From assembly GCF_000384375.1 (NCBI RefSeq), contig NZ_ARVX01000001.1, positions 1 through 64,000 on the forward strand: 64,000 nt of DNA. Reading direction: 5' to 3'. The notes beneath the pieces are model-generated. The model had not been told where the DNA came from. It ran no database searches and saw only the letters and a list, made by a program, of their open reading frames with translations. The position numbers were made by a program, and so were the translations under genes. Below are positions 1-64,000 of this stretch, one piece after another (position 1 is the stretch's first letter; each line of letters begins with the position of its first letter). The stretch is from Methylotenera versatilis 79 (GTDB taxonomy: Bacteria > Pseudomonadota > Gammaproteobacteria > Burkholderiales > Methylophilaceae).

Positions 1-356
<356 letters not shown>

Positions 357-702
357 AATTCACAACTATTACTTTTTCCTCTTTCGAGGTGGTATTCGCT
401 TTTTGCTTTGCAACTCAATCATCTCCTAGAGAAATTCTAAGTATGTGTTGAGCTGTTTTTCTCAAATTCATTGTCAAGGTTTGTGTACTGCTTATCTATT
501 ACTAAATAAGCCTTATTACATACTTGTCATAAATTTAAGTGTAAGCATTTGTTATCTTGAGTATTTACTTAAACCAAACAACAAAACATTCAAGGCCGAA
601 ACCAAGCATTCATTGCGTCCAAGTAAATGTGTCTTAACCACAAACACCCACACTTATCAGTCGTTCAAATTGTTAAAGAGCTAATTCCTACAAGAGAAAT
701 AT
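357..702 (-). other. rRNA leader region between tRNA-fMet and 16S
   Basis: This 346-nt stretch holds no protein gene that I can support. It is AT-rich and is best read as transcribed leader of the rRNA operon, because the boxA antitermination element sits at its far end (666-681). The bases close to the 16S start should form one arm of the RNase III processing stem, but the partner arm lies beyond the window, so this cannot be checked here. I see no second consensus promoter in it. Confidence 0.7.
666..681 (-). promoter_or_regulatory. rRNA antitermination boxA
   Basis: The minus strand reads GCTCTTTAACAATTTG, nearly identical to the boxA element (TGCTCTTTAACA) in E. coli rRNA leaders, where the NusB-S10 complex binds nascent RNA to prevent premature Rho termination. 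It lies about 310 nt before the 16S start and only 21 nt after the end of tRNA-fMet, so the promoter that feeds it must be upstream of, or within, the tRNA gene. Confidence 0.88.
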
Positions 703-779
703 TGGTTGCGGGAACAGGATTTGAACCTGTGACCTTCGGGTTATGAGCCCGACGAGCTGCCAGACTGCTCCATCCCGCG
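703..779 (-). tRNA. initiator tRNA-fMet (CAT anticodon)
   Basis: The 77-nt minus-strand sequence folds as a tRNA with a CAT anticodon in the loop CTCATAA. Initiator hallmarks are visible: three consecutive G:C pairs at the base of the anticodon stem (GGG/CCC), and a C1 that cannot pair with A72 at the top of the acceptor stem (CGCGGGA against TCCCGCA). The 3' CCA is encoded. It lies between a consensus promoter and the rRNA boxA, so it is probably cut out of the rRNA precursor transcript. Confidence 0.96.
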
Positions 780-812
780 TCCGATTCGACGTACATGCCG
801 CCGAGAAATGAG

Positions 813-841
813 ACTATAGCAAGAGGAGGTATTTGTGTCAA
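813..841 (-). promoter_or_regulatory. consensus sigma70 promoter for tRNA-fMet and rRNA operon
   Basis: On the minus strand TTGACA (836-841) is separated by exactly 17 nt from TATAGT (813-818), close to a perfect sigma70 promoter. The bases upstream of the -35 are very A/T-rich, as in an UP element. The predicted transcript start is some 25-30 nt before tRNA-fMet. No equally good promoter lies between the tRNA and 16S. Confidence 0.85.
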
Positions 842-956
842 ACAGTATTGAGCATTTTATTTAAGATTTGCTCGTTTAGATAAACGCTAGAACAGCTTAA
901 ATCGCGTGAAAATCTATATAGAATAAAGGCTTACTTGCTGATTAAATCGGGTTAAT

Positions 957-1640
957 TTAATTACCAATCGCACCAAATACTTTCTTAATCAAACCACTTG
1001 CTTGTCCAACAGGGTCTTTACGGATGGCGGCCTCTTCTTGCGCCATCATTAAATACACACCATCCAGTGTTTTTTGGGTGACATATTGCTCTAAGTTTGC
1101 ATCCTCTTTTTTAACCAGTCCATATTTACCGCCCATTTCAGCAAACTTATTATATTGCTGCGCTAATTGGACATTTTCAGTGGCTTTTTTGACGATAGGT
1201 AAAAACTTTTCTCCCATCGGCAACGAGGTCGTTCTTTTAAAGTACTGCGTGGCTGAATCTTCTGGGCCAGTTAAAATCGACTTTGCATCAGCCAGAGACA
1301 TTTTCTTTACAGAATCAACAAGCAGTGCTTTAGCTTCTGGCACAGCGGCTTCAGCAGCACGATTCATTTTAAGTACCAATTCATCGGCTTGTTTACCCAT
1401 GCCAAACATACGCATAGCTTTTTCGGCTTTTCTCATAGATTCTGGTAACGGTATCTTGACTTGCTTGTTACCAAAAAAACCATCTGCGGCACCAAGTTTA
1501 CTGACTGCTTTGTCTGCGCCTTGCATAAGCGCTGCTTTCAAACCGCTACTGGCTTCATCATTACTTAAATCACTTACAGCCAAAGCGTTTGCCTGTGAAA
1601 CAAACAAGGTTAATAAGGTTGTTAAGAGAATTTTTTTCAT
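957..1640 (-). CDS. DUF4197 family exported protein
   Basis: This 227-residue protein matches in my recognition the DUF4197 family of proteobacterial exported proteins of unknown function. Residues 1-21 form a signal peptide with a KK start, a hydrophobic core and an A-x-A-like cleavage site after NALA. The rest is helix-rich, with the family's block around FFGNKQVKIPLPESM (residues 55-70) and the MSLADAKSILTGPEDSATQYF stretch near 115-135, of which the latter is the most typical. It stands alone between the rRNA leader and glgP with 149 nt to glgP. Periplasmic location is inferred from the signal peptide; no function is proposed. Confidence 0.85.
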   Translation of the reverse strand: MKKILLTTLLTLFVSQANALAVSDLSNDEASSGLKAALMQGADKAVSKLGAADGFFGNKQVKIPLPESMRKAEKAMRMFGMGKQADELVLKMNRAAEAAVPEAKALLVDSVKKMSLADAKSILTGPEDSATQYFKRTTSLPMGEKFLPIVKKATENVQLAQQYNKFAEMGGKYGLVKKEDANLEQYVTQKTLDGVYLMMAQEEAAIRKDPVGQASGLIKKVFGAIGN

Positions 1641-1789
1641 GACTTTCCTTAGCGTTAAGATTGGTGACTAAATCATACAACGGAATAGTTGAATTAGGGT
1701 TTACTTTATATTCACTTTACCGTTGCATCATTCTCTTAATAGTTAACAACAAAAATCACTATGAATTAATAACCAAACTTAATCTTAAC

Positions 1790-4273
1790 TTATTTTTGCT
1801 TGAGTGATTTAACTTGCCATATTTTGTCCGCATATTCACAAATCGTTCTATCGCTAGAAAATTTGGCCATGCGCGCCACGTTTAAGATAGCACGACGCGA
1901 CCACTCTTCTTGATCTTGATAAACGCTGGACACTTCATCTTGGCAAGCGATATAACTCGCGTAATCGGCGAGCAATAGATAATTGTCATTATTTAACAAA
2001 CTATCCACAATTGCTTGATAGCGACTTGGCTCTTCCAGCGAAAAGAAGCCGCTACCAATCATATCTAACACTTCTCTTAACGCTGGGTTTTGATAGTAAT
2101 AATCGCGTGGGTTATAGCCTTTCGCCTTAGTTTCTGCCACTTGCGGCGTGGTTAAACCAAAGATGAAAATATTCTCGTCACCGACTTCTTCTTTAATTTC
2201 CACATTGGCGCCGTCCAACGTACCAATAGTTAACGCGCCATTTAACGCCATTTTCATATTACCAGTACCACTTGCCTCGGTACCTGCTGTGGAAATTTGC
2301 TCAGATAAATCGCTGCCCGGAAATAGAATTTCAGCGGCAGAGACTTCATAGTTGGGATAGAACACGACTTTGAGCTTGTCACCGACAACTGGGTCGTCAT
2401 TCACGATAGCCGCGACATCATTAATCAATCGAATAATCAGTTTCGCCATCCAATAACCTGGAGCCGCTTTACCGCCGAATATGACGGTGCGTGGCGTGAT
2501 ATCTTTTTCACCATGTCGAATACGGTTATAAAGCGTAATCACATGCAACACATTCAGTAGCTGGCGCTTATATTCGTGAATGCGCTTAATTTGCACATCA
2601 AACAATGAATCAGGATTCAACTTAACACCTGTCACCGCCTCAATTTTATGCGCCAGGCGTAACTTCCTATCCTGTTTTACTGCACGAAATGCTTTACGGA
2701 AGTCTTTATCATCGGCTAAAGGCGTTAACTTAACCAGTTGCGTCAAATCTTTTTGAAAGCCATCGCCAATGGCTTTAGTAATTAAGCTAGTCAGTTGCGG
2801 ATTAGCTTGATTCAACCAGCGACGCGGCGTAATCCCATTCGTCACATTGGTAAGTTTGTTCGGGTAGATTTTATTGAAATCAGCAAACAGTGTGGTTTTT
2901 AATAATTCGCTATGCAAAGCTGCCACGCCGTTCACTGTATGACTGCCAACTACCGCCAAATGTGCCATGCGTACGCGGCGGCCATGCGTTTCATCAATAA
3001 TCGAAACACGTCTGATGAGGTCTGTATCGCCAGGAAAATGATGATTCACCATGGTGATAAACTGCTTATTGATTTCGTAGATAATTTCCAGATGACGCGG
3101 CAGCAAACTACCGAACAAGTCCACAGACCAAGTTTCAAGCGCTTCTGGCATTAAAGTATGATTAGTGTAAGCAAATATCTTAACAACTAAATCCCAAGCA
3201 AAATTCCATGCCAAGCCATGAATATCAACCAGTTGATGCATCATTTCCGCCACACCAATCGCTGGATGGGTGTCGTTAAGCTGGATGGCGACTTTGTTTG
3301 GCAGATCAGCCCAGTCTTTCTCCGTTTTCACCTCACGCGTGGTGGTAAATCGACGCAGAATATCTTGAATAGAAGCTGATACGAAGAAATATTGTTGCTT
3401 TAATCGCAACTCACGCCCGGATGCAGATGAATCGTTAGGATATAAGACTTTTGAAATCGTCTCCGAATCAGTGCGCTCTTCTACCGATTGCTCATAATTG
3501 CCATCGTTAAATTGGTGCAAATCGAAGTCTTTCGTCGCTTTCGCGCTCCAAAGCCTTAGATTATTGACGGTATCAGTTCCGTAGCCTGGCACGGGAATAT
3601 CATAGGCCATCGCAACAACATGTTGTGCCTTGCACCAATGATGCCTCACGCCATGCTCATCGTTCACTGGCACTACGTGCCCATAAAACTTAATATCGTA
3701 TGTAGCCTCTGGACGTTGAAATTCCCACACATTGCCGTAACGTAGCCAATTATCTGGGTTTTCCATTTGTTGGCCGTGCTCAATAGATTGTTTGAACATA
3801 CCGTATTCATAGCGAATACCGTAGCCAGTCGCAGGTATATCCATGGTGGCCATTGAATCTAAAAAGCAAGCAGCTAAACGACCTAAACCACCATTTCCCA
3901 AAGCCGCATCATTTTCCATTTCTGCGGCGGCCTCCATGCTGCGACCTAATGCACCTAAACTGTCGCTTAACTCATCTTTAATGCCCAAATTAAGTGCAGC
4001 GTTTGTCAGCATGCGACCAATTAAAAACTCTAATGAGAGGTAATAAACACGTTTAGGGTCATGATCATAATAGGATGCAGACGTTCTAACCCAACGCTCA
4101 ACCACATGATCGCGCACGGTGTAAGCAGCGGTGTGATACCAATCTCTGGCCGTCGCAACCTTGTCTGTCTTAAAGCATGAGAAGATTAAGTGGTTTTGTA
4201 ACGCCTGTTTAATAGGCGTTAATTTGGGCAAAACGGTGGTTTCTTTTTTTGCAGGTTTAGTCGTGTTTTTCAT
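1790..4273 (-). CDS. glgP: glycogen/starch/alpha-glucan phosphorylase
   Basis: This enzyme releases glucose-1-phosphate from the non-reducing ends of glycogen using inorganic phosphate and PLP. The 827-residue length fits the GT35 family. The PLP lysine site EASGTGNMKMALNGAL near residues 660-680 is intact, as are the N-terminal signatures GNGGLGRLAACFLDS and GYGIRYEYGMF. It stands without glgA, glgB or glgC neighbours, between a DUF4197 gene and htpG, and a terminator-like hairpin at 4398-4428 separates it from htpG, so it is probably its own transcription unit. Confidence 0.96.
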   Translation of the reverse strand: MKNTTKPAKKETTVLPKLTPIKQALQNHLIFSCFKTDKVATARDWYHTAAYTVRDHVVERWVRTSASYYDHDPKRVYYLSLEFLIGRMLTNAALNLGIKDELSDSLGALGRSMEAAAEMENDAALGNGGLGRLAACFLDSMATMDIPATGYGIRYEYGMFKQSIEHGQQMENPDNWLRYGNVWEFQRPEATYDIKFYGHVVPVNDEHGVRHHWCKAQHVVAMAYDIPVPGYGTDTVNNLRLWSAKATKDFDLHQFNDGNYEQSVEERTDSETISKVLYPNDSSASGRELRLKQQYFFVSASIQDILRRFTTTREVKTEKDWADLPNKVAIQLNDTHPAIGVAEMMHQLVDIHGLAWNFAWDLVVKIFAYTNHTLMPEALETWSVDLFGSLLPRHLEIIYEINKQFITMVNHHFPGDTDLIRRVSIIDETHGRRVRMAHLAVVGSHTVNGVAALHSELLKTTLFADFNKIYPNKLTNVTNGITPRRWLNQANPQLTSLITKAIGDGFQKDLTQLVKLTPLADDKDFRKAFRAVKQDRKLRLAHKIEAVTGVKLNPDSLFDVQIKRIHEYKRQLLNVLHVITLYNRIRHGEKDITPRTVIFGGKAAPGYWMAKLIIRLINDVAAIVNDDPVVGDKLKVVFYPNYEVSAAEILFPGSDLSEQISTAGTEASGTGNMKMALNGALTIGTLDGANVEIKEEVGDENIFIFGLTTPQVAETKAKGYNPRDYYYQNPALREVLDMIGSGFFSLEEPSRYQAIVDSLLNNDNYLLLADYASYIACQDEVSSVYQDQEEWSRRAILNVARMAKFSSDRTICEYADKIWQVKSLKQK

Positions 4274-4397
4274 TTAAATATGGCTTTCTGAAGAATACTG
4301 AACGGTTACCGATGAATGTATTTTAGCAAATACCAAGCCAATGTTTTATGACAATCTGTTTTGGGACAAGTTTGAATATTTAATTTTATGTCCAAAT

Positions 4398-4428
4398 AAT
4401 AAAAAAGCCTGCTTTTAATAGCAGGCTT
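4398..4428 (-). terminator. Rho-independent terminator after htpG
   Basis: AAGCCTGC (4405-4412) and GCAGGCTT (4421-4428) form an 8-bp stem with an 8-nt loop. On the minus strand the stem is followed by TTTTTT, so it ends htpG transcription, 46 nt after the htpG stop codon. Confidence 0.85.
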
Positions 4429-4474
4429 AAATATTTTCAAACTACAACTAAATTAATGCAGAATAAATATTAGG

Positions 4475-6424
4475 TCACACTAATAAACTATTCATGCGTC
4501 GCACAAAACTTGCAGGGTCGTTCAATTGACCACCTTCTGCCAGCAAAGCCTGATCAAAAACCAAATGCGCTAAATCTTTAAACTTAGCTTCATCGGCTTC
4601 AGCCTCTAAACGTTTCACCAATTTATGCGCAGGGTTAACCTCTAAAACGGGCTTACTATCTGGCGCATTTTGTCCTGCGGCTTTTAAAATACGCGCAAGA
4701 TTAGCTGAAACATCATGCTCGCCCGCCACCAAACAAGCTGGTGAATCAGTTAAGCGATGCGTCACACGCACTTCTTTCACTGCATCGCCCAATGAAGTTT
4801 TAATGCGCTCAATCAAACTTTTCGCATCTTCCTCAATTTTTGCTTTGGCTTCTTTTTCAGACTCATCTTCCAATTTACCCAAATCCAAATCACCTTTAGC
4901 GATTGACTGCAGTTTCTTGCCTTCAAACTCGGTTAAGCTGCCCAATAACCACTCATCCACTTTGTCACTCATCAGTAACACTTCAATACCTTTTTTGCGG
5001 AAGATTTCCAAATGTGGGCTGTGTTGCGCTGCAGCAAAAGTATCCGCCGTAATATAGTAAATCGCTTCTTGCTCAGGCTTCATGCGCCCAATATAGTCAG
5101 CAAATGAGACGTTTTGCACATCGGTATCTGCTTGCGTACTAGCAAATCTCAATAAACCAGCGATTCTATCTTTGTTGGCAAAATCTTCGCCTGGACCTTC
5201 TTTTAATACGCGACCAAATTCTGTCCAAAATTTAGCGTAATCCTCTGGTTTATCTTTTGCTAGCTCTTCTAGTAAACCCAGTACCTTTTTAACCGAACCA
5301 TTTTTAATCGCATCGACATCGCGGCTATCTTGCAGAATTTCGCGCGATACGTTCAAAGGCAAATCAGCAGAATCAATCACGCCGCGCACGAATCTTAAGT
5401 ACTGTGGCATTAGCTTTTCCGCGTCTTCCATAATAAATACGCGTTTCACATACAATTTAATGCCTTGACGACGTTCACGGTCATACAAGTCAAATGGCGC
5501 TTTGCTCGGAATATATAACAATGAAATATATTCCTGTTTGCCTTCTACACGGCTGTGCGTATAGCCAAGCGGCGCTTCATAATCATGCGAAACATGTTTA
5601 TAAAACTCGTTATATTCGTCTGTTGTAATATCATTTTTGCTGCGCGCCCAAAGTGCAGAAGCTTTATTGATGGTTTCCAACTCATCAGTCGTCACCATTT
5701 CGCCTGGCAGTTTCGTACCATCCGCGCCGTCTGCGCCCTCTTTCCATTCCGATTTAAGCATCACGATCGGCAAAGTAATATGGTCAGAATATTTGCGGAT
5801 AATCGATTTTAATTGCCAATCGTTTAAAAATTCGTCTTCATCTTTACGCAAATGCAAAGTGATTTCTGTACCGCGCGATGCTTTTTCTACTGCATCCAGC
5901 GTGTAATCGCCTTCACCAGAACTTGTCCATTTAACCGCTTCAGTACTGCCAGCGCGGCGAGTAGTTAACGTCACTTTATCTGCAATAATAAACGCAGAAT
6001 AAAAACCAACGCCGAATTGACCGATTAGATTGGCATCTTTAGCTTGGTCGCCAGTTAACGCATTAAAGAATTCTTTTGTGCCAGATTTCGCAATCGTACC
6101 AATATTGGCGATGACTTCATCGCGACTCATCCCGATACCGTTATCTGAAATTGTTAGCGTGCGTTTGGCTTTATCAAAGCCAATCTGAATTTTCAACTCG
6201 CTATCATTTTCATACAGCGCACCATTCGCCAGCGCTTCAAATCGCAACTTATCTGCCGCATCTGATGCATTAGAGATCAACTCGCGCAGCACAATCTCTT
6301 TGTTGCTGTACAGCGAATGAATCATCAATTGCAATAATTGTTTTACTTCGGCCTGAAAGGCTAATTTTTCTGATGCTGGTTTTTCCGAAACGTCATTCTC
6401 TGGAACTGAGTTCTTTGAAGCCAT
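4475..6424 (-). CDS. htpG: molecular chaperone HtpG (Hsp90)
   Basis: A bacterial Hsp90, an ATP-driven dimeric cytosolic chaperone. The 649 residues are the usual length. The N-terminal GHKL ATPase motifs are all visible: [27 protein letters not shown] and [12 protein letters not shown]. The middle domain carries the catalytic arginine block [13 protein letters not shown]. It has a 19-residue N-terminal tail ([15 protein letters not shown]) rich in E, S and K before the first conserved block, slightly longer than in E. coli. The ATG has a good GGAGATAAG ribosome binding site. Confidence 0.97.
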
Positions 6425-6662
6425 CTTATCTCCTTAAATTTTTAGTTTTAAATGGGTTGCTTAAATTTAAGCTTTATTTTAATTACAGTTACTTTGATTA
6501 ATCGATAATTACATATTGGGCTACAGCCAGTTATTTCAAGCACAAACATTTAAATTCAAACGTTATTGATGATTGTTATTTTTAATGATTATTTTGGGTT
6601 AATTCGGCTTTAATTAGCTATTTTGTCATCTTATTAACCAGCAAATATGCTATAAAAGCATT

Positions 6663-8210
6663 ATGAAAAATGATGTGAAAAACGATAATATTGTTTCTAA
6701 TGAAACGCTACTAGCGGCTGTAGATTTGGGTTCTAACAGTTTTAGACTGGAAGTTGGCCGTTATGAGAATGGTCAGATTCAACGTGTCGATTATTTAAAA
6801 GAAACCGTGCGCCAAGGTGGCGATTTAGATGAGGAACGCAATTTAAAGCCTGAAGCAATCGAGCGCGGACTGAAATGTCTGGCGCGTTTTGGCGAAACCT
6901 TAAAAGGTTTTCCTAAACATCATGTGCGCGCTGTTGCCACACAAACTTTGCGCGAAGCTAAAAATCGCGATGAGTTTTTAAAGCAAGCAAAAAAAGCCTT
7001 AGGCTTTGATGTAGAAGTGATTTCTGGTGTAGAAGAAGCGCGTTTGATTTATCAGGGCGTGAGCCGTTTATTGCCGCAATCCAATGAAAAACGCTTGGTG
7101 ATTGATATTGGTGGCCGCTCGACCGAGTTTATTTTGGGTCAGCATTTAGATGCAGAAACTACCGATTCACTACGCGTTGGGTCTGTCGCATGGTCACTCA
7201 AATATTTTGCCGATGGCCAATTAACCGAGAGAAATCTACAACGTGCAGAAATCGCTGCTGAATCATTTTTAGATGCAGTCGCACCGATTTATCAACGCAA
7301 TAAATGGGATGTCGCTTATGGCGCATCTGGCACGGTGGGCGCAGTGGCAGAAGTGTTAGGTTACGCTGGATTCGATGATAGTAAAATCACGCGGGAAGGC
7401 TTGGCGTGGTTGCGCAGCCAACTGATTAAAGCAAAAACCGCAGATAGACTGGATTTGATTGGCTTAAAAGAAGACCGAAAAGCAGTGATTGGCGGCGGTT
7501 TAAGCATCTTAATCGGCATATTCGATTTATTGAAATTAGATGAATTAATTGTCGCAAAAGGCGCGCTGCGTCATGGTTTGTTATACGACATGATGAATGA
7601 AGAAATCGATGCGCCTGAAGATTTATGCGATGCGTCAATCATGCGCCTGACGAAACGTTTCGGCGTGAATATGCAACATGCAAAAAATGTGGCTAAAGTC
7701 GCACTCGGGTTTTTTGATGCCATATCGCCCACCTTGCAAAAAACTGAAAATGAATCCGGCAGAATACAACTCACCAAACCAAGGCAGATATTAGGTTGGG
7801 CGGCTTTAAGCCACGAAATTGGCGCAGCTATTTCGCATAGTGAATCACAAAAACATGGCGCGTATATTTTAGATAATACGGAGTTGATGGGATTCTCACA
7901 AAGTGAACTGCATCGTCTAAGCTTGCTGGTTTTAGGTCATTGCGGCAAGCTGAAGAAATTAGAAGCGGATTTTGATGACGAGCATTTTATTAGCAAATTA
8001 TTGGCGTTAAGATTGGCCGTCATTTTCTGCCACTCACGCAATATGCCTGTGCTTAAAAATATCAAGCTAGAACGCGCTGGCAATATCTTTATGTTGAGCC
8101 TGCCAAGCGCATGGCAACAAGCCTTTCCGCAAACGTGTTATTTATTGGAAGAAGAAATTTTGGCCTGGCAAAAAACCAACTGGAGCTTGGTGGTCTCTAC
8201 GCCAGATTAG
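6663..8210 (+). CDS. ppx: exopolyphosphatase (Ppx/GppA family)
   Basis: This enzyme removes terminal phosphates from long-chain polyphosphate; relatives also hydrolyse pppGpp. The ASKHA ATPase-fold motifs are in order: AVDLGSNSFRLEVGRY (about 19-34), VATQTLREAKNRDEFL (near 95-110) and VIDIGGRSTEFILG (near 145-160), then GASGTVGAVAEVLG. The C-terminal HD-like region (about 320-515) gives the full-length 515-residue Ppx form rather than the short form. It is divergent from htpG, and ppk and a SixA-type gene follow on the other strand after one gene, so polyphosphate is the likely main substrate. Confidence 0.94.
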   Translation: MKNDVKNDNIVSNETLLAAVDLGSNSFRLEVGRYENGQIQRVDYLKETVRQGGDLDEERNLKPEAIERGLKCLARFGETLKGFPKHHVRAVATQTLREAKNRDEFLKQAKKALGFDVEVISGVEEARLIYQGVSRLLPQSNEKRLVIDIGGRSTEFILGQHLDAETTDSLRVGSVAWSLKYFADGQLTERNLQRAEIAAESFLDAVAPIYQRNKWDVAYGASGTVGAVAEVLGYAGFDDSKITREGLAWLRSQLIKAKTADRLDLIGLKEDRKAVIGGGLSILIGIFDLLKLDELIVAKGALRHGLLYDMMNEEIDAPEDLCDASIMRLTKRFGVNMQHAKNVAKVALGFFDAISPTLQKTENESGRIQLTKPRQILGWAALSHEIGAAISHSESQKHGAYILDNTELMGFSQSELHRLSLLVLGHCGKLKKLEADFDDEHFISKLLALRLAVIFCHSRNMPVLKNIKLERAGNIFMLSLPSAWQQAFPQTCYLLEEEILAWQKTNWSLVVSTPD

Positions 8211-8218
8211 ACCAAGAC

Positions 8219-8255
8219 TTAATTAGTTAACCAATAAAACTGGTTAACTAATTAA
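8219..8255. repeat. 15-bp perfect inverted repeat downstream of ppx
   Basis: TTAATTAGTTAACCA (8219-8233) and TGGTTAACTAATTAA (8241-8255) are exact reverse complements around a 7-nt loop. It begins 9 nt after the ppx stop. The plus strand continues with AAAAAG, not a T-tract, so it is not a textbook terminator; it may still end or protect the ppx transcript. Confidence 0.7.
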
Positions 8256-8451
8256 AAAGACGCATTTTAAACAGTTGCTTAACTGCATGATTCGATGATG
8301 ATTTAACGTTATTAAAATTATTTGACATGCAAAATAAACGGTATAAACTGTTTACACTGTTTTTTAAAATATATTGAACCTTTGGATTTTGAAAATAATT
8401 TTAAAAAGCGCTACTTACAATATACAAATGCTTATTTAAAGGAGTTTATAC

Positions 8452-8973
8452 ATGTCTAAAATCTCACCGATTCAAGCCAAAGCACTTGGTTTAAAACCTA
8501 CAGCTGCAAAAGCCGCCGCGACAAGTCCAACGGCTAATCAAGCGACTAAACCAGTAACCACGGCGCCAAAAGTTACTGCTAAACCAACAGCAAAACCTGC
8601 AGTTGCTGCTAAAGCAAAAACTGCGGCAGCAAAACCCGCTGTAAAATCTGCTGCAAAGCCAACCGTTACGCTTAAAACAGCAGCAGTTAAAACGACAGTA
8701 GCTAAATCAAAAGACAACAAAAAATCAGATGATAAAAAACCAAAATCAGAAAAAGTAAAAATGGAACGCGATAGCTTTACCATGCCGAAAGATGAGTACG
8801 CGCAAATTGCTGTGCTGAAATCGCGCTTAACTGTATTAGGTCAACCTGCTAAGAAAAGTGAATTATTGCGCGCTGGTATCAAACTATTAGCAGCGATGTC
8901 TGACAATACACTTAAAACGACTTTGGCTAAAATTCCGGTGATTAAAACTGGTAGACCGAATAAAAAAGACTAA
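8452..8973 (+). CDS. Lys/Ala-rich histone H1-like protein with predicted RHH-like C-terminal domain
   Basis: This 173-residue protein has two parts. Residues 1 to about 103 are low-complexity, almost only A, K, T, P and V (repeated KPTAKPA- and KTAAAKPA-like units), like the tails of bacterial histone H1 homologues. Residues about 104-173 look ordered: a short strand (DSFTMP), a helix (KDEYAQIAVLKSRL) and a second helix (KKSELLRAGIKLLAAM), the pattern of a ribbon-helix-helix DNA-binding fold (inference). The start has an AAGGAG site. It lies inside the polyphosphate locus, between ppx and sixA-ppk. The H1-like AlgP of Pseudomonas aeruginosa acts in spacing polyphosphate granules, which suggests a similar role. 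It could also simply be a nucleoid protein. Confidence 0.8.
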   Translation: MSKISPIQAKALGLKPTAAKAAATSPTANQATKPVTTAPKVTAKPTAKPAVAAKAKTAAAKPAVKSAAKPTVTLKTAAVKTTVAKSKDNKKSDDKKPKSEKVKMERDSFTMPKDEYAQIAVLKSRLTVLGQPAKKSELLRAGIKLLAAMSDNTLKTTLAKIPVIKTGRPNKKD

Positions 8974-9030
8974 TAAATTTTATTTAACTAGTTAAAAGTA
9001 GTAGGTTAAAAAGATATTTAATCTAAATAA

Positions 9031-9609
9031 TCACAGCAAGCTCGGCGTTTGCAAAGTAAATAATTTATACCGCCGATTAGTCGTTAAGTGATTGTCATTA
9101 GAATGAAGGCGCAGCCACCATACTGCGCCTTTTTTTATGCTGGTATTATTTTCGCGATTAGCTCGTCCAGCGCTTGCTTCAGCTTGCTCAAATAAATAAG
9201 AAACCAACTGCCCCATCCATGGTTGATGCCCAACGATTAACACATTTTTAGGCGGATTTTTTTGATGTTGAAGTTGTATTAAAACAGCTAATACATCCGC
9301 CAAACTAGCGCTGGGTTTTAATGCATCATGTAATTGAATCTTATCATCCAATGCTTCTGCAGTTTGCAGCGCACGCACGGCTGGGCTGCAAATCATTCGC
9401 GTTTCATCCGGCAAATGTTGTTTTAGCCAACGCGCCATACGTTTGGCTTGCGACTGTCCTTTATGCGTTAATTGGCGCGCATCATCATTTTCGCCCAGCT
9501 CAAAATCTGCTGGTTCTGCCTCTGCGTGGCGCCAGACGATGATATTGTCAAACTTAATTTGCTCAAACTTAGTATGACTAACTTTAGTTAATGCTAATTT
9601 TTCGGTCAT
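9031..9609 (-). CDS. sixA: SixA-type histidine phosphatase
   Basis: A member of the histidine phosphatase superfamily in the SixA branch, which in E. coli removes phosphate from phosphohistidine on signalling proteins. The catalytic motif appears as WRHAEAEP near residues 26-33 (RHG is RHA, normal for SixA), followed by HKGQSQAKRMARWL and the second conserved histidine in VLIVGHQPWMG. At 192 residues it is longer than E. coli SixA (161), with an extra 20-residue N-terminus. It overlaps ppk by 4 nt (ATGA), so the two are translationally coupled; SixA-ppk pairing is also seen in other proteobacteria. Confidence 0.88.
   Translation of the reverse strand: MTEKLALTKVSHTKFEQIKFDNIIVWRHAEAEPADFELGENDDARQLTHKGQSQAKRMARWLKQHLPDETRMICSPAVRALQTAEALDDKIQLHDALKPSASLADVLAVLIQLQHQKNPPKNVLIVGHQPWMGQLVSYLFEQAEASAGRANRENNTSIKKGAVWWLRLHSNDNHLTTNRRYKLFTLQTPSLL
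9108..9136 (+). terminator. Rho-independent terminator inside the 3' end of sixA
   Basis: On the plus strand GGCGCAG (9108-9114) pairs with CTGCGCC (9123-9129) around an 8-nt loop, followed by seven T. It would end transcription of the histone-like gene, yet it lies within the coding sequence of the convergent sixA-like gene, about 25-35 codons before that gene's stop. Confidence 0.75.
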
Positions 9610-11693
9610 TTTTCGCTTGGCGTGTAGGCTTTTATTAATGTTTTCTGCGTACTTAACCGTTTGCTATGGCTAATATTTTGCATATCCAATTGCTGATATG
9701 CGCCGTTCTCTATGAGCACCCAAGCATCTTCGGTATCTTCTAAATAAGGCAATAAACATTCTTGCATCACGCGCGTTTGCATTTCACTGTCTAAAATTGG
9801 CCAGGCAATTTCTACACGGCGAACCATGTTGCGACTCATCCAATCGGCGCTAGAAAGCCACATTCGCTTGATTTGATTGCCCTTGATTGGATTAATCTCA
9901 AAGTAAAAAATGCGCGAATGCTCTAAAAATCGCCCGACAATCGAGCGAATATGAATGCGACCATTTACGCCCGGCGCATCAATCGGCAAAATACACGCGC
10001 CGCGAATAATCAAATCAATCGTAACGCCCTGTTGCGCCGCGCCAATTAACGCTTTAACCAACAGAGTATCCGTTAACGAATTCATTTTTGCGATAATTTT
10101 TGCTTGTCCGCCTAATACGCAAGCGCGTTTTGCCGCTGTAATTCTCCGTAACATGGTCGCTTGCAGATTAAAAGGAGCGACCAATAATTGGCGCATGCGC
10201 GGCAGTGCAATTTGGCTAGTCAAATGCCTGAACACATATTCCACCTCACGCGTGAGCGTTAAATTACTGGTGAGCATGCAAATATCGGTATACAACTTCG
10301 CAGTGTTTGCATTGTAATTTCCGGTTGAAACGTGTGCATAGCGCTTGATGCGTTTACCTTCTTGGCGCATCACCAGTAACATTTTTGCATGCGTTTTTAG
10401 TCCAACCATGCCATAGACGATTTGCGCGCCAATCGCCTCAAGTGACTCCGCCCAGTTAATATTGGTTTCTTCATCAAAACGCGCTTTAATTTCTACAATA
10501 ACCAGCACTTCTTTACCGCGGCGCACCGCCTCTTGCAGCAGATTAAGCATGCGCGGATCGCTACCTGTGCGGTAAATCGTTTGATGAATCGCCAATACTT
10601 TTGGATCATGCACTGCTTCGTGTAAAAACTTGATGACCGCTTCAAAACTTTCGTAAGGACGATGAATCAGCACATCTTTTTGTTTAAGCTGGGTAAAAAA
10701 TGATTCTTCTTGGTTTAAATCTTTAGGCCAAAGCGGCTGAAAAGGCACAAAGGCTAAATCTCTACCATTTGAATCAACACCTTGCGCTAAACCAGTTAAC
10801 TGAATCAATCGGCCCAAATTGACAGGGCCCTGGACGAGGTAAAGTGATGCAGGCGTTAAGTTAAATTCTGCTAACAGAAAATCAGACAAATGCGTCACAC
10901 AACTTTGCGAAACTTCTAAACGCACCGCTTCGCCAAATGGCCGCTGTGCTAACTCTTGACGCAACGCCTTGGGTAAATCATGGATATCATCTTCATCCAA
11001 TGCCAAATCTGAATGACGTGTAACCCTAAACTGAGAGTAACTTAACAACTTTTTTTTCCCAAATAAATCGGGTAAATGCGCGGCGATAATACTGGTTAAG
11101 GTAACAAAATGTTGCTGCGTACCATCAATGTTTGGCAACTGCATCACTCTTGGCAAAATGCGTGGCACGCGAATAATATTAATATTGGGCGGACTATTAG
11201 ACTTGTCTGGCGCTAGTTCTACAATAAAATGCAATGCCTTGCCAGCCACCAAAGGAAACGGATGCGCGCGGTCTAATGCAATCGGTAATAACAGCGGTTT
11301 AACATTATCCTCAAAATATTTAGCGACCCATTTTTTTTGCGCTGGTGTGCGCTCGTGTCCAGCTACAATATCCACACCCGCTTGTTTTAAAGCGGGCATC
11401 AACTCGTCATTGAAAATCGCATATTGCTGCGCGATTAATGCATGCGCTTGCTCAGAAACTGCGTTGAAACTATTAACGGTGACAACGCCTTTTTTGGTGT
11501 GTCGTTGCATGGCATCGATTTGCGCTTCCATGCGCACCTCAAAAAACTCATCCAAGTTTGAGGCAACAATGCACAAAAACTTTAACCGTTCTAATAGTGG
11601 ATAATCTTGGCGTTGTGCCAGACGTAGCACGCGCTGGTTAAAACTGAGAATACTTAAATCACGATCAAGCAGCTTTGTTATTGGCATTATCAT
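9606..11693 (-). CDS. ppk: polyphosphate kinase 1
   Basis: PPK1 makes polyphosphate from the terminal phosphate of ATP, at the inner membrane. The 695-residue length fits the family. The N-terminal domain begins with LLDRDLSILSFNQRVL and DEFFEVRM. The active-site histidines are in GLKTHAKMLLVM (autophosphorylated) and in YAHVSTGNYN, and the second phospholipase-D-like half has EHSRIFYFE. Two starts lie three codons apart (ATG ATA ATG). Downstream sixA overlaps by 4 nt. A PhoB-like box lies 36 nt upstream, in keeping with phosphate control. Confidence 0.97.
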   Translation of the reverse strand: MIMPITKLLDRDLSILSFNQRVLRLAQRQDYPLLERLKFLCIVASNLDEFFEVRMEAQIDAMQRHTKKGVVTVNSFNAVSEQAHALIAQQYAIFNDELMPALKQAGVDIVAGHERTPAQKKWVAKYFEDNVKPLLLPIALDRAHPFPLVAGKALHFIVELAPDKSNSPPNINIIRVPRILPRVMQLPNIDGTQQHFVTLTSIIAAHLPDLFGKKKLLSYSQFRVTRHSDLALDEDDIHDLPKALRQELAQRPFGEAVRLEVSQSCVTHLSDFLLAEFNLTPASLYLVQGPVNLGRLIQLTGLAQGVDSNGRDLAFVPFQPLWPKDLNQEESFFTQLKQKDVLIHRPYESFEAVIKFLHEAVHDPKVLAIHQTIYRTGSDPRMLNLLQEAVRRGKEVLVIVEIKARFDEETNINWAESLEAIGAQIVYGMVGLKTHAKMLLVMRQEGKRIKRYAHVSTGNYNANTAKLYTDICMLTSNLTLTREVEYVFRHLTSQIALPRMRQLLVAPFNLQATMLRRITAAKRACVLGGQAKIIAKMNSLTDTLLVKALIGAAQQGVTIDLIIRGACILPIDAPGVNGRIHIRSIVGRFLEHSRIFYFEINPIKGNQIKRMWLSSADWMSRNMVRRVEIAWPILDSEMQTRVMQECLLPYLEDTEDAWVLIENGAYQQLDMQNISHSKRLSTQKTLIKAYTPSEK

Positions 11694-11728
11694 AGGTAAA
11701 TATTTTATGACAAATTTCCTGTTTTATT

Positions 11729-11746
11729 ATGACAGTTTTGTGAAAC
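11729..11746 (-). promoter_or_regulatory. candidate PhoB box before ppk
   Basis: The minus strand reads GTTTCACAAAACTGTCAT, 13 of 18 identical to the E. coli PhoB box CTGTCATAAATCTGTCAC. Another heptamer TTGTCAT follows at 11707-11713, 22 nt further and so on the same 11-nt helical phase. The -10 candidate at the expected position (GAAATT, 11713-11718) is poor. The rest of the 276-nt gap between ppk and tcdA (11694-11969) holds a small hairpin at 11918-11935 (AGTCACT/AGTGACT) that may end the tcdA transcript, and no gene. Confidence 0.5.
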
Positions 11747-11969
11747 CTGTATGCTCGATTGAGCACATGCTTTTATTTTTGCAGCAATTGTCGGCAGAAT
11801 ATTTCACGCCCATGTAATTTTTTAACCCAATTTTCAGCCGATATATTATTTCACGTCTGTATTTCACTCGAGGCTTGCGGGGTAATGTCGATTATTGGCT
11901 TTGAATAAAGAAATATTAGTCACTATTAAGTGACTGTCTTTTACTTCGTGAGGTTCAAACTGATGTAGA

Positions 11970-12776
11970 TTAAAGCAGAATGTAGTTGATTGCTAATTGC
12001 GCAGCAGTAAATCCAAATGGTGCGGTAACGCAAACGCTAGAGCCATATCCAGCACAATTTAAGCCAGTGATTGAGGTAGGTTCGACTTCACATGCATCTT
12101 CTGTTTCAGATGTACTTGCTTTGGTTGAGTCTGGCTTAATGGCCTGTTCATCCGAAAAAACACAATCAATGCCAAATTTTGCTGGTTTTTTAGTGTTAAG
12201 TACTTTGGGGAAAGCATAATCGCGGCGCAATTGATTGCGTACTTTAGACAATAATCTATCACCAGTCACATGCGCTAGATCGGCCACTTGAATGCGCGTA
12301 GGATCAAGCCGCCCACCTGCACTGCCAGCCATGATAAGTGGTATTTGCTTGCGCTTACAAAAATCTGCCAAAGCAATTTTGGCTTGCGCGTCGTCAATAC
12401 AATCTAATATCACGTCACATTCAAAGCTCAGAATTGTTGTAATATTTTGCGTCGTAATAAAATCTTCAATTTCGCGCACGTTGCAAAGCGGATTAATGCT
12501 CAAAATACGTTCACGCATCGCGCTGACTTTTGCTTGTCCAAATGCGCCATCTACTGCATGCAATTGGCGATTCACGTTACTCTCTGCGATATTATCCAAG
12601 TCAATCAGTGTAATCGTACCCACCGCATTGCGTGCCAGCGCTTCTGCTGCCCAACTCCCTACGCCGCCAATACCAATCACAACGGCATGCGCAGTATTGA
12701 GTTTTTTCAATCCTGCTTCGCCATACAAGCGTTTTACGCCACCAAAACGGCGCTCAAAATCCAATTCGCCAGTCAT
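11970..12776 (-). CDS. tcdA: tRNA threonylcarbamoyladenosine dehydratase
   Basis: TcdA (CsdL, YgdL) is a ThiF/E1-like enzyme that uses ATP to cyclise t6A37 in tRNAs reading ANN codons. The start RRFGGVKRLYGEAGL and the Rossmann ATP-binding motif VIGIGGVGSWAAEALARN (residues 32-49) are typical, as is DLDNIAESNVNRQ with its adenylation-site residues. 268 residues is normal. It overlaps acpS by 4 nt (ATGA) and is thus the last gene of the long recO-pdxJ-acpS block. Confidence 0.94.
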   Translation of the reverse strand: MTGELDFERRFGGVKRLYGEAGLKKLNTAHAVVIGIGGVGSWAAEALARNAVGTITLIDLDNIAESNVNRQLHAVDGAFGQAKVSAMRERILSINPLCNVREIEDFITTQNITTILSFECDVILDCIDDAQAKIALADFCKRKQIPLIMAGSAGGRLDPTRIQVADLAHVTGDRLLSKVRNQLRRDYAFPKVLNTKKPAKFGIDCVFSDEQAIKPDSTKASTSETEDACEVEPTSITGLNCAGYGSSVCVTAPFGFTAAQLAINYILL

Positions 12777-13150
12777 GTTTCTAATATGACAAAAGCTGCC
12801 GCTAAGTTCTTTTCATCACTAATACTAATATGTGTTTGCGTGATATTTTTAGTTAACAACATCGCCTGTAACTCTGCCGCTAAAACCAATATTGGCTTAC
12901 CTAAAGCATCATGCGAAACCGCGATATTTTGGAAAGTGGCTGGCGCACGCAAACCCGTGCCAAGCGCTTTTGAGAAAGCTTCTTTTGCTGCAAAACGCTT
13001 AGCTAAAAATCGCGGCTTTATTTGCGATTGTTGATAGCTCGCGAACTCGCTATCCGCTAAAATACGTTTAGCAAAATCATCGCCAAATTGTGCAATAGAA
13101 GCTTCGATTCGACTGACTTCTACAATATCTGTACCGATTCCAAAAATCAT
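12773..13150 (-). CDS. acpS: holo-[acyl-carrier-protein] synthase
   Basis: AcpS moves 4'-phosphopantetheine from CoA to a serine of acyl carrier protein. The signatures IFGIGTDIVEVSRIE at the N-terminus (Mg-binding Asp) and RFAAKEAFSKALGTGL (Lys/Glu motif) are complete. I place the start at the ATG at 13150 (MIFGIG), which matches the family, rather than at a TTG two codons earlier that would add two residues; this gives 125 residues and a 6-nt gap after pdxJ. Confidence 0.95.
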   Translation of the reverse strand: MIFGIGTDIVEVSRIEASIAQFGDDFAKRILADSEFASYQQSQIKPRFLAKRFAAKEAFSKALGTGLRAPATFQNIAVSHDALGKPILVLAAELQAMLLTKNITQTHISISDEKNLAAAFVILET

Positions 13151-13156
13151 GATCAA

Positions 13157-13885
13157 CTACGCTGGCGCAGACTCTTTCATTAACGACTTCATCTCCGCCA
13201 CCGCATTATCCCAACCCACAAAAATCGCATGCGCGACGATGGCATGGCCAATATTCAGCTCTTCTAACCCTTGTATTTCGGCGACTTCATGCACATTGTG
13301 ATAATGCAGGCCATGACCTGCATTCACCACTAAACCCAGTTTTTTAGCATGCGCAACGGCCTGTTTAATGCGTGTTAATTCTATTGCTTTTACTGATTCG
13401 GTTTCTGCATCTGCAAAAGTACCTGTATGTAATTCAATCACTGGCGCGCCCATTTTTTTAGCGGCGTCAATCTGTGCGATATCTGGACCAATAAAAAGCG
13501 AAACACGAATGCCATGTGCGGCTAATTTTTCACAAGCAGCTTTTACTTTATCAAAATGCATCACCACATCAAGTCCGCCTTCTGTCGTGCGTTCTTCACG
13601 ACGCTCAGGTACCAGGCAAACGTCTTGCGGTTTCACTTGGCAAGCAATACCAATCATTTCATCGGTCACAGCCACTTCTAAATTCATTTTAGTTTGCAAC
13701 AAGGGGCGCAAGGCGAAAATATCAGCGTCTTGCATATGACGGCGATCTTCACGCAAATGTAACGTAATGCTATCTGCACCCGCTTGCTCGGCACGCAACG
13801 CAGCTTGCACCACGCTGGGATATTTAGTGCCACGCGCTTGGCGAATGGTTGCGACGTGGTCGATGTTGACACCTAATTTAATCAT
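13157..13885 (-). CDS. pdxJ: pyridoxine 5'-phosphate synthase
   Basis: PdxJ condenses 1-deoxy-xylulose 5-phosphate with 3-amino-2-oxopropyl phosphate, the last ring-forming step of the DXP-dependent vitamin B6 route. The TIM-barrel enzyme is complete at 242 residues: [16 protein letters not shown] at the start, [30 protein letters not shown], and the phosphate-binding [10 protein letters not shown] and [12 protein letters not shown] near the end. It sits between recO and acpS, the usual proteobacterial order. Confidence 0.97.
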
Positions 13886-13920
13886 TTTTAATTTCTATTA
13901 TCAAATCACAAAAAAATAAC

Positions 13921-14697
13921 TTATAAACCTTGTAAATCAATGAGTAATTGCCTTGTATGCAAAGGCTTATCGCCTAAATAATGCGCCAACAAATAGCGCA
14001 TTAATTGTTTACTTTGGTTTTGCGTTTGGCTATCGGTGTAATCGTCATTTGCCATATTGAGCAAAGTTAACCCGCTCAATTGTACGCCATTTTTGGTGAC
14101 GCTAAGCTCACATGCGCCGTACTCGGCTTCATAGCGATAGCTTTTATCGGCAGAAATCTCTATGTCGTTTTCATCTGTTAACAAAGGCACGGCATAGCCC
14201 ATTTCTTGTAACAGCTTTAGCTCAAAACGTCGTAAAGTAATGGCTAAGTTTTTACTATTATTTAAACTTTGGTTTGCCGTTAAGTCTTGTTCACTGGCCA
14301 GCGTTTTAAGCGTTGCGTCATAGTATTCAAACAAGTTCTCATGTGCATCTTCGCGTGGCAGCAATCGCAATAAAAGCTCATTCATATAAAAGCCACACAT
14401 CAATGCCTCGCCTTTAATCAGCGTCAAGCCAGCGTGCCAATCTAAGCTGTGTAAGGTTTTAAGTTCGTTTTTGCCAGACCATGCGCCTGAAAGCATTTGA
14501 AAAGACTGCAACATACCGCGCATGGCTGAATGCGGCCTGCGCGCACCTTTGGCGACTGCTGCAGTACGCCCAAACTGTTGGCTAAATAATTCCACCACTA
14601 AGCTGGTTTCTTTAAAAGGATAAGTATGTAAAACGTAAACAGGCTGATTGGCTACCCGATGATCACTTATTTTTTGATTGTTTGATGCCAAGGCCAA
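13921..14697 (-). CDS. recO: DNA repair protein RecO
   Basis: RecO works with RecF and RecR to load RecA onto SSB-coated DNA. The N-terminal OB fold has VYVLHTYPFKETSLVVELFSQ and GRTAAVAKGARRPHS, and the helical C-terminal part follows. There is no ATG in a plausible place: the reading frame opens at TTG (14697), 10 nt after GGGA, and a second TTG follows two codons later. 258 residues is normal. The gap to the upstream unknown gene is 18 nt. Confidence 0.92.
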   Translation of the reverse strand: MALASNNQKISDHRVANQPVYVLHTYPFKETSLVVELFSQQFGRTAAVAKGARRPHSAMRGMLQSFQMLSGAWSGKNELKTLHSLDWHAGLTLIKGEALMCGFYMNELLLRLLPREDAHENLFEYYDATLKTLASEQDLTANQSLNNSKNLAITLRRFELKLLQEMGYAVPLLTDENDIEISADKSYRYEAEYGACELSVTKNGVQLSGLTLLNMANDDYTDSQTQNQSKQLMRYLLAHYLGDKPLHTRQLLIDLQGL

Positions 14698-14715
14698 ATT
14701 AGAACCGTCCCAAAG

Positions 14716-15180
14716 TTAACGCTCTAATTGACTCAAACTTTGCAAGACTTCATCTTCGGCTTTTTTTATTAGCAAAGGCATTAACATTTCAGCGCCTGAG
14801 AATAAAATCATGGCATATTGGATCGCGTCATCGGCTTGAATCGGCGTAAATTTTCCAAATCCATATCGCGAGTTACGCATTAATTGCCAGCCACCTTTGG
14901 GCTCTGCATACTCAGGCTTATCAAAATGGTGTTTGATGTCTTCACTGGTCAAACTTTTGAGCGGGTAATCACCATTATCCGCCAAAATCACCCAGCCCAT
15001 TTCGCCATTTTTACCGGTATTTTTCAGCTGATATAAATACCAATCATCCTCTTCATATAACAGATGAAAGACATTATTAATACTGCCAGTATTGCGATTA
15101 ATCGCGTAATAAATACCGGCGTCATCTAACTCAATCGGCTTGCCATAAATCGGCAGATTAAAAACATTGTGTTCAGACAT
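14716..15180 (-). CDS. unknown 154-residue protein between era and recO
   Basis: I do not recognise this family. The protein is soluble, without a signal peptide or membrane segment, and is rich in aromatic residues and acidic residues in its first half (YEEDDWYLYQL, GGWQLMRNSRYGFGKF), ending in an amphipathic helix (LLIKKAEDEVLQSLSQLE). It has an ATG start and normal-looking codon use. It is embedded in the otherwise conserved rnc-era-recO-pdxJ-acpS block, 69 nt after era and 18 nt before recO, so it is probably co-transcribed. That era and recO are usually adjacent makes this an insertion specific to the lineage. Confidence 0.75.
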   Translation of the reverse strand: MSEHNVFNLPIYGKPIELDDAGIYYAINRNTGSINNVFHLLYEEDDWYLYQLKNTGKNGEMGWVILADNGDYPLKSLTSEDIKHHFDKPEYAEPKGGWQLMRNSRYGFGKFTPIQADDAIQYAMILFSGAEMLMPLLIKKAEDEVLQSLSQLER

Positions 15181-15249
15181 CTTTTTATAGCCTAAATCTT
15201 ATCGTTAACATTCAGTATTTTAATCAAAATATTTTCAAAAATACGACAC

Positions 15250-16191
15250 TTAATAACCCAAGCTTTTTAGCGCCCTTTCGTCATCTGCCCAGCCGCCTTT
15301 AACTTTCACCCAAGTTTCTAGATACACTTTGCTGCCAAATAATTTTTCCATATCCTGACGTGCTTCGGTGGAAATTTGCTTCATTTTTTCCCCATTTTTA
15401 CCGATTAACATCGGTTTTTGGCTATCTTTATCCACAATAATCGCGGCAAAAATGCGGCGCAGATTTTTAACAGCTTCAAACTTTTCAATTTCCACCGTCA
15501 CTGAATACGGTATTTCATCGCCTAATAATCTGAATATTTTTTCGCGAATCAGTTCCGCCGCCAAAAATCGTTCGTTTTTATCGGTTAACTCATCTTCACC
15601 ATAAATCGCTGGCTGCTCTGGTAAATACTGACGCGTCGTTTCTAACAACTCATCTAAATGTAGTGATTTTTTTGCGCTAACAGGAATAATGCCAACAAAC
15701 GGATGCAATAAATCAAAATCTTGAATCAACGGCAATAAATTGTTTTTATCACCCATCAAATCGGATTTATTCACCACTAATAAAACTGGTTTATCTTGCG
15801 GCAGCAAACTTAATACTTTTTTATCCGCTTCGCCCAGTTTCATTGGCTCTATGACAAATAGCACGACGTCTACTTCTGTCAGCACTTGCGTCACGGTTTT
15901 ATTCAAACCTTTATTCAATGCATTCAAATGTTTTTGTTGAAAACCTGGTGTGTCCACAAACAAGAATTGTGTATCTTCGGTGGTATGAATACCCAACAAA
16001 CGATGTCTTGTCGTCTGCGCTTTACGCGACGTAATCGCCAATTTCATGCCCAAAATATGGTTAAGTAAAGTCGATTTACCTACATTCGGACGGCCAACAA
16101 TCGCGACTGTACCGCATCTAAAACTGTTGTTGGTTTTCGGCTTATCAGCTTCTAGCGATAAGTTTTCCGGTGTTGTGTTTTCTTGCGTCAT
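15250..16191 (-). CDS. era: GTPase Era
   Basis: Era binds the 3' end of 16S rRNA and helps mature the small ribosomal subunit. The G motifs are clear: G1 GRPNVGKSTLLNH (about 33-45), G3 DTPGFQ, G4 NKSD and G5 SAKK. The C-terminal KH domain includes IGKNGEKMKQI. 313 residues, with about 22 extra residues before the usual Era start (TQENTTPENLSLEADKP). Upstream rnc is 53 nt away; rnc-era pairing is ancestral. Confidence 0.97.
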   Translation of the reverse strand: MTQENTTPENLSLEADKPKTNNSFRCGTVAIVGRPNVGKSTLLNHILGMKLAITSRKAQTTRHRLLGIHTTEDTQFLFVDTPGFQQKHLNALNKGLNKTVTQVLTEVDVVLFVIEPMKLGEADKKVLSLLPQDKPVLLVVNKSDLMGDKNNLLPLIQDFDLLHPFVGIIPVSAKKSLHLDELLETTRQYLPEQPAIYGEDELTDKNERFLAAELIREKIFRLLGDEIPYSVTVEIEKFEAVKNLRRIFAAIIVDKDSQKPMLIGKNGEKMKQISTEARQDMEKLFGSKVYLETWVKVKGGWADDERALKSLGY

Positions 16192-16244
16192 TGCGCGCCT
16201 GACTGTATGTTTTTCAATTGTTTCATTTGGGACTGTCCAATATT

Positions 16245-16919
16245 TTATAAGGCCAGTATTTTTTCTAAGGCAAGTTGAGCTGCTTGTTGTTCAGCATTGC
16301 GGCGGCTAGACCCTTCGCCAGCAACATTAATATTCAATTTTTCGATGATGCAGGCGATTTTAAAGGTTTGTGCATGCGCTTCACCTTCAATTAACACCAC
16401 GTTGTAATCTGGTAAGGCGATTTTTTTTGCCTGTAGATATTCCTGCAACTGTGATTTAGCGTCTTTATCAATGATTTTTGGATCAATCTGACTAATCCTT
16501 GCGTTAAACAATTGCAGCACCAAAGCTTCTGCCGCAAGATGTCCTCCATCGATATAAACCGCGCCAACAATCGCTTCCAGTGCATCAGCCAATATTGAAG
16601 GTCGCTTCCAACCAGCGCTTTTCATTTCACCTTCGCCCAATTTAAGCGATTCACCAATACTTAAGCTAATAGCAATCTCACAAAGCGTCGATTCTTTAAC
16701 CAACTGCGCCCGTAGACGACTTAAATCACCTTCAGGCAATTTACTAAAACGATTATACAGTTGATTAGCGATAATAAAATTAAGTGCGCCATCACCCAAA
16801 AACTCTAGTCGCTCATTATTATTAGACGCGAAACTACGATGGGTAAGCGCCTGCGTCAATAGCGCTGCATTTTTAAACTGATATCCAAGACGGCTGGCAA
16901 GATTATCCGTAGACATCAT
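16245..16919 (-). CDS. rnc: ribonuclease III
   Basis: RNase III cuts double-stranded RNA, including the pre-16S and pre-23S stems. The signature NERLEFLGDGALNFIIA (residues 36-52) with catalytic acidic residues and the later DALEAIVGAVYIDGG are complete; the C-terminal double-stranded-RNA-binding domain occupies about 155-224. Codons GTG ATG ATG open the frame; I choose the ATG at 16919, 7 nt after AGAG. The gene lies between the DUF4845 gene and era. Confidence 0.97.
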   Translation of the reverse strand: MMSTDNLASRLGYQFKNAALLTQALTHRSFASNNNERLEFLGDGALNFIIANQLYNRFSKLPEGDLSRLRAQLVKESTLCEIAISLSIGESLKLGEGEMKSAGWKRPSILADALEAIVGAVYIDGGHLAAEALVLQLFNARISQIDPKIIDKDAKSQLQEYLQAKKIALPDYNVVLIEGEAHAQTFKIACIIEKLNINVAGEGSSRRNAEQQAAQLALEKILAL

Positions 16920-16984
16920 CACATACTCTGCTGTTGATATAACGGATACTCAAATGGCGAATGTTCCAATGGCTGATTGTGATA

Positions 16985-17326
16985 CTACTTTGCAGATGTC
17001 GCATTAAAATCCAACAACGCACTAGCATTTGCCATAACAGGGATAACCACTTGATATTCAACAGAAACCACGCCATTGTTAACGACTAAATCTGAACCTT
17101 TAACAACCGTAATATTATCCACACGTGCTGACTTATCAAACGCAGCTGCAATCGTTTTTTTATCGGTCACATCGGTTGAAGTAACCGCTCTTTTAATCGC
17201 ACTTTTAACGTTCATAAACTCTAAATAAGCAGGTCCAACTTTCATGCCCAGCAACCCCCAAAACACGATTGCTGCAATCACGATGACCATGCCAATAAAT
17301 GATGCGCCTTTTTGATTGTTGTACAT
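16985..17326 (-). CDS. DUF4845 family membrane protein
   Basis: This small protein has the family's pattern: a short basic start (MYNNQKGASF), one transmembrane helix (IGMVIVIAAIVFWGLLGM, about 11-28) with pilin-like character, and a periplasmic domain. The frame is open further upstream to 17404, overlapping the lepB end, but the ATG at 17326 has a GGGAG site and fits the family, giving 113 residues. DUF4845 genes usually sit between lepB and rnc as here. The function is unknown. Confidence 0.88.
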   Translation of the reverse strand: MYNNQKGASFIGMVIVIAAIVFWGLLGMKVGPAYLEFMNVKSAIKRAVTSTDVTDKKTIAAAFDKSARVDNITVVKGSDLVVNNGVVSVEYQVVIPVMANASALLDFNATSAK

Positions 17327-17366
17327 ATTTACTCCCGCTTGAATTTTAAAATCGATTAACTGCAAG

Positions 17367-18167
17367 CTATTTGATTGCAGTACCAATTCGATGAAACTGA
17401 TCAAAATTAAACCAGATAAAAAAAGCTTTTCCCACTAGATTATGTTCTGGTACAAAACCCCACACACGACTATCCGCGCTGTTATCGCGATTATCGCCCA
17501 TCGCAAAGTAATGCCCTGCTGGCACCGTTACCGCTTCGCCATTCAGAAATTTTTCGCCTGGCGATCCAGATGGATATTGATTCGGAATATCATGAATCAA
17601 AATGTCATGTTTCACATCACCAAGTTGCTCGGTCGATTGTTGCGCAGTCATGCTATTTTCTTGGTCACTGCCATCACGATCTTTAAAAGACATGGTGTAA
17701 GTGTAATTATCGGTGAACTTAACGTCTAATTTTTGCCCATTTATCGTTAAATGTTTATCTTGATATTGAATCACATCGCCCGGCAAACCAACCACACGCT
17801 TGATATAATCAATCGTCGGTTCAGGCGGATAATGAAAAACAAATACATCGCCACGTTTAGGATGGTTCATTTCAATGAAGGTATTATTCAGCACTGGCAC
17901 ACGTAGACCGTAGGTGAATTTATTCACTAAAATATAATCACCTGCAAGTAAAGTCGGCATCATTGAACCGGATGGAATTTTAAACGGTTCCACCAAAAAT
18001 GAGCGTAGCGTAAATACCAACAAAATAACCGGGAAAAAGCTTTTGCTGTATTCCACATACCAAGGCTCAGCTTGATCACCACGGTTTTTACGCAACACCC
18101 AAATATCCAGTAGCCAGATTAAACCTGTTACCACCAAAATTGCAATCATAAACAAAGCAAAATACAT
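17367..18167 (-). CDS. lepB: signal peptidase I
   Basis: LepB cleaves signal peptides from secreted proteins at the inner membrane. Two N-terminal transmembrane segments (about 1-22 and 50-64) precede the catalytic domain. The Ser nucleophile is in KIPSGSMMPTL, the general base Lys in YIKRVVGLPGD, and box E is MGDNRDNSADSR. 266 residues. It follows lepA by 28 nt, the classical lepA-lepB operon. Confidence 0.97.
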   Translation of the reverse strand: MYFALFMIAILVVTGLIWLLDIWVLRKNRGDQAEPWYVEYSKSFFPVILLVFTLRSFLVEPFKIPSGSMMPTLLAGDYILVNKFTYGLRVPVLNNTFIEMNHPKRGDVFVFHYPPEPTIDYIKRVVGLPGDVIQYQDKHLTINGQKLDVKFTDNYTYTMSFKDRDGSDQENSMTAQQSTEQLGDVKHDILIHDIPNQYPSGSPGEKFLNGEAVTVPAGHYFAMGDNRDNSADSRVWGFVPEHNLVGKAFFIWFNFDQFHRIGTAIK

Positions 18168-18195
18168 GTGTTAATACCTTTTTTATCTTAATTTC

Positions 18196-19989
18196 TTATT
18201 TATCTTCGACTCTTAATATCGCTAAAAACGCTTCTTGTGGAATTTCTACATTACCCACTTGTTTCATGCGTTTTTTGCCTTCTTTTTGCTTGTCTAGCAA
18301 TTTACGTTTACGCGATACATCGCCGCCATAACATTTTGCAATCACGTTTTTACGCATGGCTTTTACCGTTTCGCGTGCAATAATATTAGCACCAATTGAT
18401 GCTTGAATCGCCACATCGAACATCTGGCGTGGAATCAGTTCGCGCATTTTCTCTGCCACTTGACCACCTCGGTATCGGCTATTGGCGCGATGTACAATCA
18501 AGCTCAGCGCGTCAACACGTTCACCGTTCACCATAATATCTAACTTAACCAAATCTGCAGCACGAAATTCTAAAAACTCGTAATCCATGGATGCATAACC
18601 GCGCGATACCGATTTTAATTTATCAAAAAAATCCAGCACCACTTCGTTCAACGGCATTTCATAGCTGAGCATTACTTGCCTGCCCATATACTGCATATTC
18701 TTTTGTATCCCGCGCTTATTATTGCAAAGCGTCATCACTGGCCCTACATAATCTTGTGGCATCAGCAAATTGACATTAATCACAGGCTCACGAATTTCTT
18801 CAATACGCGACATATCTGGTAAACGTGAAGGATTCTCAATTTGTTCAACTGTTCCATCTTTTAGCATGAGCTCATACACAACGGTAGGCGCCGTTGTAAT
18901 CAAATCCATATCGTATTCGCGCTCTAAGCGTTCTTGTACGATTTCCATATGCAACAAACCTAAAAAGCCGCATCTAAAACCAAATCCAAGGGCAGTAGAA
19001 TTTTCTGGCTCAAATAACAAGCTGGCATCGTTTAAACTCAGTTTTTCAAGCGCTGTTCTTAACGCTTCAAATTGATTAGATTCTACTGGATACAAACCAG
19101 CAAACACTTGCGGTTTCACCTCTTTAAAACCCGCTAATGGTTCTGCGGCAGGTCTAGTTGCTAAGGTAACGGTATCACCTACTTTAGCGCTGGCAAGCTC
19201 TTTAATGCCGGCGATAACAAAGCCTACTTCACCCGCTGAAAGCGAGGTCTTTTGCAACGATTTTGGTGTGAAAACACCCACTTGCTCACACAAAAATTCA
19301 GTATGGGTTGCCATTAAGCGAATCTTATCTTTAGGCTTAAGCACGCCATCAATTACACGCACCAACATCACCACGCCAACATAGTTATCAAACCATGCAT
19401 CAATCACCAGCGCTTTAAGTGGCTTAGTTACATCGCCCACAGGCGGCGGCACTTTTGCAATCACGGCTTCTAATACATCGCGCACGCCTAAACCTGTTTT
19501 AGCTGAACATAGCACAGCGTCGCTGGCATCAACACCGATGACATCTTCGATTTCTTGCTTCACGCGCTCTGGGTCAGCGGAAGGTAAATCGATTTTATTT
19601 AGAACTGCTGTGACTTCCACACCTAAATCTAACGCGGTATAACAGTTAGCAACACTTTGCGCTTCAACACCTTGCGACGCATCAACCACTAGCAACGCAC
19701 CTTCGCATGCAGAAAGTGAACGTGATACTTCGTAGCTAAAATCCACATGACCAGGCGTGTCAATCAAATTTAATTGATAAGTCTCACCGTCATCTGCTTT
19801 GTAATGCAAAGCCGCTGTTTGCGCCTTGATGGTAATGCCACGTTCGCGCTCAATATCCATACTATCCAGCACTTGCGCTTCCATTTCACGATCCGCCAAA
19901 CCACCACAAAGATGAATAATACGGTCTGCCAAGGTGGATTTGCCATGATCAATGTGGGCAATAATAGAGAAATTACGGATGTTTTTCAT
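18196..19989 (-). CDS. lepA: elongation factor 4 (LepA)
   Basis: LepA is a ribosome-bound GTPase that back-translocates or helps initiation and assembly. The G1 motif [15 protein letters not shown]2/G3 region GITIKAQTA and [12 protein letters not shown], and G4 [12 protein letters not shown] are intact, and the LepA-specific C-terminal domain ([20 protein letters not shown]) is complete. 597 residues matches E. coli (599). A terminator at 20171-20197 lies upstream, so lepA probably starts its own transcript with lepB and the genes after it. Confidence 0.98.
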
Positions 19990-20170
19990 GTTTACTTATG
20001 GGTTTTACAAACAAATGGTCTTGATAAAAAGACTCGCTTTAGAAACAAATAAGACGCCATGAGCGCCTTATTTCAATAAGCGTGATTTTACAGCAAATGC
20101 TTGAAAACGTTGTAATTAATTAATTCGATACATTTTAATGCGCATTATTATGCCTAAAAATAGAACCATA

Positions 20171-20197
20171 AAAAAACCCGCATTAATGCGGGTTTTT
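20171..20197 (-). terminator. bidirectional-looking terminator between degP and lepA
   Basis: AAAAACCCGCA and TGCGGGTTTTT form an 11-bp stem with a short loop (TTAA), flanked by A and T runs on either side. On the minus strand it ends the rseB-degP transcript, 47 nt after the degP stop. It lies within a 254-nt gap (19990-20243) in which I see no gene. Confidence 0.87.
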
Positions 20198-20243
20198 AAA
20201 TCAATCTAATAGATTGCCATTATCTTTGTTGCGATAGACTTTG

Positions 20244-21695
20244 TTACTTGGTTACCTTAATCGGCACATACAAAGTATTTTCACCACGCAACACCAACAT
20301 TGCGACGGTTTTGCCTGCTGCTACGGCGTTAACTTGTTTATTAAACAGCTCCACACTCTGACTTTCAGAGTTATTCAAACCCAAAATAACGTCGCCACGG
20401 CGAATGCCGGCCTGCGCAGCTGCACCAACACTATCCACTACCAACAGACCATTCTTGCCATTCAATCTTTTCTTTTGTACCGCTGTTAACTCTTTTAATG
20501 TTAAGCCAACTTTATTGGATTCGGCTTTAGCGGTTGGTTTACTAGCAGCAACAACTTCATTTGGATCTGTTGGCATCTCACCCACAGCAATCGTCAAGTT
20601 CTTCACCGCGCCTTTACGTAAAATTTCAACTGCTGTTGCTTTACCGGGTTTGGTGGCACCGACAACACGCGGCAAATCACTTGAAGTTACAATTGGTTTG
20701 CCATCAAATTTAGTGATGACATCGCCAGGCTCTAAACCACCTTTTTCTGCTGGACCGCCTTTTTCTACGCCGGCAATCAATGCGCCATTGGTATTTTTCA
20801 TACCAAATGACTCTGATAATTCTTTAGTTAACTCTTGTATGGCAATGCCTAACCAACCGCGCGTTATTTTTCCAGTAGATTTAAGTTGATTAGAAATATC
20901 AATCGCTACGTCTATCGGAATGCTGAAAGACAAACCAACTGAGCCGCCAGAACGACTGTAAATTTGAGAGTTAATACCAACTACCTCACCTGCCAAATTG
21001 AATAGCGGACCACCTGAATTACCCGGATTAATCGCCACATCAGTTTGTATGAATGGTACGAAATTCTCTTGCGGCAATGCGCGACCTTTGGCACTAACAA
21101 TACCTGCAGTCATGGTATTCTCTAAGCCAAAAGGTGAGCCAATCGCTGCCACCCATTGTCCAACTTTAAGTGCAGCCGGGTTGCCAATCGTTACTTTTGG
21201 TAAATTTGTTGCCTCAATTTTAATTAAAGCCACATCGGTACGTTTATCAGCACCAATAATCTTGGCTTTAAATTCACGCTTATCAGATAACTTTACTAAT
21301 ACTTCATCCGCCGCGTTGACCACATGCGCATTAGTTAAAATATAGCCATCGCTACTGATAATAAAGCCTGAGCCTAAAGAAGAGGATTTGTAGTCTTGCC
21401 CATCTGGTGCGCCCTGACCAGGCGCTCCTGGCATTCCTGGAATACCGAATCGTTTAAAAAACTCCTGTATATTTTCGTCATCAGGCATACCTGGAAAAGG
21501 CATACCAACATTGCCGTTGTTTTGCAGCACTTGCGTCACGCTAATATTCACCACTTCTGCACCATGCTTTTCAGCTAGTTCAGTAAAGTCGGGCAAATCT
21601 TTAGCCATCACTGCTTGGCTTGCACCATTAAAGACGAATGCACTGGTTAAAGTGGCAATGGTTAAAGTCGTTGTAGAAATCCATTTTTTCAACAT
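20244..21695 (-). CDS. degP: periplasmic serine protease DegP/MucD (Do family)
   Basis: A periplasmic protease-chaperone of the HtrA family that handles misfolded envelope proteins. A signal peptide covers residues 1-31 (cleavage near VMA). The catalytic triad is His124 (TNAHVV), Asp154 (TDVALIKI) and Ser227 (NPGNSGGPL), followed by two PDZ domains (about 270-360 and 395-480). 483 residues excludes short DegS-like forms. A glycine/proline/methionine-rich loop (GMPFPGMPDDE, IPGMPGAPGQGAP) lies in the LA-loop region before the protease core. The order rpoE-rseA-rseB-degP is that of algU-mucA-mucB-mucD; the 240-nt gap before it (21696-21935) could hold its own promoter. Confidence 0.95.
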   Translation of the reverse strand: MLKKWISTTTLTIATLTSAFVFNGASQAVMAKDLPDFTELAEKHGAEVVNISVTQVLQNNGNVGMPFPGMPDDENIQEFFKRFGIPGMPGAPGQGAPDGQDYKSSSLGSGFIISSDGYILTNAHVVNAADEVLVKLSDKREFKAKIIGADKRTDVALIKIEATNLPKVTIGNPAALKVGQWVAAIGSPFGLENTMTAGIVSAKGRALPQENFVPFIQTDVAINPGNSGGPLFNLAGEVVGINSQIYSRSGGSVGLSFSIPIDVAIDISNQLKSTGKITRGWLGIAIQELTKELSESFGMKNTNGALIAGVEKGGPAEKGGLEPGDVITKFDGKPIVTSSDLPRVVGATKPGKATAVEILRKGAVKNLTIAVGEMPTDPNEVVAASKPTAKAESNKVGLTLKELTAVQKKRLNGKNGLLVVDSVGAAAQAGIRRGDVILGLNNSESQSVELFNKQVNAVAAGKTVAMLVLRGENTLYVPIKVTK

Positions 21696-21935
21696 CTGTT
21701 TTTTCCTTACCTTACATCAATTGTTATGAAAGTTTACTGCTGTTCGTATTACCACTGATTTAGTTACTGCTGATTTAACTACTTACTCACCGAATATTGC
21801 GTCAATTATTATGGTTACAAGTGTCTACCTATACAATCTTTTAAGTGATGGCGATTGCGTTCTATTGCCAGAATTATTACGCGTTTTTTCACCCTGATTT
21901 TGCATTAATCAATTAATGGAGAAAGATTGTTTGGG

Positions 21936-22931
21936 TTATCTATTTGAAGCGGTTTGTTTTTTAAAGCTGACTGCTTTAGCAATTTGTTGCACTGTTGCCA
22001 ATGGCACTTCACCTACGACGACAACTTGATAGCCATCAAGAACATTGGCGCAAATATTAGTAGAGCCGACTAACTTGTGTCCCATTTTAGGACGCATACC
22101 TTTAGAGATCGGCTCAATAAATAGTGAAACAGAGGCGATACCATCTGAGAAAATCAATTGATTTATTGGCGAAGTTTTACCGTTAACCATCAATTCAATA
22201 TGATCTACTTTTACGTAACCTGGAGGTAACTCGGCGATAATCCAGTTGGTATTCACACGGTTAGGTAATGTTGCATCTTCCATCACATAATTTTTGCTGG
22301 TATCAATTTTTGGCTGAAACCAATTTAAATCGTGTGAGTTAAGCATGCTCAATTCTTGAAAGGCAATTTGCTCTAATGTTTCCGTCTTATCGTTAAGCAA
22401 CGTCATCTTAACCAATAAACCATACTCGGTATCAGTCCAGATTTTGTAACTGTAACGATAAGCATCTTTGGGAATTAGCTCAATGATTTGCGCCTGACGG
22501 CCCGCGACACTATCTAACATACCAACGCGTGCTGCGTAACTTAATTTAAGCGATTGCAGATTTGCGGGCAGCATTGCAGGAAACAAATTCTGTCCACGGC
22601 GTTTTTCAATAATGACTTTGTTATTTTTAGGATGAAAAATAACAATATCGCTACCTTGGCTAAACACCTCGCGTGGCTGACCAACTTGCAGTTTGTTGTC
22701 TAACACCATATTGCGGGTAAATTCACGCCCACCGTCATTCATGTGGGTAATTTGCACAGAGCGCGCTTGATCACCATTTTGGTAGATAAACACACCCTGA
22801 TAATTGAGTTCACGTGCTGCGAAAGCAGCTTTTTGTAGGATAAGCCATGCGTCTTCTCCTGCGAATGCATTTAAACTAAAACTGGTCAGCGTAAAGCCGT
22901 AAAGAAATAGTGCAGTTGCAGGTCGAAGCAT
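21936..22931 (-). CDS. rseB: sigma-E factor regulatory protein RseB/MucB
   Basis: RseB binds the periplasmic part of the anti-sigma factor and protects it from cleavage until mislocalised LPS or envelope damage releases it. A signal peptide ends after NAFA (residue 24). The lipid-sensing N-terminal domain includes ARELNYQGVFIYQNGDQARSV, with the family's mid-protein segment YRYSYKIWTDTEYGLLVKM, and the C-terminal domain has PPGYV. 331 residues. Gap to rseA is 5 nt. Confidence 0.93.
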   Translation of the reverse strand: MLRPATALFLYGFTLTSFSLNAFAGEDAWLILQKAAFAARELNYQGVFIYQNGDQARSVQITHMNDGGREFTRNMVLDNKLQVGQPREVFSQGSDIVIFHPKNNKVIIEKRRGQNLFPAMLPANLQSLKLSYAARVGMLDSVAGRQAQIIELIPKDAYRYSYKIWTDTEYGLLVKMTLLNDKTETLEQIAFQELSMLNSHDLNWFQPKIDTSKNYVMEDATLPNRVNTNWIIAELPPGYVKVDHIELMVNGKTSPINQLIFSDGIASVSLFIEPISKGMRPKMGHKLVGSTNICANVLDGYQVVVVGEVPLATVQQIAKAVSFKKQTASNR

Positions 22932-22936
22932 GTTAA

Positions 22937-23422
22937 TTATTGTCCTGCGCTGTTCATATTAGCATTAACATTTTGGATGTAATAAGCTGCTCCACTTGGC
23001 GCTGCAGCTTGGTGCGCTTCTAAATATTCAAGCGGCAAAGTTTGCGCGATTTCTACTGGCATCATTTCTTCGGAACCAGTGAATTGCTGTTGCAACACCA
23101 TTAACCCGACAAACATCACAGCAGCAACTGAAGCCGCGATTGACCAAAATTGGTTGGACTGAAGTAGGTTTTTTTTATGCTGAATTTGATTATCTGTCGC
23201 CGCTTTCGGCGCCAATACTGTTGGCTCATCTGCTAAAGCATTCATCACGCGCGCACTAAAATCTGCACTCAAATAACGATCGCCACGCATCGCATCACCA
23301 ATTAAATGATAGTTTTGCCAACAGCCTTCCAGCTCGCCGCCCGATTGAACAGATGTGATCAGATGTTCGGCACTCGCCACATCAAACTCGCCATCAATAA
23401 GCGCAGATAATTGATCTTTCAT
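22937..23422 (-). CDS. rseA: anti-sigma-E factor RseA/MucA
   Basis: An inner-membrane anti-sigma factor that binds and silences RpoE. The N-terminal cytosolic domain starts with DQLSALIDGEFDVASAEHLI and WQNYHLIGDAMRGD, the RseA/MucA signature. One transmembrane helix follows at about 93-111 (FWSIAASVAAVMFVGLMVL), then a short periplasmic tail of some 50 residues, the part that RseB and DegS-like proteases would act on. The 161-residue length is between MucA and RseA of well-studied species. Confidence 0.92.
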   Translation of the reverse strand: MKDQLSALIDGEFDVASAEHLITSVQSGGELEGCWQNYHLIGDAMRGDRYLSADFSARVMNALADEPTVLAPKAATDNQIQHKKNLLQSNQFWSIAASVAAVMFVGLMVLQQQFTGSEEMMPVEIAQTLPLEYLEAHQAAAPSGAAYYIQNVNANMNSAGQ

Positions 23423-23462
23423 TTTTATAACCTCTAATACTTAATATCTAAATACTGTTAAA

Positions 23463-23486
23463 AAGTAATGTTTTTTAACATTACTT
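23463..23486 (-). terminator. AT-rich hairpin with U-tract between rpoE and rseA (possible attenuator)
   Basis: AAGTAATGTT (23463-23472) and AACATTACTT (23477-23486) form a 10-bp perfect stem with a 4-nt loop; on the minus strand the stem runs straight into TTT. It lies in the 154-nt gap between rpoE and rseA, 41 nt upstream of the rseA start. With only A-T and a few G-C pairs it would be a weak terminator, so partial read-through is likely. Confidence 0.55.
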
Positions 23487-23576
23487 AACCGTTAATTACC
23501 CACACTTAAAATTAACTTAACTAATCAAATTGCTTAACCCAAGTTAAATTACTTAACCCAATAAATCAGTCAATAA

Positions 23577-24332
23577 TTACCAACGTTTTCCATCTGGCGT
23601 ATCCAACAATGGCTTGAGTTTTAAGGCAATGGTTTCACGCGCTCTGAATATACGTGAGCGCACCGTACCAATCGGACATTGCATTAAAGTCGCAATTTCC
23701 TCATAACTTAAACCTTCTAACTCACGCAAAGTGATGGCGGTACGCAATTCTTCTGGCAAACTCGCCACTGTGTCATTGACCGTTTGCGCGATTTCTTTAG
23801 TCATCATGGCCGTTTCTGGCGTTTCCATCGTGCGCATTTCGCTGCCGTCTTCAAAGTTTTCTACATCTTCAATTTCAACATCCTGCAACACTTGCGGCCT
23901 ACGACCCATTGATACCAAATAATTTTTAGCCGTGTTAATGCCGATACGATACAACCAAGTATAAAAGGCGCTATCGCCTCTAAAATTATGCAAAGCGCGA
24001 TACGCTTTGATAAACGATTCCTGCACCACATCTTCTACTTCAGCTTGATCGCGAATCATCCGCGAAAGTAGGCGCCCAAGCTTGCGGTGATACTTTTCTA
24101 CCAGCATGCCAAACGCTTTTTTGTCGCCTTGCTGCGCGCGCACAACCAACGCTTGATCAAGCTCGCGATTCCCCGCGCCAGAACTTGTTGTTGGGCCATT
24201 GCCGTTTGGCTTATCAGCCATTAATTGTCCACTTCCGTTTTGATTCGTTTTGTAGCCGCTATTATACGCATGCGGAGCGGGTTCTACGAAACTTGAACGG
24301 GACAATGCTTCAATCTTTGCTGTTTGTAACAT
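23577..24332 (-). CDS. rpoE: RNA polymerase sigma factor RpoE/AlgU with N-terminal extension
   Basis: An ECF sigma factor for envelope stress. Region 2 has ALVVRAQQGDKKAFGMLVEKYHRKLGRL and the -10-binding DVVQESFIKAYRALHNFRGDSAFYTWLYRI; region 4 ends with YEEIATLMQCPIGTVRSRIFRARETI. E. coli RpoE has 191 residues; here 251, because about 57 extra residues (rich in N, G, S and P) come first. The ATG at 24332 has a strong GGAGG site 6 nt away, whereas the next Met (residue 38) has none, so the extension seems real. A GAACTT-N17-TCTTT pair at 24464-24491 could be a self-recognised promoter but is weak. nadB is divergent, as in many proteobacteria. Confidence 0.95.
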   Translation of the reverse strand: MLQTAKIEALSRSSFVEPAPHAYNSGYKTNQNGSGQLMADKPNGNGPTTSSGAGNRELDQALVVRAQQGDKKAFGMLVEKYHRKLGRLLSRMIRDQAEVEDVVQESFIKAYRALHNFRGDSAFYTWLYRIGINTAKNYLVSMGRRPQVLQDVEIEDVENFEDGSEMRTMETPETAMMTKEIAQTVNDTVASLPEELRTAITLRELEGLSYEEIATLMQCPIGTVRSRIFRARETIALKLKPLLDTPDGKRW

Positions 24333-24510
24333 TTCTATCCTCCAGAATATCTAGTCACTTTATTTATATCTCTATATGCATCTTTATATCGTCTAAATGT
24401 TACTTGTTATACCGTTTTAAATACTACTATTAAGCACATTTTTTATATTGCTGGCTTATGGTTAAAGACAAAGATAAACTGCTATAAGTTCATTCGTTCT
24501 CACGAGTTTT

Positions 24511-26142
24511 ATGTCACAACAATTTGATGTGCTGATTATTGGTAGCGGCCTTGCTGGGTTGACCATGGCGTTGCAGGTAGCAGACCATAAAAGCGTCTGT
24601 TTAGTCAGCAAAAGAGAGTTGTCAGATAGTGCCAGCAGTTGGGCGCAAGGCGGGATTGCAGCAGTACTCAATAGCGACGACACCATTGAAGAGCATATCC
24701 AAGACACTTTAATTGCAGGCGCTGGGTTGTGCGATGTAGAAGTAACACGCATGGTTGCCACACAAGGTTTTGCTGCCATTGAATGGCTGATTAACCAAGG
24801 CGTTGAGTTTACGCGCGAAGCCGATAATCGACACTTCCATTTAACACGCGAAGGTGGTCACAGCCATCGACGCGTGGTACATGTAGCCGATGCGACTGGC
24901 CAAGCGGTACAAAAAACTTTAGCGCAAAAAGTACGTGAGCACGCCAATATAACCTTGCTAGAAAATCATATTGCGATTGATCTATTAACCAGCAAAAAAC
25001 TCAATAAAAAGTCAAAAATTGATTCAACGCAAAGCGATTCTTGCAAAGGCGCTTATGTACTGGATAACAGCACGGGGAAAGTGATTACCATTGCCGCCCA
25101 GCAAACTGTTTTAGCCACTGGCGGCGCTGGCAAAGTTTATTTGTACACCACCAATCCAGATGTCAGCACTGGCGACGGCATCGCGATGGCTTGGCGCGCT
25201 GGTTGTCGTATTGCCAATATGGAATTCATTCAGTTCCACCCCACTTGCCTCTATCATCCGCATGCTAAATCTTTTTTAATCAGTGAAGTTGTTCGAGGCG
25301 AAGGCGGTTTACTCAAATTGCCAGATGGTACACGCTTTATGCCAGAACACGATTCCCGCGAAGAACTTGCGCCGCGTGATGTGGTAGCGCGTGCGATTGA
25401 CTTTGAGATGAAAAAACGTGGTTTAGATTGTGTGTATTTAGATATCACGCATAAACCCGCCGAATTCATTCAAGAACACTTTCCGAATATTTATGCGCGC
25501 TGCTTAGAATTAGGCATTGATATCACCAAACAAGCAATTCCCGTAGTGCCAGCCGCGCATTATAGTTGCGGCGGCGTAATGACAGACTCTACTGGCGCGA
25601 CCGATATTGCTTGCTTATATGCCATCGGCGAAACCGCTTGTACGGGTTTACATGGCGCAAATCGGTTGGCGAGTAATTCATTATTAGAATGCCTGGTATT
25701 TGGCCAAGCGGCGGCAAAAGCCATTTTAAATGCGCCAAGCCAAAAATTTGGCGATTTGCCACATTGGGATGAAAGCCGCGTGACTGACGCCGATGAAGAG
25801 GTATTAATCACGCACACATGGAATGAATTACGTCGATTTATGTGGAATTATGTGGGCATTGTGCGCACCAATAAACGCTTAAGCCGCGCGCTTCACCGCA
25901 TTCATATGTTGCGTGATGAAGTGAACGAGTTTTACAGCAATTTTAAAGTCAGTAATGATTTAATCGAGTTACGTAATTTATTACAAGTGGCTGAATTAAT
26001 TGTAAAAAGTGCAATTGAACGCCATGAAAGTCGTGGTTTGCATTATAGTAAAGATTACCCGGATTTACTCGGCGAAGCGATCCCTACCGTGTTGGAACCA
26101 TCGAAATATTACAGCTTGTTGGATAGTAAGCAGGGAAGTTAA
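24511..26142 (+). CDS. nadB: L-aspartate oxidase
   Basis: NadB oxidises L-aspartate to iminoaspartate with FAD, the first step of de novo NAD synthesis. FAD-binding motifs DVLIIGSGLAGLTMAL (residues 6-21), SWAQGGIAAVL and ETACTGLHGANRLASNSLLECLVFG are complete, together with the active-site region HFHLTREGGHSHRRVVH. 543 residues. Divergent from rpoE with 178 nt between; no gene in that gap. Confidence 0.97.
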   Translation: MSQQFDVLIIGSGLAGLTMALQVADHKSVCLVSKRELSDSASSWAQGGIAAVLNSDDTIEEHIQDTLIAGAGLCDVEVTRMVATQGFAAIEWLINQGVEFTREADNRHFHLTREGGHSHRRVVHVADATGQAVQKTLAQKVREHANITLLENHIAIDLLTSKKLNKKSKIDSTQSDSCKGAYVLDNSTGKVITIAAQQTVLATGGAGKVYLYTTNPDVSTGDGIAMAWRAGCRIANMEFIQFHPTCLYHPHAKSFLISEVVRGEGGLLKLPDGTRFMPEHDSREELAPRDVVARAIDFEMKKRGLDCVYLDITHKPAEFIQEHFPNIYARCLELGIDITKQAIPVVPAAHYSCGGVMTDSTGATDIACLYAIGETACTGLHGANRLASNSLLECLVFGQAAAKAILNAPSQKFGDLPHWDESRVTDADEEVLITHTWNELRRFMWNYVGIVRTNKRLSRALHRIHMLRDEVNEFYSNFKVSNDLIELRNLLQVAELIVKSAIERHESRGLHYSKDYPDLLGEAIPTVLEPSKYYSLLDSKQGS

Positions 26143-26152
26143 GATTAGTCGT

Positions 26153-26632
26153 TTGCGTTTTAAACTGTTTGGTATTTTTTGCCTGATTTTAAGTGTTAAC
26201 TTGCATGCTTATGCTGCTGACTTAACACCTAAAATCACTTACTTTTACGATGGCGACACCGTTAAAATCAAAGACGCTTTAAGTGAATATAAATTACGAC
26301 TAACCGATATCGACGCGCCCGAACGCAATCAAACTTACGGTAAAACAGCACGCCGCGCGCTGATTAAATTATGTCAAAACGCCGATATAAAAGTTTATAT
26401 AACAGGTACAGATAAATATCAGCGCAAATTGGGAAAACTCGTGTGCAACACCCAAGATGCCAGTATTTACATGCTTAAAAATGGCCATGCGTGGTTTAAC
26501 AGACGTTACTCAATGGACTACACGCTTGATATTATTGAGCAAGAATCACGCAGAAATAAATTAGGCTTATGGAAACGAAAAAACCCAGTACCGCCTTGGC
26601 AATGGCGACAAAAGTATCAGCGCAAATACTAA
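26153..26632 (+). CDS. exported thermonuclease-like (SNase) protein
   Basis: A small nuclease of the staphylococcal nuclease family: ITYFYDGDTVKIKD carries the Ca-binding Asp, YKLRLTDIDAPERNQ the catalytic Arg and further acidic ligand residues, and DKYQRKLGKLVC the second catalytic Arg. The N-terminus LRFKLFGIFCLILSVNLHAYA is a signal peptide, so it is probably exported. No ATG is available at a sensible place; I choose TTG at 26153, 10 nt after the nadB stop, which puts the basic residues at the start of the signal peptide. The frame is open further up into nadB, and an AGGGA at 26131 is 17 nt away, so the start stays uncertain. Confidence 0.8.
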   Translation: MRFKLFGIFCLILSVNLHAYAADLTPKITYFYDGDTVKIKDALSEYKLRLTDIDAPERNQTYGKTARRALIKLCQNADIKVYITGTDKYQRKLGKLVCNTQDASIYMLKNGHAWFNRRYSMDYTLDIIEQESRRNKLGLWKRKNPVPPWQWRQKYQRKY

Positions 26633-26716
26633 TTTGCAAAGCAATTTAATCAAACGATTGCCTAATTTTAGATTAAAATATTAAAACTTTAATTTCACAA
26701 CTTTCAGGAAATGAAC

Positions 26717-27196
26717 ATGCAAGTCGCCATGAACACCGTTGTTACTATGACTTATCAACTTAAAAACGCCAACGGCGAAGTGCTTGAATCGAGCGCTGAA
26801 CCTGTTGCTTACTTACATGGCGGATATGACAATATATTCCCAAAAGTGGAAGAAGCCATGCACGGCAAAAACGTGGGTGATGTGGTAGAAGTCAGCCTAG
26901 AGCCTGAAGATGGTTTTGGTGAGTATGATGAAGAGCTAGTGCAAATTGAACCTGCCGAAGCTTTCCCAGCCGCAGAACTTAAAGTAGGTATGCAGTTTGA
27001 AGGTGAAGACGACACTGGCGAAGTGATCTTGTATACAGTAACCGAAATTGCCGATGGCAAAGTGGTGGTTGATGGCAATCATCCTTGGGCTGGCGAGCGT
27101 TTATTATTTACAGCCACAATTGCCGATGTACGCACCGCAAATAAAGAAGAAGTAACACATCAGCACGTACATGGTGCTGGCGGACATCATCACTAA
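26717..27196 (+). CDS. slyD: FKBP-type peptidyl-prolyl isomerase SlyD
   Basis: SlyD is a cytosolic prolyl isomerase and chaperone, often a nickel-binding one. The FKBP part begins MQVAMNTVVTMTYQLKNANG, which lines up with E. coli SlyD (MKVAKDLVVSLAYQV), then LEPEDGFGEYDEELVQ and the IF domain, then HPWAGERLLFTATIADVR. The C-terminal tail HQHVHGAGGHHH is a short histidine-rich metal-binding end. I start at the second ATG (26717), which has AGGA at 7 nt, rather than at 26711. 159 residues. Confidence 0.93.
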   Translation: MQVAMNTVVTMTYQLKNANGEVLESSAEPVAYLHGGYDNIFPKVEEAMHGKNVGDVVEVSLEPEDGFGEYDEELVQIEPAEAFPAAELKVGMQFEGEDDTGEVILYTVTEIADGKVVVDGNHPWAGERLLFTATIADVRTANKEEVTHQHVHGAGGHHH

Positions 27197-27219
27197 AGCT
27201 AAGCCTTTCAAGTAACACC

Positions 27220-27262
27220 ATCAGTATTGATGATGTGTAAATGACACATCATCAATACTGAT
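27220..27262. repeat. 19-bp perfect inverted repeat between slyD and mutS
   Basis: The arms 27220-27238 (ATCAGTATTGATGATGTGT) and 27244-27262 are exact reverse complements with a 5-nt loop (AAATG). It begins 24 nt after the slyD stop, between convergent slyD and mutS. No T-tract follows on either strand directly, although TTTTTT occurs at 27275-27281. It may act as a bidirectional end or RNA-stabilising hairpin. Confidence 0.8.
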
Positions 27263-27354
27263 TATCTGCTTCAATTTTTTAGTTAAAAACCGTACTTACC
27301 TTCGCTCTAACCCAATTTTCATTCACAGCTTAACATCCTAAATCTTGTTAAAAA

Positions 27355-29970
27355 TTAAGTTAACTCTTTCAGTTTATACAGTAATTCCAATGCCATTTTA
27401 GGCGTTAAATCATCTGGCTGAATAGCATCCATCGCATCAATCAATGGATGCGATGGCAGAGACTCTGGTTCAATATTCGCTGTAAACATATCTGGCTGAT
27501 GGCTATTTTGTGCGACTTGATTATTTTCTAATTGTATTAATTTACGTTTGGCAATCGCAACGACATTTTTAGGAATTCCCGCCAGCTGAGCCACTTGTAT
27601 GCCGTAACTCATGTGGGCTGCGCCCTCTTCCACCTTATGCATAAACACAATATTGCTGCCGTGCTCCACTGCGTCTAAATGGACGTTTGCCGCTTGCTTT
27701 GCTTCATCCACAATACGCGTCAATTCAAAGTAATGCGTGGCAAATAATGTATAACTTTTATTTTTTTCTAGTATCTGTTTAGCAACTGCCCACGCCAGAC
27801 TTAAGCCGTCAAACGTGCTAGTACCGCGACCTATTTCATCCAGCAACACCAAACTTTTATGGGTGGCGTGGTGCAGAATATTAGCGGTTTCGGTCATCTC
27901 AACCATAAACGTAGACCGGCCACCGGCCAAATCATCCGATGCGCCAATTCTTGTGAAGATACGATCAATTTCGCCTATTTTAGCTACATTAGCCGGAACA
28001 AAGCTACCACAGTGCGCCAGCAAAACAATCAGTGCAGTTTGGCGCATAAATGTCGATTTACCACCCATATTTGGACCAGTAATTAATAATAATTGCCGAT
28101 ACGGATTGAGTTGTACATCATTACTAATAAATGGCTGGCTGTTATTGGCAACAGAAATACTTTCCACAACTGGGTGTCGCCCAGCCTTGATATCAATACC
28201 TAGTTCTTGGGTAAATTGCGGCTGCACATAATTTAAAGCCAACGCGCGCTCGGCGAAACAACATAGAACATCCAAGCTGGCAACCGCGCCGCTATTTGTT
28301 TGCAAGGCAGGTATGAATTCACCCAGTTTTTCGATGACTTGTTCATACAACATTTTTTCCCGCGCCAACGCCCTGTCATTGGCACTTAACACTTTATCTT
28401 CGAATAATTTCAATTCAGGCGTGATAAAACGTTCTACGTTTTTAAGAGTTTGTCGGCGGCGATATTCTGGTGGTGCGTTTTCAGCCTGCGCTCGGCTAAT
28501 CTCAATATAAAAGCCGTGAACGCTGTTGTACTCTACTTTTAAATTGGTTAAACCTGTACGCGCTTTTTCGGCCGCTTCAAATTGCAGCAGAAAATCGCCA
28601 TGATTGGTTTGTATGCTACGCAACTCATCTAAATCTGCATCAAAACCATCGGCAATCACACCACCTTCGCGCAACAAAGATGAAGGCTCTGCTTTAATGG
28701 CTTTATTTAACAAGTTAACTAATGCGATTGGCGCCTGTAAATTGGCGCCCAGTGTTTCCAAAAGCATGGCTTTGCTAGAGATCAATAGTTGCTGCAGTAA
28801 AGGCAATTGCAGCAAACTAACACTTAAGCCAGACAGGTCGCGCGGTCTAGCGGTTTTGAGTGCGATGCGCGCGGTGATTCGCTCAATATCGCCAATCACT
28901 TTTAAATGATTTTGAAGTTGCTGATAATGGGAAGTCTGAATCAACTCCGCTACAGCATCATGCCGCTTAAGCACTAAGTTTTGATTGCGCAAAGGATGAT
29001 GCAACCAATGCCGTAACAACCGCGCGCCCATCGCAGTTTTTGTTGTATTCAGCAATGAATATAGCGTTGGTGAGGTTTCACCACGCAAAGTTTGATCGAT
29101 TTCTAAATTGCGACGCGTGGCTGCATCTAGTTGAATCGTGTCACTGATGGATTCGACACTAATGGAATTAATATGCGGTAGCGCAGCACGTTGCGTATGT
29201 TTGACATACTCTAGCAACGCACCGGCCGCACAAATCGCCGGCTTTAAATCAGCACAACCAAAACCGTTCAAATCCAAAGTGTTGAGCTGTTTAGTTAAAC
29301 CTGCAATAGCCGCGGCATGTTCAAACTGCCAGGCACTTAAGCGTTTTTTAGGCGCTTTATGCTGCTTAATAATTTCATCTTGGGCCGCAGATTTTAAATG
29401 CTCTTCACATACAATTTCCGCAGGGTTAATCCGCGCCAACTCTTGTGCCAATTGCCCCAGCGCGATTTCGCTTAATATAAAAGCACCTGAAGCTAGATTT
29501 AATTGCGCCAAGCCAATTAAACCTTCACCAAAACAAATACTTAACAACACATTGTTGCGCGTTTCATCTAATAACGCACTATCAGTCAACGTGCCTGGCG
29601 TCAGCAAACGCGTCACTTTTCGCTCAACGGGGCCTTTAGATGTGGCTGGATCGCCAACTTGTTCACAAATCGCGACTGCTTCGCCCATTTTGGCAAGCTT
29701 GGCCAAATATTGTTCAGCCGCATGATATGGCACACCAGCCATTTTAATCGGCTCGCCATTACTGCTGCCACGGCTGGTGAGTGTAATACCTAATAAGCGT
29801 GAGGCTTTCTGAGCATCTTCAAAAAACAGTTCATAGAAATCACCCATACGATAAAACAACAACATATCGGGATGCTGCGCTTTTAAGCCCAAGTATTGAC
29901 GCATCATCGGCGTATGATTGGCTGCTTGGGCTTGAGTATTAGGCATTGCGGGTTTGACTGATGTCGTCAC
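27355..29970 (-). CDS. mutS: DNA mismatch repair protein MutS
   Basis: MutS recognises mismatches and small loops and starts repair with MutL. The mismatch-binding motif is [29 protein letters not shown] with the Phe-X-Glu wedge replaced in my reading by [10 protein letters not shown], the family form. Walker A is [15 protein letters not shown], Walker [20 protein letters not shown]. 871 residues is full length. The frame opens at GTG (29970) without a clear Shine-Dalgarno; an ATG follows eight codons later and is an equally possible start. Confidence 0.97.
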
Positions 29971-30241
29971 AAGGATACGTTCTAGAAATTGGTTGAGAGC
30001 TATTTTATAAACATTTTCGACGATATGTTCAATTTATCGACACTAATTGTAAATATTTCATCGCTCAACAGTCATGCGTTAAAAAAACTTCAAATAAAAC
30101 AGGCTATTAACTTTGTTAACTTTTTTATAAAAGCTGGCACAAGTTGTGCAATTAGGTATTTAACAGAAAAGACTATTTAACAATCAGAAATTAAATATCA
30201 ATTAAGTAATAACTGAATTTTTAAATTTAAAGGACACGACA

Positions 30242-30448
30242 ATGATGAAAAACCAATATGATATGTACGCTCAATTTTTAATCCGTTGCCGTGAAATAAT
30301 GGGACCTTTTGATGTTGAAAAACTGGCTTCAGATGAAGAATATAAAGCCGATTTTTTTCAACGTGTTGCATTAACCGCAGATGACGAGTTGTTTAATATG
30401 GCTTTTATTATCAACCGCACCTTGATTGAAACCGATTCAGTGCATTAA
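30242..30448 (+). CDS. unknown 68-residue acidic protein
   Basis: A small soluble protein of no family I recognise: helix-forming, acidic (FDVEKLASDEEYKADFF), without a signal peptide, Cys only once. It opens with ATG ATG preceded by AAAGGA about 8 nt upstream, which supports real translation. It lies between divergent mutS (271-nt gap, 29971-30241, AT-rich with nothing I can identify) and convergent suhB. Single gene, no obvious partner. Confidence 0.6.
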   Translation: MMKNQYDMYAQFLIRCREIMGPFDVEKLASDEEYKADFFQRVALTADDELFNMAFIINRTLIETDSVH

Positions 30449-30512
30449 ATGATTTTTGATAAACACATGAAAGAAACTGAATCGATGAAGACTAAATTTG
30501 AGAAACTAATTC

Positions 30513-31322
30513 TTAAGCAAACTGGGTTTTTTGCGCTGGTGTTAAGTGCGGGCTTAACACTTGCAGCATTTGAGAAAATACTTTCGGGTTTGCTGCCACA
30601 ATATTTCCAGTAGTCAGCCAACTTTCATTGCCTTCAAAATCGCCCACAATGCCGCCCGCTTCTTGCACCAGCAAAGCGCCTGCGGCAATATCCCAAGCAG
30701 ATAGATTCATCTCAAAGAAACCATCGGTAAAACCTGCCGCAACGTAAGCCAAATCAAGTGCGGCTGAACCTGGGCGGCGAATACCACTGGTACTTTTGAT
30801 CATGTCTTCTAACATGCCCATATAAGTTTTTAAATGCGTAAAGTCTTTAAATGGGAAGCCCGTACCAATCAATGCGCTTTGTAATTTTCCACGATTAGCC
30901 ACGCGAATACGTTTATCGTTTAAAAAAGCACCGCGTCCTTTAGTTGCGGTAAATAAATCGTTACGCACTGGGTCGTAAATCACAGCTTGTGTTAGAACAC
31001 CTTTTTGTTGCAAGGCAATCGATACGCAATATTGTGGGAAATTGTGTAAGAAATTAGTTGTGCCATCTAGCGGATCGATTATCCAGATATTTTCAGATTC
31101 TTGATTGGTATTACCACTTTCCTCGCCCAAAAATCCGTGGTCTGGATACGCATATTTCAATGTATCAATAATCGCCTGCTCCGCGCCACGATCGATTTCA
31201 CTGACAAAATCGTTAAAGTCTTTACTTTGAACAGTAAGCGCACCAACATCATTGGAGCCTTTGTTGATAATACGGCCAGCTTCGCGAGCGGCTTTGACGG
31301 CGATGGAGAGCATTGGATGCAT
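30513..31322 (-). CDS. suhB: inositol monophosphatase family protein SuhB
   Basis: SuhB is an Mg-dependent phosphatase of the inositol monophosphatase family that in E. coli also binds RNA polymerase and NusA/NusG-type antitermination complexes on rRNA. Metal-site motifs GFLGEESGN, WIIDPLDGTTNFLHNFP and SAWDIAAGALLVQEAGG are complete. 269 residues. It is divergent from trmJ (115-nt gap), an arrangement often seen in proteobacteria. Confidence 0.95.
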   Translation of the reverse strand: MHPMLSIAVKAAREAGRIINKGSNDVGALTVQSKDFNDFVSEIDRGAEQAIIDTLKYAYPDHGFLGEESGNTNQESENIWIIDPLDGTTNFLHNFPQYCVSIALQQKGVLTQAVIYDPVRNDLFTATKGRGAFLNDKRIRVANRGKLQSALIGTGFPFKDFTHLKTYMGMLEDMIKSTSGIRRPGSAALDLAYVAAGFTDGFFEMNLSAWDIAAGALLVQEAGGIVGDFEGNESWLTTGNIVAANPKVFSQMLQVLSPHLTPAQKTQFA

Positions 31323-31437
31323 TGTGTGGTTACTTTACTTTGAGGTGAGTGTTAAAAGAGCTGTTAAAATACTATTTTAGCTTTTATCTCATTTATTACC
31401 AAACTAAACCCGTTAACTTCGTAGCCAAAGCCATTTC

Positions 31438-32178
31438 ATGACGCCACAAAATATTTTCGATAACATTCGCATTGTACTTTGCCAAACCAGCCATCCAGGC
31501 AACATTGGCTCTGCAGCACGCGCCATGAAAACCATGGGTTTACAGCATTTATATTTAGTTAAGCCCGATAAATTCCCCGATGCGCATGCTACGGCGCTTT
31601 CAACAGGTGCGGCTGATTTGTTAGAACGTGCAATCGTCACAGAAACATTAAGTGAAGCTTTAACTGGCTGTGCGTTTGCGATTGGGATGAGCGCCAGAAA
31701 ACGTTATCTTTCTCATGAAACCGTCAATGCGCGTGTGGCAGCTGTTGAAGTGAGCAAAATCGCAAGTACTCAGCCAGTTGCCTTAGTATTTGGCACAGAG
31801 ATGAGCGGCTTAAGCAATGCAGAATTGGATTGCTGCCAAATGCTGGCGATGATTCCGGCTAATCCAGAATACTCCTCTTTAAACCTAGCCGCTGCAGTGC
31901 AGGTAATGTGTTATGAGCTGAGAATGGCAATCTTAGAAGGTAAGATTGATGTGACAGAAGTGAATGAACTTGCCACTAATGACGCATTAGAAGGCTTTTA
32001 TGCGCATTTAGAACAAACGCTGCTGCACATTGGTTATTTAAACCCCGCTGCACCTAAAAAACTAAGCGAACGTTTACGTAGGATCTACGCCCGCGCAAGA
32101 TTGGAAAAAGAAGAAGTCAATTTATTAAGAGGCGTTTTAACGCTGACGCAAGAGCCTAGAAAACATAATAAATATTAA
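31438..32178 (+). CDS. trmJ: tRNA (cytidine/uridine-2'-O-)-methyltransferase TrmJ
   Basis: TrmJ methylates the 2'-OH of residue 32 in tRNA anticodon loops. It is a SPOUT enzyme: the start NIRIVLCQTSHPGNIGSAARAMKTMGL (N-P/H-GNIGA-like motif), then ALVFGTEMSGLSNAEL and the knot segment PANPEYSSLNLAAAVQVMCYE are characteristic; the C-terminal LRRIYARARLEKEEVNLLRGVL is the TrmJ extension. 246 residues. The next gene follows after 17 nt. Confidence 0.95.
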   Translation: MTPQNIFDNIRIVLCQTSHPGNIGSAARAMKTMGLQHLYLVKPDKFPDAHATALSTGAADLLERAIVTETLSEALTGCAFAIGMSARKRYLSHETVNARVAAVEVSKIASTQPVALVFGTEMSGLSNAELDCCQMLAMIPANPEYSSLNLAAAVQVMCYELRMAILEGKIDVTEVNELATNDALEGFYAHLEQTLLHIGYLNPAAPKKLSERLRRIYARARLEKEEVNLLRGVLTLTQEPRKHNKY

Positions 32179-32195
32179 GTAACTGAAAGATAATC

Positions 32196-32591
32196 ATGGA
32201 TATTTTAGGTTCAGAGCTAATTTGGGAGATTTTAAAACATACAAAATCTTGGCTTTCGAATTTAGGCCGTGCAAGTAAATTAAGAAAAGAACAGTCAGTT
32301 AAAGCATTAAGAGGCGTTATTAAAGCCTCAAGAGAAACAGCGGTTTATATTCGCCAATTGCAAGAAACTGGAAAACAAAATCATGAAACTGAAGCGCGCT
32401 TAGCCATTAGCTGGACAGATTTAGGCTTTGAATTGCAGGATATTGGCATCACTAAATTGGCAAAGCGCTGCCAAATAAAAGGCAAGCACTGGGCAAATCC
32501 TAATCAATATGATGATGATTTTTTACAAAAAGCGGATGTAAGTCTTGACCGCATGGAAAAAATGGCAAATGAAATACTGCTAAAAATGTAA
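32196..32591 (+). CDS. unknown 131-residue helical protein after trmJ
   Basis: I do not recognise a family. It is basic, soluble and predicted helical, with a central region ETAVYIRQLQETGKQNHETE, a conserved-looking WTDLGFELQDIGITKLAKRCQIKGKHWANP and an end NEILLKM. There is no signal peptide or membrane segment. It begins 17 nt after trmJ, so it is probably co-transcribed, and is followed by 114 nt before cysE. The repeat of short helices with K/R could suggest nucleic-acid or membrane contact, but I do not assign a role. Confidence 0.6.
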   Translation: MDILGSELIWEILKHTKSWLSNLGRASKLRKEQSVKALRGVIKASRETAVYIRQLQETGKQNHETEARLAISWTDLGFELQDIGITKLAKRCQIKGKHWANPNQYDDDFLQKADVSLDRMEKMANEILLKM

Positions 32592-32705
32592 CTATTAACT
32601 GATTTATAAATCTAAATAAGTCACCACCAAATATAAACCTACTAAATTAGTCAACAATTCACTTTTATGGCATAATATCGCTTTTAAAATTTAGTCAAAA
32701 AATCG

Positions 32706-33440
32706 ATGTTTAACCATATTAAAGAAGACATTTCAATCGTTTTTGACCGTGATCCAGCGGCGCGTACGCACTTTGAGATTCTGACCACTTACCCTGGCGT
32801 ACATGCACTTATTATGCACCGTTTTAGTCATTGGTTATGGAATGCACGTTTTTATTGGCTTGGCCGGCTTTTTTCGCATATTGGCCGCTTTTTGACTGGC
32901 ATTGAAATTCATCCAGGCGCCACCATTGGTAAGCGCGTATTTATTGACCACGGCATGGGCGTGGTGATTGGCGAAACGGCTATTATTGGTGACGACTGTA
33001 CGCTGTATCATGGCGTAACGCTTGGCGGCACATCTTGGAACAAAGGCAAACGCCATCCGACACTTGAACAAGGCGTGGTAATTGGCGCGGGTGCTAAAGT
33101 GCTTGGCCCGATTACGATTGGTAAAAATGCAAAAATCGGCTCAAATGCCGTTGTAGTGAAAGATGTGCCAGAAAATGCAACTGCTGTGGGTATCCCTGCG
33201 CGCATTCTGGAAGAAGAAAAAGCCAAGAAGCGTGATGAAACTGCACAAAAAATTGGCTTTAGTGCTTACGCTGTGGGTGATGACAACAACGACCCAGTCA
33301 CAAAAGCGATTCATAAACTGCTAGACCACGCAGATAAGCAGGACATTGTAATTGCGGAACTAAAACAACAATTAGCTCAATTATCAGATGCGAATGCGGA
33401 TGCTGAACTAGGTGAAGCTTTTGCGTCTAAAAAACATTAA
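32706..33440 (+). CDS. cysE: serine O-acetyltransferase
   Basis: CysE makes O-acetylserine from serine and acetyl-CoA, the substrate for cysteine synthase. The left-handed beta-helix domain with hexapeptide repeats is clear ([31 protein letters not shown], then [17 protein letters not shown]). At 244 residues it is the short EpsC/CysE form rather than the 273-residue E. coli type. The C-terminus has an extra acidic segment ([20 protein letters not shown]). It precedes iscR by 126 nt; cysteine is the sulfur source for the isc operon, so the location is meaningful. Confidence 0.95.
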
Positions 33441-33488
33441 ACGCTCATCAAAAATCAGACCAATTTAAGCCGCGAACTTCAGCGATTA

Positions 33489-33521
33489 ATAATTGACTAA
33501 TTTAGTAGGTTATTATACAAT
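33489..33521 (+). promoter_or_regulatory. iscR promoter with IscR type-1 operator
   Basis: TTGACT (33493-33498) and TACAAT (33516-33521) are 17 nt apart, a good sigma70 promoter. The 25 bp at 33489-33513, which overlap the -35 and spacer, match the E. coli IscR type-1 consensus (ATASYYGACTRWWWYAGTCRRSTAT) at about 22 of 25 positions, including GACTAATTTAGT. This is the layout of iscR autorepression by [2Fe-2S]-IscR. Confidence 0.85.
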
Positions 33522-33566
33522 TTAGGTCAATCATCATGTTAAGCACATTACTTTAATACACTATTT

Positions 33567-34124
33567 ATGAGACTCACCACTAAAGGTCGTTTTGCAGTAA
33601 CCGCTATGTTAGACCTCGCTTTGAACGAAACCATTCATGGTAACGCAAAGCCTGTAACACTGGCTGGCATCAGCGAGCGACAAGCGATTTCGCTTTCTTA
33701 CTTAGAACAGTTGTTTAGTCGTTTACGTCGCCAAGGCTTGGTCACAAGTGTACGTGGCCCAGGTGGCGGTTATCGTGTTGCTAAAGCACATAATGAGATT
33801 TCGGTTTCTAACATTATTACGGCTGTGGATGAATTAATTGACGCGACACAATGTGGCGGACAAGAAAACTGCCGCGATACGGGACGTTGCATGACGCACG
33901 ATTTATGGGCATCGCTTAACGATAAGATTTTAGATTATTTGTCAGGCATCACTTTGGCGGATATGGTGAAAACTCAACGTCAAAATGACGAAGGTTTAGC
34001 TGCTGACTCAGATGTGGGTTTATCTAGTAGCACAGTGCATTTTTCACCACGTAATTTGCAATCTAAATCATGCGTTAACAATGCAGATAGTGAAGCGAAA
34101 CGTGAAGAAGCGACTGTCCAGTAA
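33567..34124 (+). CDS. iscR: Fe-S cluster transcriptional regulator IscR
   Basis: An Rrf2-family regulator that represses the isc operon when it holds a [2Fe-2S] cluster. The winged helix ([19 protein letters not shown], then [27 protein letters not shown]) is complete. Cluster ligands Cys96, Cys102 and Cys108 plus His111 are all present ([18 protein letters not shown]). 185 residues, with a longer tail than in E. coli (162). An IscR-type operator covers its promoter, which supports self-regulation. Confidence 0.97.
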
Positions 34125-34175
34125 TATTTATTAACAACTTTTAATAAAGACTTAACCACACAAAACACTTAAAAA

Positions 34176-35321
34176 ATGGCACATGTTTTTTTTGATCATA
34201 ACAGCACAACGGCACTCAAACCAGAAGTGCTTGAAGTGATGTTGCCGTTTATGGTAGAACAACAAGGCAACGCCACTAGCCGCCATGCTTTTGGCCGTAA
34301 AGCTCGCGCTGCAGTTGAGCAGGCTCGCGAGCAAGTGGCCGATGCAGTGAATGCGCACCCAAGCCAAGTGATATTCACCGCAAGTGGAACGGAAGCCAAT
34401 AACTTTGCAATAAATGGTATTAATAGTAATTTGAGTCATGGTCAAATATTAATTAGCGCGATTGAACACCCGTGTGTATCGCGCCCTGCCCTAGCGATGC
34501 AATCGCGCGGCTGGCAAGCAGTAGATATTGCAGTAGATGCTGATTGCAAATTAGACATGCATCACTTGCATAATTTGCTATTGACCCCCACTAATTTAGT
34601 ATCAGTGATGTTAGCGAATAACGAAACTGGCGCGATACAAGATTTGGTCGTGATTGCAGATTTAGCCGCTCAGCATAAAGCATTTGTGCATACGGATGCA
34701 GTGCAAGCGCTAGGCAAAATCCCCGTTGATTTTGCAGATTTAAATGTACATGCAATGACGATTTCCAGCCATAAAGTTGGCGGCCCACTTGGCGCAGGCG
34801 CATTTATTATGGATAAACGCTTAGATGTTCTTCCACTATTGCATGGCGGTGGACAGGAAAAAGGTTTACGCAGCGGCACAGAAAATTTAGCGGCGATTGT
34901 GGGTTTCGGTACTGCATGCGAATTAGCGGTTAAAAATATAAATGCTTTTACAGCACATACGCAAAAATTGCGTGATTTTTGTGAAATTGGTTTGATTAAG
35001 TTAGGCGCTCATTTGTTTGCCAATCATGCAAATCGCATCGCCAATACCAGTTTTTTCGCTTTCCCAAATATTGATGGCGAAACATTGGTGATGGCGTTAG
35101 ATCGTAAAGGTTTTGCGGTCGCCAGCGGATCTGCCTGCTCTAGCGATAGCGGAGAACCTAGCCATGTATTGCTGGCGATGGGTATTGATGCCGATTTAGC
35201 ACGCGGCGCTGTGCGAGTGAGTTTTGGATTAAGCAATACCATAGAGCAAGTACAACAATTTTTAGCTGTGCTTGAAAACGAATTGGCGCGATTGAGAAAC
35301 TTAATCGCAATGACTGCTTAA
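34176..35321 (+). CDS. second cysteine desulfurase (NifS/IscS-like), 381 residues
   Basis: A PLP enzyme of the class V aminotransferase/cysteine desulfurase family that takes sulfur from cysteine. It has FFDHNSTTALKPEV at the start, the PLP lysine in ISSHKVGGPLGAG and the catalytic Cys in ASGSACSSDSGEPSHVL; the last loop differs clearly from IscS of the same operon ([16 protein letters not shown]). It lies between iscR and iscS, 51 nt after iscR, so it is under the same control. It differs throughout from the neighbour and is not a recent copy. It might be a NifS-like extra sulfur donor; what it supplies is unknown. Confidence 0.88.
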   Translation: MAHVFFDHNSTTALKPEVLEVMLPFMVEQQGNATSRHAFGRKARAAVEQAREQVADAVNAHPSQVIFTASGTEANNFAINGINSNLSHGQILISAIEHPCVSRPALAMQSRGWQAVDIAVDADCKLDMHHLHNLLLTPTNLVSVMLANNETGAIQDLVVIADLAAQHKAFVHTDAVQALGKIPVDFADLNVHAMTISSHKVGGPLGAGAFIMDKRLDVLPLLHGGGQEKGLRSGTENLAAIVGFGTACELAVKNINAFTAHTQKLRDFCEIGLIKLGAHLFANHANRIANTSFFAFPNIDGETLVMALDRKGFAVASGSACSSDSGEPSHVLLAMGIDADLARGAVRVSFGLSNTIEQVQQFLAVLENELARLRNLIAMTA

Positions 35322-35399
35322 ATCTTATTAATTAATAACTTAAGTATTTAAAGAATTAAGCGTTTAAAAGTATTTAGATAATTTTGAGAGAGTAACTAA

Positions 35400-36617
35400 A
35401 TGTCAGAAAGACAACCGATTTACCTAGATTATTCTGCCACCACACCAGTTGATCAGCGTGTGGCAGACAAAATGATTCCGTTTATTACCGAGCATTTTGG
35501 TAATCCTGCGTCACGTAGCCATCCATTTGGCTGGACTGCTGAAAAAGCAGTTGAGAACGCGCGTGAAGAAGTCGCTCGTTTAGTTGGTGCTGATCCGCGT
35601 GAAATCGTATGGACATCTGGCGCAACAGAATCCAACAATCTAGCGATTAAAGGCGCAGCTAATTTTTACGCGTCCACTAAAGGCAAGCATATTTTAACGA
35701 TTGCTACCGAACATAAAGCAGTCATTGACACAGTACGTGAGCTTGAACGCGTTGGCTTTACGGCAACTTATTTGCAGCCTGAGCCAGATGGCTTGGTGGA
35801 TTTAGCTAAATTTAAAGCCGCGATTCAGCCTGACACGGTTTTAGCCAGCGTGATGTTGGTTAATAACGAAATTGGCGTGATTCAAGATATCGAAGCACTT
35901 GGCAATATTTGCCGCGAAAACGGTGTGATTTTTCATGTGGACGCTGCGCAAGCGACAGGCAAAGTAGCGATTAATCTGGAAAAATTGCCAGTAGACTTAA
36001 TGAGTTTTAGTGCGCATAAAACCTACGGCCCTAAAGGCGTCGGCGCTTTATATGTACGTCGCAAACCGCGTATTCGCATCGAAGCGCAAATGCATGGTGG
36101 CGGTCATGAACGCGGCATGCGTTCTGGCACCTTGGCTACGCACCAAATTGTGGGCATGGGTGAAGCGTTTCGTATCGCGCGCGAAGAAATGGAATTTGAA
36201 AATGCACGTATTCGCAAATTGCGCGATAAGTTATTGCATGGTTTGCAAACCATTGAAGAAACGTATGTAAATGGCGATTTAGATCATCGCATCCCACATA
36301 ATCTAAACATTAGTTTTAATTATGTAGAAGGCGAATCACTGATTATGGCGATTAAAGATATTGCGGTATCAAGTGGTTCTGCCTGTACTTCAGCCAGTCT
36401 TGAGCCAAGTTATGTATTGCGTGCGTTAGGCCGTAATGATGAATTGGCACATAGCTCGATCCGCTTTTCGATTGGGCGTTTTACCACAGAAGCAGATGTC
36501 GATTACACAATTGAGCTGCTAAAAAATAAAGTTAGTAAATTGCGTGAGTTATCACCGCTTTGGGATATGTTCAAAGATGGTATTGATATATCTAAGGTTC
36601 AGTGGGCTGCGCATTAA
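35400..36617 (+). CDS. iscS: cysteine desulfurase IscS
   Basis: The housekeeping cysteine desulfurase: 405 residues, [15 protein letters not shown] at the start, PLP lysine in [20 protein letters not shown] and catalytic Cys in [21 protein letters not shown], with the C-terminal [21 protein letters not shown] that binds IscU in E. coli IscS. It is 78 nt after the second desulfurase. A hairpin separates it from iscU. Confidence 0.97.
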
Positions 36618-36664
36618 ATAATTTATTAGAATTTAATTAAAAATTAAACATAAATGAAGTTTTG

Positions 36665-36687
36665 ACATTTGAAATATTTTCAAATGT
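36665..36687 (+). promoter_or_regulatory. hairpin just before the iscU ribosome binding site
   Basis: ACATTTGAAA (36665-36674) and TTTCAAATGT (36678-36687) form a perfect 10-bp stem with a 3-nt loop in the 86-nt iscS-iscU gap; the AAGGAG site of iscU begins 4 nt later. In E. coli the iscS-iscU gap is where the small RNA RyhB acts and where iscRS and iscUA output are uncoupled, so an RNA control point is a fair inference. Confidence 0.6.
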
Positions 36688-36703
36688 ATAAAGGAGATAC
36701 ACC

Positions 36704-37099
36704 ATGGCATATTCAGACAAAGTTTTAGACCATTATGAAAACCCGCGTAACGTGGGCAGCTTAGATAAAAATGACCCAAATGTCGGTACCGGCATGGTCG
36801 GCGCGCCTGCTTGCGGCGATGTAATGAAACTAATGATTAAGGTAAATGATAGTGGCATTATTGAAGATGCTAAATTCAAAACCTATGGCTGCGGCTCAGC
36901 GATTGCCTCTAGCTCATTGGTAACAGAATGGTTAAAAGGTAAAACCATTGATGAAGCGTATGCGATTAAAAATTCTGCTATTGCTGAAGAATTGGCTTTG
37001 CCACCAGTAAAAATCCATTGCTCTGTATTAGCTGAAGATGCGATTAAGGCCGCTGTGGCAGATATCAAAGCCAAACAATTGGCTAAAGAAACCGTTTAA
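36704..37099 (+). CDS. iscU: Fe-S cluster scaffold protein IscU
   Basis: IscU is the scaffold on which [2Fe-2S] clusters are built. The ligand Cys are in GAPACGDVMKL, TYGCGSAIASSSLVTEW and KIHCSVLAEDA, and the recognition motif for HscA, LPPVK, is intact. 131 residues. It has a strong AAGGAGATA site and a 3-nt gap to iscA. Confidence 0.97.
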   Translation: MAYSDKVLDHYENPRNVGSLDKNDPNVGTGMVGAPACGDVMKLMIKVNDSGIIEDAKFKTYGCGSAIASSSLVTEWLKGKTIDEAYAIKNSAIAEELALPPVKIHCSVLAEDAIKAAVADIKAKQLAKETV

Positions 37100-37102
37100 C
37101 TT

Positions 37103-37426
37103 ATGGCAATTACTTTAACGGAAACCGCGGCAAACCGTGTAGAAAAATTCCTTGCCAATCGTGGCAAAGGCGTTGGTCTTCGCTTGGGAGTTAAGACCAC
37201 AGGCTGTTCTGGCATGGCTTACACTTTAGAGTTTGTGGATGACTTAAATGGTGAAGACACCACGTTTGAAAGCCACGGCGTTAAGATTATTGTTGACCCA
37301 AAAAGCCTTGTCTATATTGATGGCACAGAATTAGATTTCACCAAAGAAGGTTTGAACGAAGGATTTAAGTTCAACAACCCAAACGTGAAAGATGAGTGCG
37401 GTTGCGGCGAAAGCTTTACCGTTTGA
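37103..37426 (+). CDS. iscA: A-type Fe-S carrier IscA
   Basis: IscA carries iron or [4Fe-4S] clusters to target proteins. The three conserved Cys lie in [14 protein letters not shown] and the C-terminal DECGCGESF. 107 residues. It follows iscU after 3 nt; hscB begins 11 nt after its stop. Confidence 0.96.
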
Positions 37427-37437
37427 TTCAAAGCAAC

Positions 37438-37974
37438 GTGATACAAAATAATGCAGTGCAAAGTTATTTTGAATTGTTCGGGCTGCAATCAGCGTTCAAT
37501 ATTGATTTAGCTACATTAGAAAATCATTACCGCAAGATACAGTCAGAATCGCATCCCGATCGCTTTGTGAATGCAGCGCCCACTGAAAAACTGAAGTCCA
37601 TGCAATTAGCCACACTGGCAAACGAGGCTTATCAAACACTCAAGAAACCTGCATCACGGGCTAAATATTTATTAGAGTTGCAAGGTATTGAAGCCATTAG
37701 CGAAACTAACACTGCAATGCCTGCTGATTTTTTGATGCAGCAAATGGAATGGCGTGAGACTTTAGAAGATGCAAAAGCCGCTAAAGATATTGCTGCAATA
37801 GATAATTTACTCAATGAGATCCAGCAAGAGACAAAATCGTTAAATACAGAATTGGTTTCTTTGATTGATCTGAAACAGGATTACGCAACTGCAACCGGCG
37901 CAACACGCAAACTGATATTTATCGACAAAGTTTGTGCCGATATTAATAAAGTAATTGAACAAATAGAGAACTAG
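37438..37974 (+). CDS. hscB: co-chaperone HscB (Hsc20)
   Basis: HscB is the J-domain partner that brings IscU to HscA. The J-domain tripeptide appears in SESHPDRF, preceded by YFELFGLQSAFNID, and the C-terminal IscU-binding helix has DKVCADINK. The frame is open from 37396 inside iscA but I place the start at GTG 37438, which follows iscA and matches the family's length: 178 residues. The RBS is weak (AAAG), so coupling to iscA translation is likely. Confidence 0.9.
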   Translation: MIQNNAVQSYFELFGLQSAFNIDLATLENHYRKIQSESHPDRFVNAAPTEKLKSMQLATLANEAYQTLKKPASRAKYLLELQGIEAISETNTAMPADFLMQQMEWRETLEDAKAAKDIAAIDNLLNEIQQETKSLNTELVSLIDLKQDYATATGATRKLIFIDKVCADINKVIEQIEN

Positions 37975-37978
37975 TTAG

Positions 37979-39856
37979 ATGGCATTGTTGCAAATCTCCG
38001 AACCTGGCATGAGTGCCGCACCGCATCAGCATCGATTGGCTGTCGGTATTGATTTAGGCACAACCAACTCACTGGTTGCCACCGTGCGCAGCGGCTTAAG
38101 TAGCGTGTTACCAGACGAACATGGTCATACCCTCTTACCTTCAGTTGTGCACTACTCTACTGAGAATATTGTAGAGGTGGGTTTTGATGCGCAGAAAAAA
38201 CAAAATCAAGACCCGCACAATACCATCGTTTCTGCTAAACGCTTTATGGGACGCGGTTTAAAAGACATTGATGCATCCCAATTGCCTTACAAGTTTATAG
38301 AATCAACGGATGTGCCTCAAACAGCTATGCTGCAAATTGAAACACGTGCAGGCATTAAAAGCCCAGTGGAAATTTCTGCTGAGATTTTAAAAATATTAAA
38401 AATGCGCGCAGAAACTGCTTTGGGCGGTGAGTTAGTCGGCGCGGTAATTACGGTGCCCGCCTATTTTGATGATGCGCAACGCCAAGCGACCAAAGATGCC
38501 GCACGGCTAGCAGGCTTGAATGTATTACGTTTGCTGAATGAGCCAACTGCCGCTGCAGTGGCGTATGGTTTAGATAATGCCAGCGAAGGTACGTATGTTA
38601 TCTACGACTTAGGCGGCGGCACATTTGATATTTCCATACTCAAGCTGACTAAAGGCGTATTTGAAGTATTGGCTACTAATGGTGACTCTGCATTGGGTGG
38701 CGATGATTTTGACCAACGCATCTTCTGTTGGATTTTAGAAACAGCCAAACTTTCGCCACGCAATGCAAAAGATACCCGACTTTTATTAACCAAAGCGCGT
38801 GAAGCCAAAGAATGGCTAACTGAACATGCAGAAGCCAATATCAGCTGCATGTTGAGCGATGGTGAATTCGTTGACTTAACCCTCAAAACTAATGAATTTA
38901 TTGCGTTAACTTGTAACTTAGTACAAAAAACTTTGGGCCCTACGCGTAAAGCGATGCGTGATGCAGGTTTGGCAATTGAAGATATCAAAGGTGTTGTGAT
39001 GGTTGGCGGTGCAACCAGAATGCCGCAAATCCGCAAAACAGTGGCAGAGTATTTTAAGCAGGCGCCGCTCACTAATTTGGATCCTGATAAAGTCGTCGCA
39101 CTTGGCGCAGCGATTCAAGCCAATATATTAGCCGGCAATAAAAGTGATGCAGACTTATTATTACTAGATGTAATCCCGCTTTCACTAGGCTTAGAAACCT
39201 TTGGTGGCTTGGCCGAAAAAGTTATTCATCGCAATAGCACATTACCAGTGGCACGCGCGCAAGAATTCACCACTTATAAAGATGGGCAAACCGCGATGAG
39301 CATTCATGTGGTGCAAGGTGAGCGTGAATTAGTGAGTGATTGTCGTTCATTGGCACGTTTTGAGCTGCGTGGCATTCCGCCGATGGTGGCTGGCTCAGCA
39401 AGAATTCGCGTGACTTTTACTGTGGATGCGGATGGATTATTATCGGTTTCAGCACGCGAAACTTCTAGCAATATTGAGGCAAATATCACGGTTAAACCTT
39501 CTTATGGTTTAAGTGAAGATGAAATAACCAACATGCTTAAAGCTTCGTTCAACAGTGCAGAAACCGATAAAAAAGCACGTATATTGGCAGAAGCGCGTGT
39601 AGATGCCGGTGCGATTATTGAAGCTGTGACTGCCGCATTAGCAGTAGATGGCGAGTTAATCAGCTCAAAAGAAAAACAGGCGATTGAAGCTGAAATGCAA
39701 GATTTGCAAGCTATTGCAAAAACTGAAGATGCTGATGCGATTAATCAAGCGGTTGAGAAGTTGAACCATGCAACTGAAAGTTTTGCAGCAGCTCGTATGG
39801 ACGCATCAGTTAAACGCGCATTAAGCGGTAAAGAATTGAATACCTTAGATTTATAA
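37979..39856 (+). CDS. hscA: Fe-S assembly chaperone HscA
   Basis: An Hsp70 specialised for the release of clusters from Isc[18 protein letters not shown] (phosphate 1), [14 protein letters not shown] (phosphate 2) and [14 protein letters not shown] (adenosine motif) are complete, followed by the substrate-binding domain. 625 residues. It follows hscB after 4 nt. Confidence 0.97.
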
Positions 39857-39872
39857 TTGGAACGACAAACAG

Positions 39873-40214
39873 ATGCCTCAAATTATCGTATTACCCCACG
39901 CTGAACTTTGCCCAAAAGGCGCTTCGCTTGAAGCTAAAACAGGCGACTCAATCTGTGAAACATTGTTAAAAAATGATATTGATATTGATCACGCTTGTGA
40001 CATGGCTTGCGCCTGTACAACTTGCCACGTAATCATTCGCGAAGGCTTTAAAACAATCGAACCTTCTGACGATATGGAAGATGATTTATTGGATAAAGCT
40101 TGGGGCTTAGAACCCAATTCACGTTTGAGTTGCCAAGCATTGATTGGGTCACAAGACTTAGTTGTAGAAATACCTAAATACAGTATCAATATGGCAAAAG
40201 AAGGTCATCGATAA
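39873..40214 (+). CDS. fdx: [2Fe-2S] ferredoxin, isc type
   Basis: This ferredoxin supplies electrons for cluster assembly. The four cluster Cys lie in ACDMACACTTCHVII (C-X5-C-X2-C) and RLSCQALIG. 113 residues. It is the last gene of the isc operon; no iscX follows, only a strong terminator 35 nt later. Confidence 0.96.
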   Translation: MPQIIVLPHAELCPKGASLEAKTGDSICETLLKNDIDIDHACDMACACTTCHVIIREGFKTIEPSDDMEDDLLDKAWGLEPNSRLSCQALIGSQDLVVEIPKYSINMAKEGHR

Positions 40215-40248
40215 TTTAACTTTTGAATTTTTCTTAAGTACTCAATAC

Positions 40249-40278
40249 AAAAAAAACCGCCAATTGGCGGTTTTTTTT
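40249..40278. terminator. bidirectional terminator between fdx and carbonic anhydrase
   Basis: AAAACCGCC and GGCGGTTTT form a 9-bp stem around AATT, with long A and T runs on both sides, so it can stop transcripts of fdx (plus) and of the carbonic anhydrase (minus). Confidence 0.9.
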
Positions 40279-40300
40279 AATCAAAATATCAAGTGACATA

Positions 40301-40945
40301 TTAAGAAACGAATGTATCTTCTAAGAAATTCACTTTGCCAGTATTCAAATCATACATACCACCAATAATACCCAGTTGATGTTTCTCTAACATTTCATCC
40401 ACAATATCGCTTAAGCGAATAATCGTATCAATTTGATAGCGCACATTCAGCTCGTTAATCTTTTCAACGAACTCAGGATTTTTAGAAGTACGATCTTCTG
40501 GATTAGTGATGGTTTTTTCGTGACGAATCGCTGGCTTAATCATATTGATAATCTCACCAATGTGACCATCTTTAAAATCATCACAAGCCGCTTTTACCGC
40601 ACCGCAACTGCTATGTCCCATCACAACAATCAATTTGCTATCCAGATATTTGCTACTGAATTCCAAAGATCCAATCGCTTTATCTGAAGCGATACCGCCA
40701 GCCAAACGCACGCTAAAAATATCACCTAGTGCCTGATCAAATAGCAACTCAACAGGCGCACGAGAATCGCTGCAACTTAAAAAAGAAGCAAAAGGATGCT
40801 GTTTCTCTTTCACAATCTGCACAAGCGTTTGCATGTCTTTATTGGCAACATAGTTATTCATAAAACGATTGTTGCCTTCAATTAAAATATCCAACGCTTC
40901 TTGCGGCGTCATATTTTCACGGTTTAATATTGGGTGCTTATACAT
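40301..40945 (-). CDS. can: beta-carbonic anhydrase
   Basis: It converts CO2 and bicarbonate into each other. Zinc and active-site residues are visible: Cys58 and Asp60 (SCSDSRAP), His111 and Cys114 (GHSSCGAVKAA). 214 residues, the usual length. It lies 159 nt after a SulP transporter on the same strand, a known pairing for bicarbonate uptake or use. Confidence 0.94.
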   Translation of the reverse strand: MYKHPILNRENMTPQEALDILIEGNNRFMNNYVANKDMQTLVQIVKEKQHPFASFLSCSDSRAPVELLFDQALGDIFSVRLAGGIASDKAIGSLEFSSKYLDSKLIVVMGHSSCGAVKAACDDFKDGHIGEIINMIKPAIRHEKTITNPEDRTSKNPEFVEKINELNVRYQIDTIIRLSDIVDEMLEKHQLGIIGGMYDLNTGKVNFLEDTFVS

Positions 40946-41104
40946 AAATACACAACTCTCTTGGTTAATTAAAACTTTTCAATCAAAAAACTTTGCTCTG
41001 ACTTACGACTACCTTTGCTATTAATACTCGTCACTTTTTTAATTTAGTTACGCTATTAATTAAATATTTTTTAATATAAATACTTGGTTAACTCGGTAAG
41101 TTAA

Positions 41105-42658
41105 TTAAGATTTAGGCGCAATAAATCCAATTGTTTCTACGGTGATATTTTTGATGCTTGCATGCAATTGATAATCGCGAATAAATTCCGCTACATCATA
41201 ATCAATCGCCTTGCTATTGCTGCAATCAATAATCACTTTTGAATTTTTTGGTATTGCCTCTAACACTTCTACAATACTGGCTTTGTTAAAAAACGATACT
41301 TCCTCGGCTAATACTAAATGATGTACAACTTTGTCATCCTCTGTCGTCGTCACATCTTTAATGTAATGTGAATTGCGGAAACTGTGATGCAGCGTAAACA
41401 AAATGGATATGGCTAAACCAATCCCAATACCTGTCAATAGATCAGTTAACACAATCGCTACAATAGTCACGATAAACGGGATAAATTGTTCATAGCCCAA
41501 ATCGAACATTTGTTTGAACAAACTCGGTTTCGCTAATTTATAACCGACCATCAATAGAATCGCCGCCAAACTCGCCAGCGGAATCATATTTAAAAATTCC
41601 GCGATAGTGACGGCACTGATCAACATAAAGAAGCCGTGAAAAATGGTCGATAATTTAGTTTTTGCACCAAATGAAATATTTGCAGAACTACGTACAATCA
41701 CTTGTGTAATCGGTAAACCACCGATAAGACCAGAAATAATATTGCCAATACCTTGCGCTTTAAGCTCTTGATTAGTTGGCGTCACGCGCTTAAGTGGGTC
41801 TAATTTATCTGCCGCTTCTACGCAAAGTAAGGTTTCTAAACTAGCGATAATCGCCATCACGATTGCGATTTTGATAATTTCCGGGTTAGCCCATTGTGAA
41901 AAATCTGGATAAGTAAATAATTTAACGAAACCACCAAGGCCATCAGCCACAGGCAGTGTAACTAGTTGATCTGGCTGCAGACTTAAACCAAAAAAACCTT
42001 TTAAGTACAAATAGTTAAATACAATACCCATCAACACAACAACGATTGGGCCTTGTAAGATTTGAAAAAACCGATGTTTTTTAAGCAGAACAGCATCCCA
42101 AAAAATCAGAATAGCCATCGACACCAATGCAATGACGATGGCGCCTGGCGTTAACAAATCCCATGCATGCATAATCGATGTAAATGTATTTCCACCATCT
42201 ATCTGCGAAAATGATTCATCACCTTCAAAATCCGCGCTATAACCTAAGGCATGTGGAATTTGCTTTAGGATAATCAGCAATCCAATACCCGTTAACATGC
42301 CTTTAATGACAGATGAAGGTACAAAATAAGCAATAAAGCCAGCTTTAAAATAACCTAGCAAAAACTGGATAATGCCCGCTAAAACAACGGCTAATAAAAA
42401 CGCCTCAAACGAGCCTAAAGTAGCAATTGCGGTTAAAACAACAACAGCTAATCCGGCAGCTGGGCCGCTGACGCCCAATTGCGAACCACTAAACATACCA
42501 ACGACAATGCCGCCAATAATGCCAGCAATCACCCCTGAAAACAGCGGTGCGCCTGAAGCTAGCGCAATACCCAAACAAAGTGGCAGCGCAACAAAAAACA
42601 CGACGATACTCGCCGGTAAATCACTTTTAATTTCTTTAAACCATGCCTGTGTATTCAA
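41105..42658 (-). CDS. SulP-family anion (probable bicarbonate) transporter
   Basis: A 517-residue SulP protein with about ten to twelve transmembrane segments and a C-terminal STAS domain (about 425-517, VVHHLVLAEEVSFFNKASIVEVL, then VIIDCSNSKAIDYDV). The start SDLPASIVVFFVALPLCLGIALASGAP is the family signature. Sulfate is possible, but adjacency to a carbonic anhydrase points to bicarbonate, as for BicA and SulP-CA fusions (inference). The start is TTG at 42658, with AGAGG at about 7 nt. Confidence 0.92.
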   Translation of the reverse strand: MNTQAWFKEIKSDLPASIVVFFVALPLCLGIALASGAPLFSGVIAGIIGGIVVGMFSGSQLGVSGPAAGLAVVVLTAIATLGSFEAFLLAVVLAGIIQFLLGYFKAGFIAYFVPSSVIKGMLTGIGLLIILKQIPHALGYSADFEGDESFSQIDGGNTFTSIMHAWDLLTPGAIVIALVSMAILIFWDAVLLKKHRFFQILQGPIVVVLMGIVFNYLYLKGFFGLSLQPDQLVTLPVADGLGGFVKLFTYPDFSQWANPEIIKIAIVMAIIASLETLLCVEAADKLDPLKRVTPTNQELKAQGIGNIISGLIGGLPITQVIVRSSANISFGAKTKLSTIFHGFFMLISAVTIAEFLNMIPLASLAAILLMVGYKLAKPSLFKQMFDLGYEQFIPFIVTIVAIVLTDLLTGIGIGLAISILFTLHHSFRNSHYIKDVTTTEDDKVVHHLVLAEEVSFFNKASIVEVLEAIPKNSKVIIDCSNSKAIDYDVAEFIRDYQLHASIKNITVETIGFIAPKS

Positions 42659-42700
42659 TGTGCTGCCTCTAAAAATTAGTGATATCCATTACAGTGTAAC

Positions 42701-42738
42701 AAAAAAAAAGTGCCACTTTCATGACAATAAGCACTTTT
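42701..42738 (-). terminator. terminator after the paired small exported genes
   Basis: AAAAGTGC (42706-42713) pairs with GCACTTTT (42731-42738); on the minus strand the stem runs into nine T. It ends the transcript of the small gene pair that stops at 42801 and isolates the SulP gene. Confidence 0.8.
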
Positions 42739-42800
42739 CTTTATTAAATAACTGGTTTTACTCAACCAGACTATTTAGGTCAAACAAACTACATTTTTAC

Positions 42801-43085
42801 TTACTCGCCACTCTTATGCATATAAGGACGTTGCCCCAACATACGGATGCGCAATTGTTGATAGTTAGTTGGGCCAGTTTTGGCTTCTTCTTTCACCAAC
42901 GTTGCGCCATCCCAGTTATCTGCTTTATTCGCAGCAGGCTCATTAGGCGCTTGATAAGGCCGTTTTGATATATTTTGGTCGATGACATTATTCGCTTTAT
43001 CATCCCCTGCTTGAGCAATGCCAGTGGTCAACAGCAGCGCTGCTGCCAATCCAAGAACATTGCCAATAAGACTTTTGCTTTTCAT
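42801..43085 (-). CDS. small exported protein with [SG][KQ]RPY motifs (first copy)
   Basis: No family I recognise. A 94-residue precursor: signal peptide MKSKSLIGNVLGLAAALL ending at AQA (residue 26 or so), then about 68 residues. The mature part carries QNISKRPY, DNWDGATLVKEE and near its end YQQLRIRMLGQRPY. The same elements appear in the same order in the neighbouring gene, so the two are paralogues. I start at ATG 43085, which has a GAGGAG site about 7 nt away, instead of further upstream. Located with its sister between SulP and a LuxR regulator. Confidence 0.8.
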   Translation of the reverse strand: MKSKSLIGNVLGLAAALLLTTGIAQAGDDKANNVIDQNISKRPYQAPNEPAANKADNWDGATLVKEEAKTGPTNYQQLRIRMLGQRPYMHKSGE

Positions 43086-43133
43086 GATCATCTCCTCAAT
43101 TCTCACAAACTTATATCGTTAACTTAGATACAG

Positions 43134-43403
43134 TTAATATGGGCGTTTAGATAACTGATTCAAACGCATTACTTGTTGATGTTTGTTTGCAGTTAACTCT
43201 TGCTCACTCAACTCACCACGCACCAGTGTTGCACCTTCAAATTCACCTGTTTTTTGATAAGCGCTATCTGGAAGCGGCTGGCTATATGGGCGTTTTGACA
43301 GATTTTGATGATGACTATTTTTGTAAGTATCTTCAGCGTATGCAACGCCTGAAAGCATTAAAACTGCTGAAGAAACAATCACTGCTAAATTTAAACTTTT
43401 CAT
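43134..43403 (-). CDS. small exported protein with SKRPY motifs (second copy)
   Basis: An 89-residue precursor with a signal peptide ending at AYA (near residue 23). The mature part reads HHQNLSKRPY, then GEFEGATLVRGE, and ends exactly with LNQLSKRPY. It shares with the neighbour the order QN[IL]SKRPY, [DE]GATLV[KR] and a terminal [SG][QK]RPY; the two are clearly related but well diverged (48 nt apart). No cysteine, no membrane segment, so a soluble periplasmic or secreted protein is likely. The good SD is GGAGAAGAG. Function unknown. Confidence 0.82.
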   Translation of the reverse strand: MKSLNLAVIVSSAVLMLSGVAYAEDTYKNSHHQNLSKRPYSQPLPDSAYQKTGEFEGATLVRGELSEQELTANKHQQVMRLNQLSKRPY

Positions 43404-43491
43404 TTCTCTTCTCCAATTTACTTTAGTTATTCGGGTTATTTATTGCTTTCCCGATGTGATGCATTATGCGCGGTGTAAATAAAGTAAAAAT

Positions 43492-43524
43492 CTACCATAA
43501 TAGGTAGAACGGTATATACTGTTC
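43492..43524 (+). promoter_or_regulatory. two palindromes before the LuxR-type gene
   Basis: CTACC (43492-43496) and GGTAG (43503-43507) form an inverted repeat spaced by ATAATA; it is immediately followed by GAACGGTATATACTGTTC (43507-43524), an 18-bp imperfect palindrome (one mismatched pair) that ends 5 nt before the LuxR start codon. TACC...GGTA half-sites are typical for NarL/FixJ-type proteins, so self-regulation, and control of the divergent small genes (126 nt away), is possible. Confidence 0.5.
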
Positions 43525-43529
43525 GGCAT

Positions 43530-44306
43530 ATGTCAAATGACCTACTCAATCCTACTGAGCTGAATAATACGCAGCAGCCAACAAGTGCACGCGCGCTTAG
43601 GGAGAGCCTTAAAAAAACTCAGGCTAACGATACGCACTTACGGCTTTATCTTAATCTTGGCCAACAACTTTTTGAGCATGGCTGGGGCGTGGGTGCATCA
43701 TCCAGTCTATTACATTCACTTTGTACTTTGGTTTCCGCACAACATGCTTTATTAGCAATAGAAAATTCCGGCAAATTGGTGGTGTTTAATCAGGTCGGTC
43801 AAACATTGCCAGTCGGCTCAAGGATTCCGATGATGGGTATTTTAGCGATGATGCTTAAAAATCCAGTACAGTTTACTTTGTATGAAAATAAAGGCACGCA
43901 ATTGTGGACACACAATGATGCGAGCCATCATGAATGCTTAATTCCACTCGCGTTAGGTAAACATGGCAAAGGTGTTATTGGCCTCTCTGGCAAAAAACTC
44001 ACGCTAGAATCAGCAGAATTTGAAACCTTACAAGCATTTGCAGGACTAGTTGGATTAGCCATATCACAACATCAAGGGCCAGTTCGTAGCGAAGGCGATC
44101 AGACGATTTTAGAAGCATTAACCCCAAGAGAGCGCGAGATTCTGGCCCTTTTACCCTCTGGATTAAGCAATAATGAGCTTGGTACTAAGCTGGGAATCGC
44201 ATCTGGTACCGCTAAAATTCACGTTGAACGTATTTTAAATAAGCTTGGCGTAAAAGATAGAACGCAAGCCGCTGTTAAAGCGGTTGAACTTGGTTACAGA
44301 TCATAA
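43530..44306 (+). CDS. LuxR-family transcriptional regulator with GAF-like N-terminus
   Basis: The 258-residue protein ends with a LuxR/FixJ helix-turn-helix (TPREREILALLPSGLSNNELGTKLGIASGTAKIHVERILNKLGVKDRTQAAVKAVELGY is one such domain, near 195-255). The N-terminal part (about 35-190) looks like a GAF-type sensor (STLSLLHSLCTLVSAQHALLAIEN region), with no receiver domain and no clear Asp, so it probably senses a ligand or partner. It is divergent from the two small exported genes and upstream of a hybrid kinase. Target unknown. Confidence 0.88.
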   Translation: MSNDLLNPTELNNTQQPTSARALRESLKKTQANDTHLRLYLNLGQQLFEHGWGVGASSSLLHSLCTLVSAQHALLAIENSGKLVVFNQVGQTLPVGSRIPMMGILAMMLKNPVQFTLYENKGTQLWTHNDASHHECLIPLALGKHGKGVIGLSGKKLTLESAEFETLQAFAGLVGLAISQHQGPVRSEGDQTILEALTPREREILALLPSGLSNNELGTKLGIASGTAKIHVERILNKLGVKDRTQAAVKAVELGYRS

Positions 44307-44435
44307 ATAAAATATTAACCAATAATATGTGTTAACTATTAACCCTATTAATTTAAGCAATTATTCACTTAAAAAAGCCTTAACTTAAACCCAGTTTTAA
44401 TCATTAAAAATTTTAATTATTAAATAGTTCTCGTG

Positions 44436-46403
44436 ATGAAAAATACGCAAACACAATCTGTTAAAAACAATCACTTTCAGCTACTTAGTTGGATTGCCCA
44501 GACATGGCAAAATCTATCTTTGGGAATAAAAGGTGTTTGCGTCATCGCGCTACCACTGTTAGTTTTATTGGCTTCGTTAGGCTCTTTATATATCAGAGAG
44601 CAAGAATCTACTCAACTTGAAAACAAATTGAGGCTCGCTTTACAAAACCAGCGCGATATTCAAAAAGTGCATACTTTGCTAATTGAAGCATCTACCGGTG
44701 TCAGAGATTATTTGCTAACTGGTGACAAGCATTTCCTGAATATTTTTTTCCAAGTAGAAAAACAACTGCCTGCCATATTGAATGAGTTAGAAATCCAACT
44801 GGATAATGAAGAGCAGAAAAAACGCCTTGCTGCGATTAATCCACTGGTTGAAAAAAATCTGCATGACTTAAGGATTCTTTCAGAATATGAATCCAATGTC
44901 GCCTCAGATAGCTTAATCGCTAAGTTCAAATCCCAAGTTAACACCTTAGATAAGCTCAGAAATGAAATCGAACGCCTGAATGCGGAAGAAGCGATTTTAG
45001 TGGCAAAAGATCAGCAAGATGTTTTTAATCAACGTCAACGCCACATCATCATCACGTTGATTGCCGCAGTATCTGGCATCATTGGCTCATTAGCGGCAGT
45101 GTGGATTTTCTCTCGCACCATCGTTAAACGCGTGCGGTTGTTACGAGATTCAGCCGCACATCTTGCCAAAGCAGAGAAATTGGATTTGCCTTCAAGTAGC
45201 CGAGATGAGTTGGGTCAATTATCTGATGAGCTTGATCATGCATCGCAATTATTGGCTAAAAATATCAGCGATTCGATTCAAGCAAAACAAGAAGCAGAAG
45301 ATGCCAGTGCGTCGAAAAGTATGTTTTTATCCAGAACTAGCCACGAACTGAGAACGCCGCTCAATGCTATTTTAGGATTTGCGCAGTTATTAGAACAGGA
45401 TTTATCCCCTGGAAAGCAGCGCGATAGCGTGTCACTCATCTTAGGCGCAGGAAAGCATTTACTCAAATTAATCAACGAAGTACTAGAAACTGCCAGAATC
45501 GAATCGGGAGAAATCTCTTTAGAGTTAACCTCAATAGATGTGAATACACTGCTAGAAGAAGCCACGCACTACATTGCGCCGATTGGCAAAATTCGAGATA
45601 TCGAAATTAGAAGTGATATTACTCCTGACCTTTGGGCACTGGCTAATCGACAAAAATTGCTACAAGTCGTGCTTAACCTGCTGTCGAATGCGCTTAAATA
45701 CGGCCCAGCAAATGCTGTCGTGCAATTAAATGCCTTCAGTCGTCAAGGCAAAATCATCATTGAGGTGCAAGATAGCGGCACAGGCATTCCAGCCAAATTG
45801 AAAGAACGATTATTCACGCCTTTTGATAGATTAGGCGCTGAGCAAACAAAAGTCGAAGGCACTGGTCTTGGCCTTGCACTTTCTAAACAAATTATGCTGG
45901 CCATGAACGGCAGCATTCACGTTGCAGAGGATAAAAGCTTATTCTGGATAGAAATTGGCGCAAGTGAGCCAAGTGAAGAATCCAACGAATTGATTCAATC
46001 AACCCAAAGCAAAAAGCCGCTGGCGCTTACTAACAAACATTCTATACTTTACGTAGAAGACAATATTAGTAATCGCGCATTGGTCGAAGCAATCATCTAC
46101 CGTCAGCGTGATTTGCGTATCCATTGCGTCACAACGATGAAAGATGCTAAACAATATCTAGCGGAAATCTCACCTTCGCTATTACTCATTGATTTAAATC
46201 TACCAGATGGCTCAGGCGAAAGCTTGGTCAGTTATATTAAATCAGACGTCAAATATCGCGATATACCGATTATGATATTGAGTGCGGATGCATTGCCTGA
46301 AACCATCGCCCGCTTAAATGCTGCTGGCGTAGAGCATTACATGACCAAGCCTTTGGATGTTGCCATGTTTAACAAAAAAGTAAGAGAATTAATTGAAATT
46401 TAA
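44436..46403 (+). CDS. CHASE3 hybrid sensor histidine kinase
   Basis: A 655-residue membrane kinase: transmembrane helix about 36-56, extracytoplasmic CHASE3-type domain (LENKLRLALQNQRDIQKVH, then ASTGVRDYLLTG), second helix about 205-228, HAMP, HisKA with the phosphorylated His in SRTSHELRTPLNAILGFAQLL, HATPase with N-box NLLSNALKYG and G boxes DSGTGIP and GTGLGLALSKQ. A C-terminal receiver domain has LIDLNLPDG (phospho-Asp) and TKPLD (Lys). I use ATG 44436; a GTG stands one codon upstream. It follows the LuxR-type gene by 129 nt. Confidence 0.93.
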   Translation: MKNTQTQSVKNNHFQLLSWIAQTWQNLSLGIKGVCVIALPLLVLLASLGSLYIREQESTQLENKLRLALQNQRDIQKVHTLLIEASTGVRDYLLTGDKHFLNIFFQVEKQLPAILNELEIQLDNEEQKKRLAAINPLVEKNLHDLRILSEYESNVASDSLIAKFKSQVNTLDKLRNEIERLNAEEAILVAKDQQDVFNQRQRHIIITLIAAVSGIIGSLAAVWIFSRTIVKRVRLLRDSAAHLAKAEKLDLPSSSRDELGQLSDELDHASQLLAKNISDSIQAKQEAEDASASKSMFLSRTSHELRTPLNAILGFAQLLEQDLSPGKQRDSVSLILGAGKHLLKLINEVLETARIESGEISLELTSIDVNTLLEEATHYIAPIGKIRDIEIRSDITPDLWALANRQKLLQVVLNLLSNALKYGPANAVVQLNAFSRQGKIIIEVQDSGTGIPAKLKERLFTPFDRLGAEQTKVEGTGLGLALSKQIMLAMNGSIHVAEDKSLFWIEIGASEPSEESNELIQSTQSKKPLALTNKHSILYVEDNISNRALVEAIIYRQRDLRIHCVTTMKDAKQYLAEISPSLLLIDLNLPDGSGESLVSYIKSDVKYRDIPIMILSADALPETIARLNAAGVEHYMTKPLDVAMFNKKVRELIEI

Positions 46404-46509
46404 AGCCTTTTAATTAAAGTCAGTTATGAGTTGTAAGTTAAATAGAAGTAAGCCAGAACTTGAAACAAATTAAACATAAAAAACAAATTAAGTAGAAAAC
46501 ACCATTAAC

Positions 46510-46977
46510 ATGAATGAAGCCGCTATTTTAAATGCCAAGATTTTAATCATTGATGATGCAGAGGCGAACTTGAAACTGCTAGAAGATTTGTTGGCAAGAG
46601 AAGGTTTTCATCAAGTCATCAGTACAGCAGACTCGACACGTGCTTTAGATTTATTCAAAGCCTTTCAACCTGATTTGATTCTATTGGATTTAATGATGCC
46701 AGAACTGGATGGCTATGCGGTGTTAGAGATGTTGTCACGCCATATTCCGAAAGATGAATACTTGCCAGTGTTAGTGCTGACTGCAGATGCTACGATAGTA
46801 GCCAAAAGAAAAGCCTTAGCACTTGGTGCGAAAGACTTTTTAACTAAACCATTTGATACGATTGAAGCCATGTTACGCGTTTGGAATTTACTAGAAACAC
46901 GTATTTTGTATCGCCATCTAAAATCACTTAACACTGAAATAAAACCAGTTAATCATTCACATCAAGTCTCTGAATAA
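46510..46977 (+). CDS. single-domain response regulator
   Basis: A 155-residue CheY-like receiver with LIIDDAEANLKLLEDLLAREG at the start, the phospho-Asp in LILLDLMMPELDG and the Lys in FLTKPFD. No output domain, so it probably relays phosphate or binds a partner. It follows the hybrid kinase by 106 nt. The last 25 residues (LNTEIKPVNHSHQVSE) are a short tail that overlaps a large hairpin in the DNA. Confidence 0.9.
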   Translation: MNEAAILNAKILIIDDAEANLKLLEDLLAREGFHQVISTADSTRALDLFKAFQPDLILLDLMMPELDGYAVLEMLSRHIPKDEYLPVLVLTADATIVAKRKALALGAKDFLTKPFDTIEAMLRVWNLLETRILYRHLKSLNTEIKPVNHSHQVSE

Positions 46978-46999
46978 TTGAGAAATGATGTGAATGATT
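46951..46999. repeat. long imperfect hairpin spanning the receiver gene's stop codon
   Basis: AATCATTCACATCA (46951-46964) and TGATGTGAATGATT (46986-46999) are a perfect 14-bp inverted repeat; inside it TCTC/GAGA (46967-46970, 46980-46983) adds a second stem. The stop codon (46975-46977) is in the loop. No U-tract follows on either strand. It may end or protect the receiver mRNA; the convergent protease ends 45 nt further. Confidence 0.7.
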
Positions 47000-47044
47000 G
47001 AAATTAGACTTAACTATTAACGTTGATCCGTTTTTAAATGCGCT

Positions 47045-48025
47045 TTAGTTTAGCAGCGCAACTTTGTTTGAAACCACATCCAACTTTGCCGTCTTTTCAG
47101 CAAGCTTTGCTAAATAATCCATTGCTTGGCTATGCGAATGATTCAGCGCCAACACCTTTTTAAAGTGCTCTTCGGCATGGCTATAGTCTTTTGTCGCGTA
47201 TTCTGCAGCAGCTAAATAGAACCAAGATTCCGCTGTGTTTGGCTCAGTTTGCACCCATTGTGTTGCCACTTTTAATAGCGTTTTCCACTCTTGCGTTAAG
47301 TATGGCTGCACAACTTGCATAAAATACGGCCGTTGCTTAACATCCATCGCCCAAAAAGGTTTTTCACTTTTTACACCAAGAGATTGTGCAGGTTTACTCA
47401 TCAAAGCTTGCACCCATTCCACCGGCATATAGTAAAAGTAAGCAGTATCACCACGACTCTTCAACGTGATAATTCCTACTAAGTTGCCTGTATCGTCAAA
47501 TGCGCCGCCGCCACTAGCACCCAATCTAAATGGACTGCTTGCACGAATAATCACGCTATCATCCATCGGAAAAAGGCCTTTGACCGCACCAAATGTGCTA
47601 ACAGGTTGTTTGGTTTCGTCTGGATAACCGATGGTAAAAACAGATTCTTCGTATTGAAGATCTTTGCTAGCACCCAATTTAACAACAGGCGCATCCAAGT
47701 TTTCAACAGTCAGCATGCACAAATCGTGATGCCAATCCGCTTTAATCGCCGTTGCTGCGTGCGGCTCGCCATTCACAATCACTGCAATATTGGTTGCATC
47801 GGTCACAACATGGCAATTGGTTATCACTTCATTCTTAGCGATAACTACAGCTGAACCTAACCCAAGATTACCATTTGGCAGCTTCACTTTTACGCGCAAC
47901 ACACTGTTATTGAGGTCGCTCACCATTTCTGCCGTTGGCACTGCCCACGCACTATTTGCCGCGCACAAAACTAGCATTAATGTACATGCAAATTTATAAA
48001 GCTTAATTAGGTCATGTTTAATCAT
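47045..48025 (-). CDS. exported trypsin-like serine protease with C-terminal TPR region
   Basis: A 326-residue protein with a signal peptide (residues 1-28, cleavage near AWA). The chymotrypsin-type triad is complete: His72 (TNCHVV), Asp101 (HHDLCMLTV) and Ser171 (RLGASGGGAF). It has no PDZ domain, unlike DegP. The last 90 residues (WVQTEPNTAESWFYLAAAEYATKDYSHAEEHF...) look like two TPR units. A periplasmic protease with a helical partner-binding tail is the inference; substrates unknown. The 406-nt gap upstream is described separately. Confidence 0.88.
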   Translation of the reverse strand: MIKHDLIKLYKFACTLMLVLCAANSAWAVPTAEMVSDLNNSVLRVKVKLPNGNLGLGSAVVIAKNEVITNCHVVTDATNIAVIVNGEPHAATAIKADWHHDLCMLTVENLDAPVVKLGASKDLQYEESVFTIGYPDETKQPVSTFGAVKGLFPMDDSVIIRASSPFRLGASGGGAFDDTGNLVGIITLKSRGDTAYFYYMPVEWVQALMSKPAQSLGVKSEKPFWAMDVKQRPYFMQVVQPYLTQEWKTLLKVATQWVQTEPNTAESWFYLAAAEYATKDYSHAEEHFKKVLALNHSHSQAMDYLAKLAEKTAKLDVVSNKVALLN

Positions 48026-48431
48026 CTTGCTTCCTTATCCGCAACTAATCTTTACTGGTTCTTAATTCAAGTTAGATTTAGTACAAACAACGTTGCTACA
48101 GTTAAGGTTTAGCAATTAGCATTCCAGCTAATATCAATATTTTCTGAAGTGGCTTGGATGTGGCTTAGAAAGCCGATATAGGCGATTAATCCAATTTAAT
48201 TTAAATAATATTATCAATATAATGAAGTGATTACGCACGCTTTCAGTGCATGCCAATGACTTAATTGGTGCATGAGTGCATAGGAAAAGCATTGGTAAAA
48301 ATAACGGGAAATACGATTTAAAAAGCCGCTGTGAATAGCGGCTTGGAGGATTAAGTTTATTGATAAAAAGTGATTAAAGGATTGGGTTAAAACACTTTAA
48401 AATTAACTTAATCTAAACATTCATTATTTAT
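48026..48431. other. 406-nt intergenic region with a terminator and a hairpin
   Basis: This gap between the protease and the DUF2490 gene has no open frame with support. It contains a terminator (48319-48344) and an imperfect inverted repeat at about 48246-48275 (TGCATGCCAAT against ATTGGTGCATG, one bulge). The strip 48026-48110 would carry the protease promoter; I see no clear -35/-10 pair in it. Confidence 0.6.
48319..48344 (-). terminator. terminator after the GAF-DUF2490 pair
   Basis: AAGCCGCT (48323-48330) pairs with AGCGGCTT (48337-48344); on the minus strand TTTTT follows. It is 87 nt after the DUF2490 stop. Confidence 0.8.
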
Positions 48432-49121
48432 TTAGAAATTAACAAATAACGTACCCATTAAAATATGATTTTCGCGATCAACATTGCGCGTGTTGATATA
48501 TTGATTCTGATAGCCAAAATCTACCGATGTTTGCTGGCTGGTTTTCCAATTCAATCCAACGAAAGCGCGATTTTGATCGATGCCGCGCCGGACATTCCAA
48601 TCGGTATCATTTAGATTCAGCATTAACTCATTCGAAACAACCAAAGACAATCGATTTAAATTCGGAAAAGCCCACATTGCCCGTAACTGCTCACGTAGTC
48701 GGTAAGCCGTGTCATCCGCATTTTCACGGTGACGGAGTTCAAAACGCGTTCTACTGATTAACTTAACACCTAAAAACTCGTCAAATTTATACAGTAATTG
48801 TGGCGTTAACCGATTTTCTTCAAATGATTTTCCGCCTGCAGGATGCGTAACGATATGATCGATCCCCAGCCCCAAACTGGCTTGCTTATTCAATTGCTTG
48901 ATCACATAGCCAGACGCAATATACTGATCAAATTCACTGCCCTCTTCGCGCCAACGCGGTCGAAAATCGAAAGTCCATAGCCAACTTTCGGCTGGCAACT
49001 TGCCTGCTAAACTAAAATTTAACCAATAGCGGCCATCCTCTTCGGTTTCCGCTTGTGCATTTCCAAAAAAAAAGCCAGCCAATATGGCTGGCAATAATTT
49101 ACAACATTGTTTAATCATCAT
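48432..49121 (-). CDS. DUF2490 family exported beta-rich protein
   Basis: The 229-residue protein has a signal peptide (about 1-24, cleavage at AQA) and alternating-residue beta strands with aromatic ends, ending in LFVNF, a C-terminal Phe as in outer-membrane beta-barrels. It matches the DUF2490 family in my recognition (WLNFSLAGKLP start, WRRGIDQNRAFVGLNWK type segment). Outer-membrane location is inferred. It starts 12 nt after a GAF-domain gene, so they are co-transcribed. Confidence 0.82.
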   Translation of the reverse strand: MMIKQCCKLLPAILAGFFFGNAQAETEEDGRYWLNFSLAGKLPAESWLWTFDFRPRWREEGSEFDQYIASGYVIKQLNKQASLGLGIDHIVTHPAGGKSFEENRLTPQLLYKFDEFLGVKLISRTRFELRHRENADDTAYRLREQLRAMWAFPNLNRLSLVVSNELMLNLNDTDWNVRRGIDQNRAFVGLNWKTSQQTSVDFGYQNQYINTRNVDRENHILMGTLFVNF

Positions 49122-49133
49122 ATTTTTCAGGCA

Positions 49134-49661
49134 TTATTTTGTAGTGTCTAAATTGCAATTCTTAAGGTTGATTTCGCGCAATATTAATAATTGCGAAACC
49201 AGCGTTGCCAGACCTTCTATGGTTTTGCGTTGATGCTCGTTCAAATAATTTGGCTTGGTATCGATCACGCAAAGTGAGCCGATATTCTCACCCATCGGCA
49301 ATTTAATCGGTGCGCCGCAATAAAATCGAATATCCGGGTTGCCTGTCACTAGTGGGTTATCCCAAAACCGTTCATCTTGCGTTGCATCTTGCACTTCTAA
49401 CAAATGATCATTTTGAATGGTGTGTGTACAAAAAGAAATCTCGCGTGGCGTTTCTGTGACGGATCCCATACCTACGCTAGATTTAAACCACTGACGCTTA
49501 TCATCCACCAGCGTAATAAGCGCGATAGGCGTACCGCAAACATCACTTGCAAGGCGCGTGATGGTATCAAAAATCGTTTCAAAAGGAGAGTCTAATACTT
49601 TCAGCTTTAACAATGCCGATAAGCGATTTTGTTCTTTTAAATTTTGTTGATTGCCACTCAT
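49134..49661 (-). CDS. stand-alone GAF domain protein
   Basis: A 175-residue cytosolic protein made of one GAF domain: RLASDVCGTPIALITLVDDKRQWFKSSVGM, then FCTHTIQNDHLLEVQDATQD and YCGAPIKLPMGENIGSLCVID are the usual blocks of the bacterial GAF sensors that often precede diguanylate cyclases or kinases. No output domain is attached. It forms a unit with the DUF2490 gene downstream. The ligand is unknown. Confidence 0.88.
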   Translation of the reverse strand: MSGNQQNLKEQNRLSALLKLKVLDSPFETIFDTITRLASDVCGTPIALITLVDDKRQWFKSSVGMGSVTETPREISFCTHTIQNDHLLEVQDATQDERFWDNPLVTGNPDIRFYCGAPIKLPMGENIGSLCVIDTKPNYLNEHQRKTIEGLATLVSQLLILREINLKNCNLDTTK

Positions 49662-49891
49662 TTTCTTCCCACTTTCAAAGGTTAACTATTCATATCCAAT
49701 TTACAAATACACCAATTGAATGTTTAGCATATTAGATTTATGCCACAAAAAAATCTGTCTGCTAGCGTACAAACGATAGCATTTCACACTGGGGTCTTAA
49801 TATAGGGCAGTACGAATATTAAAAAAATGGCGGACGGATTTTATGCTATTTTGCCTGAAATAAAAACTGGATTTAATCACTTTTTAAAACG

Positions 49892-50596
49892 TTATTCCAA
49901 AAACAAATCACTCTCTTGTTTAATCACTGTGTAACATTCACAGACCATTTTTTCTAACCCTTCTCGGTCCAAAATCGTCACGCAGCCACGGTGATATTTA
50001 ATCAAACCTAGCTTGGCTAAATTGGATGAAACTTCAGAAACGCCTGAACGCCTTACGCCGAGCAAGTCCGATATGCGTTGATGCGTTAAACTGATGCGAT
50101 TGCTTGCCCAACGATCTAAGCTGGTTAATAAAAATCGGCATACTTGCTGTTGTAAGTGATGGTAACGATTGCATGCAGCAATCTGCGCAGAATGCGAAAA
50201 TATCACATGGATATATCGCATCACCAACGCCCTAAATTCAGGTTCTGAGTCAAACATTTTTTTAGCAACACTAGTTTTTAAACGATATGCCATACCTGCA
50301 CTTTGTACGATTGCACGGCTAGTTGGCGAGTAAACGCCCATAAAAGCATCTGTGCCCACTAATCCATCATTGCCGATTGCCGCTATTTCTGGTGCTTCGC
50401 CATCCATTAACACTTTTACAACCGCAACAATACTGCTGATTGGAAAGTAAATATAATCGATTTTTCCTGCAGTTCGGTAAATATCACAGTCTCTTGGCAA
50501 AGAGATTAATTGCAAGTCTGGCGAAAGCTGCTCATAAATCGCGGGGCTTAATCTGGATAAAAAAACATTACTTTTGGGGTTACGGCGACCAGCCAT
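49892..50596 (-). CDS. Crp/Fnr-family transcriptional regulator
   Basis: A 234-residue regulator: a cNMP-binding-like domain (about 30-130) and a Crp helix-turn-helix (RISLTHQRISDLLGVRRSGVSEVSSNLAKLGLIKYHRGC, about 165-205). It lacks the four cysteines of Fnr and the arginine/serine phosphate-binding cassette of Crp (it has GNDGLVGTDAFM), so the effector is unclear. It may be a metabolism or stress regulator, common in betaproteobacteria. No partner is close; 230 nt of gap separate it from the GAF gene. Confidence 0.88.
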   Translation of the reverse strand: MAGRRNPKSNVFLSRLSPAIYEQLSPDLQLISLPRDCDIYRTAGKIDYIYFPISSIVAVVKVLMDGEAPEIAAIGNDGLVGTDAFMGVYSPTSRAIVQSAGMAYRLKTSVAKKMFDSEPEFRALVMRYIHVIFSHSAQIAACNRYHHLQQQVCRFLLTSLDRWASNRISLTHQRISDLLGVRRSGVSEVSSNLAKLGLIKYHRGCVTILDREGLEKMVCECYTVIKQESDLFLE

Positions 50597-50691
50597 TTTA
50601 ATCTTTCATTAGAAACAGTATATTCATCATACGCTTGCGCAAACTAAATATGTTAATTGGCATTGTGTATAACAATGCAGTATTTGCATAT

Positions 50692-50714
50692 AAAAAACCC
50701 GCCGAAGCGGGTTT
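50692..50714 (-). terminator. terminator after the porin gene
   Basis: AAACCCGC (50695-50702) and GCGGGTTT (50707-50714) form an 8-bp stem with loop CGAA; on the minus strand six T follow. It is 82 nt after the porin stop and separates the porin from the Crp-type gene. Confidence 0.88.
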
Positions 50715-50795
50715 GATTTGATGCTGATTTTTTAAATATTAAGCTAAAAATCGGGTTAACTATTTATATTAATACCCTAAATAATCACTTTAAAC

Positions 50796-52250
50796 TTAGT
50801 AGTTATATTGCACTTGAACACGCAATGCATCTGCATTGAAATTTTCGTAATCTTCTCTGGCCGGTAAATTGTTGCTTGCACTTGCGGTCGCTCGATTACC
50901 TGTTACCAAATTAGTACGATTCATGCGATGGTAAACTGCAGTCACTTCTACCTCTGGTGCGATTTGCCACTCTACGCCCAGTTCCCAATCATGTACCTGA
51001 TTTTTAGGTGAGTTGGTTTCCGCTTTATTGTAACCATCAAAATATTGATATTTAATAAATGGAATTACCGTACCGTTAGTATCGAAGAAATGCACATTAT
51101 CGATTTTGTACATCGCTTGCACATAACCACCGTTTAGATTCTTTTTCTCAATAGAATTAGAGGCTAAATCTAACCCTGGCGTTTTACCCCAGTTCCACTC
51201 TGCTTGTAAACCAAACGGCTGTGGATACATCATAAAACTTAAACCCACACGCTCATCGTCAATACCGTTACGACCTGAAAGCGGCGTACCCGTACCTAAA
51301 GTTGGCGTAACTGATGCAAGCGTGCCAACCGCATTACGTCTGCTGTATGCACCAGTAGTCGACACATATTCACCTTTGTAACCTTGAATACCCGCCTCAT
51401 AAATTTGGCCACTTTCAGTTTTCCAAGGATATGTGTAACGCGCAACGACGTGGTAATTATCGTTTTGATCACGTGCATTGGCACCTTGGCCGTTATACGC
51501 ACCGATACCAAATTGACCATAATTACCCGTATGTTTTAAACCTAATTTTCCGATTTCTTCAAACAAAGCTTGAGTGGTTTCTGGTGTGTAATAGTAGAAC
51601 GCACCTAAGTCACGCTCATCACGTACCGCACTGTTTAATGCATCGTTACGATCTAACGCTAAACGGTTTTGGCTGGATTGTAAGTTTTCAAAACCAAACG
51701 GAATTTTTGATTGACCCACACGAATACGATGCACGCGTGTTTTATCAAAATAGATATCACCATAAGCATCGCGCAATTGTGCAAAGTTACCCGCGCCACT
51801 GGCGTTTGAGTTGGTTGTACCACCGACTGAACTCGCAAAATCTGGCTGAATGTAATAACTCAAATGATCACCATAATCACCATAAATCACCAAACGTGCA
51901 CGGCGAATCAAGAAGTTTTTATCTGCATCGCCAAGTGATTTATCATCACCCACAGAGCGGTCAGACCATAAATTAATACCGTCATCTCCACCTAACATGG
52001 TGGTATTGCGCACTTGTACGTAGCCGCGTAATTTAACGCTGTTAGTTGAGAATTTGCTCTCTTTTTTCTTTTGAACGCCCATCTCTTCAGCGCGGCCTTT
52101 TGTCAATAATGCGCCTTCTTCTTCTGTCAGAACGCCTTTACTCACCAATGCTTGTACTAAATCCAAATTAGCATCAGCCATCGCATCACCGCCCATTAAA
52201 GCGCTGCTGGTTAATGCTGTTGCCATCATTTTACGTAGTTTGAAACTCAT
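50796..52250 (-). CDS. phosphate-selective porin OprP/OprO family
   Basis: A 484-residue outer-membrane porin. Signal peptide about 1-25 (cleavage near AMA). Residues 30-65 hold a helical segment (VQALVSKGVLTEEEGALLTKG) of the kind often preceding porin barrels in this family. The barrel ends in VQVQYNY with terminal aromatic Tyr. Segments such as KNFLIRRARLVIYGDYGDHLSYYIQPDFAS and RVGQSKIPFGFENLQSSQNR fit OprP/OprO. Named for phosphate-selectivity, a role supported by the excellent PhoB box upstream. Polyphosphate or pyrophosphate is the alternative. Confidence 0.88.
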   Translation of the reverse strand: MSFKLRKMMATALTSSALMGGDAMADANLDLVQALVSKGVLTEEEGALLTKGRAEEMGVQKKKESKFSTNSVKLRGYVQVRNTTMLGGDDGINLWSDRSVGDDKSLGDADKNFLIRRARLVIYGDYGDHLSYYIQPDFASSVGGTTNSNASGAGNFAQLRDAYGDIYFDKTRVHRIRVGQSKIPFGFENLQSSQNRLALDRNDALNSAVRDERDLGAFYYYTPETTQALFEEIGKLGLKHTGNYGQFGIGAYNGQGANARDQNDNYHVVARYTYPWKTESGQIYEAGIQGYKGEYVSTTGAYSRRNAVGTLASVTPTLGTGTPLSGRNGIDDERVGLSFMMYPQPFGLQAEWNWGKTPGLDLASNSIEKKNLNGGYVQAMYKIDNVHFFDTNGTVIPFIKYQYFDGYNKAETNSPKNQVHDWELGVEWQIAPEVEVTAVYHRMNRTNLVTGNRATASASNNLPAREDYENFNADALRVQVQYNY

Positions 52251-52302
52251 CCCAAAATCCCCTAAAATTAAACTGCTTCACTTCGTTTATTCAACAGGAT
52301 GG

Positions 52303-52336
52303 ATTTTGGTGTGACAACATGACAAATTTATGACAG
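52303..52336 (-). promoter_or_regulatory. PhoB box and -10 before the porin
   Basis: The minus strand reads CTGTCATAAATTTGTCAT (52336 to 52319), 16 of 18 identical to the E. coli box CTGTCATAAATCTGTCAC. A further heptamer TTGTCAC follows within 52311-52317. After exactly 10 nt comes CAAAAT (52308-52303), a 4-of-6 match to the -10. This is the geometry of a PhoB-activated promoter. Confidence 0.85.
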
Positions 52337-52405
52337 TTAGCTACATACTTGGTAATAGTCCGCTATTTCACAAAAACGTCACCTAACGTTGCATTTTTAC
52401 AACAA

Positions 52406-52512
52406 AATAAAAAACCATCCGATATTTCTAAGGGATGGTTTTCAGATAGTTTAAGTATTTGACTGATACGTTGCTGATAAAAAAGTTAACCACTTTTTTG
52501 GGTTAACTTTTT
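52406..52512 (-). terminator. two successive hairpins after lysS
   Basis: AAAACCATCC (52411-52420) and GGATGGTTTT (52433-52442) form a terminator on the minus strand with a T run. Closer to lysS, AAAAAGTTAACC (52479-52490) and GGTTAACTTTTT (52501-52512) form another perfect 12-bp hairpin. Both are in the 311-nt gap (52251-52561) between lysS and the porin, which has no gene. The two could work in tandem. Confidence 0.78.
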
Positions 52513-52561
52513 AATTTAACAACTTTTAATGACGTGATTTACAAACACATATCTCAGAAAT

Positions 52562-54100
52562 TTAAGACTCAGTCCGCATATGTGGGAACAGGATCACATC
52601 GCGGATGCTAGGGCTATCGGTAATTAACATGACTAATCGGTCAATACCAATACCACAACCGCCTGCAGGTGGCATACCGTATTCTAATGCACGGATAAAA
52701 TCGGCATCGTAGTACATCGCTTCTGCATCGCCCGCTTCTTTGGCTTTCATTTGTGCATGGAATCTTGCTGCTTGGTCTTCTGCATCGTTTAGCTCACTAA
52801 AGCCATTTGCTACCTCACGCCCTGTGATAAATAGCTCAAAGCGTTCGGTGATCTCAGGATTTTTGTCAGACGCGCGTGCTAAAGGTGAAACTTCAACAGG
52901 GTAATCGATAATATAAGTCGGTTGCCACAATTGGCTTTCAGCAGTTTCTTCAAACAACGCTAATTGCAATGCGCCTAAACCAGCGTGGTCAAATGGTTTT
53001 GTGCCATGTTTTAATATTTCTGCGCGCAAAAATGCAGTGTCATTTAATTGCTCAAGCGTATATTGCGGCGCATATTTTTGTATTGCACCTACAATCGTTA
53101 AACGTTCGAATGGTTTGCTTAAATCGACTTCTTTGCCGTCATAAGTCAGCGTCGCTGTGCCACGCGCAGCAATCGCAGCAGCGCGAATACATTGTTCGGT
53201 AAAATCCATTAACCACTGATAATCGGTATAAGCTGCATAAAATTCCATCATGGTAAATTCTGGATTATGGCGAACGCTTAAGCCTTCATTACGGAAATTG
53301 CGGTTAATCTCAAAAACACGCTCAAATCCGCCGACTACCAAACGTTTCAAATATAACTCTGGCGCGATACGCATAAACATTTGCATATCTAGCGCATTGT
53401 GATGCGTGATAAATGGCTTGGCTGAAGCGCCACCAGGAATCGGGTGCAACATCGGCGTTTCGACTTCTAAAAATTCATTTTGAATCATAAAATTGCGAAT
53501 CGCAGAAACCACCTTGCTGCGCGCAATAAATGTCGCGCGCGTTTCTTCACTGGTAATCAAATCGACATAACGCTGGCGATATTTCACTTCTTGATCTTGC
53601 AGACCATGAAATTTTTCCGGTAATGGGCGCAGTGATTTTGTCAGCAACCTTAATTCAGTCACATGAATCGACAATTCACCCGTACGTGTTTTAAATAAAC
53701 GGCCAGTGGCTCCTAAAAAATCGCCCATGTCCCAATGTTTAAAACTTTCGTAGACGTCTTCACCGACTTCATCGCGCGCAATATATAACTGAATGCGACC
53801 GCCTGCACTTGGTCCGCTGGCATCTTGAATCGTAGCAAAACTGGCTTTACCCATGACACGCTTTAACATCATGCGACCAGCAACTGTCGCTGAAACTGCC
53901 TGTGGATCTAACGTTTCTTTATCAAATTCGCCATATTGTTGCTGTAGAGCATCTGCCTTGTGCAAGGGCTTAAAATCATTAGGGAAAGCCACACCTTGTG
54001 TTGCTTCACGAATGGCTTTTAATTTTTCACGACGCTCTGCGATGACGTGGTTTTCGTCAATTGGTGCTATCTCATTGTTTTGTTGGTTATTATCACTCAC
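52562..54100 (-). CDS. lysS: lysyl-tRNA synthetase (class II)
   Basis: It charges tRNA-Lys. The N-terminal OB-fold ([21 protein letters not shown]) is followed by class II motif 1 to 3: [35 protein letters not shown] and [14 protein letters not shown]. 512 residues. The start is GTG (54100), 2 nt after the prfB stop, with AGGGAG within the end of prfB; prfB-lysS is the classical operon. Confidence 0.97.
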
Positions 54101-54102
54101 GC

Positions 54103-55207
54103 TTAAACTCCCTGCTTCAAACTAACTTGTATAAATGGGTCAAGGTCGCCATCCAGCACACCTTGTGTATTGCCAATCTCAACATTGGTCCGTAAATCTT
54201 TGATGCGGCCCTGATCTAACACATAAGACCGAATTTGATGTCCCCAGCCGATATCGGTTTTAGCATCTTCCAGCGCTTGTTTGTCGGCATTGCGCTTATT
54301 GAGCTCTAAATTATAAAGCGCACCTTTCAGCATATTCATCGCTTCTTCGCGGTTGCGATGCTGGCTTCTATCATTTTGGCATTGCACGACTACGTTTGTA
54401 GGTAAATGCGTGATACGTACGGCGGAATCGGTTTTATTAATATGCTGACCACCTGCGCCACTCGCGCGATATGTATCGATACGCAAATCGGCAGGATTGA
54501 TATCGATTTCAATACTGTCATCTACTTCTGGGAAAATTTGCACGCTGGCGAAACTGGTGTGGCGCTTGGCGTTTGAATCGAATGGTGATTTACGCACCAG
54601 CCTATGTACGCCATTTTCAGTTCTTAAGGTTCCGTAGGCATAATCACCAGTGATTTTAATAGATGCGCCTTTAATGCCCGCCACATCACCATCAGATAAT
54701 TCTAGTACTTCTACTTTAAAACCTTTGCGCTCGGCATAACGCAAATACATGCGCAACAACATATTGCACCAGTCTTGCGCTTCAGTGCCGCCACTGCCGG
54801 ATTGGAATTCAATAAAGCAGTTATTTGCATCTAATTCACCAGAAAACATGCGCCTGAATTCCATGGCAGCGATTTGCGTTTCAATCTTTTGCGTGTCTGA
54901 GTCGACACTTAACAATGTTTCATCGTCATTTTCTTCACGCGCCATGTCGAATAATTCTTGGCCGTCTTTTAAGCCATTCTCAAGGTTTTGCAAGTTATGC
55001 ACCACCATTTCGAGCATGCGCTTTTCTTTACCTAATTCTTGGGCTTTTTTGGCGTTATCCCAAATCTTCGGATCTTCTAGTAAGCCGTTTACTTCTTCTA
55101 GTTTTTGTGACTTATTCTCAAAGTCAAAGATACCCCCGAAGGGCTTGGTTGCGCGCGCTTAAATCCGTTAAACGATTGGCAATAATATTGAGTTGTTCGG
55201 CTTCCAT
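54103..55207 (-). CDS. prfB: peptide chain release factor 2 with programmed +1 frameshift
   Basis: RF2 ends translation at UGA and UAA. The gene opens with 27 codons ([20 protein letters not shown], then QALRGYL) and meets an in-frame TGA at 55124-55126. The slip site GGGGGTATCTTTGAC has the Shine-Dalgarno-like G run and CTT TGA C, as in E. coli, and reading resumes one base on (GAC, Asp). The joined protein has 367 residues (E. coli 365), with the GGQ motif in [15 protein letters not shown] and the SPF codon-recognition motif in [13 protein letters not shown]2 shortage itself raises frameshifting, so it is self-regulated. Confidence 0.95.
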
Positions 55208-55283
55208 TTTGGCTTGCTAATGACTAAAAAGCAGCATTATACAGCAAAGGCTGAAGCCATATTGAGCAGCCTTATTAGCCTCT

Positions 55284-55712
55284 CTATTTAGGTAGAATCC
55301 TCACTACTTCAACCTTTACAACTTCACCGTCTTCTTTAGTAAATTCAGTCAAGTTTGGATTTTCCAGAATGTCTAACACCAATTCTGACGGACGACATAA
55401 CTTAGCGCCTTTTGCTGTCACCACAATGGGACGATTGATTAAAATAGGATTTTGCAGCATCGCGTCGATTAATGCTTCATCTGATAGACTTAAATCACTC
55501 AAACCAAGCGCATCATAAGGCGTGCCTTTTTCGCGCAATAGTTCACGTGGCGTGATGCCCATCTGCGCGATTAATTCGGTTAACTTTTCACGATTTGGCG
55601 GCGTTTTTAAATACTCAATCACCACTGGCTCAACACCGCTGGCGCGTATCATAGCCAAAGTGTTGCGTGACGTGCCGCATGACGGATTGTGATAAATCGT
55701 GACTTTTTCCAT
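55284..55712 (-). CDS. arsC: ArsC-type arsenate reductase (glutaredoxin-dependent)
   Basis: A thioredoxin-fold protein of the ArsC/Spx group. The catalytic cysteine is in YHNPSCGTSRNTLAMI (residues 7-22), and the arginine residues needed for arsenate binding are in NRPIVVTAKGAKLCRPSE. 142 residues matches the glutaredoxin-linked ArsC of E. coli (141). No arsR, arsB or acr3 is adjacent; it lies alone between prfB and DUF47-pit. A housekeeping reductase role is also possible. Confidence 0.9.
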   Translation of the reverse strand: MEKVTIYHNPSCGTSRNTLAMIRASGVEPVVIEYLKTPPNREKLTELIAQMGITPRELLREKGTPYDALGLSDLSLSDEALIDAMLQNPILINRPIVVTAKGAKLCRPSELVLDILENPNLTEFTKEDGEVVKVEVVRILPK

Positions 55713-55828
55713 AGTTCTCTCATCATAGTTAATGCTTTTTTTGACTCAATATTTGCATCATATGCATTATTTCGCGCAGATTTTAACATGCAATATTGTC
55801 TTTAATTGATGCAGTTTAGGCCAGCCTG

Positions 55829-55846
55829 CTGTAACATTATTGTCAT
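55829..55846 (+). promoter_or_regulatory. PhoB-like repeats overlapping a -10 before DUF47-pit
   Basis: CTGTAAC-ATTA-TTGTCAT (55829-55846) has the two-heptamer spacing of a PhoB box, about 12 of 18 identical to the consensus. Its end overlaps CATAAT (55844-55849), a 5-of-6 -10 match, and the usual 10-nt offset -10 (GCAACT) is poor. That position would favour repression over activation. Weak call. Confidence 0.35.
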
Positions 55847-55878
55847 AATTAAAAACGCAACTTTTGGGAGATTGATTT

Positions 55879-56535
55879 ATGGCTAATGGAATATTCAGCA
55901 GACTGATGGCATCCATTTCACCACGCAGTGACAACTATTTTAGACAATTCAATAGCTTGGCAGACTGTGCGGTAGAAGGTTCTAAGGTGCTGGCAATGAT
56001 GACTGCTGTAAATGATGCAAGCCAATTTGACGCGCAATTTAAAGAGATTTGTCGCATTGAGAGTGAAGCCGACGAATACACCAAAGATATTCTTCTTTCT
56101 CTTCACAAAACATTTATCACCCCGTTTGACCGTCGTGAGATCCGTGAGTTGGCAATGGCGTTAGACGACATTATCGATTACATGGAAAACATTCCGCAAA
56201 GTGCCAGCATTTATGGTCGCAGCAATTTCACACCAGAAATGGTCGCGCTTGGGCAGATTCTATTGCGCGCATCAGAAAAAGTGCGCGAGGCAGTCAACAT
56301 GCTTTCTGACATGAAAAATGCCGAGAAGATTTTACGCACATGTGAGGAAATCAATAATATTGAAGGTGAAGCTGACCATGTGATGCGCGCAGGGATGCGC
56401 CGCTTGTTTGCTGAAGAAACTGACGCGCGCACGCTGATTCGCTCAAGAGAGCTTTACGATATGTTTGAAGAGGCGGTTGATAGCTGCCAAGACGTTTCAG
56501 ACGTGATTCATGGTGTGGTGTTAGAACGCATATGA
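55879..56535 (+). CDS. DUF47 PhoU-like phosphate transport regulator
   Basis: A 218-residue helical protein of the DUF47/TIGR00153 family, often encoded before pit and thought to regulate it. NYFRQFNSLADCAVEGSKVL, then VDSCQDVSDVIHGVVLERI at the end are typical, with the acidic metal-binding-type segments IESEADEYTKDI and NIEGEADHVM in the middle that PhoU also has. It overlaps pit by 4 nt (ATGA), so the two are coupled. No true PhoU gene is in the window. Confidence 0.92.
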   Translation: MANGIFSRLMASISPRSDNYFRQFNSLADCAVEGSKVLAMMTAVNDASQFDAQFKEICRIESEADEYTKDILLSLHKTFITPFDRREIRELAMALDDIIDYMENIPQSASIYGRSNFTPEMVALGQILLRASEKVREAVNMLSDMKNAEKILRTCEEINNIEGEADHVMRAGMRRLFAEETDARTLIRSRELYDMFEEAVDSCQDVSDVIHGVVLERI

Positions 56536-57536
56536 TCGAGCACGCAATGATTATCATGGGCTTGCTGGTGTTTGTGGCCCTAATATTTGATTTTATGAAT
56601 GGCTTTCACGACGCGGCAAATTCCATCGCACTGATGGTTTCAACGCGATTATTAACACCACAAGCTGCCGTAGTTTGGGCAGCTTTTTTCAATTTAATCG
56701 CGTTTCTATTTTTTGGTTTGCATGTCGCCAATACCGTAGGTTCTGGCATCATCAATAAAGAAGTGATTGATAATGCAGTAATATTTGGCGCGCTTGGTGG
56801 CGCGATCTCGTGGAATTTAATCACATGGTGGTTTGGTATTCCATCTTCATCTTCACACGCATTGGTTGGTGGTTTAGTGGGCGCTGGTTTAGCAAAAGCA
56901 GGTACAAGCGCGGTTGTTGCACAAGGCTTAATTAAAACTTCAGTGGCGATTATTCTTTCGCCTTTATTTGGCATGTTGCTGGCATTGATTTTGATGATTG
57001 CGGTGTTATGGCTGTTTGAGAAATCATCGCCCTACCCAACTGAACGCCGTTTCAATAAATTGCAATTTCTCTCGTCTTCTTTATACAGCTTAGGCCACGG
57101 CGGCAATGACGCACAAAAAACCATGGGTATCATCGCCGTTTTACTGTACGCAAATGGCTATATTCAAGGAGATTTCTATGTGCCATTTTGGGTGGTGATT
57201 GCCTGTCAAATCGCCATGGCGGCTGGTACGCTATTTGGCGGCTGGCGCATTGTACGTACCATGGGCATGGGCATTACGCGCATCCGTCCATCTGGCGGAT
57301 TTTGTGCACAGACTTCTGGCGCGATTGCATTATTTTTAGCCACTTCACTTGGTATTCCCGTGTCCACCACGCACACAATCACCGGTGCGATTATTGGAGT
57401 TGGTTTATCGCGCCGCGCTTCTGCCGTGCGCTGGGGCTTAGCATCACGCATCGTTTGGGCTTGGGTGTTAACTATTCCCTGCGCCGCATTGATTTCTGCG
57501 CTTTGCTATCACCTGGGCTTAATATTAAAAATGTAA
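56532..57536 (+). CDS. pit: low-affinity inorganic phosphate transporter Pit
   Basis: A PiT-family permease that imports metal-phosphate with protons. The PiT signature repeats are both here: FMNGFHDAANSIALMVSTR (about 20-38) and GHGGNDAQKTMGIIAVLLY (about 183-201), plus PSSSSHALVGGLVGA and PVSTTHTITGAIIGVG. About ten transmembrane segments, 334 residues. It overlaps the DUF47 gene by 4 nt. Confidence 0.95.
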   Translation: MIEHAMIIMGLLVFVALIFDFMNGFHDAANSIALMVSTRLLTPQAAVVWAAFFNLIAFLFFGLHVANTVGSGIINKEVIDNAVIFGALGGAISWNLITWWFGIPSSSSHALVGGLVGAGLAKAGTSAVVAQGLIKTSVAIILSPLFGMLLALILMIAVLWLFEKSSPYPTERRFNKLQFLSSSLYSLGHGGNDAQKTMGIIAVLLYANGYIQGDFYVPFWVVIACQIAMAAGTLFGGWRIVRTMGMGITRIRPSGGFCAQTSGAIALFLATSLGIPVSTTHTITGAIIGVGLSRRASAVRWGLASRIVWAWVLTIPCAALISALCYHLGLILKM

Positions 57537-57609
57537 GGCAATCCTTTCAAATCACTAAAATGCGCAAGAAGTACGGACTATTGATGCCATCTGCTTCTTG
57601 TTCATATTT

Positions 57610-57643
57610 TTGTCATAAATTTGTCACACTATCCAACTAAAGT
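57610..57643 (+). promoter_or_regulatory. PhoB box and -10 before pstS
   Basis: TTGTCATAAATTTGTCAC (57610-57627) is 16 of 18 identical to the E. coli PhoB box. Exactly 10 nt later stands TAAAGT (57638-57643), a 4-of-6 -10, at the spacing of PhoB-activated promoters. It lies in the 171-nt gap between pit and pstS. Confidence 0.87.
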
Positions 57644-57707
57644 TCTGTTTATTCAAATTGTATATATGTAGATAGTCGCAATTAGCAGTTAATTAAATGG
57701 AGATTTT

Positions 57708-58706
57708 ATGAACACCCTGTTTGGCAAGTCATTACAAGTTGCAGCGCTGGTTGCTGCAACTTTATCAACATCACATGGTTTTGCAGCTGAAAAAATCGTT
57801 AAGATTGATGGTTCAAGTACCGTTTATCCGATTACTGAAGCGGTGGCTGAAGAGTATCAAATCGCCACTAAAGTAAAAGTAACGGTTGGTATTTCTGGCA
57901 CGGGTGGCGGTTTTAAAAAATTCTGCCGCGGCGAAACAGATGTGCAAAATGCATCACGCCCAATCTTAAAAAAAGAGATGGATGCTTGTAAAGAAGCAGG
58001 TATTCAATACATTGAATTGCCAGTCGCTTATGATGGTTTAACCGTTGTGGTGAACAAAAATAATGATTTCGTAAAAAGCTTAACGGTTGAAGAGCTGAAA
58101 ACAATGTGGGAACCAGCAGCGCAAGGCAAAATTAAATCTTGGAAACAAGTGAATCCAGCTTTCCCTGATACACCACTTAAATTGTTTGGCGCAGGCTCAG
58201 ACTCTGGAACGTTCGATTATTTTACAGAAGCAATCGTAGGCAAAGCAAAATCTAGCCGCGGCGATTACACGGCTTCAGAAGATGACAACGTATTAGTGCA
58301 AGGCGTGCAATCAGATAAAGGCGGTTTAGGTTATTTTGGTTTTGCTTACTTTGAAGAAAACCAAGACAAATTAAAAGCGGTGCCAATCGTGGCTAAAAAA
58401 GGTGCTGCTGCGGTGATGCCTTCATTTGAAACAGTTAAAAACGGTACATATCAACCGCTTGCACGCCCATTGTTTATTTACGTGAATGCTGCTTCTGCTG
58501 CATTTAAACCAGAGATTAAAGCATTCGTTAATTTCTATTTAGAAAACGCACCAACTTTAGTAAAAGAAGTGAAATATATTCCGTTGCCAGCTAATGAGTA
58601 TGCTGCTGTAAACAAGCACTGGAAAGCGTTAAAACCTGGTACAGGCTTTGACGGTACACCAGAGGTCGGTGTTAAAATCGAAGAGTTATTAGCACGTATT
58701 AAGTAA
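57708..58706 (+). CDS. pstS: phosphate ABC transporter substrate-binding protein PstS
   Basis: PstS captures phosphate in the periplasm for the Pst transporter. Signal peptide about 1-25 (cleavage at GFA). The phosphate-binding residues are in IDGSSTVYPITEAVAEEYQ and GISGTGGGFKKFCRGETD, with GAGSDSGTFDYFTEAIVGK (the SGT motif). 332 residues. A terminator follows after 14 nt, so pstS is not co-transcribed (or only weakly) with pstCAB. The PhoB box lies 81 nt before the start. Confidence 0.95.
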   Translation: MNTLFGKSLQVAALVAATLSTSHGFAAEKIVKIDGSSTVYPITEAVAEEYQIATKVKVTVGISGTGGGFKKFCRGETDVQNASRPILKKEMDACKEAGIQYIELPVAYDGLTVVVNKNNDFVKSLTVEELKTMWEPAAQGKIKSWKQVNPAFPDTPLKLFGAGSDSGTFDYFTEAIVGKAKSSRGDYTASEDDNVLVQGVQSDKGGLGYFGFAYFEENQDKLKAVPIVAKKGAAAVMPSFETVKNGTYQPLARPLFIYVNAASAAFKPEIKAFVNFYLENAPTLVKEVKYIPLPANEYAAVNKHWKALKPGTGFDGTPEVGVKIEELLARIK

Positions 58707-58720
58707 CTTTTGCATGGCAA

Positions 58721-58747
58721 AAAAGACGACTTCATGTCGTCTTTTTT
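58721..58747 (+). terminator. terminator between pstS and pstC
   Basis: AAAAGACGAC (58721-58730) and GTCGTCTTTT (58736-58745) form a 10-bp stem with loop TTCAT, followed by more T. On the plus strand it would stop most pstS transcripts. The 252-nt gap (58707-58958) otherwise carries the pstC control sites. Confidence 0.88.
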
Positions 58748-58866
58748 ATTATCTAAATATGTGCCTACCTTTGTTAAGTATTCAAGCAGGCGCATTAGAT
58801 TTGATAGCCGACTTAAGCGCGTTATCATCGCAAATTAAACACCCCGCCAAGCAACGCAAATGTAAA

Positions 58867-58900
58867 TTGTCTTATATTTGTCACATTAATTCATTACAAT
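58867..58900 (+). promoter_or_regulatory. PhoB box and -10 before pstC
   Basis: TTGTCTTATATTTGTCAC (58867-58884) is 14 of 18 identical to the E. coli PhoB box; TACAAT (58895-58900), a 5-of-6 -10, follows after exactly 10 nt. So pstCAB has its own PhoB-type promoter downstream of the pstS terminator. Confidence 0.82.
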
Positions 58901-58903
58901 ACG

Positions 58904-58948
58904 GTCACAAAGCATAAAGCTTATAACACTAAAGTCACAAACATAAAG
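58904..58948 (+). repeat. two direct repeats in the pstC leader
   Basis: GTCACAAAGCATAAAG (58904-58919) and GTCACAAACATAAAG (58934-58948) differ by one inserted G and start 30 nt apart, directly after the predicted -10 of the pstC promoter and before the pstC start at 58959. The TCACA core resembles half a PhoB heptamer on the other strand, but the 30-nt period does not fit the 11-nt PhoB pitch exactly. Confidence 0.6.
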
Positions 58949-58958
58949 TTCCTAAACA

Positions 58959-59888
58959 ATGGCCACTGCAAATCACAATACTTCAATTAGTCCACGTTTA
59001 GCCAAAAATATTAAACGTAACGTGCGCGAACGCATTATTGAATTTATTTTAATGTTAGCGGCGTTATCTGCGGTATTAACCACTTTTGCGATTGTTGCGG
59101 TGTTAATCGTTGAGTCTTTAACGTTTTTTAAAGCGGTTTCATTGTTTGATTTTCTAACGGATACACAATGGACACCGTTATTTGAGGATGCCCATTTTGG
59201 CATTATGCCGCTGGTTGCGGGTACATTAACTACCTCATTTATCGCGCTGTGTGTAGCGATTCCACTGGGTACGATTGGTGCTATTTACTTATCTGAATTC
59301 GCCAGCCATAAAGTGCGCGAAATCGTTAAGCCCATTTTAGAGTTATTAGTGGGCGTACCAACAGTGGTTTTTGGTTACTTTGCGCTGTTATTCGTCACAC
59401 CGTTATTACAAAAAATATTCCCCGATTTGCCTGGTTTTAACATGTTAGGTCCAGGTATCGTCATCGGCATTATGATTATTCCTTATATCAGCTCAGTGGC
59501 TGAAGATGCGATGCGCGCCGTGCCGATGAGTATGCGTGAAGGTAGTTACGCCATGGGCGCAACGCGCTTTCAAACAGCGGTTAAAGTGGTTACACCAGCA
59601 GCGCTGTCAGGCATTATCGCCGCTTATATTTTAGCGATTTCGCGTGCAGTGGGTGAGACGATGGTGGTCGCTATCGCCGCAGGCCAACAGCCTAACTTAA
59701 CCTTTAATCCGATGGAAAGCGCAGCGACAATCACGGCTTATATCGTGCAAGTTGCTCTGGGTGACTTGCCGCACGGCAGCATTGGTTACCAAAGTATTTT
59801 TGCGGCTGGTTTAGTGCTGATGTTAATGACTTTAACATTCAATATTCTTGGCCACGTCGCACGCAAAAAATTCCGCCAAAACTATTAA
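58959..59888 (+). CDS. pstC: phosphate ABC transporter permease PstC
   Basis: One of the two channel subunits. Six transmembrane helices begin near residue 26; the ABC-transporter EAA-like loop is SMREGSYAMGATRFQTAVKVVTPAALSGIIAA, whose central part GATRFQTAVKVV is typical of PstC, and FGIMPLVAGTLTTSFIALCVAIPLG is the conserved first block. 309 residues. A 41-nt gap to pstA. Confidence 0.95.
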   Translation: MATANHNTSISPRLAKNIKRNVRERIIEFILMLAALSAVLTTFAIVAVLIVESLTFFKAVSLFDFLTDTQWTPLFEDAHFGIMPLVAGTLTTSFIALCVAIPLGTIGAIYLSEFASHKVREIVKPILELLVGVPTVVFGYFALLFVTPLLQKIFPDLPGFNMLGPGIVIGIMIIPYISSVAEDAMRAVPMSMREGSYAMGATRFQTAVKVVTPAALSGIIAAYILAISRAVGETMVVAIAAGQQPNLTFNPMESAATITAYIVQVALGDLPHGSIGYQSIFAAGLVLMLMTLTFNILGHVARKKFRQNY

Positions 59889-59929
59889 TATATCGATAAG
59901 AACAATCATTAAAGCAGCCATTAATTACT

Positions 59930-60883
59930 ATGAATGAATTAGCTAAAAAAACGCAGATCAGTGTGCTGGATAACTTGGATAGCGTGCGTGCGATGATTCG
60001 GCGCCACAAACGTAATGATATTTTGTTTTCCATCATCGGCTTAATCGCATTGATGATTGGCTTGCTGACTTTATGTACGCTGTTTATCGATTTAATCGTC
60101 GATGGATACGGCCGTTTTAATATCGATTTTTTGACCAACTTTCCTTCTCGCCGTGCCGCGCGCGCGGGTTTGTTATCTGCTTGGGTCGGCTCACTATTAG
60201 TGATGACAGTCACCTTTTTAACCGCAGTGCCAATGGGCGTTGCAGCTGGTTTGTATTTAGAAGAATATGCAAAAAAAGGTTGGCTTTCAGATTTAATCGA
60301 AATCAACGTTTCAAACTTAGCTGGCGTGCCTTCTATTGTTTACGGCTTATTAGCGCTGGGATTATTCGTTTATGGTTTAGGTTTAGGCCAAAGTATTTTA
60401 ACCGCAGGTCTAACGCTGGGTTTACTGATTTTACCTATCGTCATCGTTTCTACACGTGAATCCATCCGAGCGATTCCTGTGGCGATACGCGAAGCCGCTT
60501 ATGCGGTTGGCGCCACCAAATGGCAAGTGGTCAAAGACCATGTTTTAAAATACTCACAAGGTGGTATTTTAACTGGCGTGATTATCGGTATGGCGCGCGC
60601 ATTGGGCGAAACAGCACCTGTAATTACGATTGGCGCACTCACATTTATTGCGTTTTTGCCGCCCTCACCCATAACTGAAACGCCGCCTTTTATCAATTTC
60701 GATTGGTTAACTTCTGGCTTTACCGTCTTGCCGATTCAAATGTTCAATTGGCTATCGCGCCCAGATCACGCATTCCATATCAATGCCGCAGCAACTGGCG
60801 CCATTATTATTATCGTCACCTTACTGATGAACGGCACAGCTATTTATTTACGCTACAAGATTCGTAAAAACATTAAGTGGTAA
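59930..60883 (+). CDS. pstA: phosphate ABC transporter permease PstA
   Basis: The second Pst permease, with about six transmembrane helices from residue 34. The coupling-loop motif is IREAAYAVGATKWQVVKDHVLKYSQGGILTG (in the 180-210 region), and MGVAAGLYLEEYAKKG is the conserved N-terminal block of PstA. 317 residues. It has a long N-terminal cytosolic tail (1-30). A 64-nt gap to pstB. Confidence 0.95.
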   Translation: MNELAKKTQISVLDNLDSVRAMIRRHKRNDILFSIIGLIALMIGLLTLCTLFIDLIVDGYGRFNIDFLTNFPSRRAARAGLLSAWVGSLLVMTVTFLTAVPMGVAAGLYLEEYAKKGWLSDLIEINVSNLAGVPSIVYGLLALGLFVYGLGLGQSILTAGLTLGLLILPIVIVSTRESIRAIPVAIREAAYAVGATKWQVVKDHVLKYSQGGILTGVIIGMARALGETAPVITIGALTFIAFLPPSPITETPPFINFDWLTSGFTVLPIQMFNWLSRPDHAFHINAAATGAIIIIVTLLMNGTAIYLRYKIRKNIKW

Positions 60884-60947
60884 TCAATAGAACCAATTTT
60901 AGAAATAAAAAGATTTAAAAAATTAAAGGTATTTTCGGGAAAAATTT

Positions 60948-61727
60948 ATGGCCAATGTAACAACCGCAATTAAAGCAGAGTCGCGTGATTTAAACTTTTT
61001 TTACAGCAACGGCATGCAAGCTTTAAAAAGTGTGAATATGCCTTTGTACGAAAATAAAATCACCGCATTAATTGGTCCATCAGGCTGTGGTAAATCTACA
61101 TTCTTACGCTGTTTTAACCGCATGCACGATCTGTATCCTGGCAATAAATACCAAGGTCAAATCGTCATGCAGCCGGATAACACCAACATTTTGGAGCCGG
61201 GTGTAGATCCAATCGAAGTGCGCATGCGCATTAGCATGGTGTTTCAAAAGCCGAATCCTTTTCCTAAATCTATTTACGAGAATGTGGCTTACGGCTTGCG
61301 CGTACGTGGCGAAAAAAATAAGCGTATGGTCGATGACAAAGTAGAGGAAGCGTTAAAAGGCGGTGCATTGTGGAACGAAGTAAAAGACCGTTTGCACGAT
61401 TTAGCTTTCAACTTATCTGGCGGTCAGCAACAACGTCTGTGTATCGCGCGCGCATTGGCGACAGATCCAGAAATCATGTTGTTTGATGAACCGACTTCTG
61501 CACTTGACCCAATCGCTACCGCCAATATTGAAGAGTTGATGAGCGAATTGCGCAATAAATTAACGATATTAGTTGTTACACACAATATGCAACAAGCGGC
61601 GCGCGTGTCAGATTACACCGCGTATATGTACTTAGGCGAATTGATTGAATATGGCGATACCGATATGATTTTCACCCGTCCGACGCGCAAAGAAACCGAA
61701 GATTACATTACGGGTAAATTTGGTTAA
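60948..61727 (+). CDS. pstB: phosphate ABC transporter ATP-binding protein PstB
   Basis: The ATPase of the Pst transporter. Walker A is [21 protein letters not shown], of which GPSGCGKST is the loop; the ABC signature is [15 protein letters not shown] and Walker [14 protein letters not shown]. 259 residues, all parts complete. A terminator follows and no phoU comes after it, which is unusual for the pst operon. Confidence 0.97.
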
Positions 61728-61759
61728 CACTTTATTTAGCTCAATATTTTAAGCTAAAC

Positions 61760-61786
61760 AAAAAAGCCAGCATTGCTGGCTTTTTT
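61760..61786. terminator. bidirectional terminator between pstB and the glycosyltransferase
   Basis: AAAAAGCCAGC (61761-61771) and GCTGGCTTTTT (61775-61785) form an 11-bp stem with loop ATT, flanked by A and T runs on both sides. It ends pstB on the plus strand and the convergent glycosyltransferase on the minus strand. Confidence 0.9.
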
Positions 61787-61851
61787 GTTGCTAACTTTTT
61801 ATTCACTCAAATTCAACTTATTAACCAATAAATATTGAGCAATTTTGAGTG

Positions 61852-63054
61852 TTAACTCTGTTGTGTATTCAATACTGCTGGCTTATTTAAAACGCTATTT
61901 TGCATGCCGGCAATCACCATATAATATTTAATCATGCGTTCTGCTTGCGTAGCAGCAGACCATTTTTGTTGCGCATAATGACGTGCAGATTCGCTTAATT
62001 GCTGGCGACGTTGTGGGTTAATTAACAGGCTATGCACTTTTTGCACGAATTCAGATTCATTTTCAGTTGAAATCAGCGCGCCCTGTCCTTCTATCAAAAT
62101 AGAAGCTGTGCCCAGTTCTGCAATCGCTACAACAGGCGTGCCTTGTGCCATCGCTTCTAAAATCACCAACCCTTGCGTTTCACTTTTTGAAGCAAACACG
62201 AATACATCAGCCGATTTATAGCAGCTATTCAATTCTGTCGCACGATCTAGATAGCCAATAAATTGCACATTTTTTTCAATATGATGTGCTTTAACCAATG
62301 CGCGCAAACTAGGCAAAGCGGGACCTTCGCCAGCAATCACCAACAACACATCAGGCATTACATCGCTTAATAATTTAGCGACTACTAATAAAAATCCAAT
62401 GTTTTTTTCATGCGCTACACGACCGACATATAAAATCATCGGGCGCTCTGGCGCTATGCCATGCTTCTGTTTAAACGCATTTCCATCTGCAGCGCTAAAG
62501 CTGCTCGGTTGCAAGCCTGTCGCAATCACTTCTGCCAATGTATCGATGCCGTAAGTACGCAACACATCTAACATCGGTTGTGATGGTGCAACAATCGCAT
62601 CTACTTGATTACACTGCTTTTTAGAGATTAATCGCGCCAAACCACGTGCTGCGAATTGTGGAATCCATGGCAAATAATGATGTAAATAATCTTCAAAAAA
62701 AGTATGGTAGGTTTCCAATACTGGAATTTGCAGCAGCTTGGATAATTTAAAACCCGCATAATGCGCAACAAATGGCGTATGAATATGAATCACATCAAAA
62801 CGCTTTGCTTTTAGCGAAGGTGCGATACGCAGCACTTCGTTATATTTCATCAACTTATCTTCAGGATCAAAATAGATAGAACGTGCGGGCACGCGCGTGA
62901 TCCACGCTTCATCCTCAGTGGTTACGCCATAATCTGGCGCAATAAGATGTACGTGGTGACCTAGAGCTTGTAATTGCTGAGTAAACGTTCGAATTGAAGT
63001 GGAAACGCCGTTGACGCGTGGGAAATAAACATCTGAAATCAGTAATATATTCAT
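61852..63054 (-). CDS. GT4-family glycosyltransferase, likely lipid-modifying
   Basis: A 400-residue GT-B enzyme. The N-terminal domain begins NILLISDVYFPRVNGVSTSI, a pattern of the GT4 group that includes diacylglycerol glucosyl/galactosyltransferases; HIHTPFVAHYAGFKLSKLL is the acceptor-domain block. The C-terminal NDP-sugar site is ILYVGRVAHEKNIGFLL and the E-X7-E motif is in ASKSETQGLVILEAMAQG (residues near 290-310). No signal peptide. A PhoB-like box lies just upstream, and a phospholipase-C-like gene is divergent, so glycolipid synthesis under phosphate lack is the likely job (inference). Alternatives are mannosyl or glucuronosyl transfer to other lipids. Confidence 0.85.
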   Translation of the reverse strand: MNILLISDVYFPRVNGVSTSIRTFTQQLQALGHHVHLIAPDYGVTTEDEAWITRVPARSIYFDPEDKLMKYNEVLRIAPSLKAKRFDVIHIHTPFVAHYAGFKLSKLLQIPVLETYHTFFEDYLHHYLPWIPQFAARGLARLISKKQCNQVDAIVAPSQPMLDVLRTYGIDTLAEVIATGLQPSSFSAADGNAFKQKHGIAPERPMILYVGRVAHEKNIGFLLVVAKLLSDVMPDVLLVIAGEGPALPSLRALVKAHHIEKNVQFIGYLDRATELNSCYKSADVFVFASKSETQGLVILEAMAQGTPVVAIAELGTASILIEGQGALISTENESEFVQKVHSLLINPQRRQQLSESARHYAQQKWSAATQAERMIKYYMVIAGMQNSVLNKPAVLNTQQS

Positions 63055-63079
63055 TCACTTAACCATAAAAGTTTTATTT

Positions 63080-63113
63080 ATACTAACTTTTGTTTGTGAC
63101 AGATTAATGAATA
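63080..63113 (-). promoter_or_regulatory. PhoB box and -10 before the glycosyltransferase
   Basis: On the minus strand TATTCATTAATCTGTCAC (63113 to 63096) is 14 of 18 identical to the E. coli box. Exactly 10 nt on stands TAGTAT (63085-63080), a 4-of-6 -10. The start codon is 25 nt further. Confidence 0.7.
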
Positions 63114-63146
63114 TATCAAAGTCTTAGCCACACTTTTAATATGAAT

Positions 63147-63186
63147 GTGTCACGCAATTATCATGGCGCTGTCATGTGAAATTCAT
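63147..63186 (+). promoter_or_regulatory. four heptamers on an 11-nt pitch before the phospholipase-like gene
   Basis: GTGTCAC (63147), TTATCAT (63158), CTGTCAT (63169) and AATTCAT (63180) each start 11 nt after the last, which is the PhoB-monomer spacing. Only the first and third are close to CTGTCAT; the others share TCAT. The -10 candidates (TGTGAA, CAAAGT) are poor, so this is a weaker case than the glycosyltransferase side. Confidence 0.45.
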
Positions 63187-63209
63187 GCAGTGATGACAAA
63201 GTGGCGGGC

Positions 63210-64000
63210 ATGAAAAAGCGTTTACTTCGTCATTTTTCCCGTCATTTCCCCCGTAATTTTTTATGGTGTTTACCGCTTAGTCTCTTTTCAATAGATGCCA
63301 ACGCTTGGGGCTTATATACGCATATTTATTTTGCACAATGGCTGTTGATGGCAAGCCCTTTGCTAGATCCAAAGATTCAACAAGCGATTAAAAAATTCCC
63401 CACACTGGTTTTGGCTGGCGCTTGTTTGCCGGACCTTGCGATTATTTCAAAACATTTTCACACCACGCATCAATGGCAAAAAGCCGAATGGATGATAGAA
63501 AATGCGCATTCAGAACAAGAGATAGCAATTGCGGTGGGTTACACCAGCCACCTATTTGTTGATGTGGTCGCGCATAATCACTTTGTGCCTGCATTTGAGG
63601 CAAAATGGAAACGCATACCTTGGTTGAATAACACGCTGATTACGCATATCGCTTCAGAATGGGCGATGGATGCACACATTGCCAAACATATTGAATACAC
63701 GCCGAATCAGTTAATACGTTTGCATATAGATGAGTTAAGCGCGTTTGTAGCACCGTGTTTTTTTAATGACGACATTGATTTTAAATATTCACCAGCATAT
63801 TTTTCTGCACAAGCATCTGTGCACTTAAAGCGATTAGCTTGGGCAGATTATGTCTTAAGAAAAAGTCGATTATCATCTGCGGTATTGGCCTTAATCAATT
63901 TTAAAGATAAACGATTTGTGAAAAATTTGGAATATTATTTGGTTAAGACTAAAAATGCATTAACGCATTTTGACCAATCCGTTCAAGGCAATCGGCCAAT
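63210..64000 (+). CDS. zinc-dependent phospholipase C-like exported protein (partial, runs off the edge)
   Basis: The frame opens with ATG at 63210 and has 263 complete codons before the window ends. After a signal-peptide-like start (KKRLLRHFSRHFPRNFLWCL, then PLSLFSIDANA) come AWGLYTHIYFAQ and, later, YTSHLFVDVVAHNHFVPAFE and ASEWAMDAHI, which fit the zinc-dependent phospholipase C family (PF00882 as I recall it), with His and Asp ligand residues. A non-catalytic relative cannot be excluded, because the 3' end is missing. It is divergent from the glycosyltransferase with a shared 155-nt control region. The start is uncertain; no strong RBS is visible (GTGGCGGGC). Confidence 0.7.
   Translation, partial: MKKRLLRHFSRHFPRNFLWCLPLSLFSIDANAWGLYTHIYFAQWLLMASPLLDPKIQQAIKKFPTLVLAGACLPDLAIISKHFHTTHQWQKAEWMIENAHSEQEIAIAVGYTSHLFVDVVAHNHFVPAFEAKWKRIPWLNNTLITHIASEWAMDAHIAKHIEYTPNQLIRLHIDELSAFVAPCFFNDDIDFKYSPAYFSAQASVHLKRLAWADYVLRKSRLSSAVLALINFKDKRFVKNLEYYLVKTKNALTHFDQSVQGNRP

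Follow-up and report, generated by a model that had tools for sequence, protein, structure and literature searches.

Gene organization of the locus

The window, i.e., the whole stretch of DNA analyzed here, comprises 64,000 nt from Methylotenera versatilis 79, whose genome is a single 2.60-Mb contig. Read past the window edge, the gene order is shown to be pstSCAB, GT4 (minus strand), Zn_dep_PLPC (plus strand), and PAP2 (minus strand), with the following features:

57708–61727, plus strand: pstSCAB phosphate transporter genes, adjoining GT4 (pstS and pstB identified by profile, pstC and pstA by eye)
61852–63054, minus strand: GT4 glycosyltransferase (GT-A), 400 aa, probable diacylglycerol glycosyltransferase (Pfam and NCBIfam matches)
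63080–63085, minus strand: −10-like TAGTAT, separated from the upstream GT Pho box by 10 nt (from the sequence)
63096–63113, minus strand: GT Pho box, two heptamers, TATTCAT-taat-CTGTCAC (rank 7 for two heptamers; near relatives have similar pairs)
63147–63186, plus strand: PLC Pho box array, four heptamers on an 11-nt pitch (top-ranked in 75 kb with either three or four heptamers)
63210–64000 in the window, continuing to 64124, plus strand: PF00882 zinc-phospholipase-C-like gene (PLC) with a signal-peptide-like N terminus (Pfam)
64218–64757, minus strand: PAP2 phosphatase, downstream of PLC (PF01569)

The PLC gene may start with GTG at 63201 or ATG at 63210, which gives a full protein of 307 or 304 aa. 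Its end, at window-equivalent 64124, was read past the window edge, and 266 aa lie inside the window. The GT4 and PLC genes are divergent and both carry Pho-box-like repeats. A first-pass annotation had described a GT4 gene divergent from a zinc-dependent phospholipase C-like gene beside pstSCAB, and profiles and ORFs confirmed this arrangement. M. versatilis 79 is a methanol user, and the PLC/GT4 pair adjoins its phosphate-uptake genes. Remodeling by PlcP and Agt is known in Phaeobacter MED193, SAR11, Pseudomonas aeruginosa, and Methylosinus trichosporium OB3b (PMC4796936, PMC8528852, PMC9239053).

Family, conserved residues, and structure models of PLC

The in-window part of PLC matched PF00882 (Zn_dep_PLPC) at 62.8 bits, above the gathering cut-off of 26.8, and the family proposed in the first-pass annotation thus held for this part of the protein. 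A full-length homolog scored 60.5 bits against the same profile. No S1-P1 nuclease family matched the in-window part up to E = 1 in the Pfam search. The best named relative returned was that of Methylotenera versatilis 7 (82% identical); records nearest to the window's own were possibly omitted.

Counting from the ATG at 63210, residues W33, H38, D75, H87, H114, D118, H124, H146, and E150 are invariant in all 23 homologs of alignment A1. The metal-ligand set of zinc phospholipases C, known from solved relatives, is W1, H, D, H, HxxxDxxxxxH, and HxxxE. This set is shown to be invariant in A1 (23 sequences) and in A3 (47 sequences), and the ligand motifs were found in 76/76 named homologs tested (4/80, with unclear starts, were skipped). 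The Trp was merely nearly invariant in alignment A4, which was cut by script. One homolog alignment included a wrong-strand ORF (L082), which was ignored. The signal-peptide-like stretch, judged by eye without a predictor, ends in DANA and is followed directly by W33, which would therefore be the mature N terminus. The N-terminal Trp of zinc phospholipases C and P1 nuclease binds metal. The signal-peptide-like start, the conserved Trp, and the complete set of presumed zinc ligands indicate that PLC is probably periplasmic and that, unlike PlcP, it probably acts in that compartment. Both export and activity are inferred from the sequence.

The AlphaFold models were confident (pLDDT 85 and 88). 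Foldseek gave no PDB match at E ≤ 0.001 for the full-length model and nothing significant in PDB at the same threshold for the core model. Among the 50 rows shown for the core model, chains of SmNuc1, which we take to be an S1/P1-type nuclease, had the top probability and TM (0.35–0.43; the other rows had TM of at most 0.26), with E values of 0.9–2.2 at ranks 3, 12, and 21. A sequence search of solved structures with PLC returned chance matches only (best E 0.78). The fold resemblance is a possibility that is suggested, not shown, by these non-significant Foldseek rows.

The GT4 glycosyltransferase

The glycosyltransferase scored 137.8 bits against Glycos_transf_1 and 112.5 bits against Glyco_transf_4. 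Its top NCBIfam model was NF049988, alpha-monoglucosyldiacylglycerol synthase, at 150 bits over residues 1–381. The GT is not an NF049988 member by the curated standard since the cut-off is 400. Its start had earlier been suggested to resemble diacylglycerol glycosyltransferases; the best named models are those of lipid GTs, at scores well below the cut-offs. Exopolysaccharide synthesis was considered as a role for the GT and rejected: lipid GT models scored best, EPS models scored lower, and the neighbors are lipid genes.

The GT was present in 144 of 187 family genomes (E ≤ 1e-80), and in most of the surveyed genomes PLC or PlcP is close to a relative of this GT. GT-A of the window shares 28% identity with a PlcP-adjacent GT from an alphaproteobacterium (Sphingomonas); the second GT of related loci, GT-B, is 33–36% identical to that same protein (12 rows >150 bits). 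A GT 49% identical to that of the window adjoins a PlcP-like gene on a Thiodictyon plasmid.

Pho boxes at the locus and in related loci

PhoB is encoded in the same genome (348 bits, cut-off 296), and a strong Pho array lies upstream of phoB itself. Ahead of the GT the minus strand carries TATTCATTAATCTGTCAC (63113–63096), then 10 nt, then TAGTAT (63085–63080). The first-pass annotation had reported this PhoB box with a −10 at exactly 10 nt and, on the PLC side, four heptamers recurring every 11 nt; both observations held, the array being located at 63147–63186. Heptamers were scored on both strands of 75 kb (about 150,000 positions). Scores were assigned by hand to follow the E. coli consensus, once the region had been inspected by eye. 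The PLC array came first in the three- and four-heptamer rankings and third in the two-heptamer ranking, and the pstS box at 57610 ranked 2 for two and three heptamers. The GT box ranked 7 for two heptamers and only 111 for three. Eleven of the 14 top two-heptamer rows precede PLC, GT, pstS, pstC, a Porin_O_P gene, ppk, a PhoU-like/pit pair, or PAP2; the remainder are 25786 and 56968, which lie within coding ORFs, and 6190, which was left unassigned.

Boxes were scored upstream of genes in 100 related loci, with 99 shuffles each and p ≤ 0.02. They were detected ahead of PLC in 77/85 cases, GT in 65/97, PAP2 in 63/81, PstS in 20/25, OlsB in 7/10, PlcP in 4/8, and OlsA-like genes in 1/8. Five control genes together gave 4/164 (GlmM 0/50, FolP 1/48, FtsH 2/32, RrmJ 1/19, and PhoU 0/15), and further controls gave 5/44 for PstB, 0/5 for Pit, 0/8 for DadA, and 3/11 for c24. 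These counts are not independent because the loci are related. DgkA was considered as a Pho member and rejected, with boxes in 1/35 related loci. A smaller, earlier run (80 loci, 60 shuffles, p ≤ 0.05 for three heptamers) gave 75/80 for PLC, 33/76 for GT, 53/67 for PAP2, and 5/29 for DgkA.

The best three-heptamer stretch begins exactly 63 nt ahead of the PLC start codon in 44/85 related loci, with start codons picked by our own rule. The promoter consensus was built only from loci selected for this 63-nt spacing (43/79). Fifteen GT promoters (that of the window and those of 14 named close relatives) show a CTGTCAY-like heptamer, followed ~10 nt later by TAG[CT]AT in eight and by variants in the others. 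The presence of PhoB and of direct-repeat boxes, both shown, fits membership in a PhoB regulon; regulation itself is inferred from sequence alone, without binding or induction data.

Lipid genes in the neighborhood

Some of the relatives also have DgkA (PF01219), PAP2, OlsB-, and OlsA-like genes in the cluster. The best 80 of 308 PLC loci, all named, contain a GT of either kind in 77, PAP2 in 71, DgkA in 29, OlsB in 7, an OlsA-like gene in 6, and any pst gene in 43; many of the contigs are short. PLC, PAP2, and GT-B occur in all of the Gallionella/Sideroxydans-type loci L157–L163, and DgkA, OlsB, and OlsA-like genes are present as well in six of the seven (L160 stops too soon). PAP2 also adjoins the GT in genomes that have neither PLC nor PlcP, e.g., L194, L195, and L196. 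M. versatilis 79 has its own OlsB/OlsA-like pair ~315 kb from the window, with a three-heptamer Pho array at olsB; the OlsA-like protein scored 141.7 bits against a curated cut-off of 300. Its DgkA gene lies near 616,000, away from the PLC locus, and has no strong box.

Distribution of PLC and PlcP

Among 61 genomes, seven had the GT without PLC, and in five of these a metallophosphoesterase was located near the GT. This protein belongs to PF00149 and shares 47% identity with what we take to be the known PlcP of Sinorhizobium meliloti. That reading rests on the neighbors of the S. meliloti gene, which are of the LuxR and acyl-homoserine-lactone synthase types; SMc00171 (PlcP) is neighbored by genes of these two types. 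The record of the S. meliloti protein names it UDP-2,3-diacylglucosamine diphosphatase.

The survey was extended over 187 genomes of the family, in which PLC was found in 116, PlcP in 24, and both in one (G185). The PlcP profile matched 69 genomes at E ≤ 1e-10, and the 24 with rows of ≥120 bits were kept. The other 45, with rows of about 58 bits or less, were dropped without a profile scan; we take these rows to be LpxH. The 144 GT-positive genomes comprise 112 with PLC only, 22 with PlcP only, one with both, and nine with neither (135/144 with one or both). The 43 GT-negative genomes comprise three with PLC, one with PlcP, and 39 with neither. GT and PLC are divergent and less than 300 bp apart in 78/113 family genomes that have both, and less than 3 kb apart in 108/113; GT and PlcP are at most 5 kb apart in 21/23. 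A survey of 300 genomes across the order, which we take to be Burkholderiales, gave PLC in 47, PlcP in 148 (threshold E ≤ 1e-40), and both in none (Fisher p 2.5e-16, relatedness ignored). In loci fetched from beyond the family, a GT was near PLC in 6/9 and near PlcP in 8/11.

The possibility that M. versatilis 79 encodes PlcP elsewhere in its genome was examined and rejected. The PlcP profile matched nothing in this genome at E ≤ 1e-10, and the PF00149 search returned one protein only, ApaH-like by eye.

Exchange between close relatives

Six genera (g9, g69, g86, g96, g98, and g107) have PLC in some genomes and PlcP in others. The exchange is shown in a g96 pair, G394 and G290, in which the flanks match and PLC is present in one genome and PlcP in the other. 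On one side, ORFs with 92 and 84% identity are followed by GT-A (80%) and then by PLC or PlcP; on the far side come GT-B (80%), DgkA (91%), and a further ORF (84%). PLC and PlcP are in opposite orientation between the two loci, and the PLC locus has one additional ORF of 166 aa with no Pfam match. In the third g96 genome examined, G364, these neighbors do not accompany PlcP. A quick GT-A tree required at least 5 PLC/PlcP changes over 57 labeled rows; the tree carried long-branch warnings, and 11 GT rows that had no PLC or PlcP close by were excluded from the count.

Proposed function and alternative explanations

We regard it as likely that the locus is a PhoB-controlled module for membrane-lipid remodeling in which PLC stands in for PlcP; the activity, lipid products, and induction have not been tested. 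The first-pass annotation had inferred that the part of PlcP is played here by another phospholipase family, and the comparative data support this: PlcP is the linked partner of this GT in relatives that lack PLC, the two enzymes co-occur in 1/187 and 0/300 genomes, and they are exchanged between matching flanks within a genus. Activity, lipids, and induction remain inferred in that claim too. PLC occupies the place held in relatives by the unrelated PlcP, and the two enzymes therefore seem to share one job. It is likely, with function inferred, that two different enzymes carry out one membrane-recycling task and are hardly ever found together.

In the proposed mechanism, low phosphate would lead PhoB to switch on an exported PLC, the divergent GT4, and the downstream PAP2 (the boxes are shown; binding, induction, and export are inferred). 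PLC would cut phosphorylated head groups off membrane phospholipids from the periplasmic side and leave diacylglycerol. Once moved to the cytoplasmic leaflet, the diacylglycerol would receive a sugar from the GT to give a phosphorus-free glycolipid; this transfer and the product are both inferred. DgkA, clustered with PLC in part of the relatives, may turn diacylglycerol back into phosphatidate. The freed phosphate compounds would be dephosphorylated and imported by the neighboring Pst system. PLC would be a non-homologous replacement of PlcP, a step supported by the distribution and by the exchange between matching flanks. On this likely reading, an independently recruited phospholipase supplies diacylglycerol for glycolipid synthesis, with activity and product inferred. 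A bolder version, toward which we lean only slightly, is that cytosolic PlcP and exported PF00882 enzymes are analogous, interchangeable, and mutually exclusive starters that have been swapped repeatedly in the order. With the exported enzyme the first step would be periplasmic, and the freed head group would be dephosphorylated and caught by Pst at once.

Several observations count against the module. Nine GT-positive genomes have neither phospholipase, three PLC-positive genomes and one PlcP-positive genome lack the GT, and G185 has both enzymes. The GT falls under the curated cut-offs, no significant fold match was obtained, and DgkA of this genome lies elsewhere. Boxes precede PlcP in just 4/8 loci, a GT is near PLC in only 6/9 loci outside the family, and plcP transcripts assigned to Methylotenera (3%) have been reported (PMC9239053).

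An alternative is that PLC is a Pho-regulated periplasmic or secreted scavenger of outside phospholipids or nucleic acids, perhaps related to S1/P1 nucleases, that is co-regulated with glycolipid synthesis and stands outside it. The signal-peptide-like start and conserved Trp are compatible with this, as are the pst genes in 43/80 named PLC loci; SmNuc1 gave the top TM for the core model (0.35–0.43), but at E values of 0.9–2.2. We consider the scavenger unlikely, as it leaves unexplained the mutual exclusion with PlcP, the exchange between matching flanks, and the linkage to DgkA, Ols, and lipid-type GT genes; in the Pfam search to E = 1, the in-window PLC also matched PF00882 and none of the S1-P1 nuclease families. 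Still less probable is that the lipid GT is fed by a de novo route, with PAP2 forming diacylglycerol from phosphatidate and PLC being accessory. PAP2 does keep its place beside the GT without PLC or PlcP (L194, L195, and L196) and has Pho boxes in 63/81 loci, but PLC or PlcP is found in 135/144 GT-positive family genomes.

Lineage sorting without a common function could also give the PLC/PlcP pattern: relatedness makes the genomes non-independent, and a few genera contribute many of the family PLC genomes. This explanation can be almost ruled out by the six genera with each kind in different genomes, by the GT tree, which requires at least 5 switches, and by the exchange between matching flanks. 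Replacement of PlcP by PLC within a remodeling module remains our preferred reading.

Significance and comparison with known systems

The plcP gene serves as a marker for bacteria that remodel lipids at low phosphate (PMC4796936, PMC9239053). If our reading is correct, plcP-based surveys overlook much of this methylotroph family (PLC in 116/187 genomes, PlcP in 24/187), and the pathway can begin at the periplasmic side. The repeated exchange within genera provides matched species pairs in which the strengths of each enzyme can be compared. A PF00882 enzyme in lipid remodeling was not found in the titles and abstract openings of the literature searched. A search joining Methylophilaceae, phospholipase C, and glycosyltransferase gave no match, and the terms phospholipase and glycosyl(transferase) are absent from the main text of PMC11844350 and PMC11978286.

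The locus resembles the PlcP-Agt system in its phospholipase and GT4 gene pair, its Pho boxes, and its phosphate-starvation setting (PMC4796936, PMC8528852, PMC9239053), and relatives of the window GT lie near PlcP itself. It differs in that the phospholipase is a PF00882 protein with a signal-peptide-like start, whereas PlcP is calcineurin-like, and in that GT and PLC are divergent. As a possible Agt-type GT4, the window GT can be compared with the PlcP-adjacent GTs of Sphingomonas (28%) and Thiodictyon (49%), neither of which is a biochemically tested Agt. The OlsBA system is similar in being a route to phosphorus-free membrane lipids, and OlsB- and OlsA-like genes share the island of the Gallionella/Sideroxydans-type loci; in the window genome, however, the pair is ~315 kb away and the OlsA-like protein falls short of the curated cut-off. 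The best-known PF00882 members are secreted enzymes of Gram-positive bacteria. PLC shares with this family the Trp behind a signal-peptide-like stretch and the His/Asp/Glu ligand pattern; it differs in having no meaningful PDB sequence or fold match and in being located in a putatively Pho-regulated lipid cluster of a Gram-negative bacterium.

Other Pho-box-like sites

The top score among two-heptamer Pho boxes across 75 kb, as ranked from the sequence only, was obtained at window position 52336 on the minus strand, ahead of a porin gene:

50796-52250, Porin_O_P (phosphate-selective porin) gene; Pho box located upstream at 52336 (-)

A Pho-box-like pair was also observed at 55829 (+), 5' of the genes for a PhoU-like protein (PF01865) and a Pit-type transporter, which are located ahead of pstSCAB. 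Another lies at 11746 (-), immediately upstream of the polyphosphate kinase gene (9606-11693). Because of this proximity ppk may belong to the Pho regulon, a possibility inferred from sequence alone.

Elsewhere in the organism's own genome, near 378,700 (L232:1277-1305), a Pho array of three heptamers begins 80 nt upstream of the point where an OlsB-like gene probably starts; an OlsA-like gene comes after the OlsB-like one. The array suggests that ornithine lipids are perhaps phosphate-controlled as well; this is an inference from its position only.

Gene arrangement and PlcP in other genomes

Gallionella/Sideroxydans-type loci (L157-L163; L160 is cut short) carry a compact island of PLC, PAP2, GT-B, DgkA, OlsB and OlsA-like genes. 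In three relatives (loci L194, L195, and L196) GT still adjoins PAP2 without an intervening PLC.

Genome G185 (locus L198) was the sole surveyed genome combining PLC with a PlcP-like gene. Its PlcP-like protein is divergent (best identity 49%), and the PlcP-like gene and GT are on separate contigs. PlcP-like genes are also carried on Pseudomonas aeruginosa plasmid records (matches H10-H12), with about 50% identity to the PlcP comparator.
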